DNA of 64,000 bases from positions 1-64,000 of the forward strand of contig NCRB01000013.1 of NCBI GenBank assembly GCA_002894665.1, written 5' to 3'. This stretch comes from Salinivenus iranica. GTDB taxonomy: Bacteria > Bacteroidota > Rhodothermia > Rhodothermales > Salinibacteraceae. The notes under the pieces were generated by a model that was not told the DNA's origin, did no database searches, and was given only the letters and a program-made list of their open reading frames with translations. Each line of letters begins with the position of its first letter. The stretch's first letter is position 1. Shown here piece after piece: positions 1 to 64,000 of the stretch. The position numbers were made by a program, and so were the translations under genes.

Positions 1-224
1 ACATCGGCCTGACGGTCGATTATGGTGATCTTTGGAGAGATTCACCCCGAGAGCACTTGTTCACGCTGTTCACAGCGCCTCGACTCCGCTTCGCCCCCCT
101 GGAGTACTCGTGCTGCAAGCAGCATGACCTTGCGCTGCTCGGCCCTCGCCTTCGCTCCCAGCGCTCCGCTCGGAATGACTCATCGGTAAGGTTCTTTTGC
201 GTCTCTACTTAGTCGTCCGCTCCC
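1..224. other. Left edge, no assignable gene
   Basis: No gene can be supported here. One plus-strand frame is open from base 3 to a TAG near 212 and could be the 3' end of a gene that starts outside the window, but the translation matches no family I recognise. Its second half contains C/T-rich text ending in CGCTCCGCTCGGAATGACTC, which looks like intergenic repeat sequence rather than coding DNA. The next element to the right is a broken ABC-exporter fragment. Confidence 0.3.
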
Positions 225-470
225 GCCCCGTCCAGTGCCGGCTCCGGCGCGCGAAACTGGATAGGACGCCAGGTCGCGATAGAGGCCTTCCGTCTGCATC
301 AGTTCGGCGTTGGAATCCGTGCTGCACGATGCGGCCCACGTCGAGCACGAAGAGGCGATCGGCCGTTTGCTCGTGGAAGGGGGGGCACGTCACGCCGCAC
401 AGGTCATTTCCGGCGATGGTGGTGCGAGCCCGATTGCGGATTGTAGAAGCACGGCGCCAGGCTCACTAGA
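225..470 (-). pseudogene. Relic of an ABC-exporter 3' end with internal deletion
   Basis: This stretch is visibly homologous, in the same orientation, to the 3' part of the intact exporter gene at 1881-3674. Bases about 235-360 match about 1898-2025 and encode TADRLFVLD.GRIVQ, the segment after the H-loop. Bases about 390-470 match about 2410-2490 and encode the YDPQSGRITVDG region after Walker A. About 375 bp that carry the signature motif and Walker B are missing between the two matched blocks. A one-base insertion near position 320 also shifts the frame in the C-terminal segment. It cannot encode a working ATPase. The two copies form direct repeats around the formate/nitrite channel gene, so duplication or recombination placed that gene here, or a tandem exporter decayed. 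Confidence 0.8.
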
Positions 471-607
471 GCCGCCCCCCGGCTCCGCCCAGCTCCCGCG
501 CGTCTTCACTGGCCACCGCGTAGCGACTGCTCATGTTCACCCCCGCTATCATTTGGCATACCTCCTCGAACGAAAAGGGGGAGACCAGCGGACCTCCTCG
601 CTCGCAA

Positions 608-1693
608 CTACCCATGATCGGGATTTCCGTTTCGCCCGTCCGCCTCAGCGGGGTCATGGCTCTGGTTTACGGGAACGTAGGATCGTCCCACGAGACCACC
701 GAAAAGCATCTCGGACATCGACAACTGTCGATGCGCTCCGCCGCGGGCCATCTTCAAGCGCCGCTCGGTGGTCTGGAAGTAGTTCACGACTGTGACCAGA
801 ATGGCGCCGCCCACAGTGTTGCCCAGAATCACGGGCACCACGAACCCGAAAAATCCAGGGACAAACGCCGTCTGTCCCCCGATTGTTAGGTACGTTAATT
901 CGGTAAACGAGACCACGACGTGGTACAGGTTTCCGAGCGGAATGCACAGGAATGCGGCGTACGTCAGCAGAAAGCGGCTCGTCACGCTCCGGGCCGTAAA
1001 GTTGAGCCAGACGACCCCGGCCACGATGAATCCCGCCACCAATGCCTTGAAGAAGAGGTCCGCGAAGGGAATCTCAAGGCCTTTCAAGGAGATCTCCGTG
1101 GCGGCCGCGGCCGCTTCGGGGGACAGCACCCCGGTCGTCGAGAGGAGCAATGCGCCAAACCCACCCCCGATAAAGTTGGCGGTAAGTACAGTGCCCCACA
1201 CCCGAAACAGTGCAGGGAAACTGGCCAATCGCTCCAGCACCAGAGCCACAGGCGGAAGGGTGTCCTCGGTATACAGATTGTAGCCGCCCAGAATAATGTA
1301 GATGAAACCAATTGGGTACAGGATGGCTCCCAGGATGGGATCTCCGTTCGTGGCCGCCGTCAGGGTCGAGTACAAAAGGACGGTGAGGGTGATGGAAAAC
1401 CCGGCGGCAAGGCCGCTGAAAAAGAGCTCCCGGGCCGGTGTGCCAATCTCTTCGTCCGCAGCAACGAGAACGCGTTTGAACACCTCCGCGGTGTCGAAGC
1501 GGTCGCTGATCGCAGCTCCTTCGGAGGGGGCTCCGTGTTTTGATGTTCTGATCGAAGGAAACCGGGCGGTCGGCTCCGCTCTTGGCTCCAGGGATGCGGC
1601 CGCCTCATCCTCTGCTGCTCCGGTCTTGTGCTCCATCGTTAATCTCGGACTTTCAACTGATGGGGAGAGTGGTGCCTTTTCCTTTTCTCTCAA
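608..1693 (-). CDS. Formate/nitrite transporter (FNT) family channel, YfdC-like
   Basis: This is an integral inner-membrane channel of the FNT family, which moves small monovalent anions such as formate, nitrite or hydrosulfide as pentamers. The protein has 361 residues, with a hydrophilic tail of about 90 residues before the first membrane helix (AARELFFSGL-type start: GTPARELFFSGLAAGFSITL). About six hydrophobic helices follow, with the family's glycine-rich half-helix patterns (ANFIGGGFGALL, LGNTVGGAILVT). The long N-terminal tail and the GTPARELFFSG entry resemble the YfdC subgroup, whose substrate is not settled. A second ATG (codon 20, at 1636) could also be the start. It stands alone between two direct-repeated ABC-exporter segments, with its own AT-rich upstream region. 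Family assignment is firm; the substrate is unknown. Confidence 0.88.
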   Translation of the reverse strand: MREKEKAPLSPSVESPRLTMEHKTGAAEDEAAASLEPRAEPTARFPSIRTSKHGAPSEGAAISDRFDTAEVFKRVLVAADEEIGTPARELFFSGLAAGFSITLTVLLYSTLTAATNGDPILGAILYPIGFIYIILGGYNLYTEDTLPPVALVLERLASFPALFRVWGTVLTANFIGGGFGALLLSTTGVLSPEAAAAATEISLKGLEIPFADLFFKALVAGFIVAGVVWLNFTARSVTSRFLLTYAAFLCIPLGNLYHVVVSFTELTYLTIGGQTAFVPGFFGFVVPVILGNTVGGAILVTVVNYFQTTERRLKMARGGAHRQLSMSEMLFGGLVGRSYVPVNQSHDPAEADGRNGNPDHG

Positions 1694-1739
1694 AGGCAGG
1701 CATTTGAAGTGGAAGTAGGTCCCCCACTTCGACCAAGCA

Positions 1740-1815
1740 ACGAGGGTTCCTGAGGAACCACATACGAACGTGTTTTTTCCGGATATATGTTTTCGAAAAT
1801 ATACTGCGTAACGCC
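1740..1815 (-). promoter_or_regulatory. Probable promoter/operator region of the FNT gene
   Basis: This AT-rich patch in otherwise GC-rich DNA lies just upstream of the channel gene. It contains a perfect 15-bp dyad, GGTTCCTGAGGAACC (1745-1759), and a second palindromic core TTTTCGAAAA near 1790. The minus-strand text has TATA-like stretches suitable for a -10 region. Reading it as a promoter with an operator is inference from composition and symmetry. Confidence 0.4.
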
Positions 1816-1880
1816 GTGATCCTTTTCCCTGCCGGCTCCTCCCCCCGGAACTGGATCGTTGCCCCTGGAACCGATTCAGG

Positions 1881-3674
1881 TCATCCGTTCACTCCACTCG
1901 GCGCGCGGAACTGGTAGGACGCCAGGTCGCGATAGAGGCCTTCCGCCTGCATCAGCTCGGTGTGGGTTCCACGCTGCACGATGCGGCCCGCGTCGAGCAC
2001 GAAGAGGCGGTCGGCGGTCTGCACCGTCGAGAGCCGGTGGGCAATGATGAAGGTGGTGCGCCCCTCCACGAGTCGCTCCAGGGCCTCCTGCACCAGCGCC
2101 TCCGAGGCGGAGTCGAGCGAGGAGGTGGCCTCGTCGAGGAGCAGCAGTCGGGCGTCGCGCAGCAGGGCCCGGGCGATGGCCACACGCTGGCGTTGTCCGC
2201 CACTCAGCTTCACGCCCCGCTCCCCCACCTCCGCGTCGTACCCCTCGGGCAGGTCCACGATGAACTCATGCGCGTTGGCGGCGCGGGCCGCCTCCTCAAT
2301 GGCCTCGTCCGAGGCATCGAGCCGCCCGTAGCGGATGTTCTCGCGGATGGTGGCGTTGAAGAGGTTCACCTCCTGCGACACCGCGGCGATCTGCTCGCGG
2401 AGGGACTGTCGCGTCACGGCGCGCAGGTCATGCCCGTCGACGGTGATGCGGCCCGATTGCGGATCGTAGAACCGAGGGATCAGGCTCACCAGGGTCGACT
2501 TCCCGGCCCCGCTCGGCCCGACCAGGGCCACCGTTTGCCCCGCCGACACGTCCATCGAAATGTTGTGCAGGACCGGCCGCCCCGCCTCATACGCAAACGT
2601 CACGTCGTCGAGCTGCACGTGTCCCTGGATTCGGGGCAGCGCCGGGGCGTCCGCGGCATCCTGCAGGTCCGGCGCCGTATCGAGCAGGTCGAAGAGGCGT
2701 TCGGTCGCCCCCGCGGCACTGTTAAAGGTGGAGTAGAGCTGAGAGAGTCCCCCGACGCTGCGGGCAATGTTGAAGGCGTAAAAGATAAAGGCCACGAGGT
2801 CCCCCTCCGTGAGGCGGCCCGCCAGCACCTCGATCCCTCCGTACCAGAAGATGCCCACCAGCGCGGCAAAGAAAAGCAGCCCGACCGACGACCGGAAGAG
2901 GGCGGATACGAGCACCCGATATCGAGCGGTCCCGAAGAGGGCCTCGACCGCCTCGTCGTAGCGCTCCACCTCGTACGACGACCGCGCAAACGACTTCACC
3001 ACCCGGATGGCGGCCAATGCCTCCTCGGCCACAGCGGTGGTGTCGGCCAGTCGGTCCTGGATGCGCCGCGCCAGCGCCCGAATCTTGCGCCCAAAGAAGA
3101 CCGCAAACCCGGTCACCGCCGGCACCACGAGAAAGATAATGAGGCTGAGCCGCCAGTTCAGTACCACCATCAACGTCACCGACCCCAGCAGCGAGAGCGA
3201 CTGCGTAAGCAGGTTCGAGAGGGCATCGGTCACGGCACTCCGCACCGAGCCGACATCGTTGGTGAGGCGCGACGTGAGGTCGCCCGTTCGGCTGTTGCTA
3301 AAAAAGCGGAGGCTTTGACGGTGCAGGTGGCGGTACACGCGCTTGCGGAGGTCGGCCACCACCCGTTCGCCCGTCCATCCCAGCAGGTAGTTTCCCCCGA
3401 AGGATGCCGCGGCCCGCAGCACAAACAGCGCAATGAGCGCCAGGGTGAGCTGGTCGAGCAGTCCGCGGTTCGCCTCCTGAAAGACGGCGTCGACCAGCTC
3501 GCGGAGGCCCAGGGGCACCACGAGGGCCACGCTCGTCCCCAGCACCGTCAGTGCCAGCGCCGCTAGAAGCCGGTAGCGGTAGGGCCAGCCGAGTCGAAAG
3601 ATCCGCCGCAGCGAGGTCCAGAGCCGCTGGGGAGGGAGCGCAGCATCATCGGACGGGGCGGAGGCCTCCGGCAT
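1881..3674 (-). CDS. ABC exporter, fused membrane and ATPase domains (MsbA/MdlB type)
   Basis: This is a half-size ABC exporter of 597 residues that would work as a homodimer in the inner membrane to export lipids, drugs or peptides. An N-terminal six-helix membrane domain (about residues 25-320) is followed by an ATPase domain (about 350-590). Visible motifs are Walker A GPSGAGKST, signature [10 protein letters not shown], Walker B LLLLDEATSSLD and the H-loop IIAHRLST, all intact. The start was set at ATG 3674 (MPEASAPSDDAA), because the open frame further upstream is arginine-rich and lacks exporter homology. It ends the long minus-strand series that begins with the LytS/LytTR genes, but a 125-bp gap separates it from the DUF5686 gene, so it may have its own promoter. 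The substrate cannot be told from sequence. Confidence 0.9.
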   Translation of the reverse strand: MPEASAPSDDAALPPQRLWTSLRRIFRLGWPYRYRLLAALALTVLGTSVALVVPLGLRELVDAVFQEANRGLLDQLTLALIALFVLRAAASFGGNYLLGWTGERVVADLRKRVYRHLHRQSLRFFSNSRTGDLTSRLTNDVGSVRSAVTDALSNLLTQSLSLLGSVTLMVVLNWRLSLIIFLVVPAVTGFAVFFGRKIRALARRIQDRLADTTAVAEEALAAIRVVKSFARSSYEVERYDEAVEALFGTARYRVLVSALFRSSVGLLFFAALVGIFWYGGIEVLAGRLTEGDLVAFIFYAFNIARSVGGLSQLYSTFNSAAGATERLFDLLDTAPDLQDAADAPALPRIQGHVQLDDVTFAYEAGRPVLHNISMDVSAGQTVALVGPSGAGKSTLVSLIPRFYDPQSGRITVDGHDLRAVTRQSLREQIAAVSQEVNLFNATIRENIRYGRLDASDEAIEEAARAANAHEFIVDLPEGYDAEVGERGVKLSGGQRQRVAIARALLRDARLLLLDEATSSLDSASEALVQEALERLVEGRTTFIIAHRLSTVQTADRLFVLDAGRIVQRGTHTELMQAEGLYRDLASYQFRAPSGVNG

Positions 3675-3799
3675 GGACGCGGACAGGGGCAGAGAATGAG
3701 CATAGAAGGGAATTTTTGCTACCCGGCGCCCCGGACGGGAGATTCGTCGCCGGCCCCGCCTCGTGGGAAAAGCCCGGAACGAGTCCGCTCGTCTCCGCC

Positions 3800-6349
3800 T
3801 CACAGAAACCGCAGCAGGCTCACCCCAACGCTGGCGCCGCCCGCATCAAGCCGCTTGGTGAGATCGAGACGCAGGGTGTCGTTGAGGAGGCCGTTGACCG
3901 ACAGGCCGAGTTCGTGGTGGGCTTCGTCCGCCGTGCGGAGTTGGATGCCTCGTTGGGCCAGCCGCTGTTCCGCGTCGTCCTCAATCCAGGTCCGCCCGTG
4001 TCCCCCATGAACGATGAGCTCGATGTTCTGGTCGGCCGGCGCCGTCCACCCAATCAGTTCAAAGGGGACGGTGCGAAAATTGTGCTCCCAGAAGAAGGCC
4101 AGGTGGTGCTCTCCCTGGTAGGGCCGGTCGTCGAGCGTGCGGAGCGCCCCGAATGGGGTGTAGGGCAGCGGGCTGGCCTCGACGACGCCGAAGCGCTGCA
4201 GCGGTGGCGTGCCGAGCGACGCTCCAGCGTCGAGCCGAAGGTCGAACGTGTTCGGGAGGAGGCGACGCTGGAAGAAGGTCTCGATGCGCGCGTCGGCCAC
4301 CACCTCGAACCGGGTAAAGTCGAAGTCACTCGCCGCCACGTCCGGGCTGCTGTACTCGACCGAGGCCTCCACGCGGTTGATGGGGGTCACGCCGAGAATT
4401 CCCCCCTCCCCCAGCGTGGCCGTGAGGACCGCCGACCGCAGCCAGCCCTCCTCCACGGACGGGTTGGGAGGCTGCGTGAGGGTCCGGCCGAAGACGTTGT
4501 AGTCGGTGGTCTTGGGGGCCGAGAAGTGACGCTCGTTGCGAAGCTGGAGCGTGAGGTCCAGGTCGGGATCCTGAAGGGCCTGCCGCACCGTGAACCGAAG
4601 GCGCTCGGCACCAACGTAATCGAAGAACTCCGGCTCGCCGGCGAGGGCCCAGAGGCTGTTGGAGAGGCGCGCCCAGACCGGTGCGATGCGAGAGCGGGCG
4701 CGGTAGCGCGGGTCGATGCCGTAGTGGTAGCGCAGCGCCAGCTCCGTACCGTCCGCCACGGGGGCACGCGCCTCGCCTCCGTAGGACCATTGCGTCGGCC
4801 CCGACGGGCCGGTGTTGCCCCCGCCGCGCCCCCGTATGTCGAGCGGCCCCACGCCGAGGTCGAGGCGCAGTCCCGCGTGCCCGCCCTCCACCCGGTTGTA
4901 GCGGAGGATCGGCAGCGCGCCGTCGAACTCGAGGAACGCAGACGCTTCCTCGTCCTCGTCGCCCGCGGCGTCCGTCGTGTCGGCCCCCGTCGCGTCCCCT
5001 TCGGTGTCCTCGTCCGTGCCGCCGCCGAAGCTCATCCCGTCGTCCCCGCCGATGCCGAGGTCCCGCATCCATCCCACGAGTCCCCCGGGCTCGAACGCGT
5101 CCTGGATCGCGTCCGTGCTGTCGATTCGGGTGTAGGCGGCTCGCTCGGCCCGCGAGTACGGCACGAAGGGGCCACCGCCCCGAAGCGTATCGGCCGCCAG
5201 CCCGGGCACGGACGGCCCCTCGCCCGTCCGACCGGGGCGGACGACCGCTTCCTCCTCGTCGGTTTCGTAGAGCGAATCCGGCACTGGCGCATTGATGCGG
5301 TAGTCGCTCAGACGGCTCACCTGGCGAATGCTGACGTCCGAGAACGAAATCAGCGCGGATACCTGCACGTCGAGCCGCCGCCGCGCCCGGAAGTCGACCG
5401 GCAACCAGTATTGCCCCCCGAAGTTCGAAAACTGCTGTTCGAAGGTAACCTCCACGCCCTTCAGCACGCGCGACGTACTGAGGGCCGCCGTGGGCCGAAG
5501 CCGTGCCTCCAGCAGGGCGTAGGTGCTGTCGAGGACGGTCACCGTGCCACGGAACGTGGACGAGAGGCGACTGGCCGGCTCTACCCGAATGCGAAAGGCC
5601 CGCTGTCCGTCGATTGCGCGGGTGGTGTCGAGCGTAAAGTCGTAGTAGTCGAGGGCCTCCGGGTGCGTAACACCGACCAGCCGGTTGCCAAGGACCTCCA
5701 CGTTGTCGCGGTACAGGTTGAGGACCGACGTGGCGGCCGGCAGTGCGCCCTCGGCAAACGGTTGAAGGTTGGCGGTTCCCCGCTGCGCACGCACCACTTC
5801 GCGGGTCCCGCGCTCCGCGTCCCAGAAGGCCGTGGTCCGACTCTCCGTGATGCCTGCAATCGTCGTGTCGCTGGCCAGCGTGAAGCGGTTGTACGCCTCC
5901 ACCGAATAGCTCTTCAGCTCGGGCCACCACTCCTGCTTGCGCTCGATGACGCGTCGCATGATCGACTCGCCGGGAGTCCGCGAGCCCGTCACAACGACCT
6001 CGTCCATCTCCACGGTGGTGGGCGCCAGGCGGAAGCTCTGCCGGGGCGACGTGTCGGTCGTGATGCGACGCCGGGTCGACCCGTAGCCCACGTAGCGCAC
6101 GACGACCGTAGCTGGGAGGCTGTCGAGCGCAAGCGTGTACCGCCCATCGTCGTTCGTGATGGTTCCCTGGTACGTGTCCGCGATGCGGAGAGTGGCCTGG
6201 GGCAGCGGCTCGCCCGTCTCCGCGTCCACCACGCGTCCACGCAGGGTCTTTGCGGCGTCCTGGGCGGCGGTCGGCCCGACGCCCGCGAGCAGCAAAAGCG
6301 TCGAAAGGACGAGGAGGAGCCGGGGGGTCGGAGCGGTCCGCAGTGGCAT
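3800..6349 (-). CDS. DUF5686 / carboxypeptidase-regulatory-like outer-membrane protein
   Basis: This 849-residue protein is predicted to be exported. It starts at ATG 6349 with a signal peptide (MPLRTAPTPRLLLVLSTLLL, ending near AQDAA). A carboxypeptidase-regulatory-like beta-sandwich follows (LRGRVVDAETGEPLPQATLRI, about residues 35-115), then a DUF5686 body with alternating strands and an acidic low-complexity insert rich in D, E, T and G near the middle. The C-terminal half looks like a transmembrane beta-barrel and ends in an aromatic residue pattern (SLLRFL). This layout is typical of Bacteroidota outer-membrane proteins related to TonB-dependent receptors; its role is unknown. It follows the MacB-type ATPase after 52 bp and is probably cotranscribed, which suggests a cell-envelope function linked to that efflux system. 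Confidence 0.85.
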   Translation of the reverse strand: MPLRTAPTPRLLLVLSTLLLLAGVGPTAAQDAAKTLRGRVVDAETGEPLPQATLRIADTYQGTITNDDGRYTLALDSLPATVVVRYVGYGSTRRRITTDTSPRQSFRLAPTTVEMDEVVVTGSRTPGESIMRRVIERKQEWWPELKSYSVEAYNRFTLASDTTIAGITESRTTAFWDAERGTREVVRAQRGTANLQPFAEGALPAATSVLNLYRDNVEVLGNRLVGVTHPEALDYYDFTLDTTRAIDGQRAFRIRVEPASRLSSTFRGTVTVLDSTYALLEARLRPTAALSTSRVLKGVEVTFEQQFSNFGGQYWLPVDFRARRRLDVQVSALISFSDVSIRQVSRLSDYRINAPVPDSLYETDEEEAVVRPGRTGEGPSVPGLAADTLRGGGPFVPYSRAERAAYTRIDSTDAIQDAFEPGGLVGWMRDLGIGGDDGMSFGGGTDEDTEGDATGADTTDAAGDEDEEASAFLEFDGALPILRYNRVEGGHAGLRLDLGVGPLDIRGRGGGNTGPSGPTQWSYGGEARAPVADGTELALRYHYGIDPRYRARSRIAPVWARLSNSLWALAGEPEFFDYVGAERLRFTVRQALQDPDLDLTLQLRNERHFSAPKTTDYNVFGRTLTQPPNPSVEEGWLRSAVLTATLGEGGILGVTPINRVEASVEYSSPDVAASDFDFTRFEVVADARIETFFQRRLLPNTFDLRLDAGASLGTPPLQRFGVVEASPLPYTPFGALRTLDDRPYQGEHHLAFFWEHNFRTVPFELIGWTAPADQNIELIVHGGHGRTWIEDDAEQRLAQRGIQLRTADEAHHELGLSVNGLLNDTLRLDLTKRLDAGGASVGVSLLRFL

Positions 6350-6401
6350 TCCGGTCGGACAAATGACTCGGGAGAACTGTGGAACGAGGGGGCTTCTGTT
6401 C

Positions 6402-7166
6402 TTACTCAGCCGCGATTTCCGCGTCCGCCAGCACGGGGTGCTCCACGGTCTCGTCCCGCTCCAGCCGGCCATCGCGCAGGTGAATGATGCGGCGGGCATG
6501 GCGGGCGATCTCCTCCTCGTGCGTCACCACGAGGAGCGTGTTGCCCTGCCGGTGCAGCGCCTCAAACAACCGCATGATTTCGTCGCCGGTCTCCGTGTCC
6601 AGGTTGCCCGTCGGCTCGTCGGCCAGGACGAGGGCGGGGCGGTTCACGAGGGCCCGCGCCGTAGCCACGCGCTGGCGCTGCCCGCCGCTCAGCTCATTCG
6701 GCCGGTGGTCGAGGCGGTCGCCCAGCCCCACGCTGCGGAGGGCTTCCGCCGCCCGCTCGCGTCGTTCGGCCTTGGGCATGCCCGAGTAGATGAGCGGCAA
6801 CTCGGCGTTGCGCAGACAATCCACCCGCGGCAGCAGATTAAAGGTCTGGAAGACGAAGCCAATCTCCCGGTTGCGAATCTCCGCAAGTTCGTTGTCCGAG
6901 AAGGTGCTCACGTCCTCGCCCCGGAGGTGATACATGCCCCCCGTGGGCGTATCGAGGCACCCGAGCATGTTCATGAAGGTCGATTTGCCGGAGCCCGACG
7001 GGCCCATCACGGCCACGTACTCCCCCTCCTCAATGGAGAGGCTCACGCCGTCAAGGGCCCACACCTCCTGCGAGCCCATCATGTAGCGCTTGGTTAGATC
7101 CGTGACCTCGATGAGAGGACGGCTCTCAGACGCGTCGGCGCGTCCATTCGTTGTAGAACCTGCCAT
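6402..7166 (-). CDS. ABC transporter ATPase, MacB/LolD type
   Basis: A 254-residue stand-alone ATPase that powers the two FtsX-type permeases encoded upstream. Motifs are complete: Walker [11 protein letters not shown]-loop [11 protein letters not shown], signature [10 protein letters not shown], Walker [14 protein letters not shown] and H-loop VVTHEEE. The start at ATG 7166 ([15 protein letters not shown]) gives the usual length for the family; the longer open frame upstream overlaps the adaptor gene. The [15 protein letters not shown] segment is typical of the MacB/LolD family, which transmits force to periplasmic domains rather than moving substrate through the membrane. It is the fifth gene of the permease-permease-TolC-adaptor-ATPase operon, 37 bp after the adaptor gene. 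Confidence 0.92.
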
Positions 7167-7203
7167 GGCGGACTGGAAGTGGATGTGCGAAACGCGGAAG
7201 ACA

Positions 7204-8562
7204 CTACTGTGTGGAGGCAACAACGCCCCCCTCGCCGGTCTCGTCGCCCTCCGTCCGAATCTTCGTCCCGGGGGAGAGCTCGCGGCTGACCGCACTGTAC
7301 GGGCCGGTGATGACGGTTTCCCCGCCGTCCAGCCCCGCCCGCACCTCAATGTGCGAGTCGTCGGCGATTCCGGTATTCACCTCCACCATCCGGGCCGTGT
7401 CGGCCTCGGCCACAAAGACCACCTTGCGCAAGTCCTCCGCGCTGGGGTCCCCCGACGGGGCGGTGGAGTCGGCCGCCGGCCCTACGTCGTTGAAGTCGCG
7501 CACCGTGACCGCCTGAATCGGCACGGCCACCGCGTCGTCCTCCGTCTGGGTGTAGATGTCGACGGACCCACTCATGCCGGGCCGCACCGTCGGGGCGGGG
7601 TCGTCTCCGCCCGGCACCTCGGGGCGCGACACGCCCTGCTCTCCGCCCGCCGGCCCCGTGTTCGGATCGTCCAGCACGCGGATGGTGACCGGAAAATTGG
7701 TGACCTCGTTCTGACTCCCCTCATTCTCGATGCGGGCCGAGTTGGCGATCTCAGTCACCCGCCCCCGAAAGGTCCGGTCCGGGTGCGCGTCAAACTCGAT
7801 GATGGCCGTGTCGCGGCTGGCCACGTTGACCACGTCGCTCTCGTTGACGTCCACCTCCAGCTCCATCCGGTCGAGCTGGGCGATGCGCATCATCTCCGTT
7901 CCCGCCCGCTGCTGCGTCCCCACCACGCGCTCGCCCACCTCCACGTCGAGGCGGCTTACGGTGCCGCTCATCGGGGCGTAGAGCCGCGTCTTTTCCAGCT
8001 GCTCGCGCGCGTCCTGAAGGCTCGCCTCGGCGCTCTTCACCTGAAACCGGGCGGCTTCCAGGCGGGCGACGGCCTGCTGGTAGGAGGACTGCGCGCTTTC
8101 GAACTCGCTTTCCGGCACGACGCCCTTCTCGAAGAGGGCCTTTTGGCGCTCAAACGTCTGGCGGGCCTGCACCGAGTCGGCCCTGCGCTCGGCGAGGGTG
8201 GCTCGCTGCTGCGCCACCGTGGCCTCCTGCCGCTTTAGCTGGGCGCGGTAGTCGTCCGGGCGCAGGCGCGCCAGCAGGTCGCCCTCCTGCACGACATCTC
8301 CCTCCTGTACGGGCAACTCTGTAATCTCGCCAGACACGTCCGGGCTGATCGACACCTCCACCTCGGGCTGCGAGCGCCCGAAGGCCGTGACCGTTTGCGT
8401 GATGCTGCGCTGCTGCGCCGTCTCGGTCTCGACGGAGACCCCCGGCGCGCCTCCCCCAAACCAGCCCAGGCCCCAGCCGGCCCCGCCCAGAAGGGCGAGC
8501 ACGGCCAACAGGCCGCCGAGACCATACAGAACGCGACGCGTGGTGCGACTTGCAGATGCCAT
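7204..8562 (-). CDS. Periplasmic adaptor (HlyD/MacA family)
   Basis: This 452-residue membrane-fusion protein links an inner-membrane transporter to a TolC-type outer-membrane channel. One N-terminal membrane helix ([20 protein letters not shown]) is followed by the half-lipoyl segment ([20 protein letters not shown]). A long coiled coil built of Q/A/E-rich heptads covers about residues 105-195, then the second half-lipoyl and beta-barrel segments ([20 protein letters not shown]). Two proline/glycine-rich loops (near [11 protein letters not shown] and [13 protein letters not shown]) interrupt the C-terminal domain. It lies 48 bp after the TolC gene and 37 bp before the ATPase gene, so it belongs to a MacAB-TolC-like efflux operon. 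Confidence 0.92.
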
Positions 8563-8610
8563 AACAAAGATCAGTGCCGATTCGAATAGGTGAGAGTCGA
8601 CGGACGCACG

Positions 8611-10065
8611 TTATTCGCCAAAGAGCGGCGCCGTGGGCCGGAGACGCCCCACGAAGTAATCAATTTGCTTCTCTCGGAAGAGGAGCGTGTAGCGGGCCCG
8701 CACCTGCTGGCTCGCCGCGTCCACGAAGTCGCGGTTCGCGTTCTGCAGCTCCACGATCGAGGCCGCCCCCAGGTTGTAGCGCTCCTGAGCGGCGGTGCGG
8801 GCCTGCCGGGCCGACCGGAGGCGGGCGTTGGCCGCCTCCAGCTGTTGGACGGCATTCTGGTAGTCGAGGTAGGCCTGCCGCACCTGTAGTGCCACCTGCT
8901 GTTGCTGGTCGTCGAGGGCGTACTGGGCGTTTCGGGCCTGCACCTTGGCCTGCTGGATCTGGGTCTCGCGCTGCCACTGGTCGAAGATCGGGATATTCAG
9001 GGACAGAGAGATGCTCCCCCCTCGGTTCTGTTCAAGCTGCTCCGAGAAGCCCACGTCCACCCGCTGGTTCGGATTGTCGGGATCCGGGATGCTGAAGTTG
9101 CTCGACCAGTCCGTGCCGTAGTTGGCCCCAACCGAGAGGCTGGGGTAGTACCGGGACCGCGCCGACTGCACGCTGTGCTCGGCCGCCCGCTGGTCCGCCT
9201 GCGCCACCTGGAGGTCCAGGCGTCGCTCAAAGGCCTCGTCAATCAGCGCCGAGGAGTCGTAGGTGCGCGCCTCGATCGAATCCCCCGGCGGATCGGGCAC
9301 GCGAAAGTCGTAGGGCCGGCGGGGGTTGAGCTGGAGCGTCTGAATGATCTGCGTCTGGGCAACCTCGCGCTCGCGCCGGGCCTGGAGCAGCGCCTGCTCG
9401 GCCTCCGCCACGTTGGCCTGCTGCGCGTACAGCTCCGACACCGGACGCGACCCAGCGTCCACGAACTCCTCAATCTGCCGCAGTTGCTGCTGGAGGGCAT
9501 CGAGCTCCTCCTGGCGCACCCGCACAATCTCGCGCGTCTCCACCAGGTTGATGAACTGCTCCATCACGGTGAACACCACCTCGCGCCGCGTTCGCTGCAG
9601 GTTGAACTCCTCCGCAACCGACTGGGACCGGGCCGAGCGGACCGACGAGATGTTTTCGAAGCCGTTAAAGATTGTGAGGTTGGAGCTCCCCCCGATGTTC
9701 AGAAAGTCGGTCGACTGCGAGGTGAAGTCGCCCGTCACCTGGCTGAAGTTTCGTCCATACTGCCGCTGCACGCTCGACGAGATGTTCAGGCTGGGCGCAA
9801 AGTCCATCCACTCGGACTGAAGCTCCGCCTCGCTCTGTTGCACCGACGCCTGCGCCCGCTGCAGGTCGGTGTTCTGGTCGAGCGCAATGCGAACGGCTTC
9901 GTCGAAGGTCACCTGGGTGGTGTCGGTGCGGGCCCCGAGGTCGGGCTGGGCCAGGAGGGCAGGCGCCCCCGCCATGCTCACGGCCGCGGCCAGGGCAAGC
10001 CCCCTCCACAGGGACCGGAGCGTGGGAAGAATGCGTGCGGCGAGGCGTCGAGACATATCGTGCAT
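8611..10065 (-). CDS. TolC-family outer-membrane efflux channel
   Basis: A 484-residue outer-membrane factor with a signal peptide (about residues 1-40, ending LLAQPD). The duplicated TolC repeat follows, with long Q/A-rich coiled-coil helices and the conserved entry VTFDEAVRIALDQNTDLQRAQ. Both halves show the helix signatures (VQQSEAELQSEWMDFAPSL; AAERYNLGAASIVELQNA-like text near the end). A second Met at codon 4 (10056) is an alternative start. It would trimerise and form the exit duct for the MacA/MacB-type proteins encoded on either side. A second, unrelated TolC-family gene serves the RND operon at 33-39 kb, so each efflux pump has its own duct. Confidence 0.92.
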   Translation of the reverse strand: MHDMSRRLAARILPTLRSLWRGLALAAAVSMAGAPALLAQPDLGARTDTTQVTFDEAVRIALDQNTDLQRAQASVQQSEAELQSEWMDFAPSLNISSSVQRQYGRNFSQVTGDFTSQSTDFLNIGGSSNLTIFNGFENISSVRSARSQSVAEEFNLQRTRREVVFTVMEQFINLVETREIVRVRQEELDALQQQLRQIEEFVDAGSRPVSELYAQQANVAEAEQALLQARREREVAQTQIIQTLQLNPRRPYDFRVPDPPGDSIEARTYDSSALIDEAFERRLDLQVAQADQRAAEHSVQSARSRYYPSLSVGANYGTDWSSNFSIPDPDNPNQRVDVGFSEQLEQNRGGSISLSLNIPIFDQWQRETQIQQAKVQARNAQYALDDQQQQVALQVRQAYLDYQNAVQQLEAANARLRSARQARTAAQERYNLGAASIVELQNANRDFVDAASQQVRARYTLLFREKQIDYFVGRLRPTAPLFGE

Positions 10066-10113
10066 GGGTGTGTTGTGGAACAGAACCTTCGCGTGCCGCC
10101 CCTGTGCGGCACG

Positions 10114-11328
10114 CTATTCGTATCGGAGGGAGTCGATGGGATCGAGGCGGGCGGCCTTGTAGGCCGGGTAGCCGCCAAAGACGAGGGCCAGCAGGGTGAC
10201 GCCCGCCACGGCAACGCCGGCCCAGAGCCACGGGAAGGCGGGCTGGATGTCGAACCAGACGGCCGTCAGGTTGCCCCCAAGCCCGCCCAGGAGGATGCCC
10301 ACGAGCCCGCCCACCTGGCACAGAATGACGGCTTCCAGGAGGAACTGGCCCAGAATGTCGTACCACTTGGCCCCCACAGCCTTCCGGATGCCGATTTCCT
10401 TCGTGCGTTCGGTGACGGAAACGAGCATGATGTTCATGATGCCCACCCCGGCGGCCAGCAGCGAAATGAGGCCCACGGCCGCGCCGCCCATCGTGAGGGT
10501 GCTCGTAAACTCGGCGAAGGTGCTCCGCAGCCCGTCGCTCGTATCGATATTGAAGTTGGCGGGCTGTCCCGCCCCCACCGCGCGGATCGTGCGCAGGTGT
10601 TGCATCACGGCCTCGCGGGCGGCCGGTAGGGCCTCCGGCGACGGGGCGCGCACCCGAATTGAGTTCATGTTGCGCCCTCCGTCGCCGTAGGTGCCGAGCA
10701 GGTACGTGAGTGGGGCGTACACCCGCGAGTTGGGGTCGCGGAAGAGGCCGCCCTTTTCGGCCAACACGCCCACCACCTCCAGTCGCACCCGGCCGATTTT
10801 GACCTCCTTGCCGATGGGGCTCACGGCCGGGAAGAGGGCCTCGGCGACCGAGGAGCCGAGCAGGGCCACGGGACGGGCGTTTTGCACATCCTGTTCGGCA
10901 AACGGGCGCCCGGCCCGCATGTCGTACCCGAAGTTCCCAAGGAAGAACTGATCCGTCCCGTAGAGGCTGATGTTGGGGTTGGTCTCCTCGCGGGCCGACT
11001 GGGCCGTTACGCCCCCATCGAAGGATTCCTCCACACTCACGGTGTAGGCGCTCCCCATCTGGTCCTTGAGGCGCATCGTCTGCCGGTACGTGAGGGGCGG
11101 ATGGTACTGCTCCTCGTTGCCCCCAAAGTCGTACCGCTCCACCGACAGTGTGGAGGCGCCAAGGCCCTGAATCGAGCTCTTGAAATAGAGGTCGATCACG
11201 TCGACGGCCGTCACCGCGGCGATCACCGCAAACACGCCGATCACCATGCCCAGCAGCGTAAGGGACGAGCGCAGCTTGTTCGCCCGGAGGGCGCTCAGGG
11301 CCTCTCGGATCGTTTCAAGCAGGTGCAT
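10114..11328 (-). CDS. MacB-type ABC permease, copy 2
   Basis: A 404-residue permease with the MacB topology. One N-terminal helix (RSSLTLLGMVIGVFAVIAAV) is followed by a large periplasmic MacB-PCD domain (about 60-280). Three C-terminal helices form the FtsX domain, including the conserved GIMNIMLVSVTERTKEIGIRKAVGA motif. It has no ATPase domain of its own; the single ATPase at 6402-7166 would serve it. It is a paralogue of the preceding gene (11362-12630), 33 bp away, with which it shares the coupling-helix motif TERTKEIGIRKAVGAK. The pair probably forms a heterodimer, by analogy with other split MacB-like systems; this is inference. Confidence 0.92.
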   Translation of the reverse strand: MHLLETIREALSALRANKLRSSLTLLGMVIGVFAVIAAVTAVDVIDLYFKSSIQGLGASTLSVERYDFGGNEEQYHPPLTYRQTMRLKDQMGSAYTVSVEESFDGGVTAQSAREETNPNISLYGTDQFFLGNFGYDMRAGRPFAEQDVQNARPVALLGSSVAEALFPAVSPIGKEVKIGRVRLEVVGVLAEKGGLFRDPNSRVYAPLTYLLGTYGDGGRNMNSIRVRAPSPEALPAAREAVMQHLRTIRAVGAGQPANFNIDTSDGLRSTFAEFTSTLTMGGAAVGLISLLAAGVGIMNIMLVSVTERTKEIGIRKAVGAKWYDILGQFLLEAVILCQVGGLVGILLGGLGGNLTAVWFDIQPAFPWLWAGVAVAGVTLLALVFGGYPAYKAARLDPIDSLRYE

Positions 11329-11361
11329 GGCGACGTGCGATGGTTCGAGAGCGGATGCCGG

Positions 11362-12630
11362 TTACTCGTAGCGGAGGGCCTCGATGGGGTCGGCGGTGGC
11401 CGCCTGCCAGGCCGGGGCAATGCCGAAGAGGATCCCCACCCCCACGCAGATGACGAACGCGATGAGGACGGTCTGCAGCGGTAGCGAGGCGGAAAACCCG
11501 AGCGCGCTAATGCCCATGGCCCCGAGCGCCGAGAGGCCCAGGCCAATCAGGCCCCCGATGAGGCACACGATGATGGCTTCGACGAGGAATTGGAGCAGAA
11601 TCGTCCGCTCCTTCGCCCCCACGGCCTTGCGAATCCCGATCTCTTTCGTCCGCTCGCGCACCGACACGAACATGATGTTCATGACGCCGATGCCGCCCAC
11701 CACGAGGGCGAGGCCCGTCAGGAACAGTCCCACGCCGTAGATCGCAACCTTGGTCCCGGCAAAGCTGGCGCGGATCTGCTGCTGGTCGTTGATCGCAAAG
11801 TTGTTGCGCTCGCCCGGCGGCACGCCCCGTGCCGTTCGCAGAATGCCGGTGAGTTCGTCTTCGGCGCGCGCCATGGACGTTCCCTCCCGCACCTTCACCA
11901 TGATGTTGACGCCCCACTGGCGGCTTACTCCGAACAGCTTATCGTAGGTGCTGAAGGGAATGATGCTGCGCTCGTCGGGCGTGCCCGGGCCGCTAAAGAG
12001 GCCCTCTCCCTGCGGCGTCTGCACCCCGATGACCCGACAGGGCGGCCCGTTGAGCGTAATCGTCTTGCCCAGCGGCGTGGCAACCGGAAAGAGTTCGTTC
12101 GCAATGTCGGCCCCAATCACACAGACGTTCCGCGCCCCCTGCTCGTCGGACTGGGTGAAGAAGCGCCCCTGGGCCAGCTCTACATCCCGAATGCGTCCGT
12201 ACTGCGGCGTCGAGCCGGTAATCTCCGCCTCTATGTCGCGCCCCTGGTACTCAACCGTCCGGTCGGTGTCGGTCGTGGGCGCCACCGCCGCGGCAAAGCG
12301 CGCCCGGTCGCGGATCGTCTGGGCCAGGGCGGGCTGGATCGCCGGGCGGTTGCGCAGGCGCCACCACTCCCGGTCCGTGTTTTGCCCCCAGGGAAACTGG
12401 TCGACGTAGAGCACATCGGCCCCCAACTGGGAGAGCGACTTCTCGAACTCCTGGTTGAGGCCGTTGATCACCGTCGCCATCAGGGTCACCGACGCGATGC
12501 CGATGATGACCCCAAGGGTGGTGAGCGTCGAACGCATCTTGTTGGCCCAGATGGCCTGGACGGCGATGCGCACGCCCTCAATAATTTCGAAGAGCACCCG
12601 GCGCACGGCGTAGGGAGATGTGATATGCAA
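11362..12630 (-). CDS. MacB-type ABC permease, copy 1
   Basis: A 422-residue inner-membrane permease and the first transporter gene of the efflux operon. An N-terminal helix (RSTLTTLGVIIGIASVTLMATV) is followed by a periplasmic MacB-PCD domain. Three C-terminal FtsX helices carry GVMNIMFVSVRERTKEIGIRKAVGAKERTILLQF (only the central motif is diagnostic). Like its neighbour it lacks an ATPase domain. It is separated by 99 bp from the lipoprotein gene upstream and 33 bp from its paralogue downstream. Family members export macrolides, lipoproteins, siderophores or peptides; no substrate can be inferred here. Confidence 0.92.
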   Translation of the reverse strand: MHITSPYAVRRVLFEIIEGVRIAVQAIWANKMRSTLTTLGVIIGIASVTLMATVINGLNQEFEKSLSQLGADVLYVDQFPWGQNTDREWWRLRNRPAIQPALAQTIRDRARFAAAVAPTTDTDRTVEYQGRDIEAEITGSTPQYGRIRDVELAQGRFFTQSDEQGARNVCVIGADIANELFPVATPLGKTITLNGPPCRVIGVQTPQGEGLFSGPGTPDERSIIPFSTYDKLFGVSRQWGVNIMVKVREGTSMARAEDELTGILRTARGVPPGERNNFAINDQQQIRASFAGTKVAIYGVGLFLTGLALVVGGIGVMNIMFVSVRERTKEIGIRKAVGAKERTILLQFLVEAIIVCLIGGLIGLGLSALGAMGISALGFSASLPLQTVLIAFVICVGVGILFGIAPAWQAATADPIEALRYE

Positions 12631-12729
12631 ACGACACGAACGTGTGAGCTGTCGGCCTCATCGGAAGCAGACAGGGCGTCGGGCCCGCAGGTTGCAGTTC
12701 TGCCCGCTTGCCCGACCTCGCGCGATCTT

Positions 12730-14049
12730 CTACAAGGGAAGGGGCCGCATGATGCCGCTAAATCGATGAGTTGCCTCATTTGCAGGACGAGTTGACGTAT
12801 CGGACCAACGAACGGTCTCGTCCCGCTGGGCCGTCGCCTCGTTCTCTTTCATGCGGCGCAGCAGCTCCCGCGCCAGTGAGAACTGCACGCGGACCAGCGG
12901 GCCGTCGCGCTCGACCGTGGCCTGCTCCAGCAGGTTCTGTTGCTGTTCGGAGAGCTGGCTCTGGGAGAGGCGCAGGACGGCCAGAAGCCCCTCGGCCATC
13001 TCGGCCACATTGCTGGCGGTGGCGTCGTCCGCCATCGTAAGGTACACATCCCCCTCCAGGGCCGCGTCCGTGAGCGTGAGGGCCAGCGCCTGCTCGCGCA
13101 CATTCTCTTTCAGTTGATCAATCTTCCCGCCGGCCTTCTCTTCGATTGCCGACACGCCGGAGGACATCTCGTTGAGCCCCAGCACCCGATTCGACCACTG
13201 GACGAGGGCGCGCTGCACGCCCGCCTGGGTCACCGACGACCCGTCCTCCTCGCCGGACGCCGCACCGGACTCCTCGCCGGACGCGGCCGCTCCGGCCGAG
13301 GCCACCGCCGCCCCGAGGGCCGTCGAGTCGCCGAGGACCGTCTGCAACACGTTGCGCCCCGCCACCCAGGCGGTCCGGTCGCGCCCCAGGCGCTGGACGA
13401 GGGTCATGTACGCCTCGTCGTCGCTGAGGCGCCCCTCGTCTCCCTGGTGCCGATCGACCATGGCCCGGGCGCGCTCGGCGTCGAAGGCCACCCCCACGGT
13501 CCCGTTGTCGACAAACGCCAGGTGCACCGCATCGTCGGATTGCGGGGCGGCGTCGGAGGCCTCATCTTTTGCCTCGTCGCCGGCCCCCGTCCCGAGCGTC
13601 ATCCGGTAGAGCGGCGTGCCGCGGTACGTGGTGCGCTCCGCCTGCACGTCGGACGCCTGATTCAGGTACTGGTCCATTTGATCCGCGGTGAGATTGGCGA
13701 ACACCACGGCGCTCACTGCCTGCGTGTCGCCCTTTTCCAGGGTGCCGTATACGGCCTTCAGGTCCGTTCGCGGGTTCAGGCCCGTCGCCTCCAAAAAGGC
13801 GCGGACGGGCGGAGGCGCTGCGGCCCGAAGGCTGTCCGCCGTCAGGTCCTGCAGCTCGTCGACCTGCTGAAACGCCGCCTCCAGATTCACCATCCCCACG
13901 GCGCGCGGCCCGCCCGGAAGCAGAGCCGCGGCCCGACGCGTCTGCGCCGGGACCTGATCGGTCATGCTCATGTAGGGCTCGCATCCAGCAAGCACGAGAA
14001 GCCCAAGCAGGGCGGAGACAATCCAAAAACGGGAGCGGGAGAACATCAT
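12730..14049 (-). CDS. Predicted lipoprotein of unknown function
   Basis: A 439-residue secreted protein with a clear lipoprotein signal (FWIVSALLGLLVLAGCEP, Cys near residue 23). Initiation is at the double ATG 14049/14046, which places the signal peptide correctly. The body is hydrophilic and acidic, with a low-complexity Ser/Gly/Glu patch near residues 225-245 (SGEESGAASGEEDGSS). The pattern of AVGMVNLEAAFQQVDEL, VVFANLTADQMDQYL and VYLTMADDATASNVAEMAEGLL resembles DUF3352-like bacterial lipoproteins, but I do not assign it firmly. It lies between the LytTR regulator and the MacB permeases, on the same strand, so it may be part of the efflux regulon. Confidence 0.75.
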   Translation of the reverse strand: MMFSRSRFWIVSALLGLLVLAGCEPYMSMTDQVPAQTRRAAALLPGGPRAVGMVNLEAAFQQVDELQDLTADSLRAAAPPPVRAFLEATGLNPRTDLKAVYGTLEKGDTQAVSAVVFANLTADQMDQYLNQASDVQAERTTYRGTPLYRMTLGTGAGDEAKDEASDAAPQSDDAVHLAFVDNGTVGVAFDAERARAMVDRHQGDEGRLSDDEAYMTLVQRLGRDRTAWVAGRNVLQTVLGDSTALGAAVASAGAAASGEESGAASGEEDGSSVTQAGVQRALVQWSNRVLGLNEMSSGVSAIEEKAGGKIDQLKENVREQALALTLTDAALEGDVYLTMADDATASNVAEMAEGLLAVLRLSQSQLSEQQQNLLEQATVERDGPLVRVQFSLARELLRRMKENEATAQRDETVRWSDTSTRPANEATHRFSGIMRPLPL

Positions 14050-14191
14050 GGCGCGGCGATCGGCTAGTGAGTGGACAACGTCCGGTATGCACAACGCCCG
14101 CGCCCCCGCCAGGATGCCCCTCGTGCGACGAACGGGCCGCCTGCGTCGACGGACGGACGCCCGTCCGGGCTCCCTCTCCGTTTGGGCCCTC

Positions 14192-14989
14192 TTAGCCGTC
14201 CGCCCCAATCAGCGCCTCCACATTCTCCCGGTAGCCGCGGCTCGTCTTCAACGGGGTGCCGCACTCCATAATGAGACGGTACGTGCCGTGGTCGAGCGGG
14301 CGAAGTTCCGTGACGTAGTTCGTGTTTACGATGTAGGAGCGGTGGACGCGCAGGAAGCGCTCGGCGTCGAGCCGCTCGGTCAGCTCTTTCATGGTGGCGC
14401 GGATGAGGTGCTTCTCCTCCCCATCGCAAAGCGCCACGTAGTCGCCCTCCGACTCGAGCCACTGCACCTCATCGGCCTCCACGAAGTAGATGCGCTTGCG
14501 GCTGCGGACGGTGAAGCGCTCCAGGGGCTCCTCCTCATCGCTTGTGTCCTCGGCCTCGTCCTCCTCCGTCGCGTACCGGTCGAGCACGGCGCGGAGCCGG
14601 TCGCTCAGGTCTTCGGCCTCGGCCCGCTGGAGCTGGGTGCGCGCCCGGTCGATGGCCTCCGCAAAGCGCGCCTCATCGATGGGCTTGAGCAGATAGTCGA
14701 GCGCGTGGGCATCGAACGCCTCCAGCGCATACTCGTCGTAGGCCGTTACAAAAATGGTGAGCGGCATGCGGTCGACGCCTACCTCGCGGACCACCTCCAG
14801 CCCACTCATCTCGGGCATCTGTACGTCGAGAAACACGAGGTCGGGGGCCTCGTCCTCGATCAGGCGAACGGCCTCGGGCCCATCCCCCGCCTCCCCAACG
14901 ATGCGCACTTCCTCGACCGAGTCCAGGAGCTGTCGGACGCCCGTACGGGCCAGTGGTTCGTCGTCAACAATGAGGGCACGAATCGACAT
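14192..14989 (-). CDS. LytTR-family response regulator
   Basis: A 265-residue two-component regulator. The receiver domain (about 1-120) has the acidic pair in LIVDDEP, the phospho-acceptor Asp in LVFLDVQMPEMSG and the conserved Lys in YLLKPID. An acidic linker (EEDEAEDTSDEEEP) leads to a LytTR DNA-binding domain (about 160-262) with the typical IYFVEADEVQWLESEGDYV, FLRVHRSYIVN and SRGYRENV segments. It starts 51 bp after the stop codon of the LytS-type kinase gene, its likely partner. LytTR regulators usually control nearby transport or envelope genes, and the MacAB-type operon directly downstream is the obvious candidate target. Confidence 0.95.
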   Translation of the reverse strand: MSIRALIVDDEPLARTGVRQLLDSVEEVRIVGEAGDGPEAVRLIEDEAPDLVFLDVQMPEMSGLEVVREVGVDRMPLTIFVTAYDEYALEAFDAHALDYLLKPIDEARFAEAIDRARTQLQRAEAEDLSDRLRAVLDRYATEEDEAEDTSDEEEPLERFTVRSRKRIYFVEADEVQWLESEGDYVALCDGEEKHLIRATMKELTERLDAERFLRVHRSYIVNTNYVTELRPLDHGTYRLIMECGTPLKTSRGYRENVEALIGADG

Positions 14990-15039
14990 GGGGTGCGGCG
15001 TCGATCAGTGAAAAGACAGAACGCGAGTGGAGCGGAGAG

Positions 15040-16293
15040 CTAGGATTCCGACACCGTGACGGGGTCCACGGCGTCTTCGGCGAGCGGGGTGTCGTCGGGC
15101 TCTCGCGGGATGCGGATCGTGACGCGCGCCCCGCCCTCGGCGGCGGTGCCGAGCTCTATGGAGTGCCGGTCGCCGTACAGGGTGTCCAGGCGCCGGCAGG
15201 TGTTGGAGAGGCCCACGCTGTCCTCATCCGAAAGGGCGTCGGGATCGAACGACTCGAAGCCGGGCCCGCTGTCGGCCACCGTAAGCTCAACCTGGTTGCC
15301 GTCGGGCCCCGCCGGGACGGCCGTCACCCGCACCCGTCCCGCCTCGGCGTGCGGGGCAACGCCGTGGCGCACCGCGTTCTCGACCAGGGGCTGCAGGATG
15401 AGGTAGGGCACGGAGGCCTCGCTCACGCCGGGGTCCACCGAGATCTCCGCCTGTAGCCGGTCGCCGAACCGGGTCTGCTCAATCTCAAGGTACCGCTCCA
15501 GAAAATCGATCTCTTCCCGCAGGGGGACCATCTGCACGTCGGCCCCCTGAAAGGTGGCCCGCAGGAGGTCGCTCAGGAGCCGAAGCGTGCGGGCGGCCTT
15601 GTCCGTGTCGCCCCCGCGCACCAGCACGGCAATCGCGTTGAGCGTATTAAAGAGAAAGTGCGGGTTCACCTGCATGCGAAGGGCCTGGAGCTGCGCCTGC
15701 GCAAGCTCGCCCCGGAGCGCCTGGGTTTGAGCCTCCTGCTCACGGGAGCGCACAAAGTGCTCGTAGGCAAAGCACAGGGCCGCGAGGATGAAGTACGTGA
15801 AGTAGTCCGTCACGAAGCGGCGGAAGAGCAGCACCGCCAGCGGCCAGTCCTCAATGTCGTAGGGCTCGGCCCGCACGAAGGAGGTCGTGAAGTCGGGGTA
15901 GACGCCCTCCCGCGTGAACGTCGCGAGGGCAAAGAGGCCCTGCTCCAATGCCACGTGGAGGGCCGCGATGGGCACGCCAAACGCGAGCCCCCACCACAGG
16001 CCGCGGCGCCAGCTCGTCCGCACGTCGACCCACTGGAAGAGGGCGAGCACCAGCGGCGTCAACAGGGCCCACAGATGGAGGCGCGTCCACAGCCCCACGA
16101 CGAACGCGAAGAGCGCAAACGGCACGCGCAGCCACAGCAGCTCCCGGTTGGTCGTCTGGAACCATTCCACGATGCGCGGCGCCGTGGCCTCCGTGAGGAG
16201 GAGCAGGGCCGCGAGGAGGGCCGTGCCGTAGAGGAGGTAGCGCCGCGCAAACCGGTGAAGGGACGACAGCTCCGATGAGGCCGGGCCGGCCAT
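15040..16293 (-). CDS. LytS/YehU-type sensor histidine kinase
   Basis: A 417-residue membrane kinase. The start at ATG 16293 (MAGPASSELSSLHRF) precedes the first helix; the frame further upstream runs into the tRNA-Ser gene. Six hydrophobic segments occupy about residues 20-200. A short coiled coil (REQEAQTQALRGELAQAQ) leads to the His-kinase domain of the LytS family, with phospho-acceptor His in QVNPHFLFNTLNAI. The ATP-binding domain has the N-box LQPLVENAVRHG and a G-box in ADSGPGFE. No extracellular ligand domain is recognisable, so it probably senses a membrane or envelope signal and passes phosphate to the LytTR regulator 51 bp downstream. Confidence 0.93.
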   Translation of the reverse strand: MAGPASSELSSLHRFARRYLLYGTALLAALLLLTEATAPRIVEWFQTTNRELLWLRVPFALFAFVVGLWTRLHLWALLTPLVLALFQWVDVRTSWRRGLWWGLAFGVPIAALHVALEQGLFALATFTREGVYPDFTTSFVRAEPYDIEDWPLAVLLFRRFVTDYFTYFILAALCFAYEHFVRSREQEAQTQALRGELAQAQLQALRMQVNPHFLFNTLNAIAVLVRGGDTDKAARTLRLLSDLLRATFQGADVQMVPLREEIDFLERYLEIEQTRFGDRLQAEISVDPGVSEASVPYLILQPLVENAVRHGVAPHAEAGRVRVTAVPAGPDGNQVELTVADSGPGFESFDPDALSDEDSVGLSNTCRRLDTLYGDRHSIELGTAAEGGARVTIRIPREPDDTPLAEDAVDPVTVSES

Positions 16294-16447
16294 AAACGAA
16301 CTCGACGCGTGAAGGAATCGGACGCACAGGCCAGAGACGACCGGCAGGGCCCGCCGGTCGCCCCGATCCTTCGTATCAACGGCCAGCGCCTCCTGAACGT
16401 TACAGCCCGAGGCGCGAAGCCGCACGCGGCGGCCCCGCGGGGCGAGG

Positions 16448-16536
16448 CGGAGGGGGAGGGATTCGAACCCTCGAGGCCGCAACGGGCCTGCCGGTTTTCA
16501 AGACCGGTGCATTCGACCAGGCTCTGCCACCCCTCC
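16448..16536 (-). tRNA. tRNA-Ser (UGA anticodon)
   Basis: An 89-nt class II tRNA read on the minus strand. The acceptor stem GGAGGGG pairs with CCCCTCC, the anticodon arm is CCGGT-CTTGAAA-ACCGG with anticodon TGA, a long variable arm follows, and the T-arm is GAGGG-TTCGAAT-CCCTC. The CCA end is not encoded. It decodes UCA (and UCN by wobble) serine codons. It lies between the NhaC-family antiporter and the LytS kinase and probably has its own promoter. Confidence 0.96.
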
Positions 16537-16638
16537 GGGTGCTAACACGACAGTATTCTTTCACCCTGGCTTCTTCCGGGGAGTTTCAATACCGCCTTGA
16601 ATCTACGGTGGAGCCCGTTCCAGGCGCGGCGCCGGGGG

Positions 16639-18066
16639 CTATCCTGCCCACACCCCCGCCACGACAAACCCGAGGGCCGCCACGCCGGCCTGCACCAGAG
16701 CATACGGCATCTGCGTGTTGATGTGGTCGACGTGGTCGCAGGCCGAGGCCATCGACGCGATGATGGAGGTGTCCGAGAGGGGCGAGGCGTGATCGCCAAA
16801 GAGCCCGCCGGACAGCACGGCGCCCAGCAGAAGGGCGGGCGGCAGCCCCAGCCCCTGCGCCAGCGGAAGGGCCACCGGAATGAGGATCGCAAAGGCCGTC
16901 CACGAGGAGCCGAGCGTGAACGAGACGAAGCAGGTCGCCCCGAACACCGTCACCGGCATCCACCAGGCCGGCCCCTCCCCCACGAGTCCCGACACGTACG
17001 CGCCCATCTCCAGTGCCTGCGACACCTGTCCCAGCGCAAAGGCCAGCACGAGCAGAAAGGTGACCGGCACGAGGCCCGACGCCCCCTTCACGACCCAGTC
17101 CATCGCCTCCTCCAGCGACAGGACCGATGCCCCGCCCCAGAGCCGCGGCCCAACGTAAAGCAGCAGCGCCGTCCCCACCGCCGTCCCCACCGCCCAGAGC
17201 ACGGCGGTCGCCCCGCTGCCCTCCATAAGCGAGCCGTTGCCCGTGACGTAGAGCCCGACAAAGATCATCCCAACCATCACGGCCACGGGCACCAGGAGAT
17301 TGCGCGCCCGGGGCACCACGCCATCCGGCGGCTCAATGCGGGCGATGTCTTCCGTAATCATGGGCTGAGCCCCCGGGCGCAAGAGCTCGCCTCGGTCCCG
17401 CGCACGCTCCTCGGCCCGCCGCATCGGCCCAAAGCCCCACCCTGTGAGGGCCAGGGCCAGCGAAAAGAGGATGGCGGCCAGGCCAAAGAAGTTGAACAAA
17501 AGTGCCCCGACCAATACCGACACGGCGCTTCCCGCCACGTCCTGCGCGCTCACGAGGCCGAGCACGTACGCCCCCCACCCGTTCAGCGGAATCATCATGC
17601 ACACCGGCGCACAGGTGGCGTCGCAGTAGTACGCCAGCTTCTCGCGCGGGAGGTTCAGGTCGTCGAAGAAGGGTCGGCTCACCGCCCCCACGGTCAGGTT
17701 TGAAATGTTCGACTCCACAAACATCACCAGTCCCGTGCCCCACGCCAGCACCTCGGCGCCCCGCGTGCTGGTGCCCCAGCCCCGCTCCCGTGCCCAGGCC
17801 ACAAACCCGCGCACGCCCCCGGAGGCCTGCACGAGCCCCACCAGACTGCCGACCAGCAGGCAGAAGACCAGGATGCTCGCGTTCGTCTCGTTCGTAAAAA
17901 CGGTGACGATCTGGTCGGCCATCTCGCGGAGGCCCAACACCGGATTGCCGCCGGCAAGAATGGTGGTGCCCAGCCACAGCCCCGCGAGGAGCGACAGGTA
18001 AATCTGGCGCGTACTCATCGCCAGCCCGATGGCCAGCACGGGGGGCAGCAGCACAATCCAGTCCAT
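16639..18066 (-). CDS. NhaC-family Na+/H+ antiporter
   Basis: A 475-residue inner-membrane protein of the NhaC / Na+:H+ antiporter superfamily with about 11-12 hydrophobic helices. The start at ATG 18066 (MDWIVLLPPVLAIGLA) puts the first helix at the N terminus, as is usual for this family. Family-like segments include the re-entrant LGSSWTAFAILIPVALPLAQ, GGLFGDHASPLSDTSIIASMAS and the loop SNISNLTVGAVSRPFF. The GDHASPLSDTSI motif is a hallmark of NhaC-type proteins. The protein would expel sodium (or exchange related ions) for protons, a role that fits a salt-adapted cell. It is monocistronic as far as can be seen, with the helicase gene 250 bp upstream. Confidence 0.9.
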   Translation of the reverse strand: MDWIVLLPPVLAIGLAMSTRQIYLSLLAGLWLGTTILAGGNPVLGLREMADQIVTVFTNETNASILVFCLLVGSLVGLVQASGGVRGFVAWARERGWGTSTRGAEVLAWGTGLVMFVESNISNLTVGAVSRPFFDDLNLPREKLAYYCDATCAPVCMMIPLNGWGAYVLGLVSAQDVAGSAVSVLVGALLFNFFGLAAILFSLALALTGWGFGPMRRAEERARDRGELLRPGAQPMITEDIARIEPPDGVVPRARNLLVPVAVMVGMIFVGLYVTGNGSLMEGSGATAVLWAVGTAVGTALLLYVGPRLWGGASVLSLEEAMDWVVKGASGLVPVTFLLVLAFALGQVSQALEMGAYVSGLVGEGPAWWMPVTVFGATCFVSFTLGSSWTAFAILIPVALPLAQGLGLPPALLLGAVLSGGLFGDHASPLSDTSIIASMASACDHVDHINTQMPYALVQAGVAALGFVVAGVWAG

Positions 18067-18313
18067 ACGAAATCCCGACGAGTCGGTGGGAGAGAATCGC
18101 AGATTTCCCCGCCCCAACTAATCAAGAACGTGCGTCAGGGGCAAGCCGCCCAACGGCCGCGGCGGACGCCGCCTTCCCCCGAGAAAGGGTCGATGCCCCA
18201 GGGCGTGTCCCCCTCTTCCGTGGGGCGAGGCGGATTTGCCCTCCGGATCCTCCCAAAACAAGTCGCTTGTCCCCGCTCCCGGGGAGGCACTACGGCTCGG
18301 CGATCGCCTCCGC

Positions 18314-19579
18314 CTACACCAGCAACGCCAGGCGGCGGGCCGGGCGCGTCACGGCAACGTACAACAGCGCCTGTCGCTCGGAGCCCCGACACGCCTGCAG
18401 GTCGCGGTGATCCACGAACACCGTGTCGAACGTGGAGCCCTGCGCCTTGTGCACGGTCGAGGCATACGCGTAGTCGACCTGAGCGAACCGCTCCCGGAGA
18501 TCAAAAAACCGGTCCCACTTCGCCCCGTCGTCCTCGGCCTTCGCACGGCGGTGCTCCAGAGCCTCCTCGTAGCGTGCATGCTCGTCCTCGTGCAACACGT
18601 AGGCCGTTCGGGTAAGGCCGCGCCCCGGCGTGCGCACCTTCAGCTTCCAGGTTTTCCACTCGCTCTGGTCTTCGGCCTCGAAGGTATCGACCGTCGCCTT
18701 TTTCACCCGCACCTCCTCGCTATTCGTGAGGCGGGGCACCCCCTCGTGGAACCACGTCTCGGTTGCCACCAGCCACTCGCCCTCCACAAAGCGGTCAGCG
18801 TCGGCCCCATAGCGGGCGGTCCGGATCTCGCGGTTGTAGTGGCGGACCGTCTTGTTGCGGTAGGCAAGCACCCGAGCGTGGGTGGCATCCTCGGCAAATG
18901 CCTCAGTGTCGAAGGTGCGCAGCACACTCTCCAGGAAGTCCGCCCGCTCCGCCGTGATGGCCACCCCCTGCCCATCCTCAAACGTCCCCCGGAGCCGCCC
19001 GTCGGTGTCCGTTCGGATCTCCGTGGCCAGCTCCAGGATGGGATTGTCGGCGGCCTGTCGGTGAATCGTCTCCAGCGTGGCGCCCGGCACGTCGAGCGCC
19101 GGCGACGGGTCTTCGTTGACCGGGGGCAGCTGCGCGGGATCGCCCACGAAGAGCCACTGCACAAAGAAGGGAGAGTCCTCAATGTGCCGCCATTCCTCGC
19201 GCCCAATCATCGACGCCTCGTCGACAATCACCACTCCCTCGTTGAAATCGCGCCCGTCGTCGGGCACGAGCTCGTACTCCCCATCCTCCGTCGGCTGAAG
19301 GCGCAGCCCCAGAAACGAATGGAGCGTCTGCATGTCCACCGGCACCTCCCCCAGCTCGTCGCTGAGCACCTGTACGGCCTTGTGGGTGGGGGCACACACC
19401 GTGACGGTGCAGTCCTCCTCCACCAGCTGCTCCACCAGCCGGCTCACGAGGTACGTTTTGCCGGTGCCGGCGTAGCCGCGCAGACCGGTAAACCGCTCCC
19501 CTCGGGCCAGACGATCGTACACCTCGTCGTAGGCGGCCTCCTGGTCCTCGGTAAACGGAGAGTCGACGGCAGTCGGCAT
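18314..19579 (-). CDS. Dda/RecD-like superfamily 1 DNA helicase
   Basis: A 421-residue ATP-dependent helicase. Visible motifs are Walker A RGYAGTGKTYL, motif Ia VCAPTHKA, Walker B VVIVDEASM, motif III FVGDPAQLPPV and, near the C terminus, the UvrD-type motif ASTVHKAQGSTFD followed by LLYVAVTRPARRL. The order and length match the Dda/RecD2-like group (SF1B, 5'-3' unwinding) rather than full UvrD or RecD, because no nuclease domain is present. A DNA-repair or replication-restart role is likely from family knowledge. The SDR-DUF2867 gene ends 45 bp upstream on the same strand, so the two may be cotranscribed, though a functional link is not obvious. Confidence 0.9.
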   Translation of the reverse strand: MPTAVDSPFTEDQEAAYDEVYDRLARGERFTGLRGYAGTGKTYLVSRLVEQLVEEDCTVTVCAPTHKAVQVLSDELGEVPVDMQTLHSFLGLRLQPTEDGEYELVPDDGRDFNEGVVIVDEASMIGREEWRHIEDSPFFVQWLFVGDPAQLPPVNEDPSPALDVPGATLETIHRQAADNPILELATEIRTDTDGRLRGTFEDGQGVAITAERADFLESVLRTFDTEAFAEDATHARVLAYRNKTVRHYNREIRTARYGADADRFVEGEWLVATETWFHEGVPRLTNSEEVRVKKATVDTFEAEDQSEWKTWKLKVRTPGRGLTRTAYVLHEDEHARYEEALEHRRAKAEDDGAKWDRFFDLRERFAQVDYAYASTVHKAQGSTFDTVFVDHRDLQACRGSERQALLYVAVTRPARRLALLV

Positions 19580-19624
19580 GGATGGAGCTACGGCCCGGCG
19601 GATTGTTCGACAAAGAGCGTCGCG

Positions 19625-21109
19625 CTACGCAATCGGTTCATTCTGCGCGGGAGACGACAGCGAGGAGGCGGGCTCCTGGCCCTGGCCCAGCCGCTCGAGG
19701 TGGCGCCGAAACCGACGCATCACCAACAGATGGACGAGCGCCTGCGTGCTGTTGTACACAACCCATGGCAGGCGGGGGGAGAAGTCGTGGACGGCCGCCA
19801 GAATCGTGCCCCCGTCCAGGGCCTGACGAAACTCAAGGCGACCGGTGTGCGGCCCCTGGGTGTCGGCCAGCAGGCCGCCGGTTACGTAAAAGGCCTGGCG
19901 CCCCTCCGGACTGCGGTCGTCGGCAAAACGAAGCGTGAGGAGGGTAGGACCGGTGGGTCGGACCTGAAAGTGGGCCACCCGCCGCTGCACGACCTGCACC
20001 TGCAGCAGCGGCCACCCCAGGCGGGGGAGCCATCGCAAGTACTCAAGCGCCACGTCGCGGGCGTCAAAGCCCGGCGGGCAGGGCATGCGCTGCACCGATC
20101 GCACCACGCTCTGCGCCCGGATTTCCGCGTCGTCCCGGGCCCGGAGCGCATTTCGGGGGTTGGGCAGGGGGCGCCCCTGGTCATCGACCGAGGCGGCAAG
20201 CGCCTCCTCAAACGGGGTCGCCTCCGCCACGAGGGTCTCCTGGAGCGGGTTGGGCCGCACCTCCGCCTGGTACCGCAGGCTGTCCACAATCGGGCTCACG
20301 AGCGCCCACGGCACCCCGCCAAACACGTACACCCACATCTTCGAGAGCTCGGCCGCGTCGATCGGGACCGTGGCCATGGGGCGCTCCCGGTCCAGCACGG
20401 CCGCGGTCCGCTTCAACAGTTCGCGGTAGGTCATCCGATCCGGCCCGCCCACATCGTACGTCTGGTCGTACGTGTCGGGGCGCCCCAGGCAGTGCGTGAG
20501 CCCGCGTACGATGTCGTCGAGCGCAATCGGCTGGGTCGTGGCCCGGGTCCAGGCCGGGAGCAGCATCACGGGCAGGCGGCGCACCAGATTGAGGAGGAGG
20601 CGCAGCCACGTGCCGCCCGGCCCCACGATGAAGCCGGCGCGGAGGGTGGTCACGGGCACGCCCGTCGCCCCGAGGGCGTCCTCCACCTCCAGTCGACTGC
20701 GAAGGCGGGGGGGCAGCCCCGAGGCGTCCTCCGGCACCAGCGCCCCGAGGTACAGAATCTGTTCGACGCCCTGCGCCGCGGCCGCCCGCGCAAAGTTGTC
20801 GGCCTGAAGCAGGTCGAGATCGGCCACCTGGGCCTGCGTGAGGCGCGACGAGGGGTGCATCGAGTGCACCAGGTAGATTGCCACGTCGGCCCCCTCCAGG
20901 CCCTCCTGCACCGCGTAGGGATCGAACAGGTCGCAGTGGCGCCACGTCTCGTGCTCGTACCGGTCCGCATTGGCCCGGGCCCGCACCGGCGAGCGCGTGA
21001 GCCCCACGACGTGCGCCTCCCCGCGGAGCGCCGTCCGCACCGCCGTGCCGATAAACCCAGTGGCTCCCGCAATGGCCACCGTCGGACGATCGGGAGAAGA
21101 CACAGCCAT
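19625..21109 (-). CDS. NAD(P)-binding SDR-type epimerase fused to DUF2867
   Basis: A 494-residue cytosolic protein. Residues about 8-300 form an atypical short-chain dehydrogenase fold with the nucleotide-binding motif VAIAGATGFIGTAV and the complex-I-NDUFA9-like pattern (ALDDIVRGL, YDVGGPDRMTYREL). The C-terminal 150 residues match DUF2867, a START-like helix-grip domain (SPRLPWVVYNSTQALVHLL). The start was placed at ATG 21109 (MAVSSPDRPTVAIAG), immediately before the Rossmann motif. This fusion is widespread; its substrate is not known, though a lipid or quinone-like ligand is often suspected for the DUF2867 part. Downstream lies the helicase gene. Confidence 0.85.
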   Translation of the reverse strand: MAVSSPDRPTVAIAGATGFIGTAVRTALRGEAHVVGLTRSPVRARANADRYEHETWRHCDLFDPYAVQEGLEGADVAIYLVHSMHPSSRLTQAQVADLDLLQADNFARAAAAQGVEQILYLGALVPEDASGLPPRLRSRLEVEDALGATGVPVTTLRAGFIVGPGGTWLRLLLNLVRRLPVMLLPAWTRATTQPIALDDIVRGLTHCLGRPDTYDQTYDVGGPDRMTYRELLKRTAAVLDRERPMATVPIDAAELSKMWVYVFGGVPWALVSPIVDSLRYQAEVRPNPLQETLVAEATPFEEALAASVDDQGRPLPNPRNALRARDDAEIRAQSVVRSVQRMPCPPGFDARDVALEYLRWLPRLGWPLLQVQVVQRRVAHFQVRPTGPTLLTLRFADDRSPEGRQAFYVTGGLLADTQGPHTGRLEFRQALDGGTILAAVHDFSPRLPWVVYNSTQALVHLLVMRRFRRHLERLGQGQEPASSLSSPAQNEPIA

Positions 21110-21165
21110 CCGGCAGTCCCATCGTGAGTGATCGGTGCAGTGGCGAGGCGCCCAACGCACGCCCA

Positions 21166-21204
21166 AACAAAAAAGGCCCGTCCCGAGGCGTCTCGGGACC
21201 GGCC
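21166..21204 (-). terminator. Intrinsic terminator after tRNA-Ser(GCU)
   Basis: On the minus strand a strong GC hairpin (GGCCGGTCCCGAGA / CTCGGGACGGGCC with a three-base loop) is followed directly by a run of T residues. It stands 7 bp beyond the tRNA 3' end and would end the tRNA transcript before the SDR gene. Confidence 0.85.
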
Positions 21205-21210
21205 CAGCGG

Positions 21211-21301
21211 CGGAGAGGGGGGGATTCGAACCCCCGAAACGGGTATGAGCCCGTTTACTCCCTTAGCAGGGGAGCGCCTTCGACCGCTCGGCCACCTCTC
21301 C
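21211..21301 (-). tRNA. tRNA-Ser (GCU anticodon)
   Basis: A 91-nt class II tRNA on the minus strand. The acceptor is GGAGAGG/CCTCTCC, the anticodon arm CTCCC-CTGCTAA-GGGAG has anticodon GCT, the variable arm is long (AAACGGG.../CCCGTTT), and the T-arm is CCCCC/GGGGG around TTCGAAT. No CCA is encoded. It reads AGC/AGU serine codons and is followed by a strong intrinsic terminator. Confidence 0.96.
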
Positions 21302-21347
21302 GTACGCTCTATAAGTATGCCCTCCCGCCCGCAGTGTTGCGTTCCGA

Positions 21348-22268
21348 CTAGGAGGACTCGTCCAAGGCCTCGGCCCCGCTGGCAATGTCGAGCAGCTCCA
21401 TCGTAATCGCGTTCTGCCGCGCCCGGTTGTACTCCAGCGTCAGGTCCTCAATCATCTCCTCCGCGTTCTCCGTCGCGTTGTCCATCGCCACCATCCGTGC
21501 GCCCTGCTCCGCTGCGTTGGACTCCAGGAGCGCCCGCCACACCTGGTACTTCAGGAAGCGAGGCACGAGTTCGTCGAGCAGCGTGCGAGGGGTGGGCTCA
21601 AAGAGGTAGTCAATGGCCTGCCCGTTCTGGGGAAGCTCGAAATGATTCCCCTCCTCCTGCATCACCGGCGTCTGGAACCGGTCGTCCGGGATGGGGAGCA
21701 GCGGCTCCACAATCCGGTTTTGCGTGATGGTGTTCTTGAACTCATTGTAGACGACTTCCACCTCGCCCCAGATGCCTCGCTCGAACCCCTCCACGGCATC
21801 CTCTACGATCTGCTCGGCTACACTGAACGAGAGATTGTCGAAGATGCCCTGATAGTCCCCCACGAGCGGATGCTCGGTCTTCTGGAAGTGGCGGTGCCCC
21901 TTCTCGCCCACGCAGAGGAGATAAAGGTCGTCGGTGCCCGCGGCGAATGCCTCTTCGATGGCCTGCTCGGCCTTGCTGATGACATTGCTGTTGAAGCCCC
22001 CACACAGCCCCCGATCAGCCGTCACGACGACGATCAAGGTGCCCTCTGCGTCCTCCGGCGCCTCAAACAGCGGATGGGCCGTGGGGTCGAGTTCTCCCTT
22101 CAGGTGCTCCAGCAGCTCCCGAATCTTGTACGCATAGGGCCGGGTATCGAAGATGCGCTCCTGGGCCCGTCGCAGCTTGGCCGCCGCCACCATTTTCATG
22201 GCACGGGTCACCTGCTTCGTGTTTTCGACCGAGTCGATCCGGTTTCGGATGTCGCGGAGATTCGCCAT
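21348..22268 (-). CDS. atpG: ATP synthase F1 gamma subunit
   Basis: A 306-residue central-stalk subunit that rotates inside the alpha3beta3 head and couples proton flow to ATP synthesis. The N-terminal signature NLRDIRNRIDSVENTKQVTRAMKMVAAAKLRRAQ and the C-terminal helix region (NATENAEEMIEDLTLEYNRARQNAIT) are intact; only short parts are quoted as diagnostic. The Rossmann-like middle domain contains the VVTADRGLCGGFNSNV segment. It is the last gene of the cluster on the minus strand, 87 bp after atpA. Genes for beta and epsilon do not follow, so they must be elsewhere on the chromosome. Confidence 0.97.
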   Translation of the reverse strand: MANLRDIRNRIDSVENTKQVTRAMKMVAAAKLRRAQERIFDTRPYAYKIRELLEHLKGELDPTAHPLFEAPEDAEGTLIVVVTADRGLCGGFNSNVISKAEQAIEEAFAAGTDDLYLLCVGEKGHRHFQKTEHPLVGDYQGIFDNLSFSVAEQIVEDAVEGFERGIWGEVEVVYNEFKNTITQNRIVEPLLPIPDDRFQTPVMQEEGNHFELPQNGQAIDYLFEPTPRTLLDELVPRFLKYQVWRALLESNAAEQGARMVAMDNATENAEEMIEDLTLEYNRARQNAITMELLDIASGAEALDESS

Positions 22269-22355
22269 GGATCAGGCGGTTGAAACGGTTGATCAGTAAA
22301 GCCAAGCACCCATCCGGGCGACGTGGGCGGGAGTGGGGACGGTCGGTGGGGCCGG

Positions 22356-24011
22356 CTAGGCCGCGGCCCCGTCGCCGGCGAGCACGTCCTCCTGCTCTTC
22401 CTCTTCCTCTTCGCTGTACACGTCGGCCAGCTCCTCGGCGACCTGCTCGAAGACCTCCGTGGCCTCGTCGCTGAGCTCCTCGGTCTCGCGGATGGCCTGC
22501 AGCACCTCTTCGTGCCGGAGGCGCAGGCGCTCGATGTACTCTTCCTCAAAGTCCTCGATGTCGTCCAGCGGCACCGGGTCGAGGTAGCCGTTGATGGCGG
22601 CGTGGATAATGGCGACCTGCTCCTCCACCGGAACCGGCGAGAATTCGTCCTGCTTCAGAATCTCGACGAGGCGCTCTCCGCGGTTCAGTTGCCGCTGCGT
22701 GGAGGCGTCGAGGTCGGAGCCGAACTTGGCAAAGGCCTCCAGCTCGCGATACTGCGAGAGGTCGATGCGCAGGGTGCCCGCCACGTCCTTCATGGCGCTG
22801 ATCTGGGCGGAGCCTCCCACACGCGACACCGAGTTTCCGACGTCGATGGCCGGGCGGATGCCGGAGTTGAAGAGATCGGTCTCCAGGTAGATCTGCCCGT
22901 CCGTAATCGAAATGACGTTCGTCGGAATGTAGGCGGACACATCTCCGGCCTGCGTCTCAATCACCGGCAGGGCCGTGAGCGACCCGCCGCCCTCCACCTT
23001 GTCCTGCAGGGGCGCGGGCAGGTTGTTCATCTGCGACGCCACCTTGTCGTTGTCAATAATCTTGGCGGCGCGCTCCAGCAGGCGGCTGTGGAGGTAAAAG
23101 ACGTCGCCCGGGTAGGCCTCACGCCCGGGGGGGCGGCGCAGCAGGAGCGAGAGCTCGCGGTAGGCCACGGCCTGCTTCGAGAGGTCGTCGAAGCAGACGA
23201 GCGAGTGGCGCCCGGTGTCGCGGAAGTACTCGCCGATGCAGGCCCCCGCAAACGGAGCAATGTACTGAAGCGGCGTCGGCATCGAGGCCGAGGCGTTGAC
23301 AATGACTGTGTGCTCCATCGCCCCGTTGCGCTCCAGGTCTCGCTTCACCTGGGCGACCGTCGAGTCCTTCTGCCCCACCGCCACGTAGATGCAGTAGAGC
23401 GGATCTCCACTTTGGGCCTCCTCATCGTGCGTCGCCTTCTGGTTGATGATCGTGTCGACGAGAACCGCCGTCTTTCCGGTCTGGCGATCCCCAATCACGA
23501 GCTCACGCTGCCCCCGGCCGACCGGAATCATCGAGTCGATGGCCTTAATGCCGGTCTGCACCGGTTCCTCCACCGGCTGGCGGTAAATTACGCCCGGCGC
23601 CTTCCGTTCGAGTGGAAGCGTCATCTTGTCTCCCTCGATGGGGCCTTCCCCGTCAAGCGGGCGCCCCAGCGGGTCGATGACACGCCCCAACATGTTCTCG
23701 TTGACCCCGACGGACGCAATCTCGCCGGTGCGGCGGGCCTCGTCGCCCTCGCTGACGGCGTCAACATCGCCGAAGAGGATCACGCCGACATTGTCTTCTT
23801 CGAGGTTGAGGACCATGCCCTCCACCTCCTGCTCCGGAAACTCGACGAGCTCGCCGGCCTGCACATTGCTCAGGCCGTACAGGGTGGCGATGCCGTCGCC
23901 GGCCTGCAGCACCGTGCCGGCCTCATACTCTTCGGCCTCCGCCTCGAACCCGCCAAGCTCGCGGCGGAGAACATCGGTCACTTCGTCGGGTCGGATCGTG
24001 CCGTTGGACAT
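22356..24011 (-). CDS. atpA: ATP synthase F1 alpha subunit
   Basis: A 551-residue regulatory nucleotide-binding subunit of the F1 head. It has the P-loop [10 protein letters not shown], the alpha-type [14 protein letters not shown] region, the arginine-finger region around [10 protein letters not shown] and the C-terminal helical domain. The C-terminal tail is unusually acidic ([18 protein letters not shown]-like), typical of salt-adapted proteins and about 40 residues longer than the E. coli subunit. It lies 66 bp after atpH and 87 bp before atpG on the same strand, in the usual H-A-G order. Confidence 0.98.
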
Positions 24012-24077
24012 AAGCGGTAGTCAGATCTGAAGTCGAAAACGTACGGAAAGGAACGGGCGATCGCCCAACACCGCCGG

Positions 24078-24671
24078 TTATTCCTCGGAGTCGGCCGGGC
24101 TCGCCGCCCCGTGGGCCTCCATCGAGAGTGCCGAGTCGCGCAGCCGATCGCGCAGGGCCGACAGCTTGTTGCGCACGCTGCCGTCGAACACCTGATCCCC
24201 GATTCGGATCACCACCCCGCCCAAGAGGGCTGGTTCCTCCTTCACGTGGAGCCGAACGGACTGTCCCGTCTGCGTCTCCAGGGTGTCGAGGATCGCCTCC
24301 CGGTCGTCGTCGCTGAGGGAACGGGCAACCCGCACGTGGGCATCCACAATGCCGCGCTGCTCATCCCGCAACGCCTGGTACTGATCGAGCACCGCGGCGG
24401 TGATCGTCTCGCGGTCCTTTTGCACCAGAAGGCGGAGGAAGCGGAGGGTCAACTCCGTGACGCGGTCACTGAGCAGCGACTTCAGGACGGCCTCTTTTTT
24501 CTCCTTCGGGATGACCGGGTTCTCAAAGAACCGGGCGAGCGGGTGGGCGGCCCCTTGCAGACTGTCGCGCAGCAGGGTCACGTCCGCGTCCACGGCGTCC
24601 AAAACACCGGTGGCGTCGGCCTCTTCGTAGAGGGCGTTGGCGTAACGTCGGGCAACCGTGCGCTGGCTCAT
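24078..24671 (-). CDS. atpH: ATP synthase F1 delta subunit
   Basis: A 197-residue peripheral-stalk subunit (called OSCP in mitochondria) that joins the b subunits to the top of F1. The start at ATG 24671 gives the family N terminus SQRTVARRYANALYEEA. The C-terminal segment GGVVIRIGDQVFDGSVRNKLSALRDRL is highly diagnostic. It follows atpF after 45 bp and precedes atpA by 66 bp. Nothing is missing. Confidence 0.96.
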   Translation of the reverse strand: MSQRTVARRYANALYEEADATGVLDAVDADVTLLRDSLQGAAHPLARFFENPVIPKEKKEAVLKSLLSDRVTELTLRFLRLLVQKDRETITAAVLDQYQALRDEQRGIVDAHVRVARSLSDDDREAILDTLETQTGQSVRLHVKEEPALLGGVVIRIGDQVFDGSVRNKLSALRDRLRDSALSMEAHGAASPADSEE

Positions 24672-24716
24672 AGGGAGGAAGGACGGTGAGCATCCCACGC
24701 AGAGGCGGGCACCGCA

Positions 24717-25226
24717 TTAGTTCTTCGGGAGGTCATCGATAAAGTCGTTCACGAGCTTGCGCTGGCGCTCGCCATCCAGGTCGTCCTGCACCACCTTGCT
24801 GGCCGCCTCAATGGCGAGGTCGGCCACCTCATCCCGCAGTTCCTGGAGGGCGGCCTGCTTCTCCCGCTCAATCTCGGCCTGGGCCTGCTCCTGCATCTGC
24901 TGGATGCGGTCGCGCGTCTTGGCCATCTCCTCTTCGCGGAGTTCTTCGGCCGACTCCCGGGCCTCCCGGAGAATGCGCTGCGCCTCGCGCTCCGCCTCGC
25001 GGCGGGCCTTTTTGTTTTCGGACTGAATCTCTTTCGCCTCCGCGAGGGCCTCCTCGGCGCGCTGGATGGAGCTTTCGATCTCCTCCTCGCGGGACTCCAT
25101 GGCCTCGGTAATGGGCCCCCATCCGTACCGGTACAGGAGGAACAGGAAGATGAGGAAGGCGATCGATTTCCAGAAGATGAGCCCCACGTCGGGCTGGACG
25201 AGGCTCTGGGCAATGACCTCAGTCAT
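24717..25226 (-). CDS. atpF: ATP synthase F0 b subunit
   Basis: A 169-residue peripheral-stalk subunit. The start at ATG 25226 (MTEVIAQSLVQPDVGLIFWK) gives one N-terminal membrane helix (IAFLIFLFLLYRYGWGPI), followed by a long charged coiled coil rich in E, R, K and Q to the C terminus. Only one b-type gene is present, so it would act as a homodimer. It lies 137 bp after atpE, the largest internal gap of the atp cluster. Confidence 0.95.
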   Translation of the reverse strand: MTEVIAQSLVQPDVGLIFWKSIAFLIFLFLLYRYGWGPITEAMESREEEIESSIQRAEEALAEAKEIQSENKKARREAEREAQRILREARESAEELREEEMAKTRDRIQQMQEQAQAEIEREKQAALQELRDEVADLAIEAASKVVQDDLDGERQRKLVNDFIDDLPKN

Positions 25227-25363
25227 GGCGGGAGAAGATAGGCTTACGCAAAGGGGCAACGTCGGCCCGGCCAACCGTTGGCGCCGGTTGGCCGCGCCCC
25301 GGGGCCCCACGGCCGGTTGCTACCAACCGGGGTGGGGGCGGGCCGGACACCCTGGTCGCCGGC

Positions 25364-25594
25364 TCATACAAGCAGGACGAGCAGGAGGCAGATGATGAGG
25401 GCAAACAGCGCCACACCCTCAATCAGTCCGGCGGATACAATCATGAGGCCTCGGATGTCACCGGCCGCCTCGGGCTGGCGCGCAGCACCATCCATCGACG
25501 AGCTAGCGAGTCGGCCAATGCCGATACCGGCGGCGATCGAAGCAATTCCGGCGCCAAGGCCTGCAGCGAGATATGCAAAAGCAGCGGGGTCCAT
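25364..25594 (-). CDS. atpE: ATP synthase F0 c subunit
   Basis: A 76-residue proteolipid with two hydrophobic helices joined by the conserved polar loop (AARQPEA). The ion-carrying acidic residue is Glu59 in SAGLIEGVALF. In helix 1 the residue at the position of the sodium ligand Gln of Ilyobacter-type rings is Ile (AAGIGIGRLAS), and the residue after Glu59 is Gly rather than Ser or Thr. These replacements argue for a proton-driven ring, which is notable for a probable extreme halophile. It lies between atpB and atpF. Confidence 0.96.
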   Translation of the reverse strand: MDPAAFAYLAAGLGAGIASIAAGIGIGRLASSSMDGAARQPEAAGDIRGLMIVSAGLIEGVALFALIICLLLVLLV

Positions 25595-25666
25595 AGTAGC
25601 CTGTGTCTTAAGTACGGTAGATTCGCAGTTGCGATTCGGGGTCGTGCAGTCGGCGGACAGAGCCGT

Positions 25667-26932
25667 TTATGCCGGGGCCGGTTCCGTCACGTCGTCCACC
25701 GCGTCGTCCACGGCGTCGAGGCGATCGGAGAGGGCCCCGCTGGTCTGGCTTGTGGGCGCCTCGGCGTGCGCGTCGTCCGCGTGCTCTTCGTGTTCGTGCT
25801 CCTCGACGGAGATGCCGATAAAGAGCGCCGAGAGAATGGTAAATACGTACGCCTGAATGAAGGCAACCAGCAGCTTCAGCAACAAGATGAAGACGGTGAA
25901 TCCTATGCTAATGATGCTGGTGCCAAAGGCCATCGCCTCCCCGAACAGAACGTTCATGATGAAGACAAGGCCGATCAGGCTGAAGATGATGAGCGAGCCG
26001 CCCATCATGTTGGCAAACAAACGGATGGCAAGTGCCAGGTGCCGCATCACGGTCCCGATCAGCTCAATCGGCACGAGGATGACGCGGATGGGCCACGGGG
26101 CGTCCGGCGGGCCCAAAAACATGTGCTTGTAGTGGTCCTTCGAGCCGTAGAGCAGCCCGATAACAAACGTCATTACGGCCAGCACGCCCGTGACGGCAAT
26201 GTTGGAGGTCGCCGCCCCCGCGTAGGGCACCAGGCCCAGGATGTTGGCCATCAGGATGAAGAAGAAGGCACTCAAGAGGTACGGAAGAAACGTGCGCCAC
26301 TTCTCCCCCTGGATGTTGGGCTTCGCCACCTCGTCGCGGATGAAAACCACCATGACCTCCATCATATTCTGGAGGACGCCGTGGGGGGCCTCCGTGCGCC
26401 CCACCCCCCGCTTGTACCGCTGGGCGAGAACGAGAAAGATGGCCAGCACGATGCCCATGGCCAGCAGGCCGAAGATCAGGTGCCGGGTAATCGACAGGTC
26501 GGCAACGACGTGCCCACTGGTCCGCACGACGTCTCCGTGGAGGTGCCCCTTGCTGGCAAATGCCTCCTGAAGGGCGGACGACTCGGTGATGATCTCCTCG
26601 TGACCGCCCTCTCCCTCACTGTGGGGGACAAGCCCGTACGTCCCGTCTTTCAGAAGTCCCTTCGTGCTTCCGTACAAATCGACCGTCAGGGCCCCATCCG
26701 CGGTGCGGGCCACCATGATGCGAGGAAGCTCGACGGTGGCGAAGGGGTCGAAGTTGAGGTAGTTTCCATCCTCGGCGTGCCCCACGATGACGTTGTTGAC
26801 GATCGAGTCGAGGGTCAACTCCCCATCGTCCGCGGCGTGAGCGGTAGACCCGCCCCCGGCGGCTCCTGCCCCCAGTAGGGCCAGAACCAACACAGCCACA
26901 CGCAGGCGGCATCCGACAGCGAGCGACGACAT
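25667..26932 (-). CDS. atpB: ATP synthase F0 a subunit
   Basis: A 421-residue membrane subunit that forms the ion half-channels. The start was placed at ATG 26932 (MSSLAVGCRLRVAVLVLALL), which gives a signal-like N terminus. A periplasmic domain of about 120 residues follows before the first of the usual helices. The essential Arg is present in helix 4 (HLALAIRLFANMMGGSLI). The C-terminal tail is acidic and His-rich (EEHEHEEHADDAHAEAP). The long N-terminal domain is common in Bacteroidota a subunits. It follows the small membrane protein gene at 26970-27281 after 37 bp. Confidence 0.95.
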   Translation of the reverse strand: MSSLAVGCRLRVAVLVLALLGAGAAGGGSTAHAADDGELTLDSIVNNVIVGHAEDGNYLNFDPFATVELPRIMVARTADGALTVDLYGSTKGLLKDGTYGLVPHSEGEGGHEEIITESSALQEAFASKGHLHGDVVRTSGHVVADLSITRHLIFGLLAMGIVLAIFLVLAQRYKRGVGRTEAPHGVLQNMMEVMVVFIRDEVAKPNIQGEKWRTFLPYLLSAFFFILMANILGLVPYAGAATSNIAVTGVLAVMTFVIGLLYGSKDHYKHMFLGPPDAPWPIRVILVPIELIGTVMRHLALAIRLFANMMGGSLIIFSLIGLVFIMNVLFGEAMAFGTSIISIGFTVFILLLKLLVAFIQAYVFTILSALFIGISVEEHEHEEHADDAHAEAPTSQTSGALSDRLDAVDDAVDDVTEPAPA

Positions 26933-26969
26933 GGGAGCAGAGACAGAAGGCGACACGTTCGAAACGTCG

Positions 26970-27281
26970 TTACGCGTGAGATGAATCATCGAAGCGGCGG
27001 CGGGCGACGAGGACAACCTCGACGGCGATGCTCAGCAACAGAAAGCCAATCAGCGCGACCACAAACGGCTCCGCCGGAACGGGCACGTACAGAAGCACGA
27101 GGGCGGTCAGTACAAGCACAACCAGCATTCGCCCTCCCATCCCCACCAGCTCTACCTTCAGGGCAGTGTGCGTGCCCTCCACGCCCCGAGACCACCAGCG
27201 GGTGAAGAGACGAACGCCGACGTGAACGACCACGATGCCAATCCCAATTCCCGCAGCAACCCACCAGGATGTTGGCATCAT
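26970..27281 (-). CDS. Small membrane protein ahead of atpB (AtpI-like)
   Basis: A 103-residue protein with three or four predicted hydrophobic helices (WWVAAGIGIGIVVVHVGVRL, MLVVLVLTALVLLYVPV, FVVALIGFLLLSIAVEVVLV) and a short charged C terminus. The start is the double ATG 27281/27278. It sits between atpZ and atpB, 37 bp before atpB, the place where AtpI-like assembly factors for the c-ring are usually found. The position, size and topology suggest that role. The sequence itself is too plain for a firm family call. Confidence 0.75.
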   Translation of the reverse strand: MMPTSWWVAAGIGIGIVVVHVGVRLFTRWWSRGVEGTHTALKVELVGMGGRMLVVLVLTALVLLYVPVPAEPFVVALIGFLLLSIAVEVVLVARRRFDDSSHA

Positions 27282-27419
27282 GCGTTCCCCATCGCGGCTC
27301 GTCGCGTCGCAGCCATCGACTTCCACAGTGCAGATACGAAGCTACGGGGAGAGGTTGTGGAGGTCGTATGAGAAGCGGTGAATTGCAAATGAAAGAGTGT
27401 TTCGGCGGGTGCGTTCCCG

Positions 27420-27746
27420 TCATCGGTCCGGGGCCGAGGGGGGCGTCCGCGTAAACTCATCCTTCAGACGAACCAACTGAACCCCCGCTCCGAGGAGACC
27501 AATTCCGCCCCCAAGCAGGAGCCCCCACGGGCTGGTGTCCAGCCCGGCATCCACTGCGTATCCGATGACCGGCGGGCCGGCCGCGGCCCCCATCAGGCGC
27601 CAGCCGAGGTCCAGGTAAGGGGTCACGTCGCGGAGCGTCGCCGTCCAGGCCGACCAGTCGGTGGGGGATCGGGACGGGGGCTGCGTCTCCGGCTCCTCGT
27701 GGGCGTCCGGCGGGGAGTCGTCAGAATCGTGCGGCGCGTGCCCCAT
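27420..27746 (-). CDS. AtpZ/AtpI-family ATP synthase accessory protein
   Basis: A 108-residue protein with a hydrophilic, acidic first 40 residues followed by two membrane helices (WRLMGAAAGPPVIGYAVDAG, LLLGGGIGLLGAGVQLVRL). The helix-hairpin pattern with G-rich first helix and Asp near its end matches the AtpZ/AtpI family, thought to aid c-ring assembly or Mg2+ uptake for the synthase. It heads the atp cluster, 138 bp before the next small membrane gene and 70 bp after the bactofilin gene. Confidence 0.8.
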   Translation of the reverse strand: MGHAPHDSDDSPPDAHEEPETQPPSRSPTDWSAWTATLRDVTPYLDLGWRLMGAAAGPPVIGYAVDAGLDTSPWGLLLGGGIGLLGAGVQLVRLKDEFTRTPPSAPDR

Positions 27747-27816
27747 GATGCCTGGCCCTCATTCCGAAGGGGGACATGCTCGTACGGGATGCTCCTCGTC
27801 GTACGGGGGCCCTCCT

Positions 27817-28344
27817 CTACGACGTGGCCTCTTCCTCCTCCCCCGACAGCGTTCCCGAGGCGTCTCGATCCGACGCCTCCGGGTCTGCGTCGTCCGCCCC
27901 AAAGGTTGGGCGCGACTGAGATGTAGTCTCTCGGTCCGGGGCCTCATCGATCGACACCGAACTGTCCATCTGGCAGTCTCCATTGAACTGCGCTCCCTCC
28001 TCAACGACCAACCGGTCGGTCTCAATGCTTCCATTGACCTGCGCCGTGCTCTTGAGAACGAGACGCTCTTCCACGTGGAGCTCCCCCTCCACACGCCCGG
28101 CAATGTCGACATTGGTCGCGTAGATCTCTCCCTCGACTGTCCCCCCCTCTGCAATCATCGCCTTCCCCTTCACGCGCAGCGTGCCGATGATCCGACCGCT
28201 GGTGCGCACGTCATTCTCCGCGCGCAGCGTCCCCTCAAGGACGGTCCCCTCGCCTACGAGATTTACTTGGTCCTGTGCGGCACTCGATTGATTGGCCATG
28301 GATGTTGAGTCGGTCTCTTGGGATGAATTTCCGAAAAAGCCCAT
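27817..28344 (-). CDS. Bactofilin (polymer-forming cytoskeletal protein)
   Basis: A 175-residue protein with a bactofilin beta-helix core (about residues 30-125): repeated turns of six-residue rungs (GTVLEGTLRAENDVRTSGRI, GEIYATNVDIAGRVEGELH). Flanking tails are disordered, and the C-terminal 50 residues are strongly acidic (DDADPEASDRDASGTLSGEE). Bactofilins polymerise without nucleotide and organise cell-wall enzymes. The start at ATG 28344 (MGFFGNSSQE) is preferred over a codon three residues upstream. An M23 peptidase gene lies 62 bp upstream, the common bactofilin partner in helical and curved bacteria, so a shape role is likely. Confidence 0.9.
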   Translation of the reverse strand: MGFFGNSSQETDSTSMANQSSAAQDQVNLVGEGTVLEGTLRAENDVRTSGRIIGTLRVKGKAMIAEGGTVEGEIYATNVDIAGRVEGELHVEERLVLKSTAQVNGSIETDRLVVEEGAQFNGDCQMDSSVSIDEAPDRETTSQSRPTFGADDADPEASDRDASGTLSGEEEEATS

Positions 28345-28406
28345 AGGGTGCAAACGTCGGTCAAATACAGGGCAAGTCTAAGCGGGCGGAACGACGGCGT
28401 CTCCGT

Positions 28407-29240
28407 CTACCAGCCCAGGACGTAGGAGCGAGGATTCTGCGCGTGCCCGTTCTGCCACAGTTCAAAGTGAACATGTGGGCCCGTGGTCCGCTCTCCCGTG
28501 TTTCCACTCACGGCCAGGACCTCCCGAGCCTGCACATAATCGCCCGTCTGCTTCAATAGCCGGTTGTTATGCTTGTACACGGAAAGGTAGCCGTCCGCGT
28601 GCTGGACAGCAATCGTGTGGCCGTCGTCCTGGGTCCGACCGGCCAGCACCACATAGCCCGATCCGATCGAACGGACCTGGGTCCCTTCGGGCACAGCAAT
28701 ATCGGTGCCATAGTGCGCCGCCTGGGCGTCGAACCCTCGCGTCGGGAACCCGCCCTCCACTGGCGGACGCACCGGAGGCCGAAGCGTCGAGAGGGCCTCG
28801 ACCGGGCCCGTGGCGGACGCCATGCGCGAGGACCCAGGGACCGCCGCCCCCGGTCTCCCGAGTGGGCCGCCCGACCGTTCCTGTCGGCCCCGCTGGGCGA
28901 TCGAGTCGACTTGCCCCGTCATGAGCTGTTGTAGGCGCTCGATGTAGCGACGTTGCAGCGCCACGGAATCCTGCAGCGCGGACACGCGAACGGCGTTGAG
29001 GCGCGCCTCTTGCCGAAGCTCCTCCGTGCCGTACCCCGGAATGAGCGTACGGAGCGGCGTCCATGCCATCAGCCCCGCCACCACCACGCCCACCACCAGG
29101 AGCGTCCCGCCCCAGGCCACCAGCAACCGCCGGGGCTCTACCTCATACTGACGCGTGCCCCCCATCCCTTCCTCATCCATCACCACAATGGTCCGCGGGA
29201 CCTCAGGCGTCCGAATGAGCTCGGCAAGAAAAGACCACAT
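28407..29240 (-). CDS. M23-family murein endopeptidase, membrane anchored
   Basis: A 277-residue protein. The start at ATG 29240 (MWSFLAELIRTPEVPRTIVV) gives a short cytosolic segment and one membrane helix (LLVAWGGTLLVVGVVVAGLM). A coiled-coil stretch and a linker lead to a LytM/M23 zinc-peptidase domain (about 165-275). Zinc ligands are visible in HYGTDI and HVHFEL, with the active-site region GNTGERTTGPH between them. The enzyme would cut peptide bridges of peptidoglycan in the periplasm. It is followed by the bactofilin gene and then the atp cluster on the same strand. Confidence 0.92.
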   Translation of the reverse strand: MWSFLAELIRTPEVPRTIVVMDEEGMGGTRQYEVEPRRLLVAWGGTLLVVGVVVAGLMAWTPLRTLIPGYGTEELRQEARLNAVRVSALQDSVALQRRYIERLQQLMTGQVDSIAQRGRQERSGGPLGRPGAAVPGSSRMASATGPVEALSTLRPPVRPPVEGGFPTRGFDAQAAHYGTDIAVPEGTQVRSIGSGYVVLAGRTQDDGHTIAVQHADGYLSVYKHNNRLLKQTGDYVQAREVLAVSGNTGERTTGPHVHFELWQNGHAQNPRSYVLGW

Positions 29241-29548
29241 AGGAGGCAACGCCAGAAGCGCAGCGCCCCGGGAGACGGCTCCCCGACGCCACGCCGTTGA
29301 CAGTGAGTGCAAAAAGAACGTCGGGCGACTGAACGAAGGCAATGGGTCCCGGTTTCTACTCCGGCCCCCGTTCCGCCGGAGATTCTCCCGTCCGCCTCTG
29401 CGCCTCAGGGAACTATTTCCTCGTTTCGATTCTATCTGAGAGAGGAAAAGGCACTCGCTCTTGCCGCCGCCCCCCTTCTCCGCGGCATCCGGAGCGTGCC
29501 TGCTCTCCGTGCCCTCACGTGTCTTCTGTTTCTCAATCCCCCCGCCTT
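29241..29548. other. Divergent intergenic region M23 / rpsT
   Basis: No gene is supported in these 308 bases. The region must contain the minus-strand promoter of the peptidase-bactofilin-atp series and the plus-strand promoter and leader of rpsT. An AT-richer stretch around 29410-29450 (TTTCCTCGTTTCGATTCTATC) is the best place for the rpsT promoter, but no consensus is convincing. Confidence 0.4.
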
Positions 29549-29809
29549 ATGCCCCAGCACAAATCCGCCGAAAAGCGCATGCGCCAGAACGAAAAGCGGC
29601 GCAAGCACAACAAATCCCAGAAAACCCGGGTCCGTACGAAGATCAATAAGCTTGAATCGATGGAGGACCCGGCCGACGCCCGGGAAATGCTCAACGAAGT
29701 GAAGGGCGAGCTCGACCGGCTGGCCGGAAAGGGCCTCATCCACAAAAACAAGGCCGCCAACAAGAAAAGCGCCCTGGAGAAGCACGTAAACCAGCTCGAA
29801 GACGAGTGA
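29549..29809 (+). CDS. rpsT: 30S ribosomal protein S20
   Basis: An 86-residue basic protein beginning MPQHKSAEKRMRQNEKRRKHN. Lys/Arg-rich helices and the conserved NKAANKKSALEKHVN end are typical of S20, which binds 16S rRNA early in 30S assembly. The start was set at ATG 29549; an open frame extends upstream but has no S20-like sequence. It is transcribed alone, divergently from the peptidase gene. Confidence 0.97.
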   Translation: MPQHKSAEKRMRQNEKRRKHNKSQKTRVRTKINKLESMEDPADAREMLNEVKGELDRLAGKGLIHKNKAANKKSALEKHVNQLEDE

Positions 29810-30202
29810 ATTCTTCCGGGCCGGGCCTTCTCAGGGGACGCAAACGTCCCGGACGCTACGTTTGTGTGATTTTTGCTTCGGATTCCCTGATTGGGACCCG
29901 GGGATTTTGCTTCCTACGCATTTTCCTCGTATCCTTTTTGAGATTGAAACAAACGTTCCACCCTGGAATTCCGGACCCAATTGAACGGCGTGTGGAACCT
30001 TCCGCCGTTGATCGTTGACTACTCGCCGACGACCCTGCGAACACATCGTGGGGCTGTTTCTCCGGACACACTCGTTGGCATTGCGTAGTCGGCGTCTTTT
30101 TCTTTTTCTTGCAGACTGAAAGGCAATCCCTTGTGATTGGGGCGATGCCCAATCCTGTTTTCGGTCTTCGCTCCCTCTGACGCAGCGCAATCCCCTGATA
30201 CC
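29810..30202 (+). other. Intergenic region rpsT / OmpA-like gene
   Basis: No coding region is supported. A short hairpin GGGACG-CAAA-CGTCCC (29835-29850) lies 26 bp after the rpsT stop. It is followed by a second inverted pair (ACGCAAACGT ... ACGTTTGTGT) and a weak T run, and may act as the rpsT terminator. Further right are T-rich tracts (TCTTTTTCTTTTTCTTGC near 30090) that may belong to the promoter or leader of the OmpA-like lipoprotein gene. Confidence 0.45.
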
Positions 30203-31165
30203 ATGAAAACCTCAATGCACTCTTCCCTTCGCGCACTCTGGCTTCCACTTCTCATTGCCGGCGGCCTTCTCCTGTCCGGCTGTGGATCGACGGCCCCAAT
30301 GGTTGGCTCCATTAGCGGCCCGGACACCCTTGAAACGGACGAGACGGGCTCGTTCGAAGCCGCCATCGAGAATGAGGAGGACGCCGACACCCCCATCTCG
30401 TACGAGTGGACGTTCGGGGACGGGGCGTCGGCCTCCGGCCTCTCGGCCACGCACGCTTACTCCTCAACGGGTGAGTACACCATCCGCTTCCGCGCCAGCA
30501 ACGAGGGCGGCGCCGACACCTCCAGCACCTCGGTCACGATCGTTCCTCCGCCGCAGCCCGCCTCCATTGCGTCGCTGAACGCGAACCCGAACCCGGTCGA
30601 CGAGGGCGAGCAGGTCCGCTTTAACGCCAACGTTCAGGGCGACAGCCCCATCACCCGCAGCTGGGAGTTTGGCGACGGCTCTTCGGGCTCCGGCCGCTCC
30701 CCGACCCACACCTACGACGAGCCGGGCCAGTACACCGCCCGCCTCACCGCCTCCAACAACGTCGGAGAGGACACGCGCTCGGTCACCGTCCGCGTCAACC
30801 GCGTGCTGCCGGAAATCTGCACCAGCGTCAGCGAGATGAACTCGGCCTTCTTCGGGCGCAACTCCAGCACGCTGAACGACGAGGCGGAGTCTACCCTCCA
30901 GGAGAACGCCGACATCCTCTCGCAGTGCCCCAACCTGTCGGTCCGCATCGAGGGCTTCGCCGCGCCGGGTGAGCGCGACCAGCAGTCCCTCTCGGAGGAC
31001 CGCGCCGACGCGGTCGCCAGCTACTACGAGGACAACGGCGTGCCCGCCAACCGCATCATGACCAGCGGCGAAGGGCAGGTCGAAGGCGTCACCAGCAAGA
31101 AGGGCGGCACCCAGCAGTACCGCCGCGCCGACTCGATTCCCCAGCGTGAGGGCGGCGGCATGTAG
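30203..31165 (+). CDS. OmpA-like lipoprotein with two PKD domains
   Basis: A 320-residue envelope protein. The start at ATG 30203 (MKTSMHSSLRALWLPLLIAG) gives a lipoprotein signal peptide with lipobox LLLSGC. Two PKD/Ig-like domains follow, each with the pattern Y/W-x-F-G-D-G then H-x-Y ... G-x-Y-T (YEWTFGDGASASG; SWEFGDGSSGSG). The C-terminal third is an OmpA-like peptidoglycan-binding domain (LSVRIEGFAAPGERDQQSLSEDRADAVASYY). It probably tethers the outer membrane to the cell wall, with the PKD domains as spacers. A strong terminator follows 77 bp after the stop. Confidence 0.9.
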   Translation: MKTSMHSSLRALWLPLLIAGGLLLSGCGSTAPMVGSISGPDTLETDETGSFEAAIENEEDADTPISYEWTFGDGASASGLSATHAYSSTGEYTIRFRASNEGGADTSSTSVTIVPPPQPASIASLNANPNPVDEGEQVRFNANVQGDSPITRSWEFGDGSSGSGRSPTHTYDEPGQYTARLTASNNVGEDTRSVTVRVNRVLPEICTSVSEMNSAFFGRNSSTLNDEAESTLQENADILSQCPNLSVRIEGFAAPGERDQQSLSEDRADAVASYYEDNGVPANRIMTSGEGQVEGVTSKKGGTQQYRRADSIPQREGGGM

Positions 31166-31241
31166 CCCGCCGTTCGGCGGCACCGCCTTCTCTGGCACCC
31201 GGTGCCGACACGCCGTTCTTAACAGACCAGTGCCAGACCTC

Positions 31242-31286
31242 AAACGGGCGGACCGGCCAGTGCGGCGGGTCCGCCCGTTTTGTTTT
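31242..31286 (+). terminator. Intrinsic terminator after the OmpA-like gene
   Basis: Perfect 11-bp arms ACGGGCGGACC (31244-31254) and GGTCCGCCCGT (31268-31278), extended by A-T pairs, are followed by TTTTGTTTT. It ends the plus-strand OmpA-like transcript and lies between two convergent genes. Confidence 0.9.
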
Positions 31287-31318
31287 GGGGGCCTGTTCGG
31301 GACGCCTCTGGCCTCTCC

Positions 31319-32971
31319 CTACTCCGGAAGCCCCGGCTCCACCATCACCACGTCCTCGCGGTTGACGCGCACCACGCCCGGGTCGGCGCCCTTCGGGCTC
31401 GTCACGTACTTGCGCTCCGTCACCATAACCGGGACGAGGGCACTGCCCCGCGCCTTGCTGTAGTACGCCGCGATGGCCGCCGCGGTATGAATGCGATGCC
31501 GGCCCGGCTCGGCATCGCGGTTGGGAAGGTGCAGCACGGTGTGCGCGCCGGGCCGCTCCCGAACGTGCATCCAGAGGTCGTACTTCTGCGCGGCGTGGAA
31601 CGTGAGCTCGTGGTTCTGCCGGGCATTTTTGCCCACCCACACCTCAAACCCGTCCCCGAGGTCGAACCGCCGGTACGGGAACCGATCGACCTCCGCATCC
31701 TCCCGCTCGACGAACGGGGCAAACTCCGCCTCCCGTTCGTTCCGGAAGCGCTTGATCCCGTCGAGCGTGTTGATCTCCCCAAGGTCCGCGAGAAGCGCCT
31801 CGGCCCGCTGGGCCCGCTCGATCGTGTCGTCGAGCCGCGCCTCGGCCTCCTCCCGCGACCGCCGCGTGCTCCGGGCGCGGTCGTAGTAGTGCTCGGCGTT
31901 CTCGACGGGCGACATGGACGAATCGAGCGGTATGGTCACGGGCGCGCCGTCTTCAAAGAGGTCGGGCAGCTCCACCTCCTCCGCCCCCTCCGGCACCCGA
32001 TCCTGCTGGGCCATGAGAAGGTGCCCCCACCGCTCGTAGCGTCCCGCCCGACTCTCGCTGTCGAGCTCCTCCATCATCCGCTCGGCGCTGCGGCGCTCGT
32101 GCTCCGCGGCCGAGGCGAGCGCCTCTTCCAGCGGATCGTAGAGGCGGTGAAAGTGCTTCTCGGCCAGCGTGCGGCGCACAAAGTTCTCCACCGCGGCGTC
32201 GACCGTGTCGAATCGCTCGGCGGGGGCCTCGGGTCGGTGCGTCAGCGGAATCAGCGCAAACGCATCGGGAAACTGGCCGTCGCCGTAGAGGACGGGCGCG
32301 GGCGCCTCAAGGGCCTCCCGCAGTTCCCGGGACGCCTCGAAGAGCGCCCGGCGCTCGGCCTCCGTGCAGTCTCCGGGCGCCTCGCTGGTGACGCCGGCCC
32401 GGTGAATTGTCTCCCGCGCCAGGTCGGCCCCAAAGAGCGACACCGCCGACTGGACGGCCTGCCGCGTTTTGTTGCGGTTGGGCTTCCAGCGGTCCTCGAA
32501 CGCCTCGAAAGTGTCGGGCATCGGCGCCGGGTAGGGCTCCGGGGCGTCCGTGCCCACCAGCTCCTCGTGACGCTGAAAGGCGGCCACGATCGTGTCGTCG
32601 GGCGCAACGTGGAAGACGTTGGCCCGCGCCCCAAAGAGCTGCCACAGAAGCCGCGAGCCGTCGTCCAGGGAGAGGGACACGAGCCGGTCCCGCTCGGCGA
32701 TGCGGACGCCCGTGACCGTTCGTCCGATGGCGTCCTCGAACAGCGTGGCCACGTTGCGACGGGCCTTGCTGTAGCCCTCCACGCGAAAGAGGTGGAGAAG
32801 GGGGCGCTGGACCGAGCTGCGCACCATCCAGGCGCGCTCTCCCCGGTCCAGGGCGACGGTCAATTCATTCTTGTTCTGGGAATAGATGTCGCGGACCGTC
32901 GTGCCGTCCAGATCGGGCTGCCACTCGCGCACCAGGGCGCGGAGCGTGTAGTAGTTGTTGACCACGGGCAC
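31319..32971 (-). CDS. NFACT / RqcH-like protein (DUF814)
   Basis: A 550-residue protein of the Rqc2/NEMF/RqcH family. In bacteria RqcH binds stalled 50S subunits and adds C-terminal alanine tails to the trapped peptide. The N-terminal NFACT-N (FbpA) domain carries the Asp-Arg pair (AERDRLVSLSL) required for tRNA handling in RqcH. A long coiled-coil region (about 270-400) leads to the C-terminal NFACT-R domain (FEVWVGKNARQNHELTFHAA, DLWMHVRERPGAH). No ATG stands near the conserved start; the likely start is GTG 32971, or GTG 32965 (VVNNYYTLRALVREW). It is convergent with the OmpA-like gene. Confidence 0.88.
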   Translation of the reverse strand: MPVVNNYYTLRALVREWQPDLDGTTVRDIYSQNKNELTVALDRGERAWMVRSSVQRPLLHLFRVEGYSKARRNVATLFEDAIGRTVTGVRIAERDRLVSLSLDDGSRLLWQLFGARANVFHVAPDDTIVAAFQRHEELVGTDAPEPYPAPMPDTFEAFEDRWKPNRNKTRQAVQSAVSLFGADLARETIHRAGVTSEAPGDCTEAERRALFEASRELREALEAPAPVLYGDGQFPDAFALIPLTHRPEAPAERFDTVDAAVENFVRRTLAEKHFHRLYDPLEEALASAAEHERRSAERMMEELDSESRAGRYERWGHLLMAQQDRVPEGAEEVELPDLFEDGAPVTIPLDSSMSPVENAEHYYDRARSTRRSREEAEARLDDTIERAQRAEALLADLGEINTLDGIKRFRNEREAEFAPFVEREDAEVDRFPYRRFDLGDGFEVWVGKNARQNHELTFHAAQKYDLWMHVRERPGAHTVLHLPNRDAEPGRHRIHTAAAIAAYYSKARGSALVPVMVTERKYVTSPKGADPGVVRVNREDVVMVEPGLPE

Positions 32972-33152
32972 CGTCCGTTTGGGTCGAGAGCGCGCGTCCC
33001 CTGCAGGTCGGGGCCGGGGAGTTGCCTTCCCGGATCGTCGGTAACGGATCGTCACCGCCCGCTCGTTCCTCTCCCCCGTCCGTTCCCCTTCTCCGGCCCC
33101 GGTCCCTCCCATGCCTTCGGGGAACGGGACTCGGGACCCTAGGGAACGGCGG

Positions 33153-34598
33153 CTACTCCTGCTCCCCGTCGGCAATCGGATCCGCCGAGCGGTCCCAGCC
33201 TCCCCCCAGCGTCCGGTAGAGCGCCACCCCCGCCTGCAGCCGATCGAGCCGGTCGTTCACGTCGTCGAGTTGAGCGGCCAGGTACTCCTGCTGGGCCGTC
33301 AACACATCCAGGTAGTTCACCTCGCCGTAGCGGAGCAGTTCGCGCGATTGTGTGACGGCGGCGTCCAGGGCCTCCAGTTGGGTCTGTCGCGCTTCGATCC
33401 GCTGCGTCGTGGTGCGGTAGCGGCTCAGGGCGTCGGAGACCTCGCTGCCGGCGCTAAGGAGGGTGCGGCGGAGGTTCAGGCGCGCCTGGGTCTGCCGGGC
33501 CCGGCGGCGCTCAAGGCGCGCCTCGTTCTGGTTCTGGGCGAAGATCGGCTGCGTGAGCCCCCCAATCAGATTGTAGAAGAGCGAGCCCGGCACCAGGAGG
33601 TCGCCCGCCTCCAGGCTCTCAAAGCCGCCCTCCGCCGTCAACGTGAGGGAGGGGTAGAAGGCGGCACGGGCACTGTTCGTACGCTCGAAGGCACTGCGGT
33701 ACTGGTACTCGGCCGCCACCACGTCGGGCCGGTTGCGGAGCAGCTGGGCCGGGACGCCGGTGGCCAGCGAGTCGAGGAGCGACTGGTCGGACAGGGTGGT
33801 CCGCTCGATATCGCCCGGCGAGCGGCCCAGCAGGGTGCTGAGGGAATTCTCCTGCTCCGTAATCGCCTGTTTGAGCGTGGGGCGCGACGCACGGGCCGCC
33901 GCGAGGGAGGCCCGGCTCCGTTCCACGGCCACGTTCGTCACAGCCCCGCCCTCCTTCAGGCTCTGAACGGTCTGAAGATCCGTCTGTCGGTTCTCAATCG
34001 TCTCGTCCGTAATCTCGAGCTGCCGGTCGAGGGCCAGCAGTTGGTAGTACGTCCGGGCGACGTTCGCGATGAGGGCGGTCCGGACCGCCCGCTGGGTGGC
34101 CTCGGTTTGCAGCAGAGCCGCATACTGGGCCCGCCGGGCACTCGACAGCCGGCCCCAGATGTCAATCTCCCAGCTGGTGCTGGCCGACACCGAATACTGG
34201 TCCGTCGCCTCCACCGCGCCCGTGCCCGCGGCGGACGGCCCGTTGTCCGACGGTTCGTTGTACGAGGCCGTGCCTCCCACAAACAGGTCCGGGTAGAGCG
34301 CTCCCGTGGCCTCCTTCAGGTTGGCCTCCGCCACCCGCACCTGCTGGACGGCCTCCCGCAGGTCCAGGTTGTTGCGAAGGGCCTCCCGGATCAGGCCGCG
34401 GAGCGTCGGATCGTCGAACACCTCCTGCCAGGGCACATCGGCCAGCGTGGTGCTATCCAGCTCCGCGGCGGGGGTCCCGTAGAGCGAATCCGTCGCCGGG
34501 GCCGGGGCCTCGTACTGCCTCGTGGCGAGGCACCCCGGAAGGAGAAGAAGAGCGGCCGCAAGAGCAACAAACAGCGGCGCAGTCGATCGGCGTCTCAC
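33153..34598 (-). CDS. Outer-membrane efflux lipoprotein (NodT/OprM type)
   Basis: A 481-residue TolC-superfamily channel of the lipoprotein NodT/OprM group. The best start is GTG 34598, which gives RRRSTAPLFVALAAALLLLP followed by the lipid-modified Cys (GC). The mature part has the family's entry PWQEVFDDPTLRGLIREALRNN and duplicated long helices with GLF/LGR-type motifs (TLLGRSPGDIE). It is the last gene of the RND operon, 52 bp after the pump gene, and would be the outer-membrane exit duct. Confidence 0.9.
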   Translation of the reverse strand: MRRRSTAPLFVALAAALLLLPGCLATRQYEAPAPATDSLYGTPAAELDSTTLADVPWQEVFDDPTLRGLIREALRNNLDLREAVQQVRVAEANLKEATGALYPDLFVGGTASYNEPSDNGPSAAGTGAVEATDQYSVSASTSWEIDIWGRLSSARRAQYAALLQTEATQRAVRTALIANVARTYYQLLALDRQLEITDETIENRQTDLQTVQSLKEGGAVTNVAVERSRASLAAARASRPTLKQAITEQENSLSTLLGRSPGDIERTTLSDQSLLDSLATGVPAQLLRNRPDVVAAEYQYRSAFERTNSARAAFYPSLTLTAEGGFESLEAGDLLVPGSLFYNLIGGLTQPIFAQNQNEARLERRRARQTQARLNLRRTLLSAGSEVSDALSRYRTTTQRIEARQTQLEALDAAVTQSRELLRYGEVNYLDVLTAQQEYLAAQLDDVNDRLDRLQAGVALYRTLGGGWDRSADPIADGEQE

Positions 34599-34650
34599 GG
34601 GAGGCAACAGTCTGGGCAAAAAAGACGACAGTGGTACACGAAAGAAGGGA

Positions 34651-37600
34651 CTAGGCGCGGGCCGCCTCGGGCACGCCCGTGAAGTACTCCTGGAGCCGCT
34701 GGAGCAGAATGAACAGCACGGGCACCACGAACAGCCCAATCAGCGTCCCGATGAGCATGCCGCCCGCCGTCGGGATGCCGATCGCCTGGTTGGCGTTGGC
34801 GTTGACGCCGGACGCCACGGCCAGGGGCAGCAGCCCGGCGATGAACGCGAACGAGGTCATGAGGATGGGCCGGAACCGCTCCTCCGCCCCGTTGAGGGCC
34901 GCCTGGGCCAGCGACATTCCGCGGTCTCGTCGGCGCACCAGGGCAAAGTCGACGATCAGGACCGCGTTTTTCGCGAGCAGCCCCATCAACATGATGGCCG
35001 CAATTTGCAGGTAGACGTTGTTCGTGATCCCGAACAGGTTTGCAAATCCGTACGCCCCGGCCAGCCCGATGGACAGCGGCAGAATGACGGCCCACGGGGC
35101 CAGGTAGCTCTCGTACTGCGCGCTCAGCAGAAAGTAGACGAAGATGAGGCAGAGCAAGAAGATGTACAGCTCCTGCCCGCTGGACTGGTTTTCCTCACGC
35201 GTGAGGCCGGAGAAGGCGTACCCGTACTCGGAGGAGACGTGCTCGTCGAAGACCTCCTGGATGGCCTCAATGGCGTCCCCCGAACTGTAGCCGGGAGTGG
35301 TGGCGCCCGTGATCTCTACGGACTTGAAGAGGTTGAAGCGGGAGATATTCTGCGCGCCGTACACCCGGTCCAGGGACGCGAACGAGTTGATGGGCGCCAT
35401 CTCCCCCTCCTCGTTTCGGACGAAGATGTTCTGCAGGCTCTGCTCGGAGGCGCGGTCCTCCGCCTCGGCCTGCACGTACACCCGGTACTGCTTTCCGAAT
35501 CGGTTGAAGTCGGCCACGTACCGGCTCCCGTAGTACGTCTGCATCGTATTCAGAATGGAGCGCGGCGTCAGGCCCGCCTTCTGCGCCTTGGGGACATCCA
35601 CGTCGACCTGATACTGCGGAAAGTCCGTGTTGAAGTACGAGGTCGCGTACTGGACCTCGGGACGCTGGCTGAGGGCCCGCTGCACCTTCTGACTCGCCTG
35701 GGCCAGCTCCTCCACGGTGCCGCTCTGCCGGTCCTGCAGCTGCACCGTAAACCCGCTCGTGTTGCCGAAGCCGGAAATGACGGGGGGCGAGAAGAACGCG
35801 ATGTCCGCCTCTTTGATGCGCTGGGTCTTCCGCTGCAGCTCGGCGATCACGTCGTTTACGCTGGCCTCGCGTTCGCCCCACGGCTTCAGCTTCCCCACGA
35901 GGAACCCGTAGGAGCTGCCGGCCCCGCTGATGATGCCGAACCCAGAAATGCTCAGCCGGGAGTCGACGGCATCGACCGAGGTCACAATGTCGTCGAGTTT
36001 CTCCTGCACCGCCTGCGTCCGCTCCAGCGAAGACGAGGGCGGCAGGCTAATGTTGGCGAAGAACGTGCCCTGGTCCTCATCGGGGACGAAGCCGCCGGGC
36101 GTGATGTTGAGGAAGACGCCCACGAGCCCGATCGCGCCGACAACCACCACGACCGACGTCCACGCGTGGCGGGTGAGCACGCCGAGGGCGGCTTTGTACT
36201 GCCGCGTCAGGGCGGCAAAGCCGCTCTCGAAGCGCTCCTGATACCGGTGCCACAGGTCCTGCGCCCAGTTTCGCTCGTCGGGCGGGACGGCCCGTTCCTC
36301 CTCCGACGTCAGGAAGAGGGCACTGAGCGCCGGGCTAAGCGTGAGCGCGTTCACCGCCGAGATGGTGATCGCCACTGCCAAGGTGATCCCGAACTGCTCG
36401 AAGAACACCCCCGTGGAGCCCGGAATGAAGGTGACGGGCACGAAGATGGCTGCCATGACGAGGGTGACGGAAACGATGGCCGCCGTAATTTCCTTCATGC
36501 CCTCGACGGCCGCCTCCAACGGGGGCAAGCCCTCCTCCAACTTGGCGTGGATGATCTCCACCACAATGATGGCGTCGTCCACCACAATCCCGATGGCGAG
36601 CACCATCGCGAAGAGGGTGAGGAGGTTGATGCTGAACCCGAAGAGGTTGAGAAAGAAGAAGGTGCCGATGATGGACACGGGCACGGCGGCGGCCGGGATG
36701 AGCGTGGCGCGCCAGTCGTGCAGGAAGACAAAAACGACCAGGAAGACCAGCAGGAAGGCCTCAACGAGCGTCGTGTACACCTTCGAGACCGAGGCATTCA
36801 GGAAGCTGTTGGCGTCGTAGAGCGTCGTGTACTCCATGTCGTCCGGAAAGCCGGCCGCTGAATTCTCCAGCTCCGCCTTTACGTTCCGCACCACCTCCTG
36901 GGCATTCGCCCCCGCCGATTTGGAGACGAACAGTCCTGCGCTCGGGCCGCCATTCGTGCGGGTGATGGTCGTATAACTCTGGGCCCCCAGCTCAATCCGC
37001 GCCACGTCCCCAAGCCGAAGCATCTCGGAGTTTTCGGCGGACTCGCGAATGATGATGTCCTCGTATTCGGTGGCCGTCGAGAGACGCCCCTCATAGCGCA
37101 GCGTGTACTGGAACGCCTGATCGCTATTCTCGCCCACGGCGCCCGGCCCCGCAACGAAGCTCTGTTCGTTGATGGCCGCGGTGACCTCGTTCGGCGTCAG
37201 GTTGTGGCTCGCCATCGCGTCCGGCTGCAGCCACACCCGCATCGAATACGTGTTGGACCCGAAGGCATCCGCCGTTCCCACCCCGTTCACCCGCTGCAGC
37301 TGCGGGATGAGATTGATGCGCGCATAGTTTTCGATAAAGGTGGCGTCGTGGGTGCCCTCCGGGCTGTAGAGGGAGAAGATGAGGAGGCGGCTGGTCTGCT
37401 GCTTCTGGGTTGTCACCCCTGTTTGCGTGACCTCCTGCGGCAGGCGGCTGGTGGCCTGCGACACCCGATTCTGCACGTTCACCGCCGCAATGTCCGGGTC
37501 GGTGTCCAGCTCGAAGAAGACCTGGATTTCGGCCCGGCCGTTGTTGCTGGCCGTGGAGTTGATGTACGTCATGCCCTCCACCCCGTTGATTTGCTCCTCC

Positions 37601-37794
37601 AGGGGCGCGACCACGCTGTTCATCACCGTCTGGGCGTTGGCGCCCGGGTAGGTGGCGGTCACCTGAATCGTGGGCGGGGCAATGTCGGGGTAGAGGGACA
37701 CCGGCAGGGCCCGAAAGCCCAGAATGCCGAGAATCACCAGAATGATGGAGACGACCGTGGACAGGACCGGTCGGTTGATGAATCGTTGGACCAT
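34651..37794 (-). CDS. RND multidrug efflux pump (AcrB/HAE1 family)
   Basis: A 1047-residue inner-membrane transporter that uses the proton gradient to export hydrophobic compounds. It has the duplicated RND layout with 12 helices and two large periplasmic loops. The proton-relay Asp pair is present in helix 4 (GIVVDDAIIVVEI) and the Lys in helix 10 (LLAKNAVLIVDFA). Typical family strings such as ATYPGANAQTVMNSV and SGFGNTSGFTVQLQ support the HAE1 subfamily (hydrophobe/amphiphile efflux). The gene lies between the adaptor (57 bp) and the outer-membrane lipoprotein, downstream of a TetR gene. Confidence 0.96.
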   Translation of the reverse strand: MVQRFINRPVLSTVVSIILVILGILGFRALPVSLYPDIAPPTIQVTATYPGANAQTVMNSVVAPLEEQINGVEGMTYINSTASNNGRAEIQVFFELDTDPDIAAVNVQNRVSQATSRLPQEVTQTGVTTQKQQTSRLLIFSLYSPEGTHDATFIENYARINLIPQLQRVNGVGTADAFGSNTYSMRVWLQPDAMASHNLTPNEVTAAINEQSFVAGPGAVGENSDQAFQYTLRYEGRLSTATEYEDIIIRESAENSEMLRLGDVARIELGAQSYTTITRTNGGPSAGLFVSKSAGANAQEVVRNVKAELENSAAGFPDDMEYTTLYDANSFLNASVSKVYTTLVEAFLLVFLVVFVFLHDWRATLIPAAAVPVSIIGTFFFLNLFGFSINLLTLFAMVLAIGIVVDDAIIVVEIIHAKLEEGLPPLEAAVEGMKEITAAIVSVTLVMAAIFVPVTFIPGSTGVFFEQFGITLAVAITISAVNALTLSPALSALFLTSEEERAVPPDERNWAQDLWHRYQERFESGFAALTRQYKAALGVLTRHAWTSVVVVVGAIGLVGVFLNITPGGFVPDEDQGTFFANISLPPSSSLERTQAVQEKLDDIVTSVDAVDSRLSISGFGIISGAGSSYGFLVGKLKPWGEREASVNDVIAELQRKTQRIKEADIAFFSPPVISGFGNTSGFTVQLQDRQSGTVEELAQASQKVQRALSQRPEVQYATSYFNTDFPQYQVDVDVPKAQKAGLTPRSILNTMQTYYGSRYVADFNRFGKQYRVYVQAEAEDRASEQSLQNIFVRNEEGEMAPINSFASLDRVYGAQNISRFNLFKSVEITGATTPGYSSGDAIEAIQEVFDEHVSSEYGYAFSGLTREENQSSGQELYIFLLCLIFVYFLLSAQYESYLAPWAVILPLSIGLAGAYGFANLFGITNNVYLQIAAIMLMGLLAKNAVLIVDFALVRRRDRGMSLAQAALNGAEERFRPILMTSFAFIAGLLPLAVASGVNANANQAIGIPTAGGMLIGTLIGLFVVPVLFILLQRLQEYFTGVPEAARA

Positions 37795-37851
37795 CGCGGC
37801 GGGAGAAAGACGAGGCGGAAAAAGCAGGCGAGGAGTCCCGGGGCGGACGCG

Positions 37852-39069
37852 TTACGCCCCCGACGGGCGGCGGGCGGACGTGGTGTCGGCCGGCACCAGG
37901 GCACGGTACAGGCTGTCGGCCGAAACGGCCTCGGGGCGGATGCCGGTGCCGTCCTGAAGACTGCCGAGCCCCTCGGTGACAATGCGGTCGCCCGCCGACA
38001 ACCCGCCATCGACCACAAACAGCTTGGGCGTCGACCGCGGCGCCGTCTCGATTTCGACGCTCTCCACCGCGCTGCTGTCGGTCACCCGATACACGTAGCG
38101 CTTGTCCTGCACCTCGTAGGTGGCACTCTTCGGCACCACAAGGGCGGAGTCACGACGGTACGGAATCTGAAGGGTGGCCGACGCTCCGTTCCGCAGCATC
38201 TTCTCGGGGTTCGGGAAGCGCGCCCGGAAGGAGGCGGCGCCCGTTTCGGTGTTGATGTGGCCGCTGGCGAGAGAAATGTCGCCCGTATGCCGATAGGTCG
38301 TCCCGTCGGAGAGGGTGAGCTGGGCCGCGGGAAGCTGCTCAATGCGCTCGCGGAGTGCGACGTCCCGGTCGCTGCCCGTCTGCTGCACCATGTCCAGGAG
38401 TTCGCGCTCGTTCATCGAGAAGTAGGCGCGAACCTCTGAAATGTCGGAGACGACGGTAAGGGGCTCCGTGCTGGTGCTGCTTACCAGGCTCCCGATGCGG
38501 TAGGGAATGGAGCCGATCACCCCGTCCGCCGGGCTTCGCACGTAGGTGTAGTCCAGGTTGACCCGGGCGTTTTCCAGGTCGGCCTCGGCCTGCGACAACG
38601 CCCCCTTGCGCGACTGGAGGGTGTTTTGGGCTGATTTGAGCTCGTATTCGCTGACGATGTCCTGTTCCACGAGGCTGGTGAGCCGCTCCACCTCATCCTC
38701 GGCCTGCTGCACGTTGGCGCGGGCGGCCTCTACGTCCGCCTTGGCCGACCGCACCGCCTGCTGGTACTCCTCGTTGTTGAGGCGAAACAGCACCTCTCCC
38801 TGCTCGACCACGTCCCCCTCGTCAACCCGCATCTCAACGATGAAGCCCTCCACCCGCGGCCGCACGTTCACGGTCTGCCGCCCCTCCAGCGTCGTGGGGT
38901 AGCGGCTGGGGAGCACAACCGAGTGCGACTCAACTGACAGAACAGGATAGGCCGACGGGCCCTGCTGCGGGGCGGACCCGCTCTGCCCAGTGGCCCCACC
39001 GCACCCGCCCACAACCAGCCCGAGCGACAAAAGAAGCAGTAGCGGCAGAACAGACGTGTGCACAGTCAT
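37852..39069 (-). CDS. RND efflux adaptor lipoprotein (AcrA type)
   Basis: A 405-residue periplasmic adaptor. The start at ATG 39069 (MTVHTSVLPLLLLLSLGLVV) gives a lipoprotein signal with a Cys in VGGCGG. It contains the half-lipoyl motif (GFIVEMRVDEGDVVEQGEVL), a long coiled-coil hairpin (about 105-170) with QQAEDEVERL, then the lipoyl return (LDYTYVRSPADGVIG) and beta-barrel. It follows the TetR gene and precedes the pump gene, matching a classic regulator-AcrA-AcrB-OMF operon. Confidence 0.94.
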   Translation of the reverse strand: MTVHTSVLPLLLLLSLGLVVGGCGGATGQSGSAPQQGPSAYPVLSVESHSVVLPSRYPTTLEGRQTVNVRPRVEGFIVEMRVDEGDVVEQGEVLFRLNNEEYQQAVRSAKADVEAARANVQQAEDEVERLTSLVEQDIVSEYELKSAQNTLQSRKGALSQAEADLENARVNLDYTYVRSPADGVIGSIPYRIGSLVSSTSTEPLTVVSDISEVRAYFSMNERELLDMVQQTGSDRDVALRERIEQLPAAQLTLSDGTTYRHTGDISLASGHINTETGAASFRARFPNPEKMLRNGASATLQIPYRRDSALVVPKSATYEVQDKRYVYRVTDSSAVESVEIETAPRSTPKLFVVDGGLSAGDRIVTEGLGSLQDGTGIRPEAVSADSLYRALVPADTTSARRPSGA

Positions 39070-39150
39070 AGACGGGGGGCAGTGAAAACGAAAGAGAAAC
39101 AAAACGCCCCCGCACGGCCCGCGGGCGGCGACAACAGCGAACGGCAGACG

Positions 39151-39780
39151 TCAGGACCCGGACGAGGAGGCCCCCTCGGTGGTGTAGGCGGCCCACAACA
39201 TCTCGAACGTCTGATCGATGCGCGTCTCATCCAGCGCCGTCTCCCCGTTCAGGTGCTCCTGCACCAGGTGGGTGGCGGGTCCCGTGAAGAACGACGCGTA
39301 GATGGACTCCGGGAGCGGGCGAAACAGGCCCTGCTCCACGCCCTCCCGATAGATTGACCGAAACGGCGCCTCCAAGTCTTCTGTCTGTGCCCGGGCCGAC
39401 TCCTGCAGGTACGCCGAGGACTCGTACTTGAGGATGAACCGGTAGAGGCGCGGGCAGTCGATGTAGTCGAGCAGCACGGCCCGCCAGAGGGTGTAGAGCC
39501 GCTCGCGGACCGAGCCGCCCTCGTCAAACCCGATGCTCAGGATGGACCGATGGGCCTGTCGTCGGGCCTCCGCGTACAACTGATGGATGAGATCCTCCTT
39601 GCCGTCGAAGTACCGGTAGATGGTGCCGGCCCCCACCTCTGCCTCCTCGGCAATGGTGGCCATCGACGTGCCCCGGAACCCCTGCTCGTCAAAGAGCCGA
39701 AGGGCTGCGGTTAGGATCGAATCGCGCTTGTCTGAGTTGTCCGGAATTGCAACGGAGCCTGCATCGGAATGAACATTCAT
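39151..39780 (-). CDS. TetR/AcrR-family repressor
   Basis: A 209-residue regulator. The N-terminal TetR DNA-binding domain covers about residues 18-64 (SILTAALRLFDEQGFRGTSM ... GAGTIYRYFDGKEDL). The C-terminal ligand-binding half is helical and lacks sequence conservation. It is the first gene of the RND operon on the same strand, 81 bp before the adaptor gene, and probably represses it until an exported compound binds. A palindromic operator candidate overlaps its start codon, so autoregulation is likely. Confidence 0.93.
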   Translation of the reverse strand: MNVHSDAGSVAIPDNSDKRDSILTAALRLFDEQGFRGTSMATIAEEAEVGAGTIYRYFDGKEDLIHQLYAEARRQAHRSILSIGFDEGGSVRERLYTLWRAVLLDYIDCPRLYRFILKYESSAYLQESARAQTEDLEAPFRSIYREGVEQGLFRPLPESIYASFFTGPATHLVQEHLNGETALDETRIDQTFEMLWAAYTTEGASSSGS

Positions 39781-39783
39781 TCC
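39766..39783. promoter_or_regulatory. Candidate TetR operator
   Basis: A perfect inverted repeat, GGAATGA-ACAT-TCATTCC, overlaps the start codon of the TetR gene. Arm length (7 bp) and spacer (4 bp) fit a TetR-family site. Location and symmetry are seen; binding is inference. Confidence 0.5.
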
Positions 39784-39828
39784 GGCACACGGGGGCCGCC
39801 GTTGGGCCGTTCCTCCTTGGTCCTCTTT

Positions 39829-42456
39829 TCATGAGGCCCTCGGATTCTCCCTGTCCTCCCCGGACCGGAGGACCGTCTCCGCCGCCGGGGCGCGCAGGTT
39901 GTACTCGTTGCTCATGCTTGCGCCGTAGGCGCCGGTGGTGGCAATGAGGAGCGTGTCTCCCGGGGCCGTGGGCGGGAGGCGGCGGCCGTGGCCCAGCACG
40001 TCTCCGCTCTCGCAGATGGGACCCACTACGGTGGCCGTCATGGACGGGGGCGTGTCGAGGCAGCTCAGGTTTACGATGCCGTGGTAGGCGCCGTAGAGGG
40101 CGGGCCGCAAGAGACTGTTCATGCCGGTGTCGAGCCCCACGTACTGCACCGGCCCCTTTGCCTTCGTCTGGGTAACGGTGGCGAGGAGCACGCCCGCCTC
40201 GGCCACGAGGTAGCGCCCCGGCTCCATCCAAAGATCATAGTGCGGATGCCGTTCGGCGAAGGTGGCGAGCCGATCGTCGAGGGCGTTGAGATCGAGTGCG
40301 GAATGGGAGGGGCGCTGCGGCACGCCCAGCCCGCCGCCCAGGTTAAGCGTCGTCACGTCCGGCAGGTCGGCGGCCAGGGTGTCGAGGAAGGTGGCGATGT
40401 CGGACCAGGTCTCTTCGTTGGTGATGCCGCTGCCCACGTGCACGTGCAGCCCCTCGACGGTGGCCCCGGCCCGCTCGGCGGCGGCGTGGAGGCGCTCCAG
40501 CTCGCCCGGCACCACGCCAAACTTCGACTGTGCCCCGGCGGTGCGCACCTTGCGGTGGTGGCCGTGCCCCTGCCCCGGATCGACCCGCACAAAGAGCGAC
40601 GCCCCGGCAAACGCGTCCGGGTGCTGGGCGAGGGGCTGCACGTTGTCGAGCGTCACGTGCACGCCCCGGTCGAGCGCCGCGGCGTACTCGTCGAGGGCCG
40701 CAAAGTTGGGCTGAAAGAGTACGCGGTCGGGGTCGAGGTCGGGCAGCACCTCGAAGACGCGGTCCACCTCGTCCGGCGACACGCACTCGAAGCCCAGGCC
40801 CTCCTCGTGCAGGATGCGCAGCACCTGGGGATGCGCGTTGGCCTTCACGGCGTAGAAGGTGCGGTCCGTCCCCCGCAGGGCCCGCATCCGCCGGGCCCGG
40901 TCACGCAGGGTGCCCTCGTGGTACACGTAGCGGGGCGACTGCTCGTCGGCAAGCCCGAGCAGGTCGTCGCGACGGGGGCGCCACCAGGTGTCGGGCTGGG
41001 GGCGCTCGGGGGCGGCCTCGGCCAGCTCCTGCCACCGCGGCCCCACGATGGCGCTTGGCGTCTCGCCCTCAAAAAACTGGGCGTGCAGGTCGCGCACGAG
41101 GCGAGGCGCCTGGTCCTCGTCCACCACGAAGCTAAAGTTGAGGTCGCTGGCCGCCTGCGAGACGAGGTGCACCTGCTGCTCGTCGAACACCTCGAAGGCG
41201 GGCCCCAGCTCCCCCAGCAGCGACCGGATGCGCTGCCCCACGAGGCTCACCACCGCGCAGGGGCGTATAATGCGGGCGTCGCAGTACTGGTTGAGGTCGT
41301 GCAACAGGCGGTCGAGGGCGTCGGGGTCGAGGGCGTTCGCGTCGGCATCGAGCGTGACGGTGACGTTGGCCTCGGAGGTCGCCACGAGGTCGACCGACAG
41401 GCCGTTGTGCTTGAAAATCTGGAAGACGTCGGCCAGGAAGCCCACCTCCTGCCACATCCCCAGCGTCTCCATGACGACGGCCACGACGCCGGTTTTGGCG
41501 GAGACGGCCTTCACCTGCGGCCCCACGTCCGCCCCGTCGGCCGAGACGACCGTGCCGTCGATCGTGGGCGCCTTGGTGCTGCGGACGTGCAGGGGGATCT
41601 GGTGGCGCCGGACGGGGTCGAGGCAGCGCGGGTGGAGCACGCGCGCCCCCATCGTCGCCAGCTCCTGGGCCTCATCGTAGTCGAGGCGGCGCAGCAGGCG
41701 GGCCGAGGGCACCTCGCGCGGGTTGGCGGTGAAGAGGCCGGGCACGTCGGTCCAGATCTCCAGGCGCTCGGCCTCCAGCTTGGCCGCAAAGTGGGCGGCG
41801 GAGGTGTCGGAGCCGCCGCGCCCCAGCAGCACGGTTTCGCTCAGGGCATTGCTGGCGATGAAGCCCTGCGTAAGGTAGACCGCGTCGGGCGCCTGGCCCA
41901 GGTGGTCCTGCAGGACGGGGTCGGGGGGCGAGGTGCAGGCGGCCGAGAGGTACTGGCGGCGGGGCGACACGTGGGGGGCGTCCTGGGCCCGCAGGAACTC
42001 GCGCGCGTCGAGCCAGCGCACGTCGAGCCCCTGCCCGGACAGGTAGGCGGCGCCGAGGCGCGTGGACAGCAGCTCGCCCGTGGCCAGGACCGCCGCCCGC
42101 AGGCGGGGCGGAAGGGGGTCCGCGTCGGTCGCCTCCCCCGTCAGCCGCTCCAGACGCTCGAACCCGTCCCCCAGCACCGCCGCCGGGTCCACCTCCATCG
42201 CCCGCGCCAGGGCCTCGTGCCGCTCGCGGATGGTGGCGAGGGGCTCCTGCGGGGCGCCCTCCGCGGCGGCGTCCAGCAGGGCCTCCAGTTGATCGGAGAT
42301 GCCCTGCAGGGCCGAGCAGACGAGGAACGGGTGGCGGCCGTCGGCCTGATGCGTGCGCACCACGTCGCCGATGGTGTCCCACCGGGCGCGGCTCGACACG
42401 CTCGTGCCGCCAAACTTACACACAATCCAGGAGGGCGAGGCGCTCGGCATATCCAA
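39829..42456 (-). CDS. lysAC: Bifunctional aspartate kinase / diaminopimelate decarboxylase
   Basis: An 875-residue fusion of the first and last enzymes of the lysine pathway. The N-terminal half is aspartate kinase (VCKFGGTSVSS nucleotide-binding entry, RGGSDTSAAHFA, then ACT regulatory domains to about residue 470). The C-terminal half (about 490-860) is PLP-dependent diaminopimelate decarboxylase. Its Schiff-base Lys is in FYAVKANAHP, the His-rich turn in HVHVGSGITN, the glycine phosphate clamp in LGGGLGVP, and the dimer-interface Cys motif in ICESGDVLG. Such fusions allow feedback control of both ends by lysine. The start at 42456 (MDMPSASPSW) is uncertain by two residues. The gene is divergent from dinB. 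Confidence 0.95.
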   Translation of the reverse strand: MDMPSASPSWIVCKFGGTSVSSRARWDTIGDVVRTHQADGRHPFLVCSALQGISDQLEALLDAAAEGAPQEPLATIRERHEALARAMEVDPAAVLGDGFERLERLTGEATDADPLPPRLRAAVLATGELLSTRLGAAYLSGQGLDVRWLDAREFLRAQDAPHVSPRRQYLSAACTSPPDPVLQDHLGQAPDAVYLTQGFIASNALSETVLLGRGGSDTSAAHFAAKLEAERLEIWTDVPGLFTANPREVPSARLLRRLDYDEAQELATMGARVLHPRCLDPVRRHQIPLHVRSTKAPTIDGTVVSADGADVGPQVKAVSAKTGVVAVVMETLGMWQEVGFLADVFQIFKHNGLSVDLVATSEANVTVTLDADANALDPDALDRLLHDLNQYCDARIIRPCAVVSLVGQRIRSLLGELGPAFEVFDEQQVHLVSQAASDLNFSFVVDEDQAPRLVRDLHAQFFEGETPSAIVGPRWQELAEAAPERPQPDTWWRPRRDDLLGLADEQSPRYVYHEGTLRDRARRMRALRGTDRTFYAVKANAHPQVLRILHEEGLGFECVSPDEVDRVFEVLPDLDPDRVLFQPNFAALDEYAAALDRGVHVTLDNVQPLAQHPDAFAGASLFVRVDPGQGHGHHRKVRTAGAQSKFGVVPGELERLHAAAERAGATVEGLHVHVGSGITNEETWSDIATFLDTLAADLPDVTTLNLGGGLGVPQRPSHSALDLNALDDRLATFAERHPHYDLWMEPGRYLVAEAGVLLATVTQTKAKGPVQYVGLDTGMNSLLRPALYGAYHGIVNLSCLDTPPSMTATVVGPICESGDVLGHGRRLPPTAPGDTLLIATTGAYGASMSNEYNLRAPAAETVLRSGEDRENPRAS

Positions 42457-42840
42457 TCGAAGCAGAGATCCAACAGTGATCGCACGTCAACATCCGGACG
42501 GGGACCAGAAGAGACAAGGGCGACCGCCCATCGGCTCCGATCCTCCACCAAAACGTCACAGGATCCCCGCCCCGTGCCCCGTCCTCCACAAAAGACACAT
42601 TTTTCAAACCAATGCCTTGACGACCCGGGGGGTCATTTTGCTATTATGGTACGACCATGGTCAGGTCAGTTTGACGCTCGCCAGTCTCCGGCGGGCCGTT
42701 TCTATATTGCCCCCGTCCGGGGACGAGACTTCGGTCACGTGGCCCCTCCCCACCCGGCCCGCAGTCGCCACATGGTTCACATATGTGTCGTCTGTTTCGT
42801 AGTATGACCGGGCGTTCCGTCTCGCCATGTGCCTCAGGTC
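42457..42840. other. Divergent intergenic region lysAC / dinB
   Basis: No gene is supported in these 384 bases. Signals: a plus-strand promoter-like pair TTGACG (42617) and TATTAT (42642) with a rather long 19-bp spacer; an inverted repeat ATGGT-ACG-ACCAT (42646-42658) overlapping that -10; and a palindrome CACATATGTG (42778-42787) 54 bp before dinB. No LexA/SOS box of the familiar E. coli or Bacillus type is recognisable. Confidence 0.4.
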
Positions 42841-43956
42841 ATGTCCGCTCCCCGCGATCCATCTTCGGACGACCGGCCCCGCCGCATCGTCCACGTGGAC
42901 ATGGACGCGTTCTACGCGCAGGTGGAGCAGCGCGACTTTCCGGAGCAGTACGCGGGGGAGCCGATCGCCGTGGGCGGCACACCGCCACGGGGCGTGGTGC
43001 AGACGGCCAGTTACGAGGCGCGCCCCTACGGCGTCCACTCCGCTCAGTCCGCCGTCGAAGCGGATCGGAAGTGCCCGGATCTCATCTTCGTGTCGCCGCG
43101 GATGGAGGTGTACCAGGAGGAGTCGCGGGCCATCCGGAAGATCCTGCATCGATACACCGACCGGGTGGAGCCGCTCTCATTAGACGAGGCGTACCTCGAC
43201 GTCACCACACCCAAGCAGGGCCCGCCCTCCGGCACCCTCCTCGCCCGCCGCATCCGGCGCGAGATCCACGAGGAAACCGGCCTCACCGCCTCCGCCGGGG
43301 TCGGCCCTAGCAAGTTCGTCGCCAAGGTGGCCTCCGACCGGGACAAGCCCGACGGCCTCACGGTGGTGCCCCCTGCCGAGCAGCGGGCCTTCATTGCCGA
43401 CCTGCCGATCGAGGCCTTTCACGGCGTCGGGCCCGTGACCGCCGAGGCGATGCACGACCTGGGCATCGAGACGGGCGCTGACCTGCAGGCCACCGACGAG
43501 CGGACGCTGCGGCACCACTTCGGCGCACGGGGCCCTCACTTCAAAACGCTGGCGATGGGCGCCGACACCCGCCCGGTGCAGCCCAACCGCGAGCGGAAGT
43601 CGGTGGGGGCGGAGCGCACCTTTGAGACGAACCTGGAGGCCCCGGACGCAATGCTGGACCGGCTGTGCCCCATTGCCGAGCGGGTGGCCGAGCGCCTCCA
43701 GGACGCCGGGCAGCGGGGCCGCACCGTCACGCTCAAGATCAAGGACCACCGCCACAGCGTGTCCTCTCGGCAGCAGACGCTCGACCGCACCGTGGGGACG
43801 GTAGACGAGCTGCTGCGTTGGGCCGACCGGCTGCTCCACCGCCCGCACCCTCCCCCCGAGCCCGTCCGCCTCCTGGGCCTGAGCGTATCGTCCCTGGTGG
43901 AACGCGAGCAGGCCGACACTCAGCTTGCGCTCCCCTTCACCACACCTGCGGTGTAG
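42841..43956 (+). CDS. dinB: DNA polymerase IV (Y family)
   Basis: A 371-residue translesion polymerase. The catalytic pieces are intact: RRIVHVDMDAFYAQVEQRD (first Asp and steric gate Tyr) and SLDEAYLDVT (Asp-Glu pair). The thumb HhH region (GVGPVTAEAMHDLGIETGADL) and little-finger domain follow. Start at ATG 42841 (MSAPRDPSSDD); a GTG four codons upstream is possible. The C terminus (LALPFTTPAV) contains a QLALPF-like sliding-clamp motif. It bypasses damaged template bases and is usually part of a damage response. It is transcribed alone. Confidence 0.95.
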   Translation: MSAPRDPSSDDRPRRIVHVDMDAFYAQVEQRDFPEQYAGEPIAVGGTPPRGVVQTASYEARPYGVHSAQSAVEADRKCPDLIFVSPRMEVYQEESRAIRKILHRYTDRVEPLSLDEAYLDVTTPKQGPPSGTLLARRIRREIHEETGLTASAGVGPSKFVAKVASDRDKPDGLTVVPPAEQRAFIADLPIEAFHGVGPVTAEAMHDLGIETGADLQATDERTLRHHFGARGPHFKTLAMGADTRPVQPNRERKSVGAERTFETNLEAPDAMLDRLCPIAERVAERLQDAGQRGRTVTLKIKDHRHSVSSRQQTLDRTVGTVDELLRWADRLLHRPHPPPEPVRLLGLSVSSLVEREQADTQLALPFTTPAV

Positions 43957-44103
43957 GCCCCAACTCTGCGGACCGCCGGGGAAATGCCGCACGGCTCTCC
44001 GCCGCCCCTCTGGGCACCAATGCCTTTAGCAGATTATGCACGTCGGACGGGGCACAATCGAACACAACGTCCGCTACCGTTCGGTCAGGGCGCAAACCTG
44101 AAA

Positions 44104-44295
44104 TTACGTCCTCCTTCGCTCTTGCTCAGTAAGGACGCGGACGACCTGGGCGCGGGTCCTACGGTCGCTGGGCCCGGCGGGGTCGGGCGGCAGCACGTCG
44201 GGCAGGTCGCAGAGTTCGCTCCGAAAGAGCTGTTCGTTGCCGTGCTCGGAGGCGCCGGCGGATGTCCAGTGGTCGATGAAGGCGTCGCCAGTCAT
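44104..44295 (-). pseudogene. N-terminal relic of an MmeI-like DNA methyltransferase
   Basis: A short open frame of 63 codons begins MTGDAFIDHWTSAGASEHGN and continues EQLFRSELCDLPDVLPPDPA. This matches the first about 45 residues of class I SAM-dependent methyltransferases of the type IIL (MmeI-like) restriction group, normally FIxRWxxSGGSExANxQLFLxELCDLLxVPxPDP. After PDPA the similarity stops, and the frame ends after 22 further unrelated residues. The methyltransferase motifs and the remaining roughly 900 residues are absent. It looks like the remnant of a restriction-modification gene left after deletion. Recognition rests on a short but distinctive motif. Confidence 0.6.
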
Positions 44296-44484
44296 GCGGG
44301 ACAGGGGGGCCGTGAGGCGAGAACGGCTGTGGACGGCGGCAATGCCCTCCCCTGACACGCGGGTCGAGGGCATCCGCCGGGACGAGAGGGGGCCGGGACG
44401 GAGAGTCGCTCGTAGCGCAACGGGGGGCGAGATTGATTCGTGCGCCGACTCCGCAACGAATTACATTTCCGTCATACTTTCCTC

Positions 44485-44515
44485 TTGACACGCCGGGGGT
44501 CGATTTTCGTACGTT
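44485..44515 (+). promoter_or_regulatory. Candidate plus-strand promoter
   Basis: TTGACA (44485-44490) and TACGTT (44510-44515) stand 19 bp apart. The second box, read as TACGTTGG, is close to the Bacteroidota -7 consensus TAnnTTTG. An intrinsic terminator follows only about 30 bp later and no plus-strand gene starts here. Confidence 0.4.
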
Positions 44516-44521
44516 GGCGAA

Positions 44522-44569
44522 TAGACATACAGTCATGATTTTTCAGCTCGGCCCCGCCGGGCTTTTTTT
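44522..44569 (+). ncRNA. Candidate short RNA or terminated leader
   Basis: If the promoter boxes at 44485-44515 are used, transcription would begin near 44522 and stop at the hairpin-T terminator at 44545-44569, giving an RNA of about 50 nt. No open frame of note is inside. The RNA is proposed from promoter and terminator signals only; it could equally be read-through termination of dinB transcripts. Confidence 0.3.
44545..44569 (+). terminator. Intrinsic terminator without an obvious gene
   Basis: An 8-bp stem AGCTCGGC-CCC-GCCGGGCT (one T-G wobble) is followed by TTTTTT. It points along the plus strand, 590 bp beyond dinB, and upstream A residues do not make it a good minus-strand terminator. 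Confidence 0.75.
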
Positions 44570-44626
44570 ATGTCGCCCGCAGGCGCCCTGCCCCTCCCAC
44601 AGCCCCGGCGGGCAGGGCGATCGCCG

Positions 44627-44896
44627 TTATGCATCCGCCTCCGACGTCCACTCGTACAGGGCGCGGTGCTTCACGGCGTCGCCGAAGAGGCACAGCCCCG
44701 CGTTCAGCACGGTGAGGCTGGCGGTGCCGGCGGCCACCCATTTCCAGGTCGCAGTGTCCTCGTCGCCCTTCATAAGGGTGGACTGGCCGACGCCGCTGGC
44801 GCCCAGCCCCACGGCCACGAGGCCGAGCGGGGCTAGGGTTTTCCACTTCTGATAGTGCTCGTCCGCGGAACGGTCGGGCAAAGCGTCAATCGACAT
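44627..44896 (-). CDS. Small membrane protein, unknown function
   Basis: An 89-residue protein with two hydrophobic helices (LAPLGLVAVGLGASGVG and WKWVAAGTASLTVLNAGLCLFGDAV). A charged N terminus (MSIDALPDRSADEHYQKWKT) and an acidic C terminus (TSEADA) flank them. The composition and codon use look coding and it shares the strand of the sensory genes to its right, 60 bp after the single-domain regulator. I do not recognise a family. Confidence 0.7.
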   Translation of the reverse strand: MSIDALPDRSADEHYQKWKTLAPLGLVAVGLGASGVGQSTLMKGDEDTATWKWVAAGTASLTVLNAGLCLFGDAVKHRALYEWTSEADA

Positions 44897-44955
44897 GGCG
44901 TAGCGGGAGGTGATTCGGGAATCATTGCACCCCGTGTACGGAGTCGGCGATCAGA

Positions 44956-45438
44956 CTATCCATCATCCGCCCCGTAGGCCCCCGATCCGCGGCCGTCCTC
45001 CGTGGGGAGGCGCACCACCTGGAGCCAAAACTCGTCGATCGACCGCACAATCTTGGCGACCTCGTCGAGGTCCACCGGCTTGGTGACGTACGCGTTGGCG
45101 TGCAGGTCGTAGCTTTTGACGACGTCCTGCTCCGCCTCCGAGCTGGTGAGGATCACCACCGGCACGCGGCGCAGGTCGGGGGCCGACTTCATCTCGTCGA
45201 GCAGATCGTGCCCGCTCTTCACCGGCAGGTCCAGGTCCAGCAGTACCAGGTCGGGGGGCGGCTCCCCCGGCTCGTCGCCAAGCCCGAGGTAGGTTTCCGC
45301 CTCCTCGGCCGTTTCGGCCACCAGCAGGTCATTTCGGATCTTTGCCTCCGCGAGCATTTCGCGGGTCAGACGCACGTCCGCCGGGTTGTCCTCCACGAGG
45401 AGGATGCGGGCCGGACGCCTCGAAGGGGTCTCAGTCAC
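44956..45438 (-). CDS. Single-domain response regulator (Rcp1/CheY type)
   Basis: A 160-residue stand-alone receiver. The acidic pocket ([12 protein letters not shown]), phospho-acceptor Asp ([13 protein letters not shown]) and conserved Lys ([10 protein letters not shown]) are intact, and no output domain follows. Its start overlaps the stop of the upstream PAS kinase gene by 4 bp (ATGA), so the two are translationally coupled and almost certainly form a two-component pair. This resembles the phytochrome-Rcp1 arrangement, in which the regulator acts as a phosphate carrier to another protein. Confidence 0.94.
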
Positions 45439-46547
45439 GATGCAGTGGGGGTAAGGTGAAGGGTCACGTGAAAGGTGGCGCCCTCGCCCGGGGCAGACTC
45501 GACCCAGATGTCGCCGTCGTGGCGCTCGACGATCTTCCGGGTAATGGAGAGGCCCATGCCACTCCCGTCGTGGCCGGTGCCGTGGGGGTCGAGTTGCTTA
45601 AAGATGCGAAAGATCTTGTCCTGGCCCTCCGGCGGGATGCCCGGCCCCTCGTCGCGAACGGTAACGTGGCCGCCCCCGCTCTCGGGCCGGCCGTTCACAT
45701 GAATGACGGGCGGGGCTTCGCCGTGGTACGTGAGGGCGTTTTCGATCAGGTTCTGAAATACGCGCCGCAGCTGCTCGGGCACGCCGTAGACCGTCGGCAG
45801 CGGGTCGCGCGTCACCGTCGCCCCGGTTTCGTCGATGCGGCGCTCCAGGTCCTCGATGATCTCGCCGACGAGTGTGCTCAGGTCCACCTCCCGGAACTCG
45901 CCCTCCTTTCGCCCCACGCGCGAGTAGTGCAGCAGGCTGTTGATGAGGCTCTTCATGCGCTGGGCGCCGTCCACCGCGTACCCGATAAACTCGCACGCCG
46001 TCTCGTCGAGGTCGTCGGCGTAGCGGCGCTCCAGCAGCTGCAGGTAGCTGGCCACCATGCGGAGCGGCTCCTGGAGGTCGTGCGAGGCTGCGTAGGCGAA
46101 CTCCTCCAGGTCGGCGTTGGAGCGCTCCAGCTCGCGGGCGTGGCGGCGCAGCTTCTCCTCCAGCTCGTGCTGCTCGGTGATGTCCTCGATGGCCAGGAGG
46201 ATGTGGATGGAGTCCGCGTCCTGCCCCACGAGGCGCCGCCCGTTGAGGCGGAGGACCCGGCGGCCCAGGCCCTCGAACGGCTGGTCGACCTCCAGGCCCG
46301 TGAACGCGTCCCCGTCGGCGGCCACCGCCTCCAGCCGCTCCCGCAGGGCCGGGACCCGAAAGTGCCCCCCGCCGAGGTCGAACAGCGAGGCCCCGATCAC
46401 GTCGTCCGAGGGGGGCGCAAAGGCCTCGTAGAAGGCCGGGTTGGCCTGTCGGATCTGCAGGTCGGCGTCGAGGACGAGGAGGGGTTCGTGGAGGGTGTCG
46501 ACGATCTGTGACGCCTCCACGGCGGGTTCATCCTGTGTCGAGGGCAT
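45435..46547 (-). CDS. PAS-domain histidine kinase
   Basis: A 370-residue soluble kinase. The start at ATG 46547 ([17 protein letters not shown]) was preferred over a GC-poor upstream extension. A PAS domain (about 10-125) and short coiled coil ([20 protein letters not shown]) precede the phosphotransfer domain with His in [19 protein letters not shown], a phytochrome-type H-box. The ATPase domain has N-box [11 protein letters not shown] and G-boxes VRDEGPGIP and GSGMGLSI. No membrane helix is present, so the sensed signal is cytoplasmic. It is coupled to the receiver gene by the ATGA overlap. Confidence 0.93.
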
Positions 46548-46591
46548 GTCCGTGTGTTTGCTGTGCAACATCGACCGGGTGCGGTGCAGCC

Positions 46592-49500
46592 TTACGCAGG
46601 CGCCGCCTCCGTCGTCCGGGGCAGCCGAACGACAAAGCAGGTACCCTCTCCCTTCGCCGTCTCCACGTCCACCGTGCCCCCGTGCGCCTCCGTCAGGCGC
46701 TTCACGATGGACAGCCCGAGCCCGGCCCCCTCGTATTCCCGCTCCATGCCTTCGGACTCCTGCTTAAACGGCTGAAAGAGGCTCGAGACGCGCGCAGGAT
46801 CCATCCCAATGCCCGTATCCGACACCTCCAACACCGCCGTGTCCGGCGTCTCGTCCACCCGCACGTCCACGTGCCCGCCCTCCGGCGTAAACTTGATCGC
46901 ATTCTCTAACAGGTTTTCTGTGATGCGGGCCAGCGCCCCCTCATTCCACCACCCGTCCGCCCCGCCGTCCGGCACCTGCACCCGAACCGTGAGGCCCGCC
47001 GCCTCGGCCTGGGAGTGCAGCATGCGGGCCGTCTCCTCCACCACCTGCCCGAAGTCCACCCGCTCCCGGTCCAGCTCGTACACGCCGGCCTCCAGCTTCG
47101 AAAGCGCCAGGACCGAGCTCAGGGTGTTCTCCAACCGACGCCCGCTCTGCGCAATCAGCCGGGCAAAGCGGCGCACGTCCCCCTCCGCTCCCTCCTCCGT
47201 CAGCACGTTGGCGAACCCCATGATCGACGTCAGCGGCGTGCGAATTTCGTGGCTCATGTTCGCAAGCATCGCCGACTTGAGGCGGGCCGCCGCCTCGGCC
47301 TCCTCCTTCGCCTCTTCCAGCTCGCGTTCGCGGTGCTTCTGCTCCGTCACGTCCGTGTACATGGCGTAGATCTCCGTCGGCCCGTTGGGGCGAGCGCGCG
47401 AGGCGGCCTGCAACTGAAAATCGCGCACCCCATCGGCCGTGCGGCGCCGCACCTCCAGCTGAAGGGCACCCTTCTCCATCACCTCCTCATTGATCTCGAC
47501 GGCGGTATCCTGATCCGAAGGCAGGATAAACTCGCACAGCTTCTCCCCCTGAATCGTATCGGCCGCGTACCCGAAGATCCGTTCGAACGCGGTGTTGACG
47601 TCGGTGACGGTGATGGTGTTTTTCCCCTCGCCCACGGTGCCCCGAACGACGGGCGTTGGCAGGTTGCTGAACAGGGTCACGAACCGGTCTCGTTCCTCCT
47701 GAAGCGCCTGCTCCGCCTTCTTCCGGTTGGCAATGTCGAGGAGCACCCCATTGAACACGAGCTCCCCCTCCGCCTGCTCCGGCGTTGACAGGCCGAGCAG
47801 CCAGATCACCTCCCCGTCGGGCCGCCGAAACGGCACCTCAACGCGCCACGTCTCGTGGTCCTCCACGGCCCTCTCGACGGACGACTCAAACCGCTCCTGG
47901 TGCGGCGACGGAATGCACTCCACGAAGCGGTCGTGAAACCCCTCCGGCGTGGGCGAAATGCCCAGAATCTCTTCGGCCCCCTCGCTCACAAAGTAGTTGC
48001 CGTACGTCCCGTCCGGGCGCACGTAAAACTGAAAGACAACGCCCGGCAGCGTATTGGCCAGGCCCCGGAGGCGGGCTTCTTGGTCGCGAAGCGTGTTCTC
48101 GGCCCGCACGCGCTCGGTGATGTCCTGCACCGCCCCGGCCACCGTCACCACGCGCCCGTCCTCCCATTCCACCGGCGACGCCACCGTCCGCACCCATCGC
48201 TCGGTCCCCGCCGCCGTCACGATCGGGAGCTCCAGGTCGTACGACTCCCCGTGCCGGAGGCACTGCTCGAACGCCTCCTGATGCGTCGTGCCGCCCGTCG
48301 ACGAATAAAACTGCGCCACCCGCTCTAGGGTGAGCTCCTCGTCGGGGGGCACCTCAAAGATGTCGTACACCTTGTCCGACCAGACGACCACGCCCGTGTC
48401 CACATTTGCCTCCCAGGCCCCCGCCAGGTGTTGGGTCTGCTCCAGGAGGTTGCGCTCGCGCCGCCGGGCGGCCTCCTGTTCCCGCTCATCGGTCACATCC
48501 CGCTGCACCGACACCCAGTAGCGGACCTCTCCCGCCGGGCCGCGCACCGGCGTTACGTTCCAGTGGACCTGATAGGGCGTCCCGTCCTTCCGGTAGTTGA
48601 CGGTCTCGCCCTCCCACTCCTCCCCGGCCTCCAGGGCCGCCCGGAGTGAATCGAGCACCTCCCGGTCCGTCTCGGGCCCCTGAAGGATCCGGGGCGTGCG
48701 CCCGACCAGGTCGTCCTCGGCGTAGCCTGTCATTTCCTCAAAGGCCCCGTTCACGAAGACGGTGCGGGGCCCCGGATCGTCCAGCGGTGCCGCCTCGGTG
48801 ATGAGCACGGCCTCCTTGGTCTGCTCGATGGCCTCCGACAGCAGGCGGAGCTGTTCGGTTCGCTGTTTTCGGTCGGTGATGTCTGTGATGACGCCGTCCC
48901 GATACGTCGTGTCGCGGTGGCCATCCTCGACCACGGCGCCCCTCAACAGCCCCATGAACGTCGTCCCGTCCGTCCGCATCAGCGCCACCTCCACGTCCGT
49001 GGGCAGGTCGTCGCCGTGCTGAAAGGTGCGCAGCCGCTCCGTCGCCCTCGCGGTCGCCCCCAGATCGGACAGGTCGGTGCCCAGCAGGGCCTCGGCCGTG
49101 TCGTAGCCCAACATGCGCACAAAGGCGTCATTGGCGTACGCAATGCCCTGGTCGGACACACATCGAAAGAGTCCCCCCGCCACGTTTTCGGCGATCGACT
49201 TGATCCAGTCCGTCTGGTGGCCTAGCTCGGCCTCCATTTCGGCCCGGGCGGCGGCCCACCGAAGCGTGCGGATCAGCAGCGTGGGCGTCAGCTCATCCTT
49301 TCGGAGGTACTGATCGGCGCCCGCCGCCTGGGCCTCCCGGGCGGTGTCGAAGGTCGTGTCTCCAGTCAGCACCACGAGCGGGACCGTCGGGGCCGCGTCC
49401 ACGCAGCATCGCACCGTCGCGGGTCCCTCGCTGTCCGGAAGGCCGAGGTCCACGGCCACGACATCCGGCTGCTCGTCGTCGAGGGCCGCAAGCCCCACGT

Positions 49501-49654
49501 CAAGGGACTGCTCCCACCGGAGGTGAACTGCGGCCTGACTCTCGTGAAGATACTCCCGGATGAGACGTGCATCTCCGGGGTGGTCTTCCACTAGCAAAAC
49601 CGAAAGCGGATCGCCGGACGAACCCGACGGGCCGGTGTCGTCTCTGAAGGGCAT
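46592..49654 (-). CDS. Receiver-multiPAS sensor histidine kinase
   Basis: A 1020-residue soluble hybrid kinase. An N-terminal receiver domain (about 15-135) has its Asp in VVAVDLGLPDSEG, and four or five PAS/PAC domains follow (about 140-775). A coiled coil leads to the His-kinase core with SAMLANMSHEIRTPL, N-box ENLLENAIKFTPEGG and G-boxes DTGIGM and GAGLGLSIVKR. The receiver is at the N terminus, so phosphorylation by another kinase may switch this kinase. It ends 45 bp before the second kinase gene on the same strand, forming a three-gene sensory block. Confidence 0.92.
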   Translation of the reverse strand: MPFRDDTGPSGSSGDPLSVLLVEDHPGDARLIREYLHESQAAVHLRWEQSLDVGLAALDDEQPDVVAVDLGLPDSEGPATVRCCVDAAPTVPLVVLTGDTTFDTAREAQAAGADQYLRKDELTPTLLIRTLRWAAARAEMEAELGHQTDWIKSIAENVAGGLFRCVSDQGIAYANDAFVRMLGYDTAEALLGTDLSDLGATARATERLRTFQHGDDLPTDVEVALMRTDGTTFMGLLRGAVVEDGHRDTTYRDGVITDITDRKQRTEQLRLLSEAIEQTKEAVLITEAAPLDDPGPRTVFVNGAFEEMTGYAEDDLVGRTPRILQGPETDREVLDSLRAALEAGEEWEGETVNYRKDGTPYQVHWNVTPVRGPAGEVRYWVSVQRDVTDEREQEAARRRERNLLEQTQHLAGAWEANVDTGVVVWSDKVYDIFEVPPDEELTLERVAQFYSSTGGTTHQEAFEQCLRHGESYDLELPIVTAAGTERWVRTVASPVEWEDGRVVTVAGAVQDITERVRAENTLRDQEARLRGLANTLPGVVFQFYVRPDGTYGNYFVSEGAEEILGISPTPEGFHDRFVECIPSPHQERFESSVERAVEDHETWRVEVPFRRPDGEVIWLLGLSTPEQAEGELVFNGVLLDIANRKKAEQALQEERDRFVTLFSNLPTPVVRGTVGEGKNTITVTDVNTAFERIFGYAADTIQGEKLCEFILPSDQDTAVEINEEVMEKGALQLEVRRRTADGVRDFQLQAASRARPNGPTEIYAMYTDVTEQKHRERELEEAKEEAEAAARLKSAMLANMSHEIRTPLTSIMGFANVLTEEGAEGDVRRFARLIAQSGRRLENTLSSVLALSKLEAGVYELDRERVDFGQVVEETARMLHSQAEAAGLTVRVQVPDGGADGWWNEGALARITENLLENAIKFTPEGGHVDVRVDETPDTAVLEVSDTGIGMDPARVSSLFQPFKQESEGMEREYEGAGLGLSIVKRLTEAHGGTVDVETAKGEGTCFVVRLPRTTEAAPA

Positions 49655-50057
49655 GAAAAACCCTGAGGAGGGTGGGGCAAATCCGCGCCGCGCCGGATGG
49701 AGGCAGCGGAATGGGGGGAGTCCCTTGAATGTAGACGTAAAAAGCCTAGGAATGCAAGCTGCGCACCGGTCGGCACGGCCGCCTCCCGGGTCCCCCTCCC
49801 GGCGCTCCTCCGTCCGATCTCTTCCATTTCTCCCACGGGGATCTGCGCTTTAGGATCATCCGCTCCCGCCCGCGCCCCCCCAAATTCATCTGTGCACTTC
49901 TTCCAACGCCTCTCTTCTGAGGTATGGATCATGGGTCCGGACCCTGGTGGGGGCCGGACCCTTTCTTTGTCGGCCCCTACCGCGTGCGACCTCCGTGCAA
50001 GCAGCCCCTCTCCGCACAGAAAATAAGAGGCCACGCGCGGTCGGTGCACGAGAGCGG
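49655..50057. other. Intergenic region with orphan terminator
   Basis: No gene is supported in these 403 bases. Plus-strand boxes TTGAAT (49727) and TAGGAA (49749), 16 bp apart, could start a transcript that the hairpin at 49933-49970 would end. The promoter of the large kinase gene on the minus strand must also lie here. Confidence 0.35.
49933..49970 (+). terminator. Hairpin-T terminator without upstream gene
   Basis: Perfect 8-bp arms GGGTCCGG and CCGGACCC enclose a 13-base loop and are followed by TTTCTTT. It points along the plus strand, but the nearest upstream plus-strand gene is dinB, 6 kb away. Confidence 0.6.
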
Positions 50058-50543
50058 TCAGGACTTGACGTACGCCCCGACGCCCAACACGACGAACAGC
50101 GCACCGACCCCGACCAGCTTCAGCGGTGCGGTCGACTGTCGGTCCGTCAGAAAGCCCTCGCTCGGGGCCTCCGGATCGACGTATGCCGTGCGTCTCTCTC
50201 CCTCCTCATACGTCTCGACTGCCGACCGGGCCGCCGACTCCGTATCGTAGCCCGATTCGGTGTGTGCGGGATACAGGTTGGTCCCGGTGTAGCGGGTGCC
50301 CCGGTACTGGTACTCGAACGCCACCTCGGGACGGTAGTCCGTGCCGCCCCGTCGCTGAGGAACACGCTCGACGCCCGCCTCGGTGATTGTCGCCTGTACT
50401 TCGACAGCGGTTGCGATTGCGTTGGACTGCTGAACGTAATCGTATCCGCCGTAGCCCATAACCGCCACGCCGACGATGAGGACCAGGAGGGCCTTGCGTC
50501 CGGAGGATCGGGCGTCGCCGCCGATAGAAATGTTCGGGGACAT
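50058..50543 (-). CDS. DUF3592-domain membrane protein
   Basis: A 161-residue protein with an N-terminal membrane helix (LLVLIVGVAVMGYGGYDYV), a soluble beta-rich DUF3592 domain (about 40-130) and a second helix at the C terminus (LKLVGVGALFVVLGVGAYV). Signatures include VEVQATITEAGVERV, YRPEVAFEYQYRGTRYTG and YVDPEAPSEGFL. The start at ATG 50543 (MSPNISIGGD) gives the usual layout. DUF3592 proteins are common envelope proteins without a known role. The gene diverges from the aldo/keto reductase. Confidence 0.85.
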   Translation of the reverse strand: MSPNISIGGDARSSGRKALLVLIVGVAVMGYGGYDYVQQSNAIATAVEVQATITEAGVERVPQRRGGTDYRPEVAFEYQYRGTRYTGTNLYPAHTESGYDTESAARSAVETYEEGERRTAYVDPEAPSEGFLTDRQSTAPLKLVGVGALFVVLGVGAYVKS

Positions 50544-50976
50544 ACACAGAGCCTGTCGCCGAGGAGTACGACGCAGCCCGCACGACCGCCATAGAAACGT
50601 GTGCGGGAACCGGCTACACGAACTGCACGTCCGCCGGTTTCGACGGATACGTCGCCGAGAGGGACTCATTCGGTTCAGGCCGCGGGGCGGTGGACAATCA
50701 AGACCATTGCAGTTTCCGCGGGTGCGGCGTCACCTGCTACACTCTGACACAGTACATGGCGTGCGATCGAATCCTGTATCAAGTTGGCCCAGAAGCAACC
50801 GCACCGTCGACCTACGGCATCGGTACGCCCCCTGGCGGGCCGGCGACGAAATCCTAGCAAGTTCCCTCTCTGGCCCCCGTCCCCCGGGCGAGTGGGCGAA
50901 CGACCCGGCACAGCCCGACGTATTTTTTTCTCTACTTGCCTTCATCCTTCTGTTTCACTGTTCTCTTAAACGATCT
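50544..50976. other. Divergent intergenic region
   Basis: No gene is supported in these 433 bases. An open plus-strand frame runs upstream of the aldo/keto reductase without a stop, but its translation is Arg-rich and unrelated to the family, so it is not part of the enzyme. A T-rich tract (TATTTTTTTCTCTACTTG near 50930) lies just before the reductase and may belong to its promoter or leader. Confidence 0.4.
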
Positions 50977-51930
50977 ATGCAGACCGTTTCCTTCGACAAC
51001 GGCGACGAGATGCCTGTGCTTGGGCTCGGCACCTGGAAATCCGCGCCCGGCGACGTGTACGACGCGGTTACTTTTGCCCTCGAAACGGGCTACCGACACA
51101 TCGACTGCGCCCCCATCTACGGGAACGAGCCCGAGGTGGGCCAGGCCCTGTCCGACACGGTGTCCGAGGGGGTCGTGGACCGCGACGACGTGTGGATTAC
51201 CTCGAAGCTGTGGAACGACGCCCACCGCCCGAAGCACGTGCGTGCGGCCCTCGAGGAAACCCTCGACGATCTGCAGATCGACACGCTCGACCTGTACCTC
51301 ATGCACTGGCCGGTGGCCCTCACCCGCGGCACCGGCATGCCGTCCGCCCCCGACGACTTCCTGTCGCTCGATGAGCTGCCCCTCGCCGAGACGTGGGCCG
51401 CGATGGAAGAGCTGGTGGACGAGGGGCGGGTGCGCCACATCGGCGTCTCCAACTTTAACGTGCCCAAGCTGCGGCGCCTGATGGACGCGGCCGACCACGC
51501 GCCAGAGATGAATCAGGTAGAGATGCATCCCTACCTGCCGCAAGAGGACCTGCTCAGCTTTGCCAACGAGCACGACCTGCCCCTCACGGCATATTCGCCG
51601 CTCGGCTCCAAGGATCGCCCCGAGGGCATGAAGGGCGACGACGAGCCGCTCCTCCTGGAGGACCCGACGATCAACGAGATTGCCGACCGCCACGACGCGA
51701 CACCGGGCCAGGTGCTCATCAGCTGGGCCCTGCACCGCGGCACCATCACCATTCCCAAGTCCGTGACGCCCAGTCACATTGAGGAAAACCTGGCCGCGGC
51801 CGACCTTTCGCTGACCGACAACGACATGGAGGCGATTGGTGAGCTCGGACGGGGCCGACGCTACGTGCGAGGCGAGGTGTGGGCCATGGACGGCAGCCCC
51901 TACACCCTGGAGGGCATTTGGGAGAAGTAG
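50977..51930 (+). CDS. Aldo/keto reductase
   Basis: A 317-residue cytosolic NADPH-dependent reductase with the TIM-barrel AKR fold. The catalytic tetrad is visible: Asp and Tyr in YRHIDCAPIYGNE, Lys in WITSKLWN and His in YLMHWPVA. The cofactor segments VSNFNVPKL and the C-terminal IPKSVTPSHIEEN are also present. The start at ATG 50977 gives the family's normal N terminus (MQTVSFDNGDEMPVLGLGTW). It resembles AKR3/AKR4-like alcohol dehydrogenase (NADP+) and xylose reductase relatives, but no substrate can be named. It is followed by a strong terminator. Confidence 0.95.
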   Translation: MQTVSFDNGDEMPVLGLGTWKSAPGDVYDAVTFALETGYRHIDCAPIYGNEPEVGQALSDTVSEGVVDRDDVWITSKLWNDAHRPKHVRAALEETLDDLQIDTLDLYLMHWPVALTRGTGMPSAPDDFLSLDELPLAETWAAMEELVDEGRVRHIGVSNFNVPKLRRLMDAADHAPEMNQVEMHPYLPQEDLLSFANEHDLPLTAYSPLGSKDRPEGMKGDDEPLLLEDPTINEIADRHDATPGQVLISWALHRGTITIPKSVTPSHIEENLAAADLSLTDNDMEAIGELGRGRRYVRGEVWAMDGSPYTLEGIWEK

Positions 51931-51965
51931 CCCCCTCCTAGAATGTCATTCTGCGACCGATGTCT

Positions 51966-52009
51966 GTGCCCGCCCCGCGGTGCTTTCCGCCGGGGCGGGC
52001 ATTGTTTTG
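51966..52009 (+). terminator. Intrinsic terminator after the aldo/keto reductase
   Basis: Long GC arms TGCCCGCCCCG and CGGGGCGGGCA enclose a short pyrimidine-rich loop and are followed by TTGTTTT. It lies 36 bp after the stop codon and just before the leader-distal end of the CRISPR array, so it would shield the two converging transcripts. Confidence 0.88.
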
Positions 52010-52052
52010 CGGGTCGCCCGTGTCTTCCTGTACGATCGATTGAAACGACCCC

Positions 52053-52629
52053 AATCTGTCCCCGCGGATGCGGGGGCACCTGGTGGTACTTGCTCCTCTA
52101 CCTGGTGCCCTCCGGTCTATCCCCGCGGATGCGGGGGCACCTAGATAGTCGCACCCGCCACCCGGTCGATCAGGGGTCTATCCCCGCGGATGCGGGGGCA
52201 CCATGCGGAAGATGCCCTGTCCCACCTGCCCTTCGGGTCTATCCCCGCGGATGCGGGGGCACCGATCAGGGTGCGCTCTCCGCCGTCCGTCTCCAGGGTC
52301 TATCCCCGCGGATGCGGGGGCACCAGAGGAAGGGGAGGGAGCGCGTTGCATCGGCTGGGTCTATCCCCGCGGATGCGGGGGCACCACTATCGCCTGATGG
52401 ACTGGGCGCGCGAGTGGAGGTCTATCCCCGCGGATGCGGGGGCACCATCTTGCAGAATACGGACCACGGCACCGCATAGGGTCTATCCCCGCGGATGCGG
52501 GGGCACCCCCACCCCATCGACGGGCCACGGCAGCGTGCCGGGTCTATCCCCGCGGATGCGGGGGCACCCGGGACCACAGCGAGGGCTTTGTGCGGGCCCG
52601 GGGTCTATCCCCGCGGATGCGGGGGCACC
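52053..52629 (-). CRISPR. Type I-E CRISPR array, 10 repeats and 9 spacers
   Basis: The array has ten repeats at a strict 61-bp period. With a 28-nt repeat (plus-strand GGTCTATCCCCGC, GGAT loop, GCGGGGGCACC) the nine spacers are all 33 nt. Seven of nine spacers end in G, so a 29-nt repeat with 32-nt spacers is equally valid and matches the I-E standard. The repeat stem CCCCGC-GCGGGG is typical of I-E. Read on the minus strand it ends in ATAGACCC, the counterpart of the E. coli 5' handle ATAAACCG, so the array is transcribed leftward, away from cas2. Repeats 2-10 are identical. The leftmost (52053-52080) has three changes in its handle, as expected for the leader-distal end. Confidence 0.98.
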
Positions 52630-52809
52630 CCTGCTACAGTTTGTCAGGAATCGGGCGCTACGGGCCCTTCATTCCGTGTATCGCTCCATAAGAGCGACAG
52701 TCTGTCACAGGGCGAATCAAAATTGTGGCACGCGACTGCGTCGCCCGTCGCGGTCCAAGCATAGAAAGCGTTCCGAAAAATCGCAACGTCAATGAACAAT
52801 TGGGGGACC
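52630..52809 (-). promoter_or_regulatory. CRISPR leader
   Basis: These 180 bases between cas2 and the first repeat have the position of an I-E leader. A minus-strand promoter is possible: TTGACG (52792-52787) and TTCTAT (52766-52761), though the 20-bp spacer is long. Small palindromes are CGCTC-CATAA-GAGCG (52682-52696) and GACAGTCTGTC (52696-52706). Such elements could guide spacer insertion, but no IHF-type site is recognisable. Confidence 0.7.
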
Positions 52810-53217
52810 TCAGGAGGCCGCACCCATGCCTCCCATCGGCAGGGTGGGGTCCGCCTCGTCAATGGATACTTCCTCCACCTCCGCCTGCTCCAGCAGTTCC
52901 TCCACATTGTGGGCTTCCGTTAGATCGCGCAGCGTGCGCCACAGGCCCTCGTGCTCTATGAACTCTTTCTTGGGCCACCCCAGCATGCGGATCTGGAGGC
53001 CGGAGGGCGCGTCGGGATCCCGCCAGAAGAAGACCACGCCGGCGTCGTCGGGCAGCAGGCCCTCCCACTCCATCATCACGGCCCACACCCGCTCGCGGAC
53101 GGAGGTTGTCATGGTCGGGGCCACGTAGACGCCGGGGGCAATCTCCTGCATGCAGGAGCAGAGGAAGCCGTCGAACCGGCCGGGCGTATTACGCGTCACC
53201 GCGATGGTCATCGACAT
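52810..53217 (-). CDS. cas2: CRISPR-associated Cas2, type I-E
   Basis: A 135-residue Cas2 of the I-E (CasF/Cas2e) branch that forms the Cas1-Cas2 spacer integrase. The first 100 residues carry the family strings TIAVTRNTPGRFDGFLCSCM, EIAPGVYVAPTM and VWAVMMEWEGLLPDDAGVVF. The C-terminal 35 residues (EELLEQAEVEEVSIDEADP) form an acidic extension beyond the usual length of about 95-100. Start at 53217 or at the second ATG two codons on. It overlaps the end of cas1 by 29 bp and lies 180 bp before the array. Confidence 0.95.
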   Translation of the reverse strand: MSMTIAVTRNTPGRFDGFLCSCMQEIAPGVYVAPTMTTSVRERVWAVMMEWEGLLPDDAGVVFFWRDPDAPSGLQIRMLGWPKKEFIEHEGLWRTLRDLTEAHNVEELLEQAEVEEVSIDEADPTLPMGGMGAAS

Positions 53218-54082
53218 CGAGGACCTCCTTGATTTTGTCGATCATGTCGGGAATGACGTCGTCGTCGCGCAGCGTGCGGCCCGCGAGGCGGCGCGTGGTG
53301 CCTTCGATGCCGCGGTCGGGGCGTCGCTCAATCTTCTTTGCCGCGCGGAAGGCGATGGGGAGCGCCACGGAGCTGCGGAAGAGATCGGCCACGTCGAGCG
53401 CAAAGGCGTGCCCCGACGACTCGTGGATGAAGCCGAGCTCGGGCACGGTGCCGGTGACGGCCACCGCGATGCGGGCCGAGGCGTAGAGGGCCGTCACGGC
53501 GTGGTTGATGGCTTTGTTGACGGTGTCGTTCGACTCCGGGTCGTTGCGGTCGTAGCGGCGCCCGTTCCACTCCACCCCGTACTGGTCGGCCAGGTTCTGG
53601 TAGACTTTTTTGACGCGCCGCCCCTCAATGCCGCGGAGCGAATTGAGGTCGCGCTGATGGGCGGGCAGCTTGCCCCCGAGGCGGATGCGGTACATCTCGC
53701 GGGCCACGTCGATGCGCATCTCCTCATCCGCCCAGAGGGTGGCGTGACGGCGGGCGCGGTCGGCACTGTCGGGGCCGAAGGGCATGCTCACGGCGTAGAG
53801 GCGGACGCCCTTGGAGCCGACGGCGAGCAGGCCGGTGTCGCGCCGAGCCAGAATGCGAAGGGCGTCGTGGCTCACCACCCCGCCGGGCCCGAGCAGGATG
53901 TTGGAGACCTGCTGGTAGGGAATGTCGTAGGCGCCGGCCTCCAGGTCGTCGAACCCGGCCGTGGTAAAGACGAGGTTGCCGTCCTCGACGGCCAGGCGGC
54001 CTCGTTCTAGCCACATGAGGCCGTGGCGGTCGGCGTGCGGCACGCGGGCGGTTTCGAGGCCGAGGCGTCCCTTTAACGGCAT
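53189..54082 (-). CDS. cas1: CRISPR-associated Cas1, type I-E
   Basis: A 297-residue integrase nuclease of the spacer acquisition complex. The metal ligands expected from E. coli Cas1 (Glu141, His208, Asp221) correspond to Glu in NSLRGIEGRRV, His in LGFIHESSGH and Asp in FALDVADLFR. The start at ATG 54082 (MPLKGRLGLETARVPHADRH) fits the family; the frame upstream of it runs through repeat sequence. It lies 101 bp after the antitoxin gene and overlaps cas2. Confidence 0.96.
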   Translation of the reverse strand: MPLKGRLGLETARVPHADRHGLMWLERGRLAVEDGNLVFTTAGFDDLEAGAYDIPYQQVSNILLGPGGVVSHDALRILARRDTGLLAVGSKGVRLYAVSMPFGPDSADRARRHATLWADEEMRIDVAREMYRIRLGGKLPAHQRDLNSLRGIEGRRVKKVYQNLADQYGVEWNGRRYDRNDPESNDTVNKAINHAVTALYASARIAVAVTGTVPELGFIHESSGHAFALDVADLFRSSVALPIAFRAAKKIERRPDRGIEGTTRRLAGRTLRDDDVIPDMIDKIKEVLDVDDHRGDA

Positions 54083-54183
54083 TGGGGATTTTGGAATCTG
54101 GATTGGGGATTGGGCCGGTATTGCCGAGCCTTTCGCCGATGGACCCAATCGGTTCCGACAGGCCCAGAATTGCGAACAGGTCG
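54083..54183. repeat. Short tandem-repeat spacer inside the cas operon
   Basis: The gap before cas1 has the decamer ATTGGGGATT twice (54081-54090 and 54102-54111), interleaved with further GGATT units. The remaining sequence has no gene. One of several repeat-filled gaps in this operon. Confidence 0.6.
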
Positions 54184-54480
54184 TTATTCGGACTCGCTGG
54201 CACTCGCGGCTTTTTGTTCTTTCCCCTCTCGGACCGGTTGATAGTATCGGCTTTGCAGTTCGATTCCCTGAGCCACAGCCTGTTCAAGGATGTGCTGTAG
54301 CCGCTCGACCTCCTCGGCCGCAAGCAACGAATTGCCGCACACGTCGCATACAAGGGCCGGCACGTCTTTCACGACCACTACGGTGTCCCCTCGTTCAAGC
54401 GTTTCCGTGACCCCCCCCTTCTCATAGGTCCCTTCCGGACACTGCCGACAGGACTGCCCCGGGGTTAGGCTTGTCCCCAT
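54184..54480 (-). CDS. YgiT/MqsA-type zinc-finger antitoxin
   Basis: A 98-residue protein with an N-terminal zinc finger of two CxxC knuckles (CRQCPEG and LVCDVCGNSLL) around a beta-rich core (TETLERGDTVVVVKDVPA), typical of YgiT-type MqsA antitoxins. The C-terminal helix (EEVERLQHILEQAVAQGIE) has no full HTH domain, so DNA binding may be weak. The start was placed at ATG 54480 (MGTSLTPGQSC), 16 bp inside the toxin gene; upstream ATGs at 54513 and 54531 are possible. It is encoded immediately after a DUF4258 toxin, the common partner, and both lie between cas6e and cas1. Confidence 0.88.
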   Translation of the reverse strand: MGTSLTPGQSCRQCPEGTYEKGGVTETLERGDTVVVVKDVPALVCDVCGNSLLAAEEVERLQHILEQAVAQGIELQSRYYQPVREGKEQKAASASESE

Positions 54481-54824
54481 GTGTTCGTCTCGCTGGTCCA
54501 CGTCCGTTTCCATCGGAATTGATCCGTCCATTGACTGGGATCGGGCTCGTAGGCAGTGGTGACGGTCGTGCGTTGTGCTTCGTCCTTGTTGGAGGTTACG
54601 ACATGAACAGGCCGCCCCCGGTCGTAGGTCCCAAATGTGGCCTCACGATCCGTCCGTGTAAGAAGAAGCCGGGCTGTAGGGGTCGTTTCTGGATAGACTC
54701 CAAGCACAGTCCCCTTCTGCAAGGCCTGGATCACTTCGTCTACGGTGATGTCGCGATCGATCAAGGCGCGCCGGGCATCGCCGGTAAAGGCGATGTCCGC
54801 ATACGGCTCAGGTCGGGAGAGCAT
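54465..54824 (-). CDS. DUF4258-domain toxin
   Basis: A 119-residue protein of the DUF4258 family, an MqsR/RelE-like fold found as the toxin beside YgiT-type antitoxins. Family strings are FTGDARRALIDRDITVDEVI, VLGVYPETTPTARLLL, RPVHVVTSNKDEAQRTTV and TAYEPDPSQWTDQF. The active residues are not established for this group; members are presumed mRNA interferases. The gene starts 50 bp after cas6e and its end overlaps the antitoxin gene, so both are translationally linked. Confidence 0.86.
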   Translation of the reverse strand: MLSRPEPYADIAFTGDARRALIDRDITVDEVIQALQKGTVLGVYPETTPTARLLLTRTDREATFGTYDRGRPVHVVTSNKDEAQRTTVTTAYEPDPSQWTDQFRWKRTWTSETNTWGQA

Positions 54825-54874
54825 TGGAAGCAGCGATCGGATTCCACTCGTCTACGTCCATACATTCACGCACG

Positions 54875-55657
54875 CTAGGCCCGTCGCACCTTGAGCATGC
54901 CATAGCCGAAGCTCTTGTGGCGCCCGAGGCCGGAGCGGAGGAGGTCGACGAAGGCATCGCCGTCGGTGACCCGGAGCGTGCCGGTGAGCGTCACGTCGGG
55001 GCGCTTGATGGTGTCGGCCTTGCGCTCGCCACTTTCGGTTTTCGGCACGCGGCGCGTCATGCGCTCGATGGAGAAGCGGGTCATGCCGATGGATTGCGGC
55101 TCGGCCCCGCCGCGGATGTCGAACTGGCGCGTCAGCCAGTCGCGGTAGACCTGCTCGCGGGAGAGATCATCCTCTTCGGGCCGCGTCCAGGCTTCGGCGA
55201 GGAACGCGTCGAGCTCATCTCCTTCCTCCCACGTGCGCCTCTCGCCGTTCTGGTTCACGCCCGTCCCTGCGGACGCCTTGCGGACGACGGGACAGGCGCG
55301 AAGTTCGAACTGGAGCGCCATGCCCTCGGGGAAGGTCTGGGGCATCGGCTTGGCGGCGAGGCCGTCCCAGTCGCAGATCTCGTAGACCGTGGGGCTGGCG
55401 TCGAGCTGGGCGTTGGCCTGGAGCGTCTCGGCATCGGCCGTGGTGTAGCCGAGCACGCGCACCCGGCGGCCGTTCTGGGTCTCGTTCTCGATGCTGAACG
55501 GCTGGGGCGCGTTGTCCTGGAAAAGTTCGCCGAGGGCACAGTGGACGAGATAGCCGGTGTCGGTTTGGGCGAGGGGCAGGCGCAGCATCTTGCCGAGGGT
55601 GGTAAGGCCCTTGGCGTCGAGGCCGAGCTGCACCATGTGAAACTCCGAATCGGACAT
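54875..55657 (-). CDS. cas6e: CRISPR-associated Cas6e (crRNA endoribonuclease)
   Basis: A 260-residue RAMP-fold nuclease that cuts the pre-crRNA at each repeat hairpin and stays on the 3' end in Cascade. The N-terminal ferredoxin-like half contains the likely catalytic His39 in YLVHCALGELFQ, at the position used by I-E Cas6 enzymes. The C-terminal glycine-rich loop SGLGRHKSFGYGMLKVRR binds the RNA stem. It starts 25 bp after cas5e, and after it come the toxin-antitoxin genes instead of cas1. Confidence 0.95.
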   Translation of the reverse strand: MSDSEFHMVQLGLDAKGLTTLGKMLRLPLAQTDTGYLVHCALGELFQDNAPQPFSIENETQNGRRVRVLGYTTADAETLQANAQLDASPTVYEICDWDGLAAKPMPQTFPEGMALQFELRACPVVRKASAGTGVNQNGERRTWEEGDELDAFLAEAWTRPEEDDLSREQVYRDWLTRQFDIRGGAEPQSIGMTRFSIERMTRRVPKTESGERKADTIKRPDVTLTGTLRVTDGDAFVDLLRSGLGRHKSFGYGMLKVRRA

Positions 55658-55682
55658 GAGGAGATGAGAACGTGAGAAAGGG

Positions 55683-56441
55683 TTACGTCTGAGGTCGGAC
55701 AGTGCCGTTCACAATCCATCGCTCGCCGACGTGGATCTGGTTCTTCCAGTCGCGCCGGTCGGTGACGGGCTCGCGCAGGTCCACGTCCCGGTGGTCGTCG
55801 GATGGGTCGTCGGCGTCCGGATGGGTGGGCCACCACGCCGAGTACAAGGGGCCGTCGTCCGCGCGGTCGTGAAGGGGGGCCTGTACGAGGGCGTCAGATA
55901 GGCTGTCGGCCTCCATTCGACCGGCCAACAACGAGTCGGCGGGCAGGCACGGCTTGCGGCCGAGGAAGAGGGGACGCGCCGGGTGCTTCACCGCCGCCGC
56001 CAGGTCGTCGAGCGTCGGCGATTCGTCTGCCGGGTCCAGCGTGACGGCGACGGTGTGGACGGCGTCGGCCCAGTAGTCGCGGTAGCGCAGTAGCGGTCCC
56101 CGGTCTCCCTTTTTGTTCTGATTGGTGCGGTTTTCGAGCTTCCCATCTGTCGTCCAGGCTCGGCTTTCTCGTCCATAAGCACGCATATGTGGCTGGGAGA
56201 TGTCCACGGTTTGAAAGTCCTCGATCTGACGCCCCCGCCGGTCCTGGCGGGAGGCGTAGCGGAGGCGCTCCTGGAGGCGCTCCAGCCGGTCGAACTCGCT
56301 GTGATCGACTCCCAGCGCGTTGCCCAGCAGGCCCGTCATCATGGACAGCGCCGGGTAGGGCTGAATCTCGCCCTGGTTGTCCACGATGGGGGCGCCGAAG
56401 CTCATCAGCGGCGCGTCGAAGCGGAGCAGGAAAACGTCCAT
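55683..56441 (-). CDS. cas5e: CRISPR-associated Cas5e
   Basis: A 252-residue Cascade subunit that holds the 5' handle of the crRNA. The N terminus DVFLLRFDAPLMSFGAPIVD, the LSMMTGLLGNALG helix and the GRKPCLPADSL loop are typical of I-E Cas5 (CasD). The family also shows an acidic C-terminal insert here (HPDADDPSDDHRDVDL). The start at 56441 is fixed by the conserved N terminus. It lies 167 bp after cas7e, and the gap carries a hairpin. Confidence 0.95.
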   Translation of the reverse strand: MDVFLLRFDAPLMSFGAPIVDNQGEIQPYPALSMMTGLLGNALGVDHSEFDRLERLQERLRYASRQDRRGRQIEDFQTVDISQPHMRAYGRESRAWTTDGKLENRTNQNKKGDRGPLLRYRDYWADAVHTVAVTLDPADESPTLDDLAAAVKHPARPLFLGRKPCLPADSLLAGRMEADSLSDALVQAPLHDRADDGPLYSAWWPTHPDADDPSDDHRDVDLREPVTDRRDWKNQIHVGERWIVNGTVRPQT

Positions 56442-56608
56442 GGTGATGCGTGGTGAAGTGTGCTGGAAGGATTGGATGCACCGTACTTAACTGAACTGCA
56501 ACCGGAAGGGGCACTTTCGCTCATTGACGAGAGGATTTCTCCGCTCCGGACCGACCGTCGTCGGTCCTCCGGTCGAAATGACGGAGTGCGGAACGTTGGC
56601 GTTCGAAT
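56442..56608. repeat. Palindrome-bearing gap between cas7e and cas5e
   Basis: The 167-bp gap has a perfect 8-bp hairpin GGACCGAC-CGTC-GTCGGTCC (56548-56567) flanked by CTCCG and CGGAG. No gene is present. It could be a small mobile or regulatory element. Confidence 0.55.
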
Positions 56609-57877
56609 TCATTGCTTGGACTGGATCTGGTTCGCGGTCCACTCGGCAATGTTGGGCACCGTCGTCGTGTCCTCCACCTTCACGCGGTCGGTGAGTGCCT
56701 CCGTCGGTCCCATCGCCGCGAGGCGGCGGTCGGTCTGCACGCCGTACATCTGGTCGATCTCGTCGACGTATTGCCCCAGCTTCTCGTAGCTGTTTTCCAG
56801 CACGTTCTCGGTTGAGGCAGGTTTTTGGAACGCGTTGGCCAGCGTGCGCGGCTGGGCGGTGCCGGCCTCCGCAAAGAGACACTGCGCGTACGAGTAGGGG
56901 GCGGTGGAGCCGAGCATGGCCCCCGGCGACACCGTGGCCATCAGGTGCGTGAATCGCTGCATGACCTCGGCGGCGAGGTCGGTGTTGCCGTCGGTCCACG
57001 CGTCCTGCTCCACGCCCGAGAGATTGGACACGAGCAGCGGCACGTCCACGACGACGTAGCTGTAGAAGAGGCCGCTCGTGAGCTCCTGTGTGTTGATGTG
57101 TCCGGCACCCAGCTCGCCGCTTTCCTCCGGCTCGTCCCGTCGCAACTCGTCGACGGCCGAGAAGTAGTCGCTTTCGCTTTCCTGGGCGTGCGTGGTGAAG
57201 GCGTGGGCCACGTGCACGGCGGCGTCGCCCCGGGCCAGCACATCGCTCGTGGCCATCCGGCCAAACATGGCGGCGTCGAGGCCGCTGGCGAGTTCAAGGC
57301 CCTTCAGGTTCTTCTTGAGGTCGCGCTTTGAAATGTCGCGCATCGCGTCCGCCGCGTCTTTGACGGCATCGCTGTCCGGCTCGCCGTCTTCGTCCCAGAA
57401 CACCGGGAAGTCGTCTTTTGCATCCTCAATCATTCCGGCAGCCAACTCGCGCAGGTACCGCATCTCCGGCACGCCGAAGATGGTCACCTGATTGGTGTCG
57501 ATCATCTCCCGCGGAGTGTCGTCCTCGTCGGGATCGATGAGGGTCTTCAGGTCGCGTTTTCCGGCCTTGCTGTCGGACAGGAGGCGTTCCTTGAGGGCGA
57601 ACGTCACGGCGCGGACGAGCGGAGCCGGGTGGCCGTCGTCGATGAGCGGCCGGGCGAGACGGCGCCAGAACGTTTCCCGCGAGCGCAGGGATTCCGGCAC
57701 GTCCATGTCGTAGAGGGCGTGCTCCCCGTCGAAATTTCTCCAATGATACTTCAGGCACTGCGAGGAGACGCGCGTTCGGGTGGCACCGCCGAAGGGCAGT
57801 TGCTTCGCAAAGCCCGCGTCGTCGCGATTCAACAGGGTGCTCGGATAGGAAGTCAGCGCGTGGAGTTGGATGAACAT
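56609..57877 (-). CDS. cas7e: CRISPR-associated Cas7e (Cascade backbone)
   Basis: A 422-residue protein that polymerises along the crRNA as the Cascade backbone. The N terminus MFIQLHALTSYPSTLLNRDD, the thumb region with LPFGGATRTRVSSQCLKYHW and the DTNQVTIFGVPEMRYL part identify the I-E Cas7 (CasC) family. The central insert is longer and more acidic than in E. coli CasC (363 residues), as expected in a salt-adapted protein. It starts 58 bp after cse2. Confidence 0.95.
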   Translation of the reverse strand: MFIQLHALTSYPSTLLNRDDAGFAKQLPFGGATRTRVSSQCLKYHWRNFDGEHALYDMDVPESLRSRETFWRRLARPLIDDGHPAPLVRAVTFALKERLLSDSKAGKRDLKTLIDPDEDDTPREMIDTNQVTIFGVPEMRYLRELAAGMIEDAKDDFPVFWDEDGEPDSDAVKDAADAMRDISKRDLKKNLKGLELASGLDAAMFGRMATSDVLARGDAAVHVAHAFTTHAQESESDYFSAVDELRRDEPEESGELGAGHINTQELTSGLFYSYVVVDVPLLVSNLSGVEQDAWTDGNTDLAAEVMQRFTHLMATVSPGAMLGSTAPYSYAQCLFAEAGTAQPRTLANAFQKPASTENVLENSYEKLGQYVDEIDQMYGVQTDRRLAAMGPTEALTDRVKVEDTTTVPNIAEWTANQIQSKQ

Positions 57878-57935
57878 CGGTGCGTTGAGTGTTGATGCGT
57901 TGGGCGTTGAGCGTTGTAGGAGGTGGGGCGTTCGG
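57878..57935. repeat. GCGTTG tandem motif between cse2 and cas7e
   Basis: The hexamer GCGTTG occurs at 57882, 57897, 57904 and 57911, with a 7-bp period for the last three. The 58-bp gap has no other content. Confidence 0.6.
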
Positions 57936-58502
57936 TCAGTCTTCGTCTTGAGCGTGGAGGGTGTGGTAGTAGGGGCGGGCGATGCTCAGTCGGATGCCCT
58001 CGGCCGTCTCGCCGGACTGGTAAAAGAGCAGTTTGCGCACGTCGTCCCAGTTGGCCGGCTGCTGTTTGCTGGCGAGGTATTGGGCCATGCGGCGGAGGAG
58101 GACCGGCAGGGTCTCGTCGTCGGCCTCCAGGAGCCGCACGAAGCGGGTTTCGGCCCATCCGGCTTCGGCCAGCGCCTGTCCGAGGGGCACGTCGTAGTCG
58201 TGCAGGCCCGCGCAGTGGGCCATGCCCATCAGGAGGGTGGCCCAGCGCTGCTCCCATTTCGTCTGGGAGATCCAGTCGGGGGCCTCGTCCTGCTTCAGGT
58301 CGAACAGCACTTTCCAGAGCGTGGGGGTGACGGGTGTGTCCAGGTCGATGCGGCGGAGGGCAGCCCGATCCCCGTTCGGGAGTGCTCCCTCGTCGGGATG
58401 GAGCATCCCCGCGGCCCGGCCGACGGCTTGGGATGGGGAGATCGGAGCGTCTTCGTTACTCTCGGTGTCGAGTGATGTCTCTATATCTGGAGGCGGAGGC
58501 AT
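57936..58502 (-). CDS. cse2: CRISPR-associated Cse2 (Cascade small subunit)
   Basis: A 188-residue helical small subunit of Cascade. The family strings RRIDLDTPVTPTLWKVLF, WATLLMGMAHC and ADDETLPVLLRRMAQYLAS with the C-terminal DDVRKLLFYQSG are clear. The first 30 residues are acidic and variable (ETSLDTESNEDAPIS). It lies 212 bp after cse1 rather than the usual overlap or few bases, because repeat elements fill the gap. Confidence 0.93.
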   Translation of the reverse strand: MPPPPDIETSLDTESNEDAPISPSQAVGRAAGMLHPDEGALPNGDRAALRRIDLDTPVTPTLWKVLFDLKQDEAPDWISQTKWEQRWATLLMGMAHCAGLHDYDVPLGQALAEAGWAETRFVRLLEADDETLPVLLRRMAQYLASKQQPANWDDVRKLLFYQSGETAEGIRLSIARPYYHTLHAQDED

Positions 58503-58539
58503 GGGAGAAGCGGAATTGCCAATAGTATCGAGGACGGGT

Positions 58540-58567
58540 GCCCATTTTGGCTTGACCCAAAATGGGC
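58540..58567. repeat. Perfect 11-bp hairpin in the cse1-cse2 gap
   Basis: Arms GCCCATTTTGG (58540-58550) and CCAAAATGGGC (58557-58567) flank a 6-base loop. It lies 37 bp before cse2 and could act as an operator, an attenuator or a mobile-element end. No T run follows on the minus strand, so termination is unlikely. Confidence 0.7.
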
Positions 58568-58583
58568 GAAAAGGTCAAGGCTG

Positions 58584-58717
58584 TGAAGAAAATGGCTGAC
58601 GCTGCTACGGACTCCACTGAAATTCGGGGAACTCCCGCTTCCTTGTTCGGAAGCGCTCAGACATCCCGAATTTTGATCGTTTCGTCCTCCGCAGCCTCCG
58701 AGCCGCCATTTTCTTCA
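58584..58717. repeat. Nested inverted-repeat element overlapping the cse1 stop
   Basis: Outer arms TGAAGAAAATGGC (58584-58596) and GCCATTTTCTTCA (58705-58717), middle arms AAATTCGGG (58620-58628) and CCCGAATTT (58665-58673), and inner hairpin CGCTTCC-TTGTTC-GGAAGCG (58636-58655) share nearly one centre. The 134 bp can fold into one long imperfect hairpin. The right end contains the TGA stop of cse1. It looks like a MITE-sized insertion; no target-site duplication is obvious. Confidence 0.65.
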
Positions 58718-60295
58718 AGGCCGTGGCACGTTTGATTCTGAAGTAGGAGAGGAATTCGCAGGCTTGGAAGAGCTCGATTCTGAATCGGTGAAGGCGTATT
58801 TGAGGGTGTCGCGGGCGCTGCCGTGGAAGATCGTGCGGGCGCTGCTGCGGGCTTTCCAGTAGCGGGTGGCCGTGCTGGGGGCGTGGTCCTTGGCGTCGTC
58901 GAACTGGACCTGGGCCTCCTCCCAGAGCAGCGATTCCCAGTGGCGTCGCGCCTCGGTGTCGTCCAGGTCGACGGACGCCCACAGCGCTTCAAAGAATCGG
59001 GCGTCGACGGCACGGTCGAAGGCATCGAGCCAGGGGGACACGTCGTCGAACTCAATGGCGTCGGTGTCGCCCCCGCCCAGCAGCGTGCCAATGGCCGGAT
59101 AAAGCACTGTGCGGCGTACCTCATCCATCATTTCGACCCGATCGCGGGCCCGCTCTCCCAGCTTTTCGCGTCGAGATTTTTTCCGGAGCCAGCCGGACGC
59201 CGAATCGGGGACCGGCACGATGCGGTGGTGCAGGCCTTCGGTCTTGCCCTGCCCGCGCACCAGCGCCCGAGCGACGACATACATGTGTCCGTCGTCGGAA
59301 TCTCGGAACTGGAGCGCCGGCGGCGGGGCGTACTCGCCTGCGAAGACGATATTCTGCAATCGGTCGTAGGTAAAGCCCTCGCCCGGCAGCGTCAGGGCCT
59401 TGCCGCCGCTTTTCTCGATCGGGGTCCACGGATCCCCGGTATCGCCATTGAGCGAGTCGGGCGCGTCGACGCGCTGGCCCTTCGTGTTGGCCCGCCAGCA
59501 GACGAGGTCCCCATTGTCTTCTTGAAACCGGATGCGACGGCAGATTTCGAGAAAGTAGGGGTCGCAGTCCGCGAGCGGGATCGCGCTGTCTTTGGCCCCG
59601 TCCCACGGCCGAGTCCAGAGCAGGGCCGGCCCGTTGAGGGTGTACCGTTCGGACAAGGTGTTGCGCTCGTTCAGCAGCACATCCACGTCGCGCTTGAAGT
59701 GGTCTGCCCAGGACAGATCCGGCGAAAGGCCCACGAGGGGCCGGTTGCCGAACCCCCCGTTCATTCTTACGACCCCATAATTGCCCCGTCCCAGAAAGCC
59801 CTCCATCGTTTGCAGCGTCACGACCGCGTAGATCCAGTGCTCGGGGTCCGGGTGCCGGATGCGGCGGGCCTTCACGTCGTGGCTCTTCGACGTGATGAGG
59901 ACGTCCAGTTGATCGGGCGTGGGCACGTCGGCCTTGTACCCGGCGTCGTCGAGCGAGCCCTCCGGTACCGGCGACTGGAAGAAGGCGGGCCGCGACTCAT
60001 CCGCCACCACCAGGTGCCAGGCGGCCTCGTCGCCGTCGGCCAGTCCGACCAGGGCGTCGCGCCACGGGGCAACGGTATCCGGGGGTGTGCCGCCGGTCTC
60101 CCGAGCGACGGCCATCGCGGCCAGCTGGACGAGGAAGCTGTGCCAGGCCTGCTGCTGGTGCGCTTGCAGGGCCTCGAAGCTCAAAATATTGTCCTGCGTG
60201 AGCCGATGCAGGATCTGCGGCAGGGACTGACCCTGCACCGTGTTGTCCGGGAGGCGCACCCGCAGAAGCGGGTCGTCGAGCAGCGAGTACATCAT
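58715..60295 (-). CDS. cse1: CRISPR-associated Cse1 (Cascade large subunit)
   Basis: A 526-residue large subunit that recognises the PAM and would recruit Cas3. The start is the double ATG at 60295 (MMYSLLDDPLLRVRLPDNTV). Signature regions are SLPQILHRLTQDNILSFEAL, AMAVARETGG, the ARRIRHPDPEHW segment and the RDSDDGHMYVVARALVRGQG part. The C-terminal helical bundle is present to about residue 500. The last about 20 residues (DSESSSSKPANSSPTSESN) are Ser-rich and unlike the family, and the stop codon lies in the arm of an inverted-repeat element, so the original end may have been replaced. No cas3 lies upstream. Confidence 0.94.
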   Translation of the reverse strand: MMYSLLDDPLLRVRLPDNTVQGQSLPQILHRLTQDNILSFEALQAHQQQAWHSFLVQLAAMAVARETGGTPPDTVAPWRDALVGLADGDEAAWHLVVADESRPAFFQSPVPEGSLDDAGYKADVPTPDQLDVLITSKSHDVKARRIRHPDPEHWIYAVVTLQTMEGFLGRGNYGVVRMNGGFGNRPLVGLSPDLSWADHFKRDVDVLLNERNTLSERYTLNGPALLWTRPWDGAKDSAIPLADCDPYFLEICRRIRFQEDNGDLVCWRANTKGQRVDAPDSLNGDTGDPWTPIEKSGGKALTLPGEGFTYDRLQNIVFAGEYAPPPALQFRDSDDGHMYVVARALVRGQGKTEGLHHRIVPVPDSASGWLRKKSRREKLGERARDRVEMMDEVRRTVLYPAIGTLLGGGDTDAIEFDDVSPWLDAFDRAVDARFFEALWASVDLDDTEARRHWESLLWEEAQVQFDDAKDHAPSTATRYWKARSSARTIFHGSARDTLKYAFTDSESSSSKPANSSPTSESNVPRP

Positions 60296-60799
60296 GGACT
60301 GTGGAGCGAGGGGGCTGCAGAAATGAGCGAGAAGGAAGTGCGTCCACCAAGATAGGGATCCAGTTTTCTAGGGCGGACATTCTGTGTCCGGGATAAAAAT
60401 TACTCGTCTACCATCTGCACAAGATCGAGGGGGTGATAGGGTGTGAGGGCCGTCGACATAGAATCGGATTCGTTTCGGGTTGCGACGGCAGAAGCGCCGG
60501 CTGCCGCCCCGGCAGCGGCAAGGTAGCCGTCCTCAAAGTCCTCAGTTCGAGGTGCGCCCGAAAAGTTGGACTGGTGACCCGACTAAGACTGAGGTTGGGA
60601 CGCAGGACGCTTAGTTTCCTGTAAACCACGACCAATCCAACCACACGCCCGCCGGTGAACTGAACGCTTGCGCTTGCGAACGCTTGCGAGGGGATGACCA
60701 GTCCCCATCGAGACTAGTCTCTACCGAAACCGGTCCCTACCGAAACCGCCCCACCGAAACCGCTCCCTGTAGTTTTCCCACTAAGGTTCTTCCAGGTAG
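60296..60799. other. Intergenic region upstream of cse1, where cas3 is expected
   Basis: No gene is supported. A minus-strand frame of 60 codons (60582-60403) ends AVATRNESDSMSTALTPYHP then LDLVQMVDE and looks protein-like. It has no recognisable family and no start beyond a late ATG at 60459. An inverted repeat CGGACA-TTCTG-TGTCCG (60374-60390) lies about 80 bp before cse1 and may be an operator. The cas promoter must be here. No HD-nuclease or DEAD-helicase motif is present. Confidence 0.5.
60662..60762 (+). repeat. Direct repeats before the GGDEF-EAL gene
   Basis: An 11-mer GAACGCTTGCG occurs at 60662 and 60678. Nearer the gene, ACCGAAACCG occurs three times (60723, 60739 and 60753), 38-77 bp before the start codon. 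The spacing of 16 and 14 bp suggests repeated contacts by a regulator; this is inference. Confidence 0.6.
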
Positions 60800-63115
60800 A
60801 TGTCCTATCCCGTTCCGGAACATGAAGAGACGCGCCTGAAAGCACTGGGGCGGCTCAACATCCTCGGTACAGATTCGGAGGAGAAGTTCGACCAGGTCGC
60901 AGATACTGCCAGGGAGTTTTTGGGAACGAAATACTCGGCTCTCAACTTCATTTCCGACGACCTGCAGTGGTCGAAAGCTTCCTGCAGGATCGACGTTGGC
61001 GAGGTCCCCCGCGAGGACTCTTTCTGTGCCCACGTGGTCGGAGAAGACCAGATGCTCGTAGTCGAGGATACCGAGTCCGACCAGCGGTTTGCCAACAATC
61101 CCCAGGTCACCGGTTTTCCGCATATCCGCTCTTACGCAGGCGCCCCCCTCACGGTACAAGGACAAAACGTGGGAACGCTTTGCGTCTTCGACGACCAGCC
61201 TCGCTCGTTTACGGAAAAAGATCGCGGGCTTCTCAGGGAACTCGCCACGCTTGTCACCGAGCTGTTGAAGGCCCGTCTCCAGACCTACCAGGTTCAGTAC
61301 CTCAGTTCGGCCCTGGAGCAGGTCGACGAGCCGGTGTCGGTCATTGAGGGGGACCCGGATACTCCCTCGCAGATGGAGATCACCTGGGTCAACCAGGCTT
61401 ACGTCGCGTCAGTAGGCGCCGATCGGGAGGCCCTCGTGGGCACGATCCCTTGGATCTTCGAGGAGCTGGAGACCGGCTCGGAGATGCGAACCGAGGTCCG
61501 AAGTGCCCTCCAGGACGAGAGGTCTCTCAGGGGCGAAACCAGCGGCAGACCAGAGGAAGAGGCCCCTTACTACGTGGCATGGCTGCTAGCTCCGGTCCGC
61601 GATGAGGAAGGGCAGGTGACCCACTGGATCTTGGTTCAGCGCGACATCACCGACCGTAGGGTCCGAGAAGAGCAGCTCGAATACAGGGCCACTCACGACC
61701 CGCTCACCGGGCTTCTCAACCGGTCTGCCATCGAAGAACAGGTCCAGAGGGCGATCCACACGGAGGGAGAGGCCGGGGCGCTTCTCTACCTGGATCTCGA
61801 TAAGTTCAAGCAGGTGAACGATACTTACGGGCACAGCGCCGGGGATCAGCTTCTGAAGCAGGTCGCCGGCGTGCTCAGGGAGGCCCTTCGCAAGCGAGAT
61901 GCCGTCGGGCGAGTCGGAGGAGACGAGTTTGTAGCCTGGTTTTCTCCTCCGATCGACGGGGAGACGGCCGAGCGAATCACCGAGCGCATCATCGGGGCCT
62001 TCGACGAGCCTTTCGACATTCACGGCGAGCATCTGCTTGTCGACTTCGGCATCGGGCTGGTCCAGGACATATCGCCCTACAATACCGCGGAAGCTGCTCT
62101 TGAAGACGCGGACATCGCGATGTACGAGGCCAAGCAGTCTCCTGACCGGACGTACGTGGCCCACGATCCAGTCAGGACCGATCCGACTGGGGCAGCTGGG
62201 GCCGAGGGGAACGGGACCGAGGGAGCCGAGGACGGAGTAGCCGGAAGCGGGGTAGGCAGGAGCGGGGTAGGCGGGAGCGGGGTGGCAGGGGCCAGGGAAC
62301 CTCGGAACGGAACCCCCTCTTCCCAGCGGCGCCTCAGCCCACTGATCCAGGAGGCCACGGAGGAAGGAGGATTTGAGACGTTTCTTCACCCGATTGTGCG
62401 CCTGTCGGATGGCACGCTGGCGGGATTCGAGGTGCTGGCTCGGTGGCGTCGGCACAACGGAGAGCTGGCGCCTCCGGGCGACTTTCTTGAGGTCGCGGAA
62501 GAGACAGGCCTCATCGTCCCCATTGGCCGGCAGGTTCTAGAGGGGGGCTGTCAGGCCCTCCAGAAGCTCCGGGACGGAGCGGCCTCAGACCTCTCCGTGA
62601 CTTTGAGCGGCAACTTTTCGCGGCGGGAGTTTTTCCAGAAAGAAACCTACGAGTTCATCGACCGCATGCTCGACACCTACGGGATCCCCTCCGGCAATTT
62701 TACGATGGAGATCACCGAACGGCTCACCGAAGACGAATCGGAGGGCGACTCGATGCCGGTGGAGGAGCTCAAGTCCCTTGGCGTCAACGTTGAGATCGAC
62801 GACTTTGGGACGGGATATTCGTCCCTTCACTCCCTGATGGAATTTCCCGCCGATGGGCTAAAGATCGACAAGGGCCTAACCGCTGAAATCGCGACGGGCC
62901 AACGAGGACACAACATCGCCCGGTCGGTTATTGAGATGGGCCGCTCCCTGGACCTCTACGTGACCGCCGAAGGCATTGAGACCCCGGAACAGCTGTCGGT
63001 GCTTCGCGAGCTTGGCTGTCACTACGGGCAAGGATTCCTGTTCTCCGAACCCGTGCCCGTCGAGGAGGCGGAATCCCTGGCGAACACGTTCCCGCGGGAC
63101 CTTTTGTCCCTGTGA
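60800..63115 (+). CDS. GAF-PAS-GGDEF-EAL cyclic-di-GMP enzyme
   Basis: A 771-residue soluble signalling protein. A GAF domain (about 25-160) and a PAS domain (about 170-290) precede a diguanylate cyclase domain (about 300-455) with intact GRVGGDEFVAW and an inhibitory RxxD site (RKRD) five residues before it. A Gly/Ser/Val-rich linker encoded by three 15-bp repeats follows. The phosphodiesterase domain (about 505-765) keeps its metal and catalytic residues: GFEVLARW, SGNFS, EITER, DDFGTGYSS, LKID, EGIE and YGQGFLF. Both activities therefore look possible, so the net effect on cyclic-di-GMP depends on the sensed signal. Confidence 0.94.
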   Translation: MSYPVPEHEETRLKALGRLNILGTDSEEKFDQVADTAREFLGTKYSALNFISDDLQWSKASCRIDVGEVPREDSFCAHVVGEDQMLVVEDTESDQRFANNPQVTGFPHIRSYAGAPLTVQGQNVGTLCVFDDQPRSFTEKDRGLLRELATLVTELLKARLQTYQVQYLSSALEQVDEPVSVIEGDPDTPSQMEITWVNQAYVASVGADREALVGTIPWIFEELETGSEMRTEVRSALQDERSLRGETSGRPEEEAPYYVAWLLAPVRDEEGQVTHWILVQRDITDRRVREEQLEYRATHDPLTGLLNRSAIEEQVQRAIHTEGEAGALLYLDLDKFKQVNDTYGHSAGDQLLKQVAGVLREALRKRDAVGRVGGDEFVAWFSPPIDGETAERITERIIGAFDEPFDIHGEHLLVDFGIGLVQDISPYNTAEAALEDADIAMYEAKQSPDRTYVAHDPVRTDPTGAAGAEGNGTEGAEDGVAGSGVGRSGVGGSGVAGAREPRNGTPSSQRRLSPLIQEATEEGGFETFLHPIVRLSDGTLAGFEVLARWRRHNGELAPPGDFLEVAEETGLIVPIGRQVLEGGCQALQKLRDGAASDLSVTLSGNFSRREFFQKETYEFIDRMLDTYGIPSGNFTMEITERLTEDESEGDSMPVEELKSLGVNVEIDDFGTGYSSLHSLMEFPADGLKIDKGLTAEIATGQRGHNIARSVIEMGRSLDLYVTAEGIETPEQLSVLRELGCHYGQGFLFSEPVPVEEAESLANTFPRDLLSL
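62246..62290 (+). repeat. Three 15-bp tandem repeats in the GGDEF-EAL linker
   Basis: Three consecutive 15-bp units beginning AGCGGGGT encode SGVGR/SGVGG/SGVAG-like peptides. Unit length is a multiple of three, so copy changes would lengthen or shorten the linker without a frameshift. Confidence 0.8.
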
Positions 63116-63238
63116 GGATTCGGAGATGCGAATCCCAACGAGACGCAGTGGACCGAAACGGACTCGAATGGAGTGTCCGTGACTACATCTTGTCACTGCT
63201 GCCCAGACGACTCACCCCCAACGGTGGACTGAGCTCTC

Positions 63239-63655
63239 ATGCCCGTCTTGCAGGACCAGTCATTTGAAGGCGCTTCCGTGCTGCTGGCGATTGAGCACTC
63301 GGCCAGCGCGCAGCTTCTCGCGGATCGGCTGGGCCGCCGCGACGTGCAGACCGAGCGCGTGCAGAACGGGAACGACGCCCTGGATACCATCGAGGATGCG
63401 CCCCTCGACCTCATGGTCGCCCAAACGCGCCTGCCGGGCCGCACGGGGCTCGAACTGCTTCGGCAGCTCCCACATCTCAAGCCTGCCATCATCTTGCTGG
63501 GGCGAGAAGGCAATGACGAGGTGATCGTGCGGGCCTTCGAGTTCGGGGCGGCCGACTACATCACGCGCCCGTTTTCTCCCAGCGTCGCCGTGGCGCGGAT
63601 TCTCCGGTTCCTCACGATCCCGGACGCCCTCGCATCTGCGCCTTCTCCGAATTGA
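63239..63655 (+). CDS. Pseudo-receiver protein (REC fold without phospho-site)
   Basis: A 138-residue single-domain protein with the receiver fold, but key residues are replaced. The acidic pair of the pocket (normally DD) is EH in VLLAIEHSASA, the phospho-acceptor Asp is Gln in LMVAQTRLPGRTG, and the conserved Lys is Arg in ADYITRPFSP. The fold pattern otherwise holds (LPGRTGLELLRQL, GNDEVIVRAFEFGAADYI). It therefore probably cannot be phosphorylated and may act by protein binding. It lies 123 bp after the GGDEF-EAL gene and 90 bp before a membrane protein gene on the same strand, so the three may form an operon. Confidence 0.88.
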   Translation: MPVLQDQSFEGASVLLAIEHSASAQLLADRLGRRDVQTERVQNGNDALDTIEDAPLDLMVAQTRLPGRTGLELLRQLPHLKPAIILLGREGNDEVIVRAFEFGAADYITRPFSPSVAVARILRFLTIPDALASAPSPN

Positions 63656-63745
63656 CCCTGTGTTTCCAGTGTAGTGGCATTTTGGCCTGTGCCATTTTTG
63701 GGCAATGTCCTCCGGGTTGGGCACGTCTCCCGTATCGGGACGGCC

Positions 63746-64000
63746 ATGCTCTTTCTGGAGGGAATATTTGGGGAGAGCTCGGGCGTTCTGTGGGCCCTGA
63801 TCATCGCGTCCGGTGTTTTGACAATCCTTTCCCTCACGTTGGTGATTACGGCGGTCGTGGCCCATCTCCTTTCGAAGAGGCGAACGCAGACCCGCCAGCG
63901 CGACCTAGAGCGATGGCAACAGACGCTCCTGGACATCCTTGCGGGGGACACGCCTCCGGAGACGCTTTCTGATCAGGTGGAGGCGTCTCAGCGGCGCCGG
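63746..64000 (+). CDS. Membrane-anchored protein, cut by the window edge
   Basis: The open frame from ATG 63746 runs to the window end without a stop (85 codons seen). It begins MLFLEGIFGESSGVLWALII, forms one strong membrane helix (VLWALIIASGVLTILSLTLVITAVVAHLL) and continues as a charged, helical cytosolic part (SKRRTQTRQRDLERWQQTLL, ILAGDTPPETLSDQ). The rest of the protein is outside the window. By layout it could be a HEAT-repeat or signalling scaffold protein as often found beside receivers in this group, but this is a guess. Confidence 0.7.
   Translation, partial: MLFLEGIFGESSGVLWALIIASGVLTILSLTLVITAVVAHLLSKRRTQTRQRDLERWQQTLLDILAGDTPPETLSDQVEASQRRR

Follow-up and report, generated by a model that had tools for sequence, protein, structure and literature searches.

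The closest described relatives of this locus are the type I-E systems of E. coli and S. avermitilis, in both of which cas3 is set apart from the remaining genes: cas3 and the Cascade operon form separate transcription units in E. coli (PMC10359306), and the active system of S. avermitilis carries cas3 in an operon apart from cse1-cas2 (PMC4762764). Two other cases have also been described. In the Corynebacterium I-E variants (I-Ea/I-E'), a CRISPR array lies between cas3 and cse1 (PMC9944170), and an insertion sequence (IS) is documented to have transposed naturally into the cas locus of a type I-E system, duplicating its target site (PMC10359306, Nat Commun 2023).

The locus analysed here shares with the E. 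coli and S. avermitilis systems the set of eight cas genes and their order, I-E families throughout, 28-bp repeats and 33-bp spacers, and a cas3 in its own transcription unit. It differs from them in the IS-bounded segment of about 15 kb that very probably parts cas3 from cse1, in a DnaQ-like gene ahead of cas3, and in toxin-antitoxin-like genes placed between the cas genes. As in the Corynebacterium variants, cas3 and cse1 are not directly adjacent; however, the separator in Corynebacterium is an array, in a stable lineage arrangement, whereas here it is mobile DNA found in one genome and absent from its relatives. In comparison with the documented IS case (PMC10359306), the insertion here struck a toxin gene that is not a cas gene and stands between two units, which leaves every cas frame unbroken, and it carries a 13.55-kb cargo. 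IS insertions in cas loci (PMC10359306) and separators between cas3 and cse1 (PMC9944170) are already known; the case is an ordinary one.

The CRISPR-Cas operon and array

The window, that is, the whole stretch of 64,000 nucleotides that was analysed, takes up positions 1-64000 of C25, a contig of 74,302 bp in a draft genome (G000; 3.4 Mb, 133 contigs). Its seven cas genes are all intact open frames on the minus strand that match type I-E families: cse1 (cas8e; 58715..60295; TIGR02547; PADLOC Cas8e E 7.6e-153), cse2 (cas11e; 57936..58502; TIGR02548), cas7e (56609..57877; TIGR01869), cas5e (55683..56441; TIGR01868), cas6e (54875..55657; TIGR01907), cas1e (53189..54148; TIGR03638) and cas2e (52810..53217; TIGR01873, PF09707). 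Cas8e, Cas11e, Cas7e, Cas5e and Cas6e all scored above the curated NCBIfam cut-offs, and PADLOC concurred. Cas1e and Cas2e adjoin a minus-strand CRISPR array (52053..52629) in which 10 repeats of 28 bp (GGTGCCCCCGCATCCGCGGGGATAGACC) alternate with nine spacers of 33 bp; its leader is on the cas2 side, and mismatches among the repeats are confined to the last of the 10. The family matches and the 10 regular repeats thus bear out the original prediction that the Cascade and adaptation genes are intact and the array well kept.

The spacers found no match in the phages collection, and an IMG/VR scan of eight 22-nt spacer starts returned a single match (28/33 bases). No spacer is common to this array and that of the close relative G013, despite flanks that are ~96% identical, which reveals turnover of spacers since the lineages diverged, be it before or after the insertion. 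At C101:about 41250-41474 there is another short array, and its I-E repeat (GGTAGCCCCGCATCCGCGGGGATAGACC) is nearly identical.

Small toxin-antitoxin-like genes lie between the cas genes at two places (window 54184-54824 and C73:1304-2535) and vary among relatives; the pairs seen at the I-E locus are DUF6364/RHH with PIN, DUF4160 with DUF2442, and DUF4258 with a Cys-rich ORF. The last of these occupies the interval between cas6e and cas1e, where the DUF4258 gene (54465..54824, minus strand; PF14076) pairs with a small Cys-rich ORF (54184-54531) that has no Pfam match. The two are probably a toxin-antitoxin-like pair.

Cas3 proteins of the genome

The absence of cas3 from the 64 kb, as originally predicted, holds within the window: a genome-wide search with the Cas3 HD family identified two loci only, on contigs C73 (type I-E) and C46 (type I-C), both outside it. 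The gene on C73 (C73:2536-5148, minus strand) encodes a protein of 870 aa that matches the Cas3 HD family with E = 2.7e-30 and whose best score in PADLOC is Cas3e (E = 1e-167). It is composed of HD and helicase domains (PF18019, PF22590, DEAD) and a C-terminal Cas3 domain, and residues 25-737 align to the solved Cas3 chains 4q2c and 4qqw. The HD, Walker-A, DEVH, SAT and motif VI (QRIGR) stretches are all present and the frame has no internal stops; the genome thus encodes a type I-E Cas3 with an HD nuclease and an SF2 helicase. Measured against two orthologues from the same genus, dN/dS was ~0.14 for cas3 and 0.12 for cse1. These values indicate purifying selection on cas3, over an estimate that spans the time since divergence and may mostly predate the insertion.

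The original prediction had offered, among other options, that the system works by binding or silencing without cleavage. The position of cse1 in the window, with no cas3 adjacent to it, is what such a Cas3-free system would present, but the genome does encode an intact Cas3e, and at this very locus, with the low dN/dS given above. In addition, no full spacer match was found in the host genome outside the CRISPR arrays, and hence no native silencing target. We consider a system confined to binding or silencing highly improbable.

The second locus, C46:122000-135000, holds cas3, cas5-like and cas8-like genes of a type I-C system. Its Cas3 scores as Cas3c, whereas the Cas5c-like and Cas8c-like neighbours were named from their reading frames rather than by profile. 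The existence of this gene raises the option that the I-C Cas3 supplies interference in trans to the I-E Cascade. Against this, the neighbours of Cas3c are, by their reading frames, its own system's Cas5c-like and Cas8c-like genes, and the genome has a type I-E Cas3 as well; supply from the I-C locus is extremely improbable.

The interval between cse1 and cas3

The 504-bp gap upstream of cse1 (60296-60799), in which a remnant of cas3 had been proposed as something to look for, contains the 3' remnant of a PIN-type toxin gene (60403..60548, minus strand; ~45 codons) and an IS end; a cas3 remnant was ruled out on these contents. The first part of the toxin gene lies on C73 at about 1305-1550, between the IS and cas3, and the antitoxin gene (ribbon-helix-helix/DUF6364) is whole on C73, beside cas3 and the first part of the toxin gene. 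In G022 and G014, of the same genus, the toxin gene is whole (in G014 as an intact PIN_3 protein), and the order is dnaQ-cas3-antitoxin-PIN_3 toxin-cse1. With the split the locus has lost its toxin gene; the antitoxin gene is still whole.

The cut in the toxin gene is marked by a duplicated GTTC, with the left copy at 60545..60548 (no strand assigned) and the right copy at C73:1305-1308; the relatives have a single GTTC. Next to the left copy is the truncated left end of an IS3-family element (about 60548..60648, plus strand), a 101-bp repeat that recurs in direct orientation at about C25:74204-74302 and runs into C73:1-58. At the cut on C73 we identified an IS3-family transposase with an rve core. 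The assignment to the IS3 family is based on two overlapping frames (an orfB with HTH_21, rve and rve_3, and an orfA-like frame), on related terminal inverted repeats, GAGGTGCGCCCGAA and GGATGTGTGCCCGAA, at opposite ends, and on the GTTC duplication. Further copies of this IS are found on C56 and C90.

The segment may be a composite transposon, in which two IS copies bound a cargo and move with it as a unit; on one side it is bounded by no more than the 101-bp IS left end and on the other by a complete IS. Its cargo of 13.55 kb, of which the first 3.4 kb fall within the window (60649..64000, plus strand), continues past the window to C25:74203, where the complete IS follows, for a total insertion of ~15.0 kb. 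Within the window the cargo encodes a GAF-PAS-GGDEF-EAL protein (60800-63115), a receiver-domain protein (63239-63655) and the start of a HEAT-repeat protein; beyond the window are a glycosyltransferase, a sulfatase-TPR protein, a YaiO-type beta-barrel and a PAS histidine kinase. Taken together, these genes look like an exopolysaccharide cluster under c-di-GMP control. Elsewhere in the genus we identified only partial relatives of the cargo (66-76% DNA identity), and a search for the segment as one unit gave no second occurrence.

C25 ends with the same 56 bases with which C73 starts, and this exact overlap falls inside the IS3-family element. In G013, a single contig (G013:C13) carries the flank corresponding to the C73 side (94-96% identity) and that corresponding to the C25 side (96%) around one I-E locus, with flank identity of 94-98% DNA overall. 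Read in order, that contig has the C73 flank, in which dnaQ and codons 1-43 of this cas3 are included, then another I-E effector cassette, cas1-cas2, an array and the C25 flank. One and the same I-E locus is therefore enclosed by the far sides of C25 and C73. The join itself is drawn from the contig ends, and the G013 locus confirms that the two contigs adjoin. The collinearity of the two flanks in G013 also ruled out C73 as assembly contamination. Across the join, cse1 and cas3 are ~16.5 kb apart on the same strand, and cas3 begins 12.8 kb past the window end. A cas3 close to the end of the window and an assembly break, either of which the original prediction had named as undoing a Cas3-less reading, are thus both present, and the absence of cas3 from the window results from the window end and the insertion rather than from a property of the genome.

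The comparison with related strains that had been suggested identified cas3 beside cse1, with a gap of about 0.6-1.7 kb, in seven genomes (G014, G022, G023, G011, G003, G002 and G006). Direct adjacency is the usual arrangement and not a requirement, and the window genome, with its ~16.5 kb, departs from it. G021 was dropped as a second cas3-less case; its cse1 lies <450 bp from a contig end, which makes it uninformative.

A gene for a DnaQ-like DEDDh exonuclease, at 5288-5818 on C73, is directly upstream of cas3 in 13/14 family genomes with this I-E cas3 clade, and a second I-E clade has no adjoining DnaQ-like gene. DEDDh exonucleases are already listed as CRISPR-associated in PADLOC, and the DnaQ-like protein is a candidate prespacer-trimming partner; it is a more interesting side observation than the split operon. 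Replacement of I-E effector cassettes is seen in G013 and G017, where remnants of the clade-A cas3 lie beside another I-E cas3, as the first 43 codons in the former (G013:C13:44001-62000) and as a broken copy with the toxin-antitoxin pair in the latter. Two different I-E systems, with Cas3 about 47% identical, stand back to back within a few kb in G022:C48 and G023:C1.

Proposed displacement of cas3 and probable retention of interference

The explanation that we hold to be very likely is that an IS-bounded insertion of ~15 kb in the PIN toxin gene displaced an intact cas3 within an ordinary type I-E system. It draws on features read directly from the DNA: cas3 is present and intact, the toxin gene is split, the IS ends and the direct repeat are there, the contig ends overlap, and a close relative shares the locus. 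The segment would have entered the toxin gene with a 4-bp target duplication, GTTC, and would have widened the distance between cas3 and cse1 from ~1 kb to ~16.5 kb, with cas3 on the same strand and at the same chromosomal locus. The suggestion that cas3 has moved thus stands as regards a displacement of ~15 kb, but the gene keeps its orientation and its chromosomal locus.

An alternative topology would have a simple IS of ~1.35 kb in the toxin gene, with cas3 ~3 kb from cse1, the 13.55-kb cargo elsewhere or circular, and C25 mis-joined at the 101-bp repeat. Such a repeat does offer an assembler a branch, and the GTTC duplication fits equally well. However, C25 continues without a break from the first copy of the repeat into the cargo, and its end lies in the second copy, where it overlaps C73. 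The presence of the repeat at both sites is expected for a 13.55-kb segment with an IS end at its left and a complete IS at its right. The cargo ORFs showed no replication gene, which makes a free circle unlikely. We regard the simple insertion as unlikely; under either topology cas3 is present at this locus, and under the simple one it is even closer to cse1.

With the ~15-kb insertion as the preferred reading, the array and the seven genes of the window would constitute the downstream operon, the array giving rise to crRNA and the seven-gene unit to Cascade. Cas3 would be made from its own upstream unit and recruited in trans by target-bound Cascade. As a diffusible protein recruited in this way, Cas3 most likely still acts with Cascade; we infer that both halves of the split locus are expressed, and interference is probably retained. 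The original prediction had also raised the loss of interference, which would follow if one half of the locus were no longer expressed because of the insertion. The insertion does part cas3 from the cse1 operon, and no promoter motif came up in a limited search upstream of cse1. Against this stand the separate units of E. coli (PMC10359306), the active S. avermitilis system with its cas3 in another operon (PMC4762764), the frames of every cas gene here, which remain open, and the intact cas3 with its dN/dS of ~0.14. Loss of interference is, in our estimate, unlikely. It is quite unlikely that the insertion uncoupled control of Cas3 from that of Cascade, in which case Cascade may bind targets, and the system adapt, without cleavage under some conditions.

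The analysis removes a false case of a Cas3-less type I-E system, and it illustrates how calling a gene absent from a single window or contig goes wrong where mobile DNA has disrupted the locus as well as the assembly. It also presents an insertion tolerated in an accessory toxin gene of a CRISPR locus, with every cas frame undamaged.
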